From NCBI GenBank assembly GCA_945873195.1, contig CAMCDA010000031.1, positions 1 to 32,100 of the forward strand: 32,100 nucleotides of DNA, in the 5' to 3' direction. Position 1 is the stretch's first letter, and the number at the start of each line of letters is the position of its first letter. The position numbers and the translations under genes were made by a program. The stretch comes from Asaia bogorensis (GTDB lineage: Bacteria; Pseudomonadota; Alphaproteobacteria; Acetobacterales; Acetobacteraceae). Positions 1-32,100 of the stretch are shown here, in pieces. The notes below the pieces were generated by a model. That model saw only the letters and a list, made by a program, of their open reading frames with translations, searched no databases and was not told the DNA's origin.

Positions 1-1122
1 CTGGCCACCCCGGCCATCGCGCAAGGCGCGCCGCTGAAGCTGGGCCTGATGCTGCCCTTCTCCGGCACCTTCGCCGTGCTCGGCGAAAACATCGCCGCCG
101 CGGTCGAGCTGTGCCTCAAGGAGAACGGCGGCAAGATGGGTGGCCGGACGGTCACCATTGTAAAGGTCGATGATGAATCGGATCCGTCGAAGGCGCCGGC
201 CAATGTGAACCGGCTGCTGGGGCGGGATAATGTGGATGCCATGATCGGCACCGTCCATTCCGGCGTCGTGATGGCGCTGGTGCAGGCGGCGCGCGACAAG
301 GAAGTGCCGCTGATCATTCCCAATGCAGGCAACGTCGCGGCCACCCGAGACCTGTGCTCGCCCTACGTGTTTCGGTCATCGTTCAGCAACTGGCAGCCGG
401 CCTATGGCATGGGCAAGGCGCTGGCCTCCCAGGGCGTGAAGAAGGCGGCCTGGGTCACCTGGGACTATGCGGCCGGCCGGGAATCGGGGGAGGGCTTCCG
501 CGACGGCCTGAAATCGGGCGGCGCCGAACTGACCCATGTGCTGACCCTTCCGTTCCCCGAGGCGAATTTCCAGCCGATCCTGGCCCAGCTTCCGGGCCTG
601 GGCGTCGACGCGGTCGGGTCGTTCTTCGCTGGCGGCGGCGCCGTGCAGTTCGTCAAGGACTATGCCGCGGCCGGCCTGAGGGCGAAGCTGCCGCTCTGCG
701 GTTCAGGCTTCCTGACCGAGGGCGTGCTGAAGGCCCAGGGCGCGGCGGCCGAGGGCATCCAGACTGCGTTGCATTATGGCGACGGCCTGGAAAACCCTAA
801 GAACCTCGCCTTCCGCGCCGCCTTCAAGGCCATGACGACCCGGGACGCGGACGTCTATGCCGTGCAGGGCTACGACGCGGCGCAGATGCTGATGGCGGGG
901 CTTGCCGCGACCAAGGGCGATGCCTCGGCCATCAAGCCGCTGGCCGCCGCCATCCGTTCGGCCAAGATCGACAGCCCGCGCGGTGCCTTCACCCTGTCCC
1001 CCAGCCATAATCCGATCCAGACCATCTGGCTGCGGGAGGCCCGGAATGGCGAGAACAAGGTGATCGGGCCGGCGGTCGATGAGCTCGCCGATCCCGGCAC
1101 CGGCTGCAAGATGCCAGCATGA
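1..1122 (+). CDS. ABC transporter substrate-binding protein, branched-chain amino acid type (5' end outside window)
   Basis: The open frame runs in from the window edge, so the true start and most of the signal peptide are missing. The first visible residues (LATPAIAQGAPLKLGLMLPF) look like the end of a Sec signal peptide with an A-x-A cleavage site, followed directly by the first beta strand of a type 1 periplasmic binding fold. The roughly 365 visible residues match the Peripla_BP_6 / HAAT family: the early PFSGTFAVLGENIAAAVEL segment, a DDESDP strand-loop, IGTVHSGVVMA in the ligand pocket region, and a C-terminal GYDAAQML helix. Such proteins capture amino acids, aromatic acids or other carboxylates in the periplasm for LivHMGF-type transporters. 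The ligand cannot be read from sequence. No permease or ATPase gene lies downstream; instead the stop overlaps a MaoC hydratase gene, suggesting uptake linked to CoA-ester catabolism. Confidence 0.9.
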   Translation: MATPAIAQGAPLKLGLMLPFSGTFAVLGENIAAAVELCLKENGGKMGGRTVTIVKVDDESDPSKAPANVNRLLGRDNVDAMIGTVHSGVVMALVQAARDKEVPLIIPNAGNVAATRDLCSPYVFRSSFSNWQPAYGMGKALASQGVKKAAWVTWDYAAGRESGEGFRDGLKSGGAELTHVLTLPFPEANFQPILAQLPGLGVDAVGSFFAGGGAVQFVKDYAAAGLRAKLPLCGSGFLTEGVLKAQGAAAEGIQTALHYGDGLENPKNLAFRAAFKAMTTRDADVYAVQGYDAAQMLMAGLAATKGDASAIKPLAAAIRSAKIDSPRGAFTLSPSHNPIQTIWLREARNGENKVIGPAVDELADPGTGCKMPA

Positions 1123-1610
1123 GCATGGACGCCTTCGATCCCGCCGCCCATCGCATGGTTCCAGGCCAGCGCTGGTTCGACGATTTCACGGTGGGGGAGC
1201 GGTTTCTGCTCCCCAGCCGCACCATGACCGACGCCGTGTTCCTGGCCTTCCAGGGCGCAAGCGGGGACAACCACCCGGTCCATTACGACGTCGAATACTG
1301 CAAGACGCGCGGCATGCCCGGCCTGCTCGCGCATGGCCTGCAGACCCTGGCGCAGACCGCGCCCGGCGCCGGGTTGTTTCCGTTTCTTGTCGAGGATTGC
1401 CTGGTCGGCTTCATTGAGCAGTCCAGCAAGTTCCTGAAACCGGTGTTCTCCGGCGACACGCTGTACAGCGCGCTGGAGATCGACGAACTCACCCCCGGCC
1501 GCACCACCGGGGTGCTGGGATTCCGCACCACGATCCACAACCAGCGCCGGGAATTGGTGCTGGAGGGGCGGCAGCGCTACCTCCTCCGCCGCCGCGCGCC
1601 GGCTTCGTGA
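1119..1610 (+). CDS. MaoC family (R)-hydratase / dehydratase
   Basis: A 163-residue single hot-dog-fold protein. The segment GASGDNHPVHYDVEYCKTRG (about residues 46-65) followed by LLAHG matches the hydratase-2 motif of MaoC and PhaJ enzymes, in which the Asp and His hydrate trans-2-enoyl-CoA. The length is normal for a one-domain MaoC protein. The start ATG lies inside the preceding stop (ATGA, 4-base overlap), which fixes the start and implies translational coupling with the substrate-binding protein. The probable role is hydration of an enoyl-CoA or mesaconyl-type CoA ester made from the imported substrate. The exact acyl chain is unknown. Confidence 0.88.
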   Translation: MSMDAFDPAAHRMVPGQRWFDDFTVGERFLLPSRTMTDAVFLAFQGASGDNHPVHYDVEYCKTRGMPGLLAHGLQTLAQTAPGAGLFPFLVEDCLVGFIEQSSKFLKPVFSGDTLYSALEIDELTPGRTTGVLGFRTTIHNQRRELVLEGRQRYLLRRRAPAS

Positions 1611-1719
1611 TAAATTACCGAATTTTTCGGCCTTTCACCTTGTTTGCCCAATTCTGCCATTTTCCCGCCACGACTCCCCGTCATGTTGCACTGCGTTAAA
1701 GGAGTTCAGCGGGGTCAAC

Positions 1720-2016
1720 ATGGCACGCAAGAGCAACCGGATGCACCCCGGGCGGGTGCTGCGAGAAGAGTTCATGGAGCCGATGCACCTGGACGCCGAT
1801 CATTTGGCGCAGGCACTCGGCGTTCCTCCATCCCAGATCACGCCTGTCCTGGCGGATCAGGAGCCTCTGACGTCCGATCTGGCCCTGCGCCTGGCGCGCT
1901 GCTTCCGCAGCACCAGCCCGCAATTCTGGCTCGGCCTCCAAACCGCCTATGATCTGGCGATTGCCCAGGCGCGCTTCGGCGCGGAAATCGAGAAGCTCCA
2001 GCCGCTCGCGGCCTGA
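1720..2016 (+). CDS. HigA-like XRE-family antitoxin/regulator (solitary)
   Basis: A 98-residue protein beginning MARKSNRMHPGRVLREEFM, the typical opening of the HigA subfamily (HPGxxLxEEFxxP), followed by a helix-turn-helix (about residues 27-60: LAQALGVPPSQITPVLAD, then SDLALRLARCF) and the FWLGLQTAYDL ending shared by HigA antitoxins. HigA proteins neutralise the HigB mRNA interferase and repress their own operon. No HigB-like toxin frame lies in the 109 bases upstream, and downstream comes a convergent MFS gene only 4 bases away, so this copy appears to lack its partner. It may be an orphan antitoxin or a retained regulator. A G-rich stretch (GGGG) about 8 bases before the ATG could serve as a weak ribosome site, with a better AAAGGAG farther upstream. 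Confidence 0.85.
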   Translation: MARKSNRMHPGRVLREEFMEPMHLDADHLAQALGVPPSQITPVLADQEPLTSDLALRLARCFRSTSPQFWLGLQTAYDLAIAQARFGAEIEKLQPLAA

Positions 2017-2020
2017 GCCG

Positions 2021-3238
2021 TCAGGCTTTTCGCTCAGGCCGCAGCATCCACAGGATTGCGGCGGCCTGAAGCACCACTGTCAGCCCCATCGCCCATCCAT
2101 AGCTGACAGGGTCCCAGCCATCAGTGGCGGTGCGGGGCCACAGATCCAGAATCCAGCCAATGATATTCTGTAGAAAGAAGACCACGGCCAGCATCGTGAA
2201 GTTCAGCGCGGTGCCAACGCGGCCGGCAAGCTCCGGCCCGAATCGCTGACCCACGGCGGCATAGCCCGCCGGCCCGGCCGAACTCAGAAACGAAAACGCG
2301 AACCAGGTCGCCCCGATCGCGACCGGATGCGGCGACGGCACCCATATCAGCAGAATCTGCACCAGCAGCAGCCCGCCCATCGCGATATAGGGCACGGTCA
2401 TCGCGCTGTAGCCGACCCGCTGGAGGTAGGACGCGCATTGCCCGGTCAGCAGGCTGCCCGCGGTCATGCCGGCCATGCAGGCCATCAGCAGGCCGGCCCG
2501 CATCTCATCCTCGAACCCGCCAACGTCGCGCAGCCAGGGGCCGGCCCATAGGCCGCCATAGGTGAAGTTCATCCCCGACAGCAGCGCGATCGCGGGTGCA
2601 TAGCGCAGGCAGGCCGGGTGTTGGAAAAGCCGAGCGAATTCTAGGATCGAGAGGATCAGGCTCTTGCGGACTGGCCGCTCTCCCGGTGGATCGGGGACAC
2701 TTACGGTGATCCAGGCCGCGATCATCAGCGACAGGATCGCAAACACCCAGAACACGCCGCGCCAGCCGAACAGGGGCACAAGCTGCTGTGCCGGCAAGGT
2801 CGCGGCCAAACCGCCGAAGGAGGCAACGAAGACCCCCAGTCCGGTCATCGCGGCGACCCGGTGGCGCGGCACCCATTGGGAATGCGCGGTCAGCATCGCG
2901 ATCATGCCGACGCTGATGCCGATGCCCGTGACGAACCGGCCGGCGGCCAGGACGAGAACATTGTCCGACATCGCGCAGATCGCGAAACCCACCGCGGCGA
3001 CCAGCGCCAGCACCCGCTGGACGCGCCCGACTCCGAACAGGTCGAGCGCCAGGCCCACCGGCAATTGCGACAGCGCGTAGGAAAAGAAGAAGGTCGCCGA
3101 CAGCATCCCAAGCTCGGTCGCCGTCAGGTCGAACTCAAGCGCGAGCAGTGGGCCGATGGTCGCGATCAGCGCCCTGGCCGCCTGGTTGAGGAAATTCACC
3201 CCCGACAGCGGCAGGGTCACACGCAGAAAGACCGGCAT
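2021..3238 (-). CDS. Major facilitator superfamily transporter
   Basis: A 405-residue, strongly hydrophobic protein with about twelve predicted membrane helices, the usual MFS length. The loop between helices 2 and 3 (LPVGLALDLFGVGRVQR, near residue 58) is the MFS signature A (G-x3-D-x2-G-x-R type). The middle hydrophilic loop (around VPDPPGERPVRKS) separates the two six-helix halves. The substrate is not evident. It is transcribed away from the nitroreductase, with 126 bases between the two starts where both promoters should lie, and it converges on the HigA-like gene. A drug or organic-anion efflux or uptake role is possible but not shown. Confidence 0.9.
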   Translation of the reverse strand: MPVFLRVTLPLSGVNFLNQAARALIATIGPLLALEFDLTATELGMLSATFFFSYALSQLPVGLALDLFGVGRVQRVLALVAAVGFAICAMSDNVLVLAAGRFVTGIGISVGMIAMLTAHSQWVPRHRVAAMTGLGVFVASFGGLAATLPAQQLVPLFGWRGVFWVFAILSLMIAAWITVSVPDPPGERPVRKSLILSILEFARLFQHPACLRYAPAIALLSGMNFTYGGLWAGPWLRDVGGFEDEMRAGLLMACMAGMTAGSLLTGQCASYLQRVGYSAMTVPYIAMGGLLLVQILLIWVPSPHPVAIGATWFAFSFLSSAGPAGYAAVGQRFGPELAGRVGTALNFTMLAVVFFLQNIIGWILDLWPRTATDGWDPVSYGWAMGLTVVLQAAAILWMLRPERKA

Positions 3239-3364
3239 GAGAAGGGTCTAGCCCGGGTCGGGGTGGGTGTCACCTTGCGATGATCACCACGGCCGCCAAT
3301 GCCCCACTTCAACAATCCGGCCAGCCGGGCCACACTCCGTCCGACGAGGCGGAGGAGATGACCA

Positions 3365-4189
3365 ATGGCCGACGGACAGGCCCTGCTGAACGCGCGCTAT
3401 GGCATGGACATGCCGAACGTGGAGGTGCCCGACCCGATCGCGCCCTTGCTCGATCGGCGCGTGGTGCGCCGCTATACCGACCAGGACATCCCCGACCCGC
3501 TCCTGGACGGGCTGCTGGCCGCGGCGCAGTCGGCGCCGGCCAAGTCGGATTTGCAGCAGTATTCCGTGGTCGTCATGCGCGACAAACCCCGCATCAAGCA
3601 GATCGCCGACTGGATCGGCACCATGGACTGGATCGCCACCGCGCCCGTGTTCCTGGTCTGGTGCGGCGACATGCGGCGCGGCCAGCGTTTGTGCGACATG
3701 CACAACATGCCCCATGCCAACAACAACATGGACACGTTTCTGAACACCGCCGTCGATTGCTCGCTGGCCATGGCGCAGTTCATGGCCGCCGCCGAGGCGG
3801 TGGGTCTCGGCACTTGCCCGATCTCCTATGTCCGCTCTCATATCGAGCGTGTGTCGCCCCTTCTCGGCCTGCCTAACGGGGTCTATCCGGTGGCGGGGTT
3901 GAGCGTAGGATGGCCCGTGTTCCGCCGCCCGACGTCCATGCGACTGCCGCAGTCGATCGTCGTGCATCGGGAACGCTACGACGATAGCGCTTTGCCGACC
4001 GAGGTCGCGGCCTATGACGAACGCCGGCGCACCCGTGATCCGGTCGCCGCGTCCGGCCTGAAGAACAACGACGTCCATCCCCCGCGCGAAGGCGTGGGCT
4101 GGAGCGAGAACGTCGCCCGCCAGCTTTCCGTGCCGGAGCGGTTCGGCTTCCGCGCTTATCTCAAGACCAAGGGGTTCGACCTTGCCTGA
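3365..4189 (+). CDS. Nitroreductase family protein
   Basis: A 274-residue FMN-dependent oxidoreductase of the nitroreductase fold. Visible hallmarks are DRRVVRRYTD (about residues 30-39), whose arginines contact the FMN phosphate, the SAPAKSDLQQY segment, and AAEAVGLGTCPIS near residue 150, the usual glycine-rich FMN contact. The C-terminal 50 residues (YDERRRTRD...RFGFRAYLKTKGF) are typical of the NfsA/NfrA-like branch. These enzymes use NAD(P)H to reduce quinones, flavins or nitroaromatics in the cytoplasm. A strong ribosome site GGAGGAG lies about 7 bases before the ATG. The last codons overlap the next gene by 8 bases, so it is very likely an operon with the Nudix hydrolase. The natural substrate is unknown. 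Confidence 0.9.
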   Translation: MADGQALLNARYGMDMPNVEVPDPIAPLLDRRVVRRYTDQDIPDPLLDGLLAAAQSAPAKSDLQQYSVVVMRDKPRIKQIADWIGTMDWIATAPVFLVWCGDMRRGQRLCDMHNMPHANNNMDTFLNTAVDCSLAMAQFMAAAEAVGLGTCPISYVRSHIERVSPLLGLPNGVYPVAGLSVGWPVFRRPTSMRLPQSIVVHRERYDDSALPTEVAAYDERRRTRDPVAASGLKNNDVHPPREGVGWSENVARQLSVPERFGFRAYLKTKGFDLA

Positions 4190-4838
4190 AGATCATTTCC
4201 GCCACGCGAACCTGATCGACCAGCACGAGCCGCCTCGGCCGCGTGCCGTCCGCGCCCGCCACGCCGCCAGCCTGATCGTGTATCGGATGGCGCGTGGAGA
4301 GGCCGAGATGCTGATGGGCATGCGCGGCAAGCGGCACGTGTTCATGCCCAACCGCCTGGTGTTTCCGGGCGGACGGGTGGACGCGGCCGATCTCTCGACC
4401 CCGGCCGCGACGCCGCTGGCCGATCACACCGAACGCCACCTGCGCCGGCAAGCGAATGAGAAGCTGGCCCATGGCCTGGGCATCGCCGCGGCCCGCGAAC
4501 TGCTCGAGGAAACCGGGCTGTCGCTCGGCGAACCCGCGCGCCTGGGCGGGCTGTGGTACCTGGCCCGCGCGGTGACGCCGCCGAACAACCCGATCCGTTA
4601 TAATGCTCGGTTCCTGGCGGTGGCGGCCGAGCAAGTGACCGGCGAACTCGGCGGCGACGGGGAATTGGACAATTTGCGCTACTTCGGAATGGCCGAGGCC
4701 ATGGCGCTCGACCTGGCGGTGCCGACCCGGCGCGTGCTGGAACGGTTGCAGGTCTGGCTCGAGATGTCCGAACAGCAGCGGATCGACATGATCCACACGC
4801 CGGTGCTGAAGAAGGACAAGGGCTGGGTGATGGAGTAG
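4182..4838 (+). CDS. Nudix hydrolase, NUDT19/CoA-pyrophosphatase-like
   Basis: A 218-residue Nudix protein with a probable TTG start (TTG CCT GAA) overlapping the nitroreductase stop by 8 bases. The conserved core REL-L-EE-TG-L (RELLEETGL, residues about 105-113) supplies the metal-binding glutamates. It is separated from FPGGRVDAAD (61-70) by a longer insertion than in classical MutT proteins, as in the NUDT7/NUDT19 branch that cleaves CoA and acyl-CoA. The preceding strand MLMGMRGKRHVFMPNRLVFPGG is also typical of that branch. The cytoplasmic substrate is therefore probably a CoA species or another nucleoside diphosphate derivative; specificity is inferred only. The operon with an FMN nitroreductase suggests redox or cofactor housekeeping. 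Confidence 0.87.
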   Translation: MPEDHFRHANLIDQHEPPRPRAVRARHAASLIVYRMARGEAEMLMGMRGKRHVFMPNRLVFPGGRVDAADLSTPAATPLADHTERHLRRQANEKLAHGLGIAAARELLEETGLSLGEPARLGGLWYLARAVTPPNNPIRYNARFLAVAAEQVTGELGGDGELDNLRYFGMAEAMALDLAVPTRRVLERLQVWLEMSEQQRIDMIHTPVLKKDKGWVME

Positions 4839-4866
4839 GCCGGGGGGAGGCGCTCTTTCCTGGATC

Positions 4867-4960
4867 GTCATCCCGGGCGCAGGCCCGGGACCCACGACTT
4901 TCCCCTGTTGCTGGCAGCAAAATCGTGGATGGTGGCCCCGCGGCCACCACGACGGAAGAA
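4867..4960. repeat. Structured dispersed repeat, copy A (three hairpins)
   Basis: Between the convergent Nudix and cfa genes lies a 94-base element that folds into consecutive stems. Stem 1 is TCCCGGGC/GCCCGGGA (4871-4878 with 4883-4890). Stem 2 is CCACGA/TCGTGG enclosing a small inner hairpin TTGCT/AGCAA. Stem 3 is GGTGGCC/GGCCACC (4931-4937 with 4942-4948), followed by ACGACGGAAG. A diverged second copy is at 13219-13314 and keeps the same stem order. Confidence 0.8.
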
Positions 4961-4968
4961 GGCCCCCG

Positions 4969-6270
4969 TCAGTCCCGATACAAATCCGCCCGGGTCGGCG
5001 GCAACTCGGCCGGCCCCTTCACCCGCTTTGACGCTAACGTCTGGTAAATCCCAACCGTGTTCCGTTCAAACGCCAGCGAACACCCGGCCAGATAGGCCAG
5101 CCAGAGCCGGGTCTTGACGCTGCCGACCTCGGCGTTCGCTTCCGTCTGGCGCGCGCGCAACCGATCGTGCCACATCCGGCAGGTGCGGGCGTAGTGTTCG
5201 CGCCACGCCTCGACATCATGCACCTCGAACCCGAAGCGCTGGAGGTTGGCGGCCGACATCCCGATGTGATCGAGTTCCCCGCCCGGAAAGATGTACCGCA
5301 CCAGCGCGGCGTACTCCCGCGCACCTTTCCGGAACGCGCGGTCGTCCCGCTTGGCGGGCCGAGCGATGGCATGGTGCAGATACAGCCCGCCGGGGCGCAG
5401 CAGCCGGTTGACCGCCTTGAAGTATTTTGGGTGGTTGTCGATGCCGACCTGCTCGAACATGCCGATCGAGCTGATCTTGTCGAACGGCCCTTCCATGTCG
5501 TTGTAGTCGAGCAGTTCGATCGTGACGCGGTCTTCAAGCCCCTCGAGCGCCACCCGCTCCCGCGCAAGTTGAGCCTGCTCGACGGAAAGCGTGACGCCGG
5601 TGGCGTGAACGCCGTAGTGGCGGGCCGCGTGACAGATCAGCGCGCCCCAGCCGCAGCCGATATCCAGCAGTCGCTCCCCTGGTTTCAGGCGCAACTTCCG
5701 GCACACCATGTCGAGCTTGTTGCGCTGCGCGGTTTCCAGATCGTTGTCCCAATCATGAAAATAGGCGCAGGTGTAGACCATGCTCGGATCAAGGAAGAGG
5801 CCGTAGAACCGGTTCGACACGTCGTAGTGGTAGGCGACATTGGTCTGGTTCGACGCGGACGATCCATCCATCGGCGCCTTGTCGCCGCGCAGGTTTTCCA
5901 ACGGGAACGGACCGCCGCGCGACACCAGCAGGAACCGCGCCAGCGTGCGGAACAGATCGCGCTTATCCAGGCTTTTCAGCAGCGCCTTGCTGCGCACCGC
6001 GGGCCGTTCGGCGACAAGATCGAAAATCGATCCGTTCCGGATATCGACGCGGCCCGACACCCATAGATTGGCGAGCGTATCGACGTTGGGCCGGCGCAGC
6101 AGGGCCGCGACGACTCCCTCATCGGCGATAACGACCGCCAGCGCGTCGGCGGGCAGGTCGTCCGGCACCGTCGCGCCGTCCCACAGCACGAAGCCGAAGG
6201 ACAGGCCCAGCCGCTGGCGGACCTGGGTCAACAGGCGACGAAAGGCCTCAAGCCGTGATCGGGCGCTCAT
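4969..6270 (-). CDS. cfa: Cyclopropane-fatty-acyl-phospholipid synthase family methyltransferase
   Basis: A 433-residue protein that transfers a methylene from S-adenosylmethionine to unsaturated acyl chains of membrane phospholipids, acting on the inner face of the membrane. The SAM-binding motif LDIGCGWGALICHAARHYG lies in the middle, preceded by MVYTCAYFHDWDNDLETAQR and KLDMVCRKLRLKPGE, all typical of the family. HHAIARP and the C-terminal WLAYLAGCSLAFERNTVGIYQ complete the match, including a cysteine placed as in E. coli Cfa. The frame extends upstream to 6444, but those residues have no family resemblance; the ATG at 6270 (MSARSRLEAF) begins the homologous protein and has a GGAG about 10 bases upstream. 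It is transcribed divergently from the broken dioxygenase gene. The 172-base gap between them is expected to carry both promoters. Confidence 0.9.
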   Translation of the reverse strand: MSARSRLEAFRRLLTQVRQRLGLSFGFVLWDGATVPDDLPADALAVVIADEGVVAALLRRPNVDTLANLWVSGRVDIRNGSIFDLVAERPAVRSKALLKSLDKRDLFRTLARFLLVSRGGPFPLENLRGDKAPMDGSSASNQTNVAYHYDVSNRFYGLFLDPSMVYTCAYFHDWDNDLETAQRNKLDMVCRKLRLKPGERLLDIGCGWGALICHAARHYGVHATGVTLSVEQAQLARERVALEGLEDRVTIELLDYNDMEGPFDKISSIGMFEQVGIDNHPKYFKAVNRLLRPGGLYLHHAIARPAKRDDRAFRKGAREYAALVRYIFPGGELDHIGMSAANLQRFGFEVHDVEAWREHYARTCRMWHDRLRARQTEANAEVGSVKTRLWLAYLAGCSLAFERNTVGIYQTLASKRVKGPAELPPTRADLYRD

Positions 6271-6442
6271 GCGCGAACTCCGGTTCCCGAATCGCTCGCC
6301 CGGAGCGTGGGTTTCATTCGGATGGATGGGAAGCGGCCCTATGCACCATGTGACAGCGGCGCTCAATCGTGCCCTTGGCGTGGGTTTCCCCGCCGAACCG
6401 GATCGTGCGACGCTGCGGCTGAATGAAGCAGGAGCGCCCCGC

Positions 6443-7259
6443 ATGCCCCTCCGCCTGACCCAGGCCCAGGCCGACCAGTATCACCGCGACGGGTTCTGCG
6501 GCCCGATCCCGGTGTTGACCCCCGAGGAAGTGCGGGAATTCCGCGCCGATCTGGAAGCCTTCGAGCTGACCCAGGGCCACCCGCTCGATTTCCCCGAGCG
6601 TTCGAAGCCTTAATCTGCTGTTCCATTGGGCGGACGCGATCGTTCATGACCCCGCCGTGCTCGACGCGGTGCAGGACGTGATCGGGCCGGACATCCTGGT
6701 TTACCACACCACCGTCTGGATCAAGGAGGCGCGCAGCGACGCCCGCGTCTTCTGGCATCAGGACGACGCCTATTTTCACCTCGATCCGGCTGAACAGGTC
6801 ACCGCCTGGGTCGCACTGTCCGAGGCCTCGGAGCGCGAGGGCTGCATGCGGATGATCCCCGGCAGCCACCGCAACGGCCTGTGGTCGCATAGCGACAAGC
6901 CGGCGGCCGAGAGCCTGGTGCGCCGTGGCCAGAATATTGGCGATCACCTGACCGACAGCGACGGCGTGCTTGTGCCGGTGCCCGCCGGGGCGATGTCGTT
7001 GCACAACACTCATACCGTGCATGCCTCGGGCCCCAATCGCGGCGATGACCGGCGGATCGGCCTGGGCATCAGCTATATCCCCGCCCATGTCCGCCCGCTG
7101 ACCGAACCGCGATCCAGCGCCTTGCTGGTGCGGGGACAGGATCGTTTCGGCCACTACCATCCCGAGACGCGCCTGGGCGCGCCGCTCAGCCCCGAGGCCC
7201 GCGCGGCGCATGCGCGATCCTACAACCTGTACATGGCGGCGACGCGGATCGCGCGGTAA
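6443..7259 (+). pseudogene. Phytanoyl-CoA dioxygenase (PhyH) family gene interrupted by a single-base frameshift
   Basis: The first part (ATG at 6443, with AGGAG at 6430-6434) encodes MPLRLTQAQADQYHRDGFCG and PVLTPEEVREFRADLEAFE, the normal PhyH N-terminus, and ends ...PERSKP-stop at 6613. The remainder continues in the next frame from about 6609 as NLLFHWADAIVHDPAVLDAV to the stop at 7259. Removing one T from CCTTAAT near 6610-6612 restores RSKPNLLFHW and a 271-residue protein of normal family length. The iron-binding triad is intact: H-x-D in WHQDDAYFHL, and the distal His in HNTHTVHASGPN, with the 2-oxoglutarate-binding Arg nearby. Because only one base differs, this is a recent mutation, a sequencing error, or less likely programmed slippage. 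The intact form would be a non-haem Fe(II)/2-oxoglutarate hydroxylase. Confidence 0.85.
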
Positions 7260-7262
7260 CCG

Positions 7263-7682
7263 TTAGCCGATCCGCTCCCACAGCCCGGTTTCGACGTCAA
7301 GGCGATCGGTTTCCAGCCCGCGGAAGTCGCCGCGGGACACGATGCCAACCGGCTTGCCTTGGTCCACCACCGGGACATGCCGGAATCCGCCATCCTGCAT
7401 TAGGCGCAGCGCCTCCACCGCGGTGGAGCGCGGGGGCATTGTCGCGGGATCGCGGGTCATCACGCTGTCCAGAATCGTCGCGGCCATGTCCATCCCGGCC
7501 GAGACGCAACCGACCACGTCCCGCCCGGTCAGGATGCCGACCAGGCGGCCGGTTTCATCCGTGACCAGGATCGCGCCGATCCGCCTTTGATGCATGACTT
7601 CACAGGCTTGGCGCAGGCTCGCGGCAGGCGGTAGGCACGCGGGCTGCTGGTTGCGGATGATCTCCGCCATCTTGCGGTTCAT
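7263..7682 (-). CDS. CBS-pair domain protein
   Basis: A 139-residue protein consisting almost wholly of two CBS motifs (about residues 15-70 and 80-130). Typical elements are GAILVTDETGRLVGILTGRDVV and FRHVPVVDQGKPVGIVSRGD, with VMTRDPATMPP starting the second motif. Stand-alone CBS pairs bind adenine nucleotides and often act as cytoplasmic energy or stress sensors. The frame extends to 7733, but ATG 7682 has GAGGGAG six bases upstream and begins at the conserved region, so it is preferred; ATG 7688 overlaps that ribosome site. An FNR-like box lies upstream, suggesting induction at low oxygen. The function is otherwise unknown. Confidence 0.85.
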   Translation of the reverse strand: MNRKMAEIIRNQQPACLPPAASLRQACEVMHQRRIGAILVTDETGRLVGILTGRDVVGCVSAGMDMAATILDSVMTRDPATMPPRSTAVEALRLMQDGGFRHVPVVDQGKPVGIVSRGDFRGLETDRLDVETGLWERIG

Positions 7683-7736
7683 CGCCATCTCCCTCGCTTT
7701 GCGTGTGACGGTAATATGACAATCACCATTCACGCA

Positions 7737-7746
7737 TTGACCAGGA

Positions 7747-7750
<4 letters not shown>
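7737..7750 (-). promoter_or_regulatory. FNR/Anr-like box upstream of the CBS gene
   Basis: TTGACCAGGATCAA matches the FNR consensus TTGAT-N4-ATCAA at nine of ten fixed positions. It overlaps the pdxA stop codon. Its centre is about 61 bases before the CBS gene ATG, and a CATATT/TATTAC -10-like stretch lies between them (about 7711-7718), so the box would sit near -40, as in class II FNR activation. This is a sequence match only. Confidence 0.45.
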
Positions 7751-8780
<1,030 letters not shown>

Positions 8781-8784
<4 letters not shown>

Positions 8785-9680
8785 AGCGCGTCCCGCACCG
8801 CGTCGCGGTAGCGTTCCATCGCGCTCAGGTGATCGGCGACGGTCCTGCCGGCGATGCGGCGATGGTGGCGGCGGCCGAAGGTGGTGGTCAGGGTCAGGTG
8901 GCTGGCGCTGGAGGCCTTCCAGAATTGGGCCTCGGTGTTCCAGTCCTTTTCCGTGCCCGCGCCGGCGGAGGTCCAGACCTCGATGCCCACCGCGTCGGCG
9001 GGGCGTCCGGCAGCCAGGGTCATGGCGCGCAGGCGGGCGAACTCCGCCAGCGCCGTGTCACCGGGCGGATAGGCGTTCATGATCCAGCCATCCCCAAGGC
9101 GCGCGATCCGTTCCAGCGTCTGGTCCACATGTCCGCCGAACCAGACCGGGATGCGGCGGTGGACGGGCATCGGGTTGATGCCCGCGTCCTGGATCTCGTG
9201 CCAGCTGCCCTTGAAGGTGACATGCGGTTCGGCCCAGAGCCTTTGCATCACCTCCACCTGTTCGGCCGACCGGCGGCCGCGGTTGGAGAAATTCTCGTTC
9301 AGGCCGGTGAACTCCACCGGGTTCCAGCCGACGCCGACGCCGAGGCGGAAGCGCCCGCCGCACAGCAGATCGAGCGAGGCGGCCTGCTTGGCCACCAGCA
9401 CAGCCTGGCGCTGCGCGAGGATCAGGACCTGGGTGGAGAACTCGGTCGTCGGGCGGCAGATCGCGGCCAGATAGGCGAAGCAGACGAAGGGATCATGGAA
9501 CAGGTCTTCCGACGTGTTGCGGTCGCCCCAGTCCGGGCGGGAGGCGACGTTCACTCCCAGCACATGGTCGGCCAGGCCGAGATTGGTATAGCCGAGGCCC
9601 TCCGCCGCTTGCGCGAAGTCCCGCACAACGATCGGATCGCCGCCAATGTCGTGCAGCGGCAGCATGACGCCCAGACGCAT
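8781..9680 (-). CDS. LLM class flavin-dependent oxidoreductase
   Basis: A 299-residue luciferase-like monooxygenase fold protein. MRLGVMLPLHDIGGDP at the start, GLGYTNLGLADHV (helix 1/strand 2), the LLCGGRFRLGVGVGWNPVEF signature, and RIPVWFGGHVDQTLERIARLGDGWIM are characteristic of the F420- or FMN-dependent LLM group, close to the probable F420-dependent subfamily. The cofactor cannot be decided from sequence. The product is a cytoplasmic oxidoreductase of unknown substrate. It overlaps pdxA by four bases (GTGA). A TATAAG hexamer about 40 bases before the start on this strand is a possible -10 element, with no convincing -35. Confidence 0.88.
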
Positions 9681-9788
9681 GGGTTGTCCCCTTGGTGTTT
9701 ATCAATCCCTTATAGCAGTTCGGGCGCCGGGAAGGAGAGGGGGGGCTGATCCGCCTCGGGCCTCCACCGCGATCGGCCAAGGACCCGA

Positions 9789-9835
9789 TTGCACAGGCAT
9801 GGGGCCTCCGCGTAAGCTACCGGGCAGTAGGAGGA
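9789..9835 (+). promoter_or_regulatory. Possible sigma-70 promoter and strong ribosome site for the acyl-CoA dehydrogenase operon
   Basis: TTGCAC (9789-9794) and TAAGCT (9813-9818) are separated by 18 bases and fit a weak vegetative promoter. An excellent ribosome-binding site AGGAGGA (9829-9835) lies seven bases before the ATG at 9843. The promoter call is tentative; the ribosome site is clear. Confidence 0.35.
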
Positions 9836-9842
9836 ACTGCCC

Positions 9843-11048
9843 ATGGATCTTCGCTTTACCCCGGAAGAGATTGCCTTCCGCGAGGAAGTTCGCACGTTCA
9901 TCAAGGAAAACCTGCCCGCCGACATTCATCACAAGATGAAGTTGGGCCATGCGCCGCACAAGGAAGACACGGTGCGCTGGCAGCGAATCCTCAATGCCAA
10001 GGGATGGGCTGGCCTGTCCTGGCCCAAGGAGTGGGGCGGCACCGGCTGGACCGCGATCCAGAAGATGATCTTCCTGGAGGAGAATCAGGCCGCGCCGGCG
10101 CCGGAGCTATCGTCCTTCAATATCACCATGATCGGGCCCGTGCTGCTGCAGTTCGGCACCGACGCGCAGAAGAAGCGCTTCCTGGCGCGCGCCGCCAACA
10201 TCGATGATTGGTGGTGCCAGGGATTCTCCGAGCCGGGCGCTGGCTCCGATCTCGCGTCGCTGAAGACGATGGCGAAGCGCGAGGGCGACGAATATGTCGT
10301 GAACGGCCAGAAGATCTGGACGTCGACCGCGCATGTGGCCGACTGGTGCTTCCTGCTGGTTCGCACCGACACCAATGCCCGCAAGCGCCAGGAAGGCATT
10401 TCGTTCCTGCTGCTCGACATGAAGACGCCGGGCATCACCGTGCGCCCGATCATCTCGATCGACGGCAGCCATCACCTGAACGAGGTCTTTTTCGACAACG
10501 TGAAGGTGCCGGTGGAAAACCTGGTGCACCAGGAAAACCGCGGCTGGGACGTGGCCAAGTTCCTTCTTGGCAACGAACGCACCGGCATCGCGCGCCTCGG
10601 AAAGTCGCGGGAACGGATGAACGCGGCCACCGACATGGCCCGCCAGGTCAACAGCCACGGCCGCCCGCTGATCGAGGACACGGATTTCCGCCGCCGCGTG
10701 GCGCAGATCCAGGTTGACATGAAGGCGCTGGAAATCACCCAGTTCCGGGTGCTGTCCAAGCACGACAAGGCCGGCGGCGAGGGCAAGCCCGATCCGCTGT
10801 CCTCGGTGCTGAAGGTCAAGGGCACCGAATTGCTGCAGGCAACCACGGAACTGGCGATCGACGTGTCCGGCCCCATGGCGACCCCGATCTGGGCGCAGGA
10901 GCTGGAGGCGATGAACCAGCCCGACGACCTGCTGGAAGCGTCCAGCGCCGGTGTCGGCAGCTATCTGTTCCTTCGCGCCTCCACGATCTATGGCGGCACG
11001 AATGAAATCCAGAAGAATATCCTGACGAAAGCGGTGCTGGGGCTGTAA
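9843..11048 (+). CDS. Acyl-CoA dehydrogenase, large-subunit type (PimC-like)
   Basis: A 401-residue FAD enzyme that introduces the trans-2,3 double bond in acyl-CoA. The three domains are visible: the N-terminal helices (MDLRFTPEEIAFREEVRTF), the middle beta domain with CQGFSEPGAGSDLASL and KIWTSTAHVADW, and the C-terminal helices ending YGGTNEIQKNILTKAVLGL. It is close in layout to PimC, the large subunit of pimeloyl-CoA dehydrogenase, and to acyl-CoA dehydrogenases that work as heteromers. The usual Glu of the Y-E-G-T motif is Gly here (IYGGTNE), so the catalytic base must be elsewhere or be supplied by the partner. The stop and the next start share a base (TAATG), so the two dehydrogenases are made together. 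Confidence 0.92.
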   Translation: MDLRFTPEEIAFREEVRTFIKENLPADIHHKMKLGHAPHKEDTVRWQRILNAKGWAGLSWPKEWGGTGWTAIQKMIFLEENQAAPAPELSSFNITMIGPVLLQFGTDAQKKRFLARAANIDDWWCQGFSEPGAGSDLASLKTMAKREGDEYVVNGQKIWTSTAHVADWCFLLVRTDTNARKRQEGISFLLLDMKTPGITVRPIISIDGSHHLNEVFFDNVKVPVENLVHQENRGWDVAKFLLGNERTGIARLGKSRERMNAATDMARQVNSHGRPLIEDTDFRRRVAQIQVDMKALEITQFRVLSKHDKAGGEGKPDPLSSVLKVKGTELLQATTELAIDVSGPMATPIWAQELEAMNQPDDLLEASSAGVGSYLFLRASTIYGGTNEIQKNILTKAVLGL

Positions 11049-12184
11049 TGGATTTTGAACCTTCAGACGACCAACGGCTGCTGGTCGAGAGTATCGGCCG
11101 CATGCTGGCCGACAACTACGGCTTTCAGCAACGCAAGGCGTTCGTGACGGCACCGGAAGGCTTCTCGACCGCGATGTGGTCGCGTTACGCCGAACAGGGC
11201 CTGCTGGGCGTGCCGTTCGCCGAGGAATACGGCGGCTATGGCGGCGGCCCGCAGGAGGTCATGCTGGTCATGCAGACCTTCGGCAAGCACCTGGTGCTGG
11301 AACCCTATCTGGCGACCGTCATCCTGGGCGGCGGCGCGGTACAGGCATTCGGGACCGCCGACCAGAAGAAGGCGATCCTGACGGCGATCTGTGAGGGCAG
11401 CCTGAAGATGGCGTTCGCGCACGGGGAACGTCAGGCGCGTTATGACGTGACTGATGTCATGACGACGGCCAAGCGCGATGGCGCGGGCTGGATCATCGAC
11501 GGATCCAAGACCGTCGTTCAGCACGGCGATGTCGCCGATATGCTGGTGGTCAGCGCGCGCACGTCCGGCGATCGGTACGACGCGGACGGGATCACGGTGT
11601 TCCTGGTTGACGCCAAGACCCAGGGCGTGGCCCGCCGCGGCTATCCGACGCGCGATGAAACCCGCGCGGCCGATATCGCGCTGGACAATGTCCGCGTGAC
11701 CGACGCCGACGTGCTAGGTGAGGTGGGCAAGGGCCTGGCCGTTGTTCAGCGCATCATCGAGATGGGCATCGCCGCGACCGGGGCCGAGGCCGTCGGCGCG
11801 ATGGAAGCCATGAACGAGATGACGCTGGATTACTCCAAGACCCGGGTCCAGTTCGGCCAGGCGATCGGTACGTTCCAGGTCGTGCAGCACCGCATGGTCG
11901 ACATGTTCATGGCCGCCGAACAGGGCAAGTCGATGGCCATGCTGGCGACCATGACGCTGGATGAAGCCGATCCGGGCAAGCGGGCGCATGACATGGCGCT
12001 GGCGAAGGTCGGCATCGGGCAGTCCGCCCGCTATGTCTCCCAGAGCGCGGTGCAGATGCATGGCGGCATTGGCATGACCGAGGAATACGCGGTCGGCCAT
12101 TACTTCCGCCGCTGCATGGTGATCGAACGCCTGTGGGGCGACCCAGCCTACTACCTGCAACAGCTTGCCGATGAGGTGAACTGA
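11048..12184 (+). CDS. Acyl-CoA dehydrogenase, small-subunit type (PimD-like)
   Basis: A 378-residue acyl-CoA dehydrogenase paralogue of the preceding gene. It has the N-terminal domain (MDFEPSDDQRLLVESIGRML), GVPFAEEYGGYGGGP, a middle domain with a weakened SAM-x-GSDxxx region (AHGERQARYDVTDV in place of the usual TEPxAGSD), and a C-terminal domain with VQMHGGIGMTEEYAVGHYFR. The altered FAD/substrate loop suggests a partly specialised subunit, as in PimD and the alpha2-beta2 dehydrogenases of steroid and dicarboxylate breakdown. The start is fixed by the one-base TAATG overlap. The pair probably forms one heteromeric enzyme; the substrate is not identifiable. Confidence 0.92.
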   Translation: MDFEPSDDQRLLVESIGRMLADNYGFQQRKAFVTAPEGFSTAMWSRYAEQGLLGVPFAEEYGGYGGGPQEVMLVMQTFGKHLVLEPYLATVILGGGAVQAFGTADQKKAILTAICEGSLKMAFAHGERQARYDVTDVMTTAKRDGAGWIIDGSKTVVQHGDVADMLVVSARTSGDRYDADGITVFLVDAKTQGVARRGYPTRDETRAADIALDNVRVTDADVLGEVGKGLAVVQRIIEMGIAATGAEAVGAMEAMNEMTLDYSKTRVQFGQAIGTFQVVQHRMVDMFMAAEQGKSMAMLATMTLDEADPGKRAHDMALAKVGIGQSARYVSQSAVQMHGGIGMTEEYAVGHYFRRCMVIERLWGDPAYYLQQLADEVN

Positions 12185-12199
12185 GCGGGACGTTACTGC

Positions 12200-12220
12200 C
12201 CCCTCCCCTTGAGGGAGGGG
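12200..12220. repeat. Short extragenic palindrome downstream of the acyl-CoA dehydrogenases
   Basis: CCCCTCCC (12200-12207) and GGGAGGGG (12213-12220) form an 8-bp stem with the loop CTTGA, followed by a further G-rich stretch to 12232. This C-rich/CTTGA/G-rich pattern is a common dispersed extragenic element in alphaproteobacteria. No T-run follows, so it is not an obvious intrinsic terminator. It lies 90 bases before the next gene and may stabilise the upstream message end. Confidence 0.6.
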
Positions 12221-12292
12221 CCGGGGGAGGGGTGATCGCGGCACGATACCTGAGCGATCCCCCCTCCTTCCAATAACGCGGAGGAAACCAAG

Positions 12293-13138
12293 TTGCGAAG
12301 CAACCAATTGAGCGTCCGGCCCATCGCCGGCAATTGCGGCGCCGAAGTCCACGGCGTCGATATTTCCCAGGACCTTGACGACGCCACGATCGGAGAAATC
12401 CGCGGCGCCCTACTGGATCACGGCGTGATCTTCTTCCGCGACCAGCAACTGGACAAGGTTCGACACAAGGTCTTCGCCCGCCGGTTCGGCGAGTTGTTCG
12501 TGCAGCCCAACTATCGCGGCACCAGCGACGATGATGAAGTCCTGGAAATCCGCCGCCAGCCCACCGATGCGCGCATCGTCGGGGAATACTGGCACGCCGA
12601 TACCACCATGACGGCCGAACCGCCGATGGGCGCGATCCTGTATGGGATCGAGGTCCCGCCCCATGGCGGGGACACGCTGTTCGCCAGCTGCGCCGCGGCC
12701 TATGAGGCGCTTTCGGACGGTATGAAATCACTGCTGTCGGGGATGAACGCGACCCACTCCGACTACCGGATCGCCGGGCCGCGGGTGAACATGAACGCCA
12801 ACCGGTCGACCAAGATGCGCCAGGACGACGAATGGCGGCCGACGGTGAACATCCATCCGGTCGTGCGCACGCATCCCGAAACGAAGCGGAAGGGGCTGTA
12901 TGTCAACCGCTCCCACGTCGATCAGTTCGAGGGCATGACGGTCGAGGAAAGCAAGCCGCTGCTGGGGTTCCTGTATCGCCACATGGAACGGCCGGAGTTC
13001 ACCTGTCGGTTCCGGTGGGAAAACGGGTCGGTCGCCTTCTGGGACAACCGCGCGGTGCATCACATGGCGGTGCATGATGCTGGCCAGTTCTTCCGCCATG
13101 TCCGGCGGGTGCAGATCGCGGGCGACCGGCCTTACTGA
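12293..13138 (+). CDS. TauD/TfdA family Fe(II)/2-oxoglutarate dioxygenase
   Basis: A 281-residue non-haem iron dioxygenase. The metal triad is visible: H-x-D in EYWHADTTMT (about residues 100-104) and the distal His in WDNRAVHHMAVHD near residue 257, with the 2-oxoglutarate-binding Arg in FRHVRRVQIAGDRPY. GGDTLFASCAAAYEAL and the opening LSVRPIAGNCGAEVHGVDIS are typical of the family. The start is TTG 12293, supported by GAGGAAA six bases upstream; the next Met in frame lies far inside the domain. Family members hydroxylate taurine, chlorophenoxyacetates, alkyl sulfates and similar compounds; the substrate here is unknown. It probably shares transcription with the acyl-CoA dehydrogenases, separated only by the palindrome. 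Confidence 0.9.
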   Translation: MRSNQLSVRPIAGNCGAEVHGVDISQDLDDATIGEIRGALLDHGVIFFRDQQLDKVRHKVFARRFGELFVQPNYRGTSDDDEVLEIRRQPTDARIVGEYWHADTTMTAEPPMGAILYGIEVPPHGGDTLFASCAAAYEALSDGMKSLLSGMNATHSDYRIAGPRVNMNANRSTKMRQDDEWRPTVNIHPVVRTHPETKRKGLYVNRSHVDQFEGMTVEESKPLLGFLYRHMERPEFTCRFRWENGSVAFWDNRAVHHMAVHDAGQFFRHVRRVQIAGDRPY

Positions 13139-13218
13139 TCGAAACCGTTATGGTGGGTGATGGGAGACTGTCATCCCCACCGTGTCATGGTTGGGGGAGG
13201 GATACCGACGACCCCACC

Positions 13219-13314
13219 GCATCATGGTGGGCGAAGGCCCACCACCCACGGCTTTACCTTGTTGGTAACAGCGAAGTCGTGGATGGCGGCCCTTCGGCCG
13301 CCACGACGGAAGTA
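13219..13314. repeat. Structured dispersed repeat, copy B (three hairpins)
   Basis: A diverged copy of the element at 4867-4960, again in a gap between convergent genes. Stem 1 is TGGTGGGC/GCCCACCA (13225-13232 with 13237-13244). Stem 2 is CCACGGC/GTCGTGG, enclosing an inner TTACC/GGTAA. Stem 3 is GGCGGCC/GGCCGCC, followed by ACGACGGAAG. Stems 1 and 3 differ from copy A on both arms so that pairing is kept. Upstream, 13170-13200 holds another weaker hairpin (TCCCCAC...GTTGGGGA) that may be a decayed unit. Confidence 0.75.
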
Positions 13315-13383
13315 TGAGCCGCCACCATGACGGAAGTGTGAACGCTCGCCACGACGGAAGTATCAACCGCCGCAACGACGGGG
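13296..13383. repeat. Degenerate tandem repeat, about 21-26 bp unit
   Basis: The tail of repeat copy B (CGCCACGACGGAAGTAT) is repeated about four times with changes: GCCGCCACGACGGAAGTAT, GCCACCATGACGGAAGTGT, CGCCACGACGGAAGTATC, then CGCCGCAACGACGG. The unit length varies between about 21 and 26 bases and the copies are imperfect, so this is a local expansion rather than a CRISPR array. No gene was supported in the gap 13139-13416. Confidence 0.65.
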
Positions 13384-13416
13384 GCGGGCTGGTACCCAGC
13401 TCCCCGACCCGCCGTC

Positions 13417-14736
13417 CTACCCAACCCGTGCCAGCAACGACCGCCGCGAAGACAGGAACTCCTCCACCGCCGCGACGAGTTTGTCGCACTCCGCGTCCCC
13501 GATCGGCAGGCACAAAGTCATCATTCCGCGGCGCGCCAGCCAGATCCCTTGCGCAAGCATATCGAAGAAGAACAACTCCTTCAGCTTGGCATCGCCTTTC
13601 GCCGCATCGGCCGGCGACCGCACCGGTCCGCGCATCGTATGGACCGCGATCATCGAGCCGATCCCAGTGAACTGCAGCGGTGCGTCCACCTTCCGGCAAG
13701 CGGCGTTCAGACGCTCCCGCAGCGCATCGCCGCGGGCGTTCAGGGCGACGGCGGCCTCGGGCGTATAGACTTCCGTCAGGCCCGCGAGGCCAGCATTCAT
13801 CGTCAGAACGTTGTTGTTGAACGTCCCCGCATGAGGCAACGCGTCGGGCCGCCGAGGATCGAACAAATCCATGATATCGCCCCGGCCGCCGAACGCGCCA
13901 AACGACATCCCACCGCCGATATACTTGCCGAGCGTGGTCAGGTCGGGCTTGACGCCGCGCACCGCCTGCAAGCCGCCGGGGGACAGGCGAGACGTCATCA
14001 CCTCATCGAAAATGAGCAGCGCGCCGACGCGGGTGGTTTCCTCCCGCAGCATCTTCAGGAAGTCGGGATCGGCGATGATGCAGCCGCCGCTGCCCATCAT
14101 CGGCTCCAGGATCACCACGGCCAGATCGGCGGCGTTCTCGGCGATCAGGGCGCGCGTCTTCTCCATGTCGTTGTAGGGCGCCATCACATAGTCGAACGGC
14201 ACGTTGATCGGCGAGCCGCCGCCGGCGAAGCCGAACACCGCCCCGTGATAGCCACCATCGAAGGTCAGCACCTTCGACCGCTTGGTGAAGATGCGGGCGA
14301 GGGAAATCGCCAGCAGGTTCGCCTCGGTCCCGGAATTGGTGAAGCGGATGCGGTCCAGCCCGAAACGATCGCAGACGGCGCGGGCGAAGCGAGCCTCGGT
14401 CAGGTTCGAGGCGCCGAAGTTGATCCCCTTGTCCAGCGCGCCATCCACCGCCTTGCGGATCACCGGATGGGAGTGGCCGTAGATGCCCGCCGTATATTCA
14501 CCCAGGAAATCGACGAACTCATGCCCATCCGCGTCCCACAGCCGGCAGCCCTCGGCGCGCGCCATGGCCAGCGGGAAGGGGGCATAATGCAGCACCGTCC
14601 GTGTGTTGCCGCCGGGCATGACGGCCGTCGCCTCCACATAGCGGGCGAGGCTTTTCGGGTTCGTCGCGACATAGGCTTCCTTCGCCTCGTTCAAGGCGGT
14701 GTCGATGTCGACGTTCTTGAGGTCGGTCTCACTCAT
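13417..14736 (-). CDS. Class III aminotransferase, glutamate-1-semialdehyde aminomutase-like
   Basis: A 439-residue fold-type I PLP enzyme. [62 protein letters not shown] (phosphate-binding loop), [16 protein letters not shown] (Asp pairing with the pyridine nitrogen) and [17 protein letters not shown] (the lysine forming the Schiff base) follow in the order and spacing of the GSA-aminomutase branch. True HemL normally shows VIPGGVNSPVR at the start and different flanks, so this is more likely an omega-aminotransferase or aminomutase of unknown substrate. The start at 14736 is the first Met before the domain. It is transcribed divergently from apt, with 127 bases between them. Confidence 0.9.
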
Positions 14737-14799
14737 GGCGGCGGCCTCCGCTGGCGTTGGGTTCAGGGCAGTGTGCGAAGGATCGTGCCCGGACGCAAC

Positions 14800-14820
14800 C
14801 GCGGTTGCTCAACAACCGCG
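14800..14820. other. Strong hairpin in the apt leader region
   Basis: CGCGGTTG (14800-14807) and CAACCGCG (14813-14820) form a perfect 8-bp stem with the loop CTCAA, 43 bases before the apt start and in the divergent promoter region. No T-run follows. It could be an operator or an mRNA leader structure. Confidence 0.5.
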
Positions 14821-14863
14821 CGCCCACTACACACGCCCCGACGCGCAAACGCAGGAGCCTGCC

Positions 14864-15379
14864 ATGGATCTCAAGGACCACATCAGGGGCATTCCCGATT
14901 TTCCGAAGCCGGGCATCCTGTTCTACGACATCTCGACGTTGCTGCGGCATGCGGATGCTTGGCAGGTGGCGATGGGGCGGATGTCCTCGGTTGTGCGCAA
15001 ACATCATCCCGACGTCATCGCCGGCATCGAATCCCGCGGTTTCCTCATCGCCGCCCCTCTCGCCCTCAAGCTCGGCTGTGGCTTCATCATGCTGCGCAAG
15101 AAGGGGAAGCTGCCTGGGCCGACCATTCCGCTGGACTACGAGCTGGAATACGGCACCGACCGGATCGAGATCCAGGCCGACGCAGTGGAACCCGGCCAGC
15201 GCGTGGTGATCGTCGACGACCTGCTGGCGACCGGCGGCACGATGGCCGCGGGCATCCAGTTGCTGCGCAAGGTGGGTGCCGTGGTGCCAGCCGCCGCCGC
15301 GCTGATCGAACTGACGTTCCTGAACGGCCGCTCCAAGCTGGACGTGCCCTGCGAGTCCCTGGTCGCATACGACGAATAG
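14864..15379 (+). CDS. apt: Adenine phosphoribosyltransferase
   Basis: A 171-residue enzyme of purine salvage that joins adenine to PRPP to give AMP in the cytoplasm. [24 protein letters not shown] is the classical Apt N-terminus, [18 protein letters not shown] the middle strand-loop, and [17 protein letters not shown] the PRPP-binding motif. The length equals typical bacterial Apt. The frame extends upstream to 14699, but ATG 14864 has GCAGGAG seven bases upstream and begins at the conserved N-terminus, so it is chosen. The gene converges on the CmcJ-like gene with six bases between stops. Confidence 0.95.
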
Positions 15380-15385
15380 GCCGAA

Positions 15386-16231
15386 TCAGGCGTCGAAAAA
15401 GACCAGCGTCCGCAACTCGATGCTTTCCCGCGGGTTCATGTCGGCCGGCGCGTTCGGGTCCTGGAACGAGGTATGCGGCATGAACCGCGCCCGCCCGTCG
15501 CTCAGCGAGTCATAGCACTTCAACAGCAGCACCTCGTCCCGGCTCATGTCCGGGGCATACAGCCAGCGATGCGCCGGGTTGTGGGTCAGGCAGTAGATCT
15601 CGCCGACGCGGTCCCGATAGATCAGGTCCTGGCCGACCAGGTCGCCGGGCGCGATGGTGCGCGCGTCGCACAGGGCCAGGGGCGAGTCCTGCAACGGCCC
15701 GCGGATCGGGCGCCACAGGTTCACGATGGCGAAGCGCTTGCCGAGCAGGGCTTCGGCTTCCTCACCCATCACATCACGCACGCGCTGGGGGCCCGAGACC
15801 TCGGTGTAGTCGCCATGGATGCGGGTGACGGGCTGGCGGGGGATGCCGGGCGTGCGGTCCTCCACCCCCCAATGGCGGCGGCGGATCGTGTGGTCGAAGA
15901 TCACGACGCGGGAGGCGCCGGTGGCCTCGGCGATGATGCGCTGGGTCTCAGGGTAGGTGACGCGGCGGAGTTCGTCCTCGTCATACATGTCGACCGTGGC
16001 GGTGGGGGCGGTCAGCAGCTCGAACCCCTCCACGTCCAGGGACAGGGTGCCGGCGACGGGGCGCATGTCGTGGATGGCGACGGTGCGCTTGTCCTCGATG
16101 ATGTTGCTGCGCGGCTGGTCGGGGGGGAGTTCGTAGGTATAGGTGTGCGGCTTCTCGGCCATCCGGGCGAGGTAGACGACGTCGCCGGTCACGGCGGGCA
16201 GGCTTGTGATGGATGCGATGTCCAGCGGCAT
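15386..16231 (-). CDS. CmcJ/NvfI-family oxidoreductase
   Basis: A 281-residue protein of the family that includes CmcJ (cephamycin 7-alpha-methoxylation) and fungal asaB/NvfI-like enzymes. The diagnostic C-terminal block is HNPAHRWLYAPDMSRDEVLL followed by LKCYDS, with VNLWRPIRGPLQDSPLALCD before it and FDHTIRRR in the middle; the conserved histidines and acidic residues suggest an Fe/2-oxoglutarate-type centre. The end PADMNPRESIELRTLVFFD also fits the family. The preferred start is ATG 16231, with GGGAGA upstream, rather than the ATG at 16255 which lacks a ribosome site. Members usually modify secondary metabolites, but many occur alone in proteobacteria; no biosynthetic cluster is seen here. 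The role is unknown. Confidence 0.85.
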   Translation of the reverse strand: MPLDIASITSLPAVTGDVVYLARMAEKPHTYTYELPPDQPRSNIIEDKRTVAIHDMRPVAGTLSLDVEGFELLTAPTATVDMYDEDELRRVTYPETQRIIAEATGASRVVIFDHTIRRRHWGVEDRTPGIPRQPVTRIHGDYTEVSGPQRVRDVMGEEAEALLGKRFAIVNLWRPIRGPLQDSPLALCDARTIAPGDLVGQDLIYRDRVGEIYCLTHNPAHRWLYAPDMSRDEVLLLKCYDSLSDGRARFMPHTSFQDPNAPADMNPRESIELRTLVFFDA

Positions 16232-16269
16232 GGTTTGGTCTCTCCCAAGGGTCATTGCGGCCGAGATGG

Positions 16270-16307
16270 GGGCATATGCCCGGATGGCTACCCGCGCCCG
16301 ACGCGGG
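16270..16307. other. Palindrome and hairpin between vapC and the CmcJ-like gene
   Basis: A perfect 12-base palindrome GGGCATATGCCC (16270-16281) is followed by a stem CCCGCG/CGCGGG with the loop CCCGA (16291-16307), just downstream of the vapC stop. It could end or stabilise the vapBC message or serve as an operator for the CmcJ-like gene. No T-run is present. Confidence 0.4.
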
Positions 16308-16312
16308 GCTGG

Positions 16313-16678
16313 TCAGAGTGAATAGGGCATCCGGACGCCGGGGTCACCGGCCGGAAAATCCCGCTGGTCGCGGGTGACCAGCAGCATCTCCCGCGCCTGG
16401 GCCGAGGCCCAGATGATCGCGTCCGGCAGCTTGAGCCGGTAGCGCTGGCGGATCGCCACAGCGCGGTCAGCGACGGCCTGGTCGATCGGCACCAAGTTGA
16501 AGCTGTCGAGGAAATCCCGCGTCGCCTGGGCGTGCGGCGGTGGGGCGCCGGTCAGGACCTCCATCCACGTGATCACGCTGATGGCGCGGGTCTCGTGGCG
16601 GTCCAGTTCCTCCCGCGCCGCCGGGATGCCGCGCAGGTAGTCGATCAGGATGTTCGTGTCGAACAGCGCCTTCACCAT
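16313..16678 (-). CDS. vapC: PIN-domain ribonuclease toxin, VapC type
   Basis: A 121-residue PIN domain. The catalytic acidic residues are visible: Asp in LFDTNILIDYLRG (residue about 7), Glu in VITWMEVLTG (about 40), Asp in LKLPDAIIWASAQ (about 86) and Asp in LLVTRDQRDF (about 104-107). VapC toxins cut tRNA or rRNA when freed from VapB. The start ATG 16678 overlaps the end of the antitoxin gene by 7 bases, the usual VapBC arrangement. The length is about normal for the family. Confidence 0.92.
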   Translation of the reverse strand: MVKALFDTNILIDYLRGIPAAREELDRHETRAISVITWMEVLTGAPPPHAQATRDFLDSFNLVPIDQAVADRAVAIRQRYRLKLPDAIIWASAQAREMLLVTRDQRDFPAGDPGVRMPYSL

Positions 16679-16887
16679 TCGGCGCGCAGCCGGTCCTGGT
16701 AGGCGAGGCCGTCTTCCGTGTCCGCGCCCCAGAGGCCGAATGCCGCCTGGGCATCGGCCTGCTGGTGCCGGGCGAGATACTCCGCGATGGCCTCCCGCAC
16801 CACGAAGGCGCGGGGCTGCTTGACCCGGTCGCACAGGGCGGCGAGGGCCTGGATCTGGGTGTCGGGGATGTCTACCAGGGTTCTCAT
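16672..16887 (-). CDS. vapB: Ribbon-helix-helix antitoxin, VapB type
   Basis: A 71-residue protein. The N-terminal strand MRTLVDIPDTQIQALAALCD and the helices RVKQPRAFVVREAIAEYLARHQ form a ribbon-helix-helix DNA-binding domain. The C-terminal AFGLWGADTEDGLAYQDRLRAEW is the toxin-wrapping tail typical of this antitoxin group. It neutralises the neighbouring VapC and represses the shared promoter. It has no Shine-Dalgarno sequence, and the predicted -10 element is only 7 bases before the ATG, so the message may be leaderless. The operator is described separately. Confidence 0.88.
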   Translation of the reverse strand: MRTLVDIPDTQIQALAALCDRVKQPRAFVVREAIAEYLARHQQADAQAAFGLWGADTEDGLAYQDRLRAEW

Positions 16888-16894
16888 GGATCGA

Positions 16895-16924
16895 TGTATA
16901 TCTGATATCGATTGTGTATATCAA
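16895..16924 (-). promoter_or_regulatory. vapBC promoter and probable VapB operator
   Basis: On the minus strand, TTGATA (16924-16919) and TATACA (16900-16895) are 18 bases apart and fit a promoter whose start would fall at or next to the vapB ATG. The same segment holds two TGTATATC direct repeats 20 bases apart (16895-16902 and 16915-16922), about two helical turns, and the inverted pair TGATAT/ATATCA (16903-16908, 16918-16923). This AT-rich patch contrasts sharply with its GC-rich surroundings. It is probably the autoregulatory site. Confidence 0.55.
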
Positions 16925-16933
16925 GAAAGATGT

Positions 16934-18457
16934 TCACATCGTCGCCCCTTGCACCCAGGGCGCGAACTCCGCGGCGCCGAAGTCGAACTGCTCGCTTTTG
17001 GTCCGTTCCCCCGACGCCACGCGCAGGATCAGGTCGAAGATGCGCTGGCCGCATTCGGCCACGCTCTCATCCCCGTCCACGACCGTGCCGCAGTTCACGT
17101 CCATATCGTCCTCGATATGCCGGAACATCGGGGTATTGGTCGCCAGCTTGATCGACGGCGCGGGCTTGCAGCCGAACACGCTGCCGCGGCCTGTCGTGAA
17201 GCACACCAGGTTGGCGCCGCCCGCGACCTGCCCCGTGGCGGCCACCGGGTCATAGCCGGGCGTGTCCATGAACACGAAGCCGCGCGCGGTGATCTCCTCG
17301 GCGTATTGCACGACGTCCACCAGGTTGGTCCCGCCGGCCTTGGCCATGGCGCCGAGGGACTTTTCCAGGATCGTCGTCAGTCCGCCGGCCTTGTTGCCGG
17401 GGGACGGGTTGGCATCCATCTCCGCCCCCTCCCGCGCCGTGTAGTCTTCCCACCAGCGCATAAGGGCGACCAGTTTCTCCCCTACCTCCCGCGACACCGC
17501 GCGCCGGGTCAGCAGATGTTCGGCGCCGTAGGTCTCGGGCGTTTCCGACAGCACGACCGATCCGCCGTGCCGCACCAGAAGATCAGACGCCGCGCCCAGG
17601 GCCGGGTTGGCGGAGATGCCGGAATACCCATCCGACCCGCCGCATTGCAGCGCGAGCGTCAGGGCACTGACCGGGCAGGGTTCGCGGCGGACCTGGTTGG
17701 CCTCAGCCAGCACATCGCGGACGAACGCGACCCCGGCCGCGACGGTCTTACGCGTGCCGCCCATGGTCTGGATATCCAGCGCCTTCAGCCGGCCGGCGAG
17801 CTTCTGTTCCTCGATCAGCCCGCCGATCTGGTTCACCTCGCATCCCAGGCCGAGCACGATGACGTGGGAGAAATTGGGGTGGCGGGCGTAGCCGGCGAGG
17901 GTGCGGCGGAGCAGGCGCAGCGGCTCATCCTGGGTCATGCCGCAGCCGGTCTTGTGGGTCAGGGCGACGACGCCGTCGACGTTGGGGAACTCGGCCAGCG
18001 GGTCGTCGCCGGTGAAGGGGTTGCGGCGGAACATGTCGGCGACGAGCTGGGCGACGTGGGCGGAGCAGTTCACGCTGGTCAGGATGCCGATGTAGTTGCG
18101 GGTGGCGATGCGCCCGTCCGGCCGGCGGATGCCCATGAAGGTGGTGGGCGGGTCGAAATAGGCGGTTGGCGTGGCGTCCTGGGACCAGGCGTAATCCTTG
18201 GCGAAATCCCCCATGCCGCAGTTCTGGGTATGGACGTGCTGGCCCGGTGCGATCGGTTGCGTCGCGAAGCCGATGATCTGGCCGTAGCGGCGGATTTCCT
18301 CCCCGGTTGAGATGGCCCGTGTCGCGACCTTGTGGCCGGCGGGGATTCGGTCGCGCGCGGTGACGTTGTCGGCGACCGGGGCGCCGGGCAGCAGGGTGGC
18401 GCGGGCGATGACCACGCTGTCACCGGGATGCAGGCGGATGGTGGGGGGCGGGGCCAT
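16934..18457 (-). CDS. UxaA/GarD-family sugar-acid dehydratase
   Basis: A 507-residue hydro-lyase. The N-terminal SAF domain (residues about 1-80, LHPGDSVVIARA...IPAGHKVATRAI) is followed by the large catalytic region with TRNYIGILTSVNC, PNVDGVVALTHKTGCGM, VLGLGCEVNQIGG, LALQCGGSDGYSGISANP, NPSPGNKAGGLTTILEKSLG and FTTGRGSVFGC. These enzymes dehydrate altronate (UxaA) or galactarate (GarD) to 2-keto-3-deoxy acids, using Fe(II) and conserved cysteines. Several blocks (ILTSVNC, CPVSAL, ASDLLVRHGG, MDVNCGTV...E) look nearer to GarD, others to UxaA, so the substrate is left open. GGAGGAA stands before the ATG. It is followed 46 bases later by vapBC on the same strand. Confidence 0.9.
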   Translation of the reverse strand: MAPPPTIRLHPGDSVVIARATLLPGAPVADNVTARDRIPAGHKVATRAISTGEEIRRYGQIIGFATQPIAPGQHVHTQNCGMGDFAKDYAWSQDATPTAYFDPPTTFMGIRRPDGRIATRNYIGILTSVNCSAHVAQLVADMFRRNPFTGDDPLAEFPNVDGVVALTHKTGCGMTQDEPLRLLRRTLAGYARHPNFSHVIVLGLGCEVNQIGGLIEEQKLAGRLKALDIQTMGGTRKTVAAGVAFVRDVLAEANQVRREPCPVSALTLALQCGGSDGYSGISANPALGAASDLLVRHGGSVVLSETPETYGAEHLLTRRAVSREVGEKLVALMRWWEDYTAREGAEMDANPSPGNKAGGLTTILEKSLGAMAKAGGTNLVDVVQYAEEITARGFVFMDTPGYDPVAATGQVAGGANLVCFTTGRGSVFGCKPAPSIKLATNTPMFRHIEDDMDVNCGTVVDGDESVAECGQRIFDLILRVASGERTKSEQFDFGAAEFAPWVQGATM

Positions 18458-18541
18458 GGTTGGGTTCCTCCGGTTGGGCGGGGGATCATGGCGCGGATTG
18501 GGGCCGGGGAGAAGAATTGGTGGGGCGGGCGCGGGTGGTTC

Positions 18542-18775
18542 TCACGGTGCATGGGGTGTTGTCGCGTGTGTTTTTTGGGCGAGGGGAATTGGTCCCTCCT
18601 CCCGCCATCCCCGGCCTTGTGCCGGGGACCACCACCAGCACCCTGCCGCGATTGGTCCCCGGGACAAGCCCGGGGATGACTGGCAGCGGCGCCCGCGGAT
18701 GACGGACGGCTCCCAGGGACGGGGCCGCGTGTCCTCGATCTTCACGGTGCATGGGGTGTTGCCGCATGCATTTCT
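18542..18775. repeat. Direct repeats spaced exactly 200 bp
   Basis: TCACGGTGCATGGGGTGTTG occurs identically at 18542-18561 and 18742-18761. Similarity continues for about a dozen bases (TCGCGTGTGTTT versus CCGCATGCATTT), with four transition-type differences, giving a repeat of about 32 bases. The two copies bracket the pair of opposed palindromes. This could be a duplicated extragenic element or the ends of a small non-autonomous unit. Confidence 0.75.
18604..18681. repeat. Pair of opposed extragenic palindromes
   Basis: The first unit is CCATCCCCGGCCTTGTGCCG continuing GGGACC (stem CCCCGGC/GCCGGGG). The second is GGTCCCCGGGACAAGCCCGG continuing GGATG (stem CCCCGGG/CCCGGGG). They are the same element in opposite orientation, so the whole segment is also a large inverted repeat. 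The motif is related to stem 1 of the structured repeat at 4867 and to common alphaproteobacterial extragenic palindromes. Confidence 0.75.
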
Positions 18776-18853
18776 CCCCGACGCCCGCCAGACCGCCAAC
18801 CAGTAAGTTCATACTATGTTCTTATCTGACCCCGGTGGCCAAAGGCAAGCCTA

Positions 18854-21800
18854 TCAACCGACCGCGTCGAACGCCGCCAGGCACATCTCCGGCGCGTTGG
18901 GCCAGGAGGCATGGCTGAACCCACCCAACACATGCGCATAATCCCCCCGTCCCAGCCCATACCCCACCGCAACCACGGCATCCGCAACCGCTCGGCGTCG
19001 CCACCGTTCCGCCGGATCAGGCACCACGGGCCAGGCCGGGCGATGCCCGACCAGCGGTGCATACCGCGCATCGCTCGCGCACAAGGCCGCCGTCGTGTCG
19101 GCCAGGACTGACAAAGCCCCCTCCGTCAGCTCCGGCATCGGCAGCCCGTCCAGCAAATACAGGCTCAGATGCGTCGCCGTCTTCTGCCGGACCAGCCAGT
19201 CGAACGAGAAACTGTTGAACACCGCGCACAACGCCAAAGCCAGCCGCAAAGGCCGAACGCCAGGGGTCTTCTCCACCGTCGCGGTATGCCCCAGCACAAC
19301 ACCAGGCGGCAGGATCGTCGCGATCATCGAGCGTTCATCGTTGGAACGCGCGATGTCGCGGAATGCCAGCCGGAAATGGCCAACGGCCTCGGCCACGCGG
19401 GGCTTGGCCAACAGAGCCTCGGCGCGCACCTGATAGCGGGGGGCGGTGTCCCACCGGTCGGTATATTGGTGGAACGTCTTCCCCTCATGCAGGATGCACC
19501 AGCCCGCGGCCCCATCGCCGATCGGGGCGAACAGGCCTGAATCGTCGGTCATGTGCAGGTCGCGACCGAAGCGGATCCCCTGCCGGTCGCACCAGGCCCC
19601 GAACCGCTCCTTGCCCGCGAACAGCCGTTGCGCCAGCGCCAGGTCCGCCGGCCCGCGCAGTTCCATCAGTGTCTGGTACGGCCCACCGGTGGCGTCGATG
19701 AAGGCGCGGTCGTAGGCCATGATCCGCGCGGGATCATCGGCCTGCTCGATCCCCTCCAGATAGAAGGCGCATTGCACCGCCCGCGCCGGCCCGGGGCGGC
19801 GGGCGACGACCAGGGCGAACTTGAACCGGCTGTCGATGTCGAAGATGCCGCGCCGGTTTTCAAACGACAGGCAGATATCCATCCCGTTCGCCAGATACAG
19901 GCGACGCAACCCGGTCGTGCCCTCATTCGCGTGGAAGGCTGATGGCAGCAACAGCCCCACCGCCCCATCCACCGCCGCCAGCCGGATCGCCCGTTCGGCG
20001 AACAGGCGGAAGGCGTCGAGGTTCCCGGCTGTCGAATCCGAGCCCATCCCCACGCGCTGATGCCGGTAAAGCCGGTTGGCGATGCGCTTCCGCTGCTCAA
20101 ACCCGGCGCGATAGGCGGCGAAAGCGGCGGCGATGGCGGGGTCGGCCAAAACCCGAGCCTCGATCGCGGCGCGTTCCCGCCGCGTTGGCGCGTCCAGCAC
20201 GGCCAGGTCATGACCGGCGACGAAATCCCGCGTGTTGTGCTGGATCACGTCCCAGGGCGGGTTGCCGATCACGGCATCGAACCCGGCGACCTCGGCAAAG
20301 GCGAGGTCCCAGGGCAGGGCATCCAAGCCGGCCGCCAGCATCGCCGCCTGGCGCGCGGTCGGGGTGTCCGGCCACTGCCCGGTCTCCTCCACCGCGCGGG
20401 CGAGTGCCTGCCACTCGTCATCTCCCTCCCGCGTGGCCAGCATCGCCGCCCCGGCCCAGGCGCGTGCCAGGTTCATCAACGGCGCGCGCGCCGCTTCCAA
20501 CCGGTCTCGCGCGGCGGCTTTCAGCGCGAGATCGGCCAGGTCGCGACCCAGCGTGGCGCCGATTTGGCGCACCTGCTCGATGACGGTCGCGTGCATCATG
20601 GCCAGCCGATCCACCAGCCCGCGCGACAGCAGCGGGTCCAGCACGCCTCCCCCGACCGGCAGGCGCTGCATATCCTCCAGGAACGGGCCGGACAGTGAGT
20701 CTCCTTGGACCAGGCGGTGGTCGAGGAAGGTCAGCGGCAACCCCTCGGCATGGGATTCCAACCAGAGCGACAGTTTCGCCAGCTCGACCGCCAGCGGATT
20801 GCGGTCGGCGCCATACAGGCAATGTACCGCGACCAGGCGCCGGCAGATCGCCATCGCCTTTCGCTCCGCGATCCCGCCTTGCGACAGGGCCGGCAGCCAG
20901 CTCGCCAGCAGCCCGTCGGGATCGGGCAAGGCGGCAATGCGCGCGCGCAGGCGGGCGGCGCGCGCCGGATCGATGGCGGGATCACGGCTGAGCGCGTCGG
21001 CGGTGCGGCAGGCATCGAACAGGGCGTCGGCGAGGAACCGGCAGGCCTCGACCAGGAAATGCCCGCTGCCGGTGGCCGGATCGACGACCCGCAGCGCCAG
21101 GATCGCGCCCGGGTCCGGGTCATCCGCGGGGCTGCGCGCGCGGCACAGCGGGCCGAGGGCTTCGGCGACCAGGAACCGCACGAACCCGGTGGGCGTGTAG
21201 TAGCTGCCGGTGGCCTTGCGGCCCTGGCCGGCGCGCAGGAAGAAGCGGCCGGCCGGGATCGCCTCGATCGCCATGGAATGTGACGGATCGGCGGGAACGA
21301 CGGTTTCCTGCCGGCCGCGGCGCAGGCGGGTCATGGGCTGGGCGGCGATGCCCGGTTCCAGGTCGAGCAGGGACTCATAGACCCCGCCCAGCACCTCCAC
21401 ATCCAGCGCGCCGTAATGCACCCGTTCCCGCGGCCGCCCACGCGCCGTCGTCCACAGCAGCCGGTCGAGTAGCAGCGCCACCGCCCGCTCCCCCCAGCGC
21501 AGGCGATCGAGCGTCGGCATCGTGTCCACGCCGAACAGCGCGCCGCCGAGGGGCGCGATGGTGAGTTCGGCGCAGCGCAGCCCTTCGCGGCAGGCGCGGA
21601 ACAGGCCGCGCAGCCCGGATTCCAGCATCGCGCCGGTATCGTGCCCGTGGTCCAGATGGCGCCGGACCAGAGGCCCCAGCGCGCGATTGGGCGACAGGGA
21701 GGCGCGCCACAGCCGTGTGCTGGCGAAGCTGAAGCCGCGCGCGGGGTCGCTGGAGGCCTCCAGCTTCAGGATGAACAGCAGCCGGTGGATCAGGATCAAC

Positions 21801-22519
21801 CCGTCATGCCACAGGTCGGCGGCGCTCGCCTCTGGGTTGCCCGAATCGGTGATGACGGCTTGCAGGAAGCATTCCAGCCCGCCCCGGGCCTGGGCGCGCA
21901 GGTCGCTGGTCACCCGCGCCTGGTGCAGGCGCGCGGCGTCGAGGATTTGCGGAAAGGTCGGAAGGCCGGCGAGGAGGGTGAGCAGCAGGCGCAGGCTGTC
22001 CGGCGGGGCGGGAGCGGCGCGCCAGGCATCGAGCGGAAAGGACAGATGGCTGTCGGGCAGGGCCGGGTCGCTGATCAGCAAGCGCAGTTCCGCGCCGTTG
22101 GAAAGCAGGCCGGCGGTCTCCCGGCTGGCGCGCAGCACGCGATGGGCGGCACTGGCCGGGGAATGCCGAGCGCGGTCCGGGGTGTCGAGGTCGGTATCCG
22201 TGGCCCAGGCGCGGATCGTGATGCCATGGCCCGTCGGGAGGATGTGGCCGCCATCCTCCGTGCCCTGTCGCGTCCTGACCGGTTCGGCCGCGAAGGGCGG
22301 TTTGACCCCCAGCGGCGTGATCGCCTGCCGGAGCACCCGCGCCGCACTCGCCCCCGGCCCGATCGGATGCCGCCGCAGGCCGCGCCAGACCGAGGTCAGG
22401 ATTTCAGGCGCCGGCCCGGACAGCCCCAGCGTCGGCAGCAGATCCGGCAAATCGAGGCGCAGGAACGAGTCGGTCAGCGCCGAACCGACCGTCGCGCAGT
22501 CTTCGAACGCGAGGCTCAT
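18854..22519 (-). CDS. N6-adenine DNA methyltransferase, Eco57I/DrmMI-like
   Basis: A 1221-residue protein. Residues about 1-430 form a helical N-terminal region without a recognised nuclease motif, ending with LGGVYESLLDLEPG near residue 380, as in type IIG, PglX and DrmMI methylases. The methyltransferase core follows: GSYYTPTGFVRFLV (about 438), motif I VVDPATGSGHFLVEA (480-488), YGADRNPLAVELAKLSLWLE, and catalytic motif IV VIGNPPWDVI with NPPW at 753-756, which marks adenine-N6 transfer. The C-terminal part (SFENRRGIFDIDSRFKFALVV ... LYLLDGLPMPEL) is a probable target-recognition domain. The open frame continues upstream to 23236, but ATG 22519 begins the family-like protein and overlaps the helicase stop by four bases (ATGA). 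It resembles the methylase of class 1 DISARM. No endonuclease gene adjoins it. Confidence 0.88.
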   Translation of the reverse strand: MSLAFEDCATVGSALTDSFLRLDLPDLLPTLGLSGPAPEILTSVWRGLRRHPIGPGASAARVLRQAITPLGVKPPFAAEPVRTRQGTEDGGHILPTGHGITIRAWATDTDLDTPDRARHSPASAAHRVLRASRETAGLLSNGAELRLLISDPALPDSHLSFPLDAWRAAPAPPDSLRLLLTLLAGLPTFPQILDAARLHQARVTSDLRAQARGGLECFLQAVITDSGNPEASAADLWHDGLILIHRLLFILKLEASSDPARGFSFASTRLWRASLSPNRALGPLVRRHLDHGHDTGAMLESGLRGLFRACREGLRCAELTIAPLGGALFGVDTMPTLDRLRWGERAVALLLDRLLWTTARGRPRERVHYGALDVEVLGGVYESLLDLEPGIAAQPMTRLRRGRQETVVPADPSHSMAIEAIPAGRFFLRAGQGRKATGSYYTPTGFVRFLVAEALGPLCRARSPADDPDPGAILALRVVDPATGSGHFLVEACRFLADALFDACRTADALSRDPAIDPARAARLRARIAALPDPDGLLASWLPALSQGGIAERKAMAICRRLVAVHCLYGADRNPLAVELAKLSLWLESHAEGLPLTFLDHRLVQGDSLSGPFLEDMQRLPVGGGVLDPLLSRGLVDRLAMMHATVIEQVRQIGATLGRDLADLALKAAARDRLEAARAPLMNLARAWAGAAMLATREGDDEWQALARAVEETGQWPDTPTARQAAMLAAGLDALPWDLAFAEVAGFDAVIGNPPWDVIQHNTRDFVAGHDLAVLDAPTRRERAAIEARVLADPAIAAAFAAYRAGFEQRKRIANRLYRHQRVGMGSDSTAGNLDAFRLFAERAIRLAAVDGAVGLLLPSAFHANEGTTGLRRLYLANGMDICLSFENRRGIFDIDSRFKFALVVARRPGPARAVQCAFYLEGIEQADDPARIMAYDRAFIDATGGPYQTLMELRGPADLALAQRLFAGKERFGAWCDRQGIRFGRDLHMTDDSGLFAPIGDGAAGWCILHEGKTFHQYTDRWDTAPRYQVRAEALLAKPRVAEAVGHFRLAFRDIARSNDERSMIATILPPGVVLGHTATVEKTPGVRPLRLALALCAVFNSFSFDWLVRQKTATHLSLYLLDGLPMPELTEGALSVLADTTAALCASDARYAPLVGHRPAWPVVPDPAERWRRRAVADAVVAVGYGLGRGDYAHVLGGFSHASWPNAPEMCLAAFDAVG

Positions 22520-25500
22520 GGCGCGGGTGGCACCAGGATCAGCATGCCGATCGGGGTCACGGTCGGCGCACCCAGGGCGGCGTGGAGGGCAAGGGCCTCG
22601 GTCCGTTGCTGGAACAATTCCGCCGCCGCCGCCGCGTCCCGCCGCTGGTCCGCCGGATTGGAGGCATCGGCGGTGAAGGCTGTCAGGCGGTCGAGCGCAC
22701 CCGGCAGGGTCTTCCAGGCGGGCGCGTAGGGGAGGAAGCCGAACAGGTCCGGGACGGGCGGTGTCCAGGAACCGGCGATCTCGGTCGCCCGCCGGTCGAG
22801 CCAATGGCCGAGGGTCGCCGCTTCCCGCGTGATCATCGCGTCGTGGGCGGCCTGGTGGCGATCGGCGATGGTGGCGGCCTCGGTGGTGGCGAGCGCCAGC
22901 GCCTCGGGCTGACGACCCGGGATCCAGGCCGGCCAGGCGGGCGTGGCATCGGCCTGGGCGAGCGCCAGCCAGGCCGCGGGATCGCCCACGATCGTGGGCG
23001 CGCCGGTTTGCGGCAGCAGCACCGCGATGATCTCCCGCAGCGCGATCCGGCGGGCGTCGCGCCGTTCGAGCGCATAGGTCAGCAGCACCGCCGGCGCCGC
23101 GTCGTGACAACCGACGGCCACGCGCGGGTCGGAGCCAGACGGGGGCTCCAGCCGCATCCGATCCGCGGCCCGCCGCACCAGCGGATGCGCCCAGCCGGGA
23201 TGGGCCAGTTCTCGGCCTTGCGCGTCGCGCAGACACGCCGGATCGGCCGTCACCCGCAGGCCGCCGGTCGCGGGATCATGGCCGGGCAGCCCGGACAGGT
23301 CTGCGTGCCAGTCGGGCGGCGGCACGAGGCAATCGGGGTCCGTCCCATCCGGTGCCGCCCCGCACGCGGCCCGCAGAAAACCCAGGGGCGAACATCCCGC
23401 GATGGCGCGCGTGGCCCCGGGGGGCACCGAGGTCGCGCTGATCGCGCCCAGCCCGGTCAGCCAGCCATGCCGCGCGGCCATCTGCTCGAACCCGGCAAAG
23501 GCGCGGTCGATCTCGCGCAGCAGGTCGCGGTAGGCGTCGGCATTGGTTTCCTCGGCCATCCGATCCAGCGTGCGGATGGGGGAGGGCGGGGGCGGGAACA
23601 GGGGCGCCTGGTCCTCCGCGAACCCCTCGATCAGGCCGGCCCCCAGCGCGCCAGACTCGGCGGTGACGCCCAACGTGTCCGGCATCACGTCCAGGGCGGC
23701 GCGGGCCTGTTCGTATTTCGCGATCAGCCGCAGCAGCAGCCGTTCCTCGAACGTGCCGGCCAGATAGAGATAGCGGATATCGGGGTCATGCCGCTGGCCA
23801 TAGCGGTCGATGCGCCCGTTGCGTTGCTCCAGCCGGTTCGGATTATAGGGCAAGTCAAGGTGGATCAGATGCCGGCAGCGCTGCTGGAGGTTCAGCCCCT
23901 CGGCCAGCGAATCCGTGCTGATCAGGATCAGGCGACCGGCGCTGGCGAACCGATCGGCGGCTTCCGTCCGGCGGTCATCGGCATCGGCGCCGCTGATCGA
24001 GAGGATCGCGCCGGAGATCGCGGGATCGGCGCGCAAATGCGCCAGGGCGGCGTCCTGGCTGTCGGCATACTCTGTATAAACAAGGATATTGGCGTCGGGT
24101 TCATTGGCGCGGATGCGGGTGACCTCGGCGGCCAGCGCGTGCAGCTTCGGGTCCTGGCTGGCGGCGGCCTCGCCCAGTTGGATCAACGCCCGCAGCGCGA
24201 GGGCGGTTTCATGCGCCTCCGCCGCATGCAGGTCCGCGGCCATCGCCTCGGCTTCCAGGTCGGCCTGCGCGCGTTCATCCTCCGCCGACAGCACGCCATA
24301 GCGCGCCAGCCGGCGGCGATAGGCCCGCAGGGCGCGGGCGCGATCACGGCGGATCGCCGCCTCATCCCCCGCCAGCCCAAACGCGGCGTGCCGATCCGCC
24401 ACCACGGCCAGCGTGTTGACCGCGGCGCGTAGCGTGGAGACGGATCGTTTCAGCAGCCCCACGAAGGCCAGCGTGTCCGCCGGATGCCGCGGGCGAACGC
24501 CTCGGCGCAGGCGGGGCGCGATCAGGGCGGAGAGCGCCTGGTGGAAGGCCAGAACCGCGCTGTCTGTTTCCGGCGCCAAGGTGATCGCCACCGGCGTCAC
24601 GATCCGCTCGCGGAACAGGGGGCGGCCGGTCGCGGGATCGCGGACATGGCCCTTCAGCCGCCGCACCACGTGCCGCCGATAGACCTGGCCCAGCAGCCGT
24701 CCCTGCCCATCCACCAGCCCCGGATCGAGCAAGGCCATCAACGAGGCAAAATGCGCGTCGTTGCCGTCATGCGGGGTGGCGGTCAGCAGCAGCAGCCCCT
24801 CCGACCGCCGGCCCAGCACCTCGGCCAGGCGGCGGCGCAGCGTGTCGCTTGATCCGTCACTGAAACAATGATGCGCCTCGTCGATGATCGCGAGGTCCCA
24901 GGCGGATCGTTCCAGCTCCGCCAGCACCGGTTCCTGCTTCGCGAAGTCGAGGGACGTGAGGCACAGCGCCGTCGCGTCGAACGGATTGCCGCCGAGTTCC
25001 AGCGCGCGCCGTTGCGCCCGTAACGATACCGCGTCGGCGAGAATGGTCGGGCGCAGGCCGAAGCGCACCAACAACTCCCGCGCCCATTGTCCCAGCAAGG
25101 GACCGGAGGGGCAAAGGACGATGACGCGGTGGGCGCGCCGGCGCAGGATCAGTTCGGCGGCGATCATGCCGGCCTGGATCGTCTTCCCCAGGCCCACGCC
25201 ATCGGCCAGCAACAGGCGCGGGCGCGGCATGTCCAGCGCGCGCAGGACGGGGACAAGCTGATACGGCTCCATCGCCACGCGGCCGGGATGGGCGGTGAGC
25301 AGGGCGCCGGCCCCGGGCGCGCGATCCAGCAGATGGGCGACATGATACAGCCGCCAGGCGGTGACCGAGGCGGGATCGTCGGGGCGGAGGTCGGCGCGGA
25401 TCGGTTCCACATCCTCCCACGGGTGCAGCAGGTCCCATTCCAGCCCCAGCAGATCGCCCGCGGCGCAGCGCAGGCGCAGGCGGGTTTCGGTGCCGCAGGG

Positions 25501-25566
25501 TTCGGCTTCCAGCACATCCCATGTCAGCCCGCGGGCGCGCAGCTTGATCCCAGGCGAGAGATGCAT
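22516..25566 (-). CDS. SNF2/RapA-type helicase, DrmD-like
   Basis: A 1016-residue superfamily 2 ATPase. The N-terminal segment (GIKLRARGLTWDVLEAEP, GLEWDLLHPWEDVEP) matches the small beta domain that precedes the motor in DrmD proteins. Motor motifs: ADGVGLGKT (Walker A, residues 121-129), NPFDATALCLTSLDFAKQ, DEAH (229-232), LLTATPHDGND (260-270), then in the second RecA lobe ILVYTEY, LISTDSLAEGLNLQ and LEQRNGRIDRYGQ near 575-590 with the arginine finger. A helical insertion lies between the lobes. The last 400 residues are unassigned. Such ATPases translocate on DNA. The gene is first in a two-gene operon with the methyltransferase (4-base ATGA overlap) and is divergent from the SDR gene. 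The start has only a weak GGTGGAA site. Confidence 0.9.
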   Translation of the reverse strand: MHLSPGIKLRARGLTWDVLEAEPCGTETRLRLRCAAGDLLGLEWDLLHPWEDVEPIRADLRPDDPASVTAWRLYHVAHLLDRAPGAGALLTAHPGRVAMEPYQLVPVLRALDMPRPRLLLADGVGLGKTIQAGMIAAELILRRRAHRVIVLCPSGPLLGQWARELLVRFGLRPTILADAVSLRAQRRALELGGNPFDATALCLTSLDFAKQEPVLAELERSAWDLAIIDEAHHCFSDGSSDTLRRRLAEVLGRRSEGLLLLTATPHDGNDAHFASLMALLDPGLVDGQGRLLGQVYRRHVVRRLKGHVRDPATGRPLFRERIVTPVAITLAPETDSAVLAFHQALSALIAPRLRRGVRPRHPADTLAFVGLLKRSVSTLRAAVNTLAVVADRHAAFGLAGDEAAIRRDRARALRAYRRRLARYGVLSAEDERAQADLEAEAMAADLHAAEAHETALALRALIQLGEAAASQDPKLHALAAEVTRIRANEPDANILVYTEYADSQDAALAHLRADPAISGAILSISGADADDRRTEAADRFASAGRLILISTDSLAEGLNLQQRCRHLIHLDLPYNPNRLEQRNGRIDRYGQRHDPDIRYLYLAGTFEERLLLRLIAKYEQARAALDVMPDTLGVTAESGALGAGLIEGFAEDQAPLFPPPPSPIRTLDRMAEETNADAYRDLLREIDRAFAGFEQMAARHGWLTGLGAISATSVPPGATRAIAGCSPLGFLRAACGAAPDGTDPDCLVPPPDWHADLSGLPGHDPATGGLRVTADPACLRDAQGRELAHPGWAHPLVRRAADRMRLEPPSGSDPRVAVGCHDAAPAVLLTYALERRDARRIALREIIAVLLPQTGAPTIVGDPAAWLALAQADATPAWPAWIPGRQPEALALATTEAATIADRHQAAHDAMITREAATLGHWLDRRATEIAGSWTPPVPDLFGFLPYAPAWKTLPGALDRLTAFTADASNPADQRRDAAAAAELFQQRTEALALHAALGAPTVTPIGMLILVPPAP

Positions 25567-25646
25567 TCAGGTTCCACCGAAGCTATGGCCGGTGGTCAGG
25601 GAACCATTGCGACATTGAGAAACGGTTAACCGAGGGGACGAATTCG
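25567..25646. promoter_or_regulatory. Divergent promoter region between helicase and SDR genes
   Basis: These 80 bases must carry the promoters of both the helicase-methyltransferase operon and the SDR gene. An interrupted inverted repeat GGTTCC (25570-25575) / GGAACC (25600-25605), with ACC/GGT arms nearby, could be an operator. A GAGGGGA ribosome site serves the SDR gene. No promoter hexamers are convincing. Confidence 0.35.
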
Positions 25647-26450
25647 ATGGTGCCGGACAGGTTCAAGGGAAAGGTCGCGCTGGTCGCGGGGGGCGCGTCT
25701 GGCATCGGATACGCCATCGCCACGCGGCTGCACGCGGAGGGGGCTTCGGTGGTCGTGGGCGATCTGAACGCCGAACGGCTGGACGCGCTGGGGGCCCTGG
25801 GCGACCGCGTCGCGACCCTGGCCGGCAACGTGACCGTGGAAGCGGATGCGAAGGCCCTGGTTGCGCTGGCGGCCGAACGCTTTGGCGGGTTGGACGCGGC
25901 GTTCAACGTCGCCGGGGCATCTCGGCCTGGCTACATCGTTGATCTGGCCGAGGATGAATGGGATTTCACCGTCGATCTCTGCCTGAAGGGCGTGTTCCTG
26001 GGCATGAAGCACCAGGCGCGCCAGATGATGCGGCAAGGGCGGCCGGCTGGCGCGATCGTCAATATCGCGTCGTTGAACGCGCATGTGCCGATGCATGCCG
26101 GGTCGGCCTATGTCTCGGCCAAGGCGGGGGTGGAGGCGCTCAGCAAGAACGGCGCGCTGGAATTCGCCCCGCATGGCATCCGAGTGAACGCGATCCTGCC
26201 GGGGCTGGTGCAAACCCCGCTCACGCGGCGGCATTTCGACAATCCGGACGCGCTGGCGGCGTTTGTGGATCGGATCCCGATGGGGCGGCCGGCGCAACCG
26301 GAGGAGATCGCGGCGCCCGCCTTGTACCTGGCGAGCGACGACGCGGCCTATGTCTCGGGTGCGAGCCTGCTGGTGGATGGGGCCTGGGCGGTCAGCGGGT
26401 ACCCCGATATGCGGCCGTTCCGTGGGCCGGTGCGGTGGAACGCGGGGTAG
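25647..26450 (+). CDS. SDR family oxidoreductase (FabG-like)
   Basis: A 267-residue classical short-chain dehydrogenase. The cofactor loop is GGASGIG (residues about 15-21, the T-G-x3-G-x-G pattern with Ala-Gly-Gly before it), FNVAGAS stands for the usual NNAG, and the catalytic residues are the Ser of VNIASLNAH, with Tyr and Lys in AYVSAKAGVEAL. RVNAILPGLVQTPL and YVSGASLLVDGAW are the usual C-terminal family segments. The Asp at VVVGDLNAERL suggests NAD(H) preference. The GAGGGGA ribosome site fits the start at 25647. It is a cytoplasmic alcohol/ketone oxidoreductase of unknown substrate. It converges on the GT4 gene with nine bases between stops. Confidence 0.92.
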   Translation: MVPDRFKGKVALVAGGASGIGYAIATRLHAEGASVVVGDLNAERLDALGALGDRVATLAGNVTVEADAKALVALAAERFGGLDAAFNVAGASRPGYIVDLAEDEWDFTVDLCLKGVFLGMKHQARQMMRQGRPAGAIVNIASLNAHVPMHAGSAYVSAKAGVEALSKNGALEFAPHGIRVNAILPGLVQTPLTRRHFDNPDALAAFVDRIPMGRPAQPEEIAAPALYLASDDAAYVSGASLLVDGAWAVSGYPDMRPFRGPVRWNAG

Positions 26451-26459
26451 CGCCGGGGG

Positions 26460-27917
26460 TTACCGCTTCCGGGTTTTTGCCTTAGCCTTGGCAGGCGGGG
26501 CGGCTTTCGCCTTTGCGGTGGGCTTTGCCTTCATCGCTGGGGCGGCCGCTTTCGCTTTTGCCTTCGCAGGTGGCGCTTTTGCCTTTGCGGGTGGCGCGGC
26601 CGCCTTCGCCCGGGCGGCCGTGGCCTTCGCGGGCGGAGCCTTCGCCTTCTCGGCCGCCGCTTTCCGCTTGGCCGGGGCGGGTGCGGCGTCGATCGGCATC
26701 CCCGCAAGCCGTTCAATCGTCGCGCGATAGGCCGCTATGTAATCGGCCATCGACAGGTTCTTTTCGGCATAGACACGGGCATTCCCGCGCAATTTCGTCG
26801 CCAGCGCCTTGTTTTCCAGCAGATCCAGCGCCGTCTCCGCCATTTTTTGCGGATCGAAGAACGACGTCAGCAACCCGGTCTCTCCGTGCTGGACGAATTC
26901 CCGCACCGGCTCGGTGTCGCTGCCGATCACCGCGCATCCCATCGCGAGCGCTTCCCGCAACGACCAGGACGCGACAAACGGATAGGTCAGGTAGATATGC
27001 GTGTCGGATCGTTTCATGAGCGCCAGATAGTCCGCGTAGTTCACGCGGCCTGGAAACGCCACCCGCTCCAGATCGATCTGGTCACCGACCTCTTTCATCA
27101 GGCGTTCGCGCCAGTTGCCGCCCTCGGCCGGCATGACGCCATAGCTGACGCCATCCGACCCGACCATGATGACCTTCAGATCCTTCCGCGCCCGGTGCAG
27201 ATGCGGCAGCGTGCGCATCATTGTGTGGACGCCGCGATAGGGTTCCAGATCACGGGAGACATAGGTGATCAGCTTGTCGGTCGGCTTGATCGTCATGCCG
27301 CCGATCGTCAACGGCTTGCGCCGAGCTGCCGCGTCTGGCCGGCAGACATCGAGGTCCACGCCTTCCCATAGCAGGTCGATGCGGTCCTGCGCCCAATCGG
27401 GATAGGTTGATCGCTGCCATTGGGTCGGGCTGTGGCCATGCTGGCCCAGGTTCAACGCGATGTGATTGATCGCGTTCTTCGCCCGGATTCGGGGGAAATC
27501 CAGGCTGTCGTTCGGGAATTCCGGATCAAACCCGACATCGGCGCGTTCGGGATTGTAGTAGAATTCGTAGTACCCATACATCGGGGTCTTCGGCCAGACA
27601 TCCACCAGGTTGAGCATCTCACCCCAGCCGTGGTGGCCGATGATGATGTCAGGCTCAAACCCCAGCGTCTTCAAATTCCGCGCAACCTGAAACACCGAAT
27701 CCGCTCGGCGGACAGCGCCATCAAGCTCCCGGGCGGCTGGATGGGCCTCCGGAGCGGCGGTCGCCGGCTTCCGGTACGGGACCTTGCGCACGCCCTGCAT
27801 CACATTGGCGTTCGGTTCGGTGATGAACACGATTTCGTGCGACCCGGCTTCCACCAGATTGCGGACAATGTGCAGGAACTGCCCAGGAAAGTTCTGATGG
27901 ACGAACAGGAATTTCAC
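26460..27917 (-). CDS. Family 4 glycosyltransferase with a histone-H1-like basic tail
   Basis: A 485-residue protein. MKFLFVHQNFPGQFLHIVRNL opens the first Rossmann domain, GHHGWGEMLNLVDVWPKTPMY and EGVDLDVCRPD are typical of a GT4 subgroup, and the second domain has ITYVSRDLEPYRGVHTMMR, DLKVIMVGSDGVSYG and REALAMGCAVIGSDTEPVRE, which contains the E-x7-E donor-binding motif. Residues about 412-485 form a low-complexity tail made of Ala, Lys and Pro (PPAKAKAK-type repeats) ending KTRKR. This tail is unlike any glycosyltransferase domain and resembles bacterial H1-like proteins; it may bind acidic polymers, membranes or DNA. The donor sugar and acceptor are unknown. The gene follows the larger glycosyltransferase cluster behind a terminator-like hairpin. 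Confidence 0.88.
   Translation of the reverse strand: MKFLFVHQNFPGQFLHIVRNLVEAGSHEIVFITEPNANVMQGVRKVPYRKPATAAPEAHPAARELDGAVRRADSVFQVARNLKTLGFEPDIIIGHHGWGEMLNLVDVWPKTPMYGYYEFYYNPERADVGFDPEFPNDSLDFPRIRAKNAINHIALNLGQHGHSPTQWQRSTYPDWAQDRIDLLWEGVDLDVCRPDAAARRKPLTIGGMTIKPTDKLITYVSRDLEPYRGVHTMMRTLPHLHRARKDLKVIMVGSDGVSYGVMPAEGGNWRERLMKEVGDQIDLERVAFPGRVNYADYLALMKRSDTHIYLTYPFVASWSLREALAMGCAVIGSDTEPVREFVQHGETGLLTSFFDPQKMAETALDLLENKALATKLRGNARVYAEKNLSMADYIAAYRATIERLAGMPIDAAPAPAKRKAAAEKAKAPPAKATAARAKAAAPPAKAKAPPAKAKAKAAAPAMKAKPTAKAKAAPPAKAKAKTRKR
26466..26690 (-). repeat. Low-complexity Lys/Ala/Pro codon repeat in the GT4 tail
   Basis: The DNA is a degenerate tandem array built on GCCAAGGCGAAGGC-like units (on the plus strand GCCTTTGCC/GCCTTCGCC), encoding PAKAKA-type peptides. 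It has about 75 codons and no fixed period. Such arrays change length by slippage and differ between strains. Confidence 0.6.
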
Positions 27918-27950
27918 GGCAACGCGGCTTTCGGTACGCGGGACGGGGAG

Positions 27951-27998
27951 GAAAAAGCGGCTGGCCGATTCGGGCGGGTCTCGCGCCGGATCGGCCAG
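27951..27998 (-). terminator. Rho-independent-like terminator after the Ala/Pro-rich gene
   Basis: Reading on the minus strand, CTGGCCGAT (27998-27990) pairs perfectly with ATCGGCCAG (27969-27961), and a TTTTT run follows four bases later (27956-27952). It starts eight bases after the stop at 28006. The loop is long (20 bases), so strength is uncertain. It separates the large glycosyltransferase operon from the GT4 gene. Confidence 0.5.
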
Positions 27999-28005
27999 GC
28001 CTCGA

Positions 28006-29010
28006 TCAGCGTCGGGCGGTACGGGCCGCCGGACGGGCGCGCGCCTTTCGGGCGGAGGAGTCCGCGTCGCGCGGAGTCATGTCGATCTGGAAGCTTTCCA
28101 GCGCGGCGAGGCTTTCGGACTCACACGCTTCGCCCATCGCCACGGGTCCGACCGAACTGCCATCGACGAAGGTCGCCGAATAGCTGCAATCGAACCGTTC
28201 CGCCGCGTCACCCTTCAGTCGAACCCGCAGGCCGAGCAATGGCAGGGCCATGCCGCGGCTGCCGCAGAACTTGCCGCCTTCGACCCAGGGGGAGAGCCAT
28301 CCACGGCCCAACACGCCCTGGTATTCAACGTCACCCGGCTGGATGTCACCGTGCGGGGCGAGGCCGAAGCCCTCCACCCATGCCTGGCTGCCCTGGACAC
28401 CAATCCGTTCCCCGAACTTGCCGCCAACATCACCGGCCCGCTGGATATGGGCAACGATATCGGGGTCGGGCACGGGTGCGGCCGCCGGTTCAGCGGCGGC
28501 CGGCGCTGGCGCTGCGCCAGAGGGTGCACCAGCGGGAGCGGCTGCTGCCGCGGCGGCATCGTCACCGCTGAGCCGCAGGACCTGCAAACGGGGGGCCGTG
28601 GCGGGACCACCGTTCGCGGCCTGATAGATCGAGACCAGGATCTGGGCCGAGTCGTCGTTGACCTTCACCAGGGCAGCGGTGTTTTCCAGCCAGCCATCCT
28701 GACGGAACGTGCTGATGGTGACGCCGTTCGCGCTTTGCTCCCGCGACGGAGTCGGGGTGATCCGAACGCCGGGCAGGCCGGTCGCGGGATCAGGGGGCGG
28801 GCTGCCGGGCGCGGGAAACACGCAGAACAGGCCACGCTCCAGCGTCATCACATGGGCGGACACTCGCAGCTCCGCCATCCGTCCGCTTCCGGCCGGCGGG
28901 GCGGGCGCGGGGGGCGCCGGCGGGTTGGCCGATGGCGCGGCTGGCGCCTCGGCCGACGCCACTGGGGCTTCGGCCATGCGCTGGTCTCTTGTTCTTGGAG
29001 TACGTGGCAT
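28006..29010 (-). CDS. Unrecognised Ala/Pro-rich protein in glycosyltransferase cluster
   Basis: A 334-residue protein that I do not recognise. It has no signal peptide and no membrane helix. Residues about 13-45 are an Ala/Pro linker, 46-150 a moderately conserved-looking region (MAELRVSAHVMTLERGLFCV ... ENTAALVKVNDDSAQILVSI), 150-185 a second Ala-rich linker, and 190-315 a further folded region (WVEGFGLAPHGDIQPGDVEY ... LRVRLKGDAAERFDCSYSATF). It ends with a basic tail SSARKARARPAARTARR, echoing the basic tail of the neighbouring GT4 protein. The start ATG 29010 shares a base with the preceding stop (TAATG), and AAAGG lies upstream, so it is coupled to the large glycosyltransferase. ATG 28977 is an alternative start. 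A role in the same glycan or surface pathway is inferred from position only. Confidence 0.75.
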   Translation of the reverse strand: MPRTPRTRDQRMAEAPVASAEAPAAPSANPPAPPAPAPPAGSGRMAELRVSAHVMTLERGLFCVFPAPGSPPPDPATGLPGVRITPTPSREQSANGVTISTFRQDGWLENTAALVKVNDDSAQILVSIYQAANGGPATAPRLQVLRLSGDDAAAAAAAPAGAPSGAAPAPAAAEPAAAPVPDPDIVAHIQRAGDVGGKFGERIGVQGSQAWVEGFGLAPHGDIQPGDVEYQGVLGRGWLSPWVEGGKFCGSRGMALPLLGLRVRLKGDAAERFDCSYSATFVDGSSVGPVAMGEACESESLAALESFQIDMTPRDADSSARKARARPAARTARR

Positions 29011-32000
29011 TACGGGCCTTTTGCAACAATGGTGGACAAATCGGCTGACGCAACGTTCCGTGCCGAAGCGGGAACGCCGCGCTGATCGGATGATGCCATG
29101 GCGGTTACTAACGCGTTGTTAATAGCACCAGGAGGGAGATGGGGCGGAAGCAGAAATCCACGCCCCGTGCGCCGAATGCGTTCGGCCGGCGCGCCGAGGT
29201 CGAAGGCCGCCACCGCCAGCCCGGCCCGCCAAAGCTCGGTCAGGCCCATGCACCAGGTCTCGGGCGCGATCGACGGCAGAAAAGCGAGTTGGGCGTCCTG
29301 GCGCAATACCAGATCGACGGCTTGCGGCGCGTCATACGTGCCGGTGATGAATACCCGTCCGGTGGCGATCAGGCGCGCATCGTCGATCGTTGTGCCAACG
29401 ACGACAAATTCGAGGTCGAGATCGCGGTCGGCGGCATCGCGGGCGCAGGCCAACAGCACGTTGTAGCCCTTGTGGACTCCGATCGCGCCCAGCACGCATA
29501 CCCGGCGGCGCGCGCCCTGGGGCCTGGCGCGGGGCAGGCGAATGGGGATTGACGCGTCGTCGTCATGCGGGACCACCTGCGCGGATAGCCCCGGGAAATG
29601 GCGCATCATCCGGCGGGCGGTGTCCTCGGACGGCGCGATGACGCGGCGGGCGCCGGCCAAAAGGCGGGCGGACCGGGCGCGCAATTCCCGAACGCCGATC
29701 GATTCGGAAATGAACCGGCCGTGATCGGTGACGCAGCTTTCGCACGACGCCAGGGACGGTTCCCCACAATACTGGTCGTGGCCGTTCACCAGCAGGATGC
29801 GCGGGCAGAACCACGCGTAGTCATGCACATGGACGTCGTACGGCACATCCAGCCGCTCAGGCAGATCGTGCAGCGCTTTGTCGTGATCGAGGAAATGATG
29901 CACCTCGGTCACGATCGGTCGTTGCGACCGCAGCAGCCGCAGCAAGGCCGGCATCTCCGAGGGCATCGCATAGCGCAGGTTGGGATAGCGGCCGGTCGCG
30001 CCGTCAGATACCTCCACCGCCGCCGATCCATCGGGGAGGTGGGTTGGGCGCAGGATCAGCGCGTTGCGACCGGCGGCGATATGGTCGGCCACGTGGCCGC
30101 GAATGCGCTGCTCCACTCCGCCCGACGAGTCATGGGTGATCAGGATCGCTGATTCGCGTTGCCGGGGCCGGCGTTCGCGCCAGCGCCGCCGGTCGATGCC
30201 GCGACGAAACGGCGCCAGCGGATCGGCGCGCAGGAAATCCTGCACGAGACTGTTATAGCCGGGATGCAACCGCTCCAGCAGGGTGGCGTTGCGCGCGCGC
30301 AGGTGGGACCCGGCCTGGCTGAAGGATTGCCCGCCCCGATGGGCGACGAACAGCGATGGCAGGGCGACATGGCGCCAGCCGAGGCGGCGGGCGCGCAGGC
30401 AGAAATCATTCTCCTCCCCGTAGCCCTGGGCGAAGATATCATCGCGCAGCACGCCGACCTCGTTCAGGCAGTCACGGCGGATATACAGGCAAAACCCGAC
30501 GCCGACGGGGATATCGACGGTCTCGGTGCCACCCACTGCGCGGGCGATGTTATCCAGGCGGATCGTCTGCGCTTGGTCGGGTACCGGGTTGCGGGCGATG
30601 GGGTCGGGGTAGCTCAGGATGCTCGCATCGTTGGAAAATGGCGTGACGGTGCCGATGTTGCGCGCGCCGTACGCCGCGTCGCGCAGGCGTTCCAGCCAGT
30701 TCGGCGGCACCAGCGTATCGCTGTTCAGCAGCACCACATCCTGACGCGCCGCGGCCCGGATGCCGATATTGACGCTGGCGGCGAAGCCCCGGTTGCGGGC
30801 GGTGCGGATCAGCCGGATCTGCTTGCGCCGGCTCATGTCATCCAGCATGCCCCGCAGTCCCGGATCGGGGGAGGCATCATCCACCACGATCACCCGGGTC
30901 GATTTGTCGATGGTCGCGAACACGCTCTCCAGGCAGGCAAGGGTCAGGTCCCGCTGGCCATGCACCGGGATCACGACCGCGGTGCCACGCGGCCGAGCGG
31001 TGACGGACTTCGACGGCGCCGGGATCGGCAGATCCGCGGGCATCGGCGCGGCGGGGGCATAGATTTCGACATGCTCGGGCGCCGCGCCGGCCCGGTAATG
31101 TTCAGCGATCTGACGCGCGGTCGCGGATGCGGCATGCAGTTCACCCAAGGGCGAGACCGGGCTGCCATACAGCGCCCGCCCATCCGGCCCTCGGACATGC
31201 AGTATTTCCCCCAGCCGCAGCAGCGCCTCGGCCGGCACCGCAAAGCCGAACGGCCGAGCCAGGGGGCCGAGGTCGGGGATGGAAACGGCGCCATTGTCGG
31301 CGGTGATCCGCAGCTTTCCCTGCCGGCCGTCATCCGAGATGATCAGGGCCACGCGCCGGCCCGGATCGGCCGGATGCCAGGCCCAGCCCTTCAGGCCGCA
31401 GCCATCGGTTTCGACAATGCCCTCCGTCCGCCGGATCGCGGTGATGTCGATCGGGCTGCCAATCAGATGCCGCCCCTCGATCATCACCATCAGCCGGGAC
31501 GCGCGGGTCCAATGCCGCGGCAGGCGCTTGTCGGTCAGAACCTCTCCATCGAGGGCGATGGTCGGCTTGGAACGTGCGGTCGTATGCAGAGTGAGCGTGC
31601 CGTCGAACGCCATGGCGCACCATCCGTCACCCCCGGTCATTCGCACCGCTTCATTCGCGACGGCGCGGGTGTCGGCGCGGGGCACGTGACGGGACAGCGC
31701 GCGGCCCAGGCTGGCCAGCGCCTGGTCGACCGACCCCATCCGCAGCCGCGCGGCGGTAAGGCCGAGCCACGCTTCCCGGACGTCGTGGTCCTGTGTGACG
31801 GTGCCAAACAATTCGGCGGAGCGTGTCGGGTCCAGCGCCAGGTTGGCACCGGCCAAGGCAAGCATGATGTTGGGATCGAGTGGAACCAGCCGGTGCGCCC
31901 GTTCAAGCCAGCGCAGCGCGTTCGCCATATCTCCCACGCCAAGCGCTGATCGGTACGCGTCCATCGCGGCACGGGCGAGGGTTACAGTCTCCGGGTCCTG

Positions 32001-32018
32001 ATCCGCGCCATGCGCCAT
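29010..32018 (-). CDS. Bifunctional glycosyltransferase, TPR + GT2 + GT4
   Basis: A 1002-residue multidomain protein. Residues about 15-110 contain TPR-like helices (ALRWLERAHRLVPLDPNIML, VDQALASLGRAL). A beta-rich segment follows. The GT2 domain (about 347-600) has TAVVIPVHGQRDLTLACLES, VIVVDDASPDPGL, LLNSDTLVPPNWLERLRDAA (the DxD-like site) and GYGEENDFCLRARRLGW with the catalytic acidic residues. The GT4-like half (about 625-985) has ITHDSSGGVEQRIRGHVADH, DVHVHDYAWFCPRILL, CESCVTDHGRF, VCVLGAIGVHKGYNVLLACA and a degenerate acceptor-side end (FLPSIAPETWCMGLTELWRA). Such proteins add successive sugars to O-antigen, capsule or flagellin glycans. It may be cytoplasmic, with the TPR region as a docking surface. 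It lies 3 bases after the preceding partial gene. Confidence 0.88.
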   Translation of the reverse strand: MAHGADQDPETVTLARAAMDAYRSALGVGDMANALRWLERAHRLVPLDPNIMLALAGANLALDPTRSAELFGTVTQDHDVREAWLGLTAARLRMGSVDQALASLGRALSRHVPRADTRAVANEAVRMTGGDGWCAMAFDGTLTLHTTARSKPTIALDGEVLTDKRLPRHWTRASRLMVMIEGRHLIGSPIDITAIRRTEGIVETDGCGLKGWAWHPADPGRRVALIISDDGRQGKLRITADNGAVSIPDLGPLARPFGFAVPAEALLRLGEILHVRGPDGRALYGSPVSPLGELHAASATARQIAEHYRAGAAPEHVEIYAPAAPMPADLPIPAPSKSVTARPRGTAVVIPVHGQRDLTLACLESVFATIDKSTRVIVVDDASPDPGLRGMLDDMSRRKQIRLIRTARNRGFAASVNIGIRAAARQDVVLLNSDTLVPPNWLERLRDAAYGARNIGTVTPFSNDASILSYPDPIARNPVPDQAQTIRLDNIARAVGGTETVDIPVGVGFCLYIRRDCLNEVGVLRDDIFAQGYGEENDFCLRARRLGWRHVALPSLFVAHRGGQSFSQAGSHLRARNATLLERLHPGYNSLVQDFLRADPLAPFRRGIDRRRWRERRPRQRESAILITHDSSGGVEQRIRGHVADHIAAGRNALILRPTHLPDGSAAVEVSDGATGRYPNLRYAMPSEMPALLRLLRSQRPIVTEVHHFLDHDKALHDLPERLDVPYDVHVHDYAWFCPRILLVNGHDQYCGEPSLASCESCVTDHGRFISESIGVRELRARSARLLAGARRVIAPSEDTARRMMRHFPGLSAQVVPHDDDASIPIRLPRARPQGARRRVCVLGAIGVHKGYNVLLACARDAADRDLDLEFVVVGTTIDDARLIATGRVFITGTYDAPQAVDLVLRQDAQLAFLPSIAPETWCMGLTELWRAGLAVAAFDLGAPAERIRRTGRGFLLPPHLPPGAINNALVTAMASSDQRGVPASARNVASADLSTIVAKGP

Positions 32019-32021
32019 GCG

Positions 32022-32100
32022 TTAGTCGCCCACCGCCTGTTTCTGGGCCTCGGGGTCGGTGGACTCGGCGGGGGGCAGGGCGGCGAGGTCGGCCTTGGCT
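32022..32100 (-). CDS. C-terminal end of an unidentified gene (start outside window)
   Basis: A minus-strand frame enters from the window edge and ends at TAA (32024-32022), giving the last 25 residues, AKADLAALPPAESTDPEAQK then QAVGD. The tail is acidic and Pro/Ala-rich and not recognisable. Its stop lies 3 bases before the ATG of the large glycosyltransferase, so it is very probably the preceding gene of the same operon. Confidence 0.6.
   Translation of the reverse strand, partial: AKADLAALPPAESTDPEAQKQAVGD

Follow-up and report, generated by a model that had tools for sequence, protein, structure and literature searches.

The window, meaning the whole 32,100-nucleotide stretch analysed here and the entire contig C31 of a draft genome (5.45 Mb, 400 contigs), carries a helicase gene and an adenine methylase gene that are fixed as a pair in their genus. 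We give about even odds (roughly 50%) that this pair is a core-genome module for m6A methylation that has no nuclease and is permanent in the genus, more than a classical restriction system. Because every good-quality genome of the genus retains the pair, a mobile or decaying defence gene is improbable. This reading builds on the pairing of the two genes, their domain make-up, the lack of any recognisable intact nuclease, fixation in the genus, largely vertical descent and purifying selection.

The helicase-methylase operon

The two genes were initially annotated as one unit joined by an ATGA overlap, and the sequence bears this out (ccATGAgc). The features of the locus are as follows:

22516-25566, minus strand: ArmA-like helicase, 1016 aa (ORF check, family scans, motifs)
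18854-22519, minus strand: ArmB-like adenine methylase, 1221 aa (ORF check, family scans, structure model)
22516-22519, minus strand: overlap (ATGA) between the helicase stop codon and the methylase start codon (sequence, spacing in relatives)
25567-25646, no strand: divergent intergenic (promoter) region of 80 bp between helicase and SDR genes (alignment of 18 loci)
25647-26450, plus strand: divergent SDR gene (syntenic marker, related loci)
Methylase residues about 39-195: PD-(D/E)xK-like domain, predicted dead (fold match)
Methylase residues about 205-390: HsdM-like helical domain (fold match)
Methylase residues 480-488 (DPATGSGHF) and 753-756 (NPPW): N6-adenine methylase core (motifs)
Methylase, after the N6-adenine methylase core: conserved C-terminal region

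The spacing between helicase and methylase in relatives is likewise 4 bp or near zero. A 1460-aa GTG reading frame reaching position 23236 was rejected as the methylase, being merely an upstream open frame; the ATG sits in the ATGA overlap. When six copies were aligned, the helicase motifs DGVGLGKT, DEAHH and QRNGRIDRYGQ and the methylase motifs DPATGSGHF and NPPW were all kept, DP..GSGHF being strictly invariant. The C-terminal region of the methylase is not hypervariable among the genus copies.

The pair is flanked by the SDR gene and glycosyltransferases on one side and by a galactarate/altronate dehydratase on the other. The SDR gene (74-80% identical) lies directly upstream of the pair, in divergent orientation, in 18 related loci, while the downstream flank varies between loci. 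The 80-bp intergenic region contains partly conserved blocks (GTTAAC..TTT...AAC) in the 18 aligned loci. The SDR gene is named here as a syntenic marker for the pair, and joint action with it is not implied. A third operon gene was also considered. Genes for a GMC oxidoreductase (L023) and an epimerase (L024) overlap the methylase end, but the two share no kinship with one another or with the window flank, and the candidate was dropped.

The pair corresponds to ArmA-ArmB

To which family do the two proteins belong? Their kinship with DrmD and DrmMI, proposed at the outset, was confirmed by the top PADLOC matches (E 1.8e-98 for the helicase, E 1.7e-82 for the methylase), and the methylase also matched Pfam Eco57I (PF07669) above the cut-off (E 1.1e-14). 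Library scans assigned the helicase to the DrmD/BrxHII kind, and for the methylase they pointed to DrmMI and type IIG enzymes. With the proteins of a DISARM-like locus (L027) as queries, drmA, drmB and drmC were found nowhere near the pair, as the initial annotation had stated. Membership in DISARM was rejected on three grounds: (i) drmABC are missing; (ii) the helicase scores only 349.1 bits against NCBIfam DISARM_DrmD (NF038317; cut-off 610); and (iii) DISARM-type methylases lie at a great distance in the tree.

A scan of 84,980 species genomes returned 65 loci, mostly relatives at 39-64% identity. The methylase nearly always has the helicase immediately upstream. This arrangement recurs in about 50 loci, so it is far beyond chance. 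A gene for a DruE/YprA-like helicase comes after the pair in Cyanobacteria, Myxococcota, Acidobacteriota, Planctomycetota and Chloroflexota. These helicases reach 1,910 aa, and a domain scan of one of them showed DEAD, helicase C and MZB domains. ArmC-type genes occur in 12 loci of other phyla, with a Vsr-like C-terminus in those that have complete ends. All seven ArmC-type proteins examined share a terminal block, SPLELKF...ADF...DGAAFH...RD, which is consistent with the Vsr-type nuclease that has been reported in the ArmC protein of ARMADA (PMC12458937). A homologue of the window helicase takes the place of ArmA in these ArmC-bearing loci, which also hold full-length homologues of the window methylase (PglX-like, ArmB); the identity to the window pair is about 39-47%. 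Because relatives in other phyla sit in ArmC-bearing operons, the window genes match ArmA-ArmB, and ARMADA is the closest described system.

The window genes are ArmA-ArmB without ArmC or ArmD in their neighbourhood. ArmC (a YprA-like helicase with a C-terminal Vsr-type nuclease) is found near none of the Acetobacteraceae pairs, within 10 kb at loci with such a flank, and ArmD (RelE-GajB/UvrD, type II only) is absent among the neighbouring genes scanned in the window. Acetobacteraceae loci carry the pair only. The description of a DISARM-related module holds as far as DrmD- and DrmMI-like proteins go and gives way to ARMADA for the closest system, relatives adjoining a YprA helicase-nuclease. 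The case that would have spoken against the initial annotation, relatives always standing beside drmABC, fails for Acetobacteraceae, and applies in altered form, with ArmC, in many other phyla. Phage records contained no close relative.

Related loci vary in composition. A Calothrix locus (L063) also encodes a RelE/ParE-UvrD protein, that is ArmD. A Pseudanabaena plasmid (L241) has a full ARMADA-like set of helicase, VapBC-type pair, methylase, '3'-5' exonuclease' and large DEAD helicase, with the toxin-antitoxin pair placed between helicase and methylase (8158-8863). Opposite-strand genes occupy the same place in two Calothrix ARMADA loci (L063 5972-9630, L094 2200-6880), and the L094 methylase is also interrupted. 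Extra genes of ARMADA-type and related loci encode AlbA_2/Schlafen, GmrSD, AIPR/AbiU and PsyrT-like helicase proteins (L067 14475-16238; L071 8849-10243; L079 14305-15975; L084 19955-21688; L065 5465-8529). Other Acetobacteraceae have a different pair, methylase then helicase (L025 4607-12636, L026 8823-16240). The proteins are about 1350-1550 and 1150-1250 aa long and 59-69% alike from one genome to the other, and they may form a further system of helicase and methylase.

A nuclease-like fold with a predicted dead active site

We modelled the regions that were left unassigned by the initial annotation. The AlphaFold2 model of methylase residues 1-425 is confident (pLDDT 92), and a fold search matched residues 39-193 to the nuclease end of BpuSI (Z 7.0, rmsd 4.0, 139 aligned), ahead of HsdR and other PD-(D/E)xK proteins, and residues 205-391 to the HsdM-type subunit 3khk (Z 8.2, rmsd 3.4, 127 aligned). 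A sequence-profile search of the N-terminus against the PDB gave nothing meaningful. Both Z values are modest, and the BpuSI match lies below Z 8, yet several restriction enzymes independently point the same way and the order of the strands is the expected one. The methylase N-terminus is predicted to fold like a PD-(D/E)xK nuclease.

On the presumed E-x-K strand, with the active-site register taken from strand order, arginine holds the acidic place in 47 of 48 relatives, and the lysine place is tryptophan (45) or phenylalanine (3). Neither an acid nor a lysine stands at these positions in any of the 48, ArmC-bearing ones included, and nearly all read R-[A/V]-W, so the domain is predicted to be catalytically dead. 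An N-terminal nuclease that is still active would make the protein a restriction-modification enzyme of the type IIG-like kind, as the likeness of domain order and fold to BpuSI and DrdV could suggest (BpuSI Z 7.0, residues 39-193); this is very improbable given these substitutions at the inferred E-x-K.

At the other end of the operon, helicase residues 620-1016 (model pLDDT 81) match RapA (Foldseek E 1.8e-5; Z 8-9), which accords with the published BrxHII architecture (PMC12839542). Family scans and fold search together describe the helicase as a RapA/BrxHII-type SNF2 translocase with a RapA-like C-terminal region. With the nuclease-like domain predicted dead and the helicase end RapA-like, the pair has no nuclease recognisable as intact in sequence or model. 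The earlier statement that no nuclease motif is present is right for active motifs and misses a nuclease-like fold whose active site appears lost.

Fixation and inheritance in the genus

The genus of the window is of Rhodopila type (genome records named Rhodopila are among its members) and was sampled with 33 genomes, 23 of good quality. The methylase is present in 32 of the 33 and the helicase in 31, and all 23 good-quality genomes have both; the genomes without a match are 64% complete (both genes absent) and 84% complete (helicase absent). By comparison, rpoB was found in 31 of 33 and the CcrM-associated RAMA domain in 29 of 33. Rhodopila globiformis DSM 161 (L050) carries the pair. Across a sample of the order, 20 of 397 genomes and 2 of 84 genera have it, the Rhodopila type and one other.

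Methylase and rpoB trees of 21 genomes have 11 of 18 splits in common. Their conflicts fall mostly at weak branches, and a few do not; those at strong branches, such as G199+G205, make some exchange within the genus possible. G199, which has the core pair, also encodes a solo 1364-aa type IIG-like methylase (L031 8025-12119) that adjoins homologues of the window genes at 3365-4838. The relative labelled 'Nitrosovibrio' (L077) does not speak for transfer, as it is apparently the same contig as genus member G225 (matching coordinates). Methylase and helicase distances correlate (r = 0.95), and the methylase has a dN/dS of 0.10-0.21 and the helicase one of 0.06-0.18, where rpoB has 0.03-0.06. Mean identity over the same genome pairs is 61% (methylase), 60% (helicase), 83% (CcrM) and 93% (rpoB). 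Both proteins are constrained yet fast-evolving for core genes. Because the methylase tree largely follows rpoB, the SDR gene is often upstream and dN/dS is 0.06-0.21, the pair is an inherited, constrained module of largely vertical descent. Clade-wide presence and vertical inheritance, by which a core methylase is recognised, both hold for the window methylase.

In the methylase tree, whose root rests on long outgroup branches that leave root and direction unsettled, the Acetobacteraceae methylases sit beside a well-supported multi-phylum clade that includes ArmC-bearing loci. A C-terminal tail is found in ARMADA methylases and in the other stand-alone genus (L049, L081) and is missing from the Rhodopila copies. 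Judged from sequence, this distribution is consistent with stepwise reduction, but a former presence of ArmC does not follow from it.

Is the pair a decaying relic of DISARM or ARMADA? The lack of ArmC/ArmD or DrmABC, the missing tail, which ARMADA and the sister genus keep, and one relative with a broken helicase frame (L083) would agree with decay. Yet the pair is kept in 23 of 23 good genomes with conserved catalytic motifs and dN/dS of 0.06-0.21. This fixation and constraint contradict the reduced relic that the initial annotation had offered as an option, and we consider it the least probable of all readings. The broken copy, in Acidisphaera sp. S103 (L083 7076-10001), has its helicase in two frames, interrupted after about residue 590 by a frameshift or sequencing error, and is the sole damaged copy noticed in the genus.

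Defence or core methylation?

The main rival to a core methylation role is a minimal stand-alone antiviral system, in which methylation would mark self and the helicase, alone or with host nucleases, would block unmethylated phage DNA. The same kind of pair serves defence in DISARM and ARMADA (PMC12458937), the tight coupling of the two genes has been kept, and both proteins evolve clearly faster than CcrM. On the other hand, the pair is fixed and largely vertical in the genus, unlike the patchy YprA/DrmB marker MZB (5 of 33 genomes), the scanned flanks are metabolic genes, and no intact nuclease was recognised. Near-universal, largely vertical inheritance and the lack of a nuclease make defence less likely than the core role; we give the minimal defence system proposed initially a probability clearly short of even. 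The data cannot choose finally between the two.

Alternatively, the pair could do the self-marking for an effector, a YprA helicase or nuclease, that is encoded elsewhere in the genome. Contig C189 of the window's genome carries a Druantia type III pair (L044 1050-9292; DruE, 1668 aa, and DruH, 1075 aa), DruE being its sole MZB protein, and ARMADA II and Druantia III work together in E. coli (PMC12458937). However, no MZB/YprA gene was detected in 28 of the 33 genus genomes, almost all of which retain the pair, so a distant effector is very improbable. An IstB-like ATPase gene, identified by eye, accompanies DruE-DruH near the contig end.

How would a core m6A-methylation module work? The methylase would mark a specific adenine site genome-wide as m6A, and the degenerate nuclease domain would have a part in structure or in DNA binding. 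The RapA-type ATPase, produced together with the methylase, may translocate on DNA or displace bound protein, and its action would make methylation complete. Lacking a nuclease, the module would have become a permanent methylation system of the genus rather than a classical restriction system, in a role comparable to the orphan methylases CcrM and DnmA. The example of DnmA shows that a methylase of this kind can mark DNA genome-wide and affect regulation while a transformation test reveals no restriction (PMC7261158). Two points run counter to a core role: the fast evolution of both proteins fits an arms race, and in ARMADA protection against phage HK022 requires all four genes (PMC12458937).

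More specifically, we suggest, with confidence somewhat short of even, that one half of a phage-defence system, ArmA-ArmB, was domesticated into a fixed epigenetic system of the whole genus, with the RapA-type ATPase as dedicated partner to an adenine methylase that is type IIG-like and nuclease-dead. If true, this would be a clear case of a defence-system part entering the core genome. To our knowledge, there is no explanation of why a RapA-like ATPase is retained next to the adenine methylase in DISARM, ARMADA and type 3 BREX. A lineage whose good genomes all have kept these two genes alone lets the pair be studied in isolation, and an m6A motif, an expression effect or a phage effect in Rhodopila could be assigned to the pair alone.

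Comparison with known systems

DISARM class 1 (DrmD, DrmMI and DrmA, DrmB, DrmC) resembles the pair in having DrmD- and DrmMI-like proteins in one operon. It differs by drmA/B/C, absent in the window, and the window helicase is far under the DrmD cut-off; methylases of the same family from DISARM-like operons (L027-L029) fall far outside the window-type methylases in the tree. Type 3 BREX (BrxHII, BrxXI; PMC12839542) shares a RapA-like helicase of the same C-terminal architecture and a PglX-like methylase, and no PglZ, BrxC, BrxA or BrxF was noticed in the inspected neighbourhood of the pair. Type IIG/IIL enzymes (BpuSI, DrdV, MmeI) likewise combine a nuclease-like domain, an HsdM-like helical linker and an N6-adenine methylase, whereas in the window pair the nuclease active site is apparently lost and the RapA-type ATPase has a gene of its own.

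B. subtilis DnmA(YeeA)-YeeB-YeeC has an MmeI-type m6A methylase without nuclease motif beside a helicase gene, a likeness drawn from the descriptions in PMC7261158 and PMC12458937 rather than from sequence comparison. Its gene order is reversed and it has a third gene, yeeC (annotated endonuclease), absent from the window pair. DnmA methylates GACGAG, shows no restriction in a transformation test and affects expression (PMC7261158).

ARMADA (ArmA-ArmB-ArmC[-ArmD]; preprint PMC12458937) has the same succession of a BrxHII/RapA-like helicase and a PglX/YeeA-like methylase. It differs by ArmC and ArmD beside the pair and by methylases with a C-terminal tail, those of Rhodopila being roughly 200 aa shorter without it; and the Rhodopila pair is core in its genus, not patchy.
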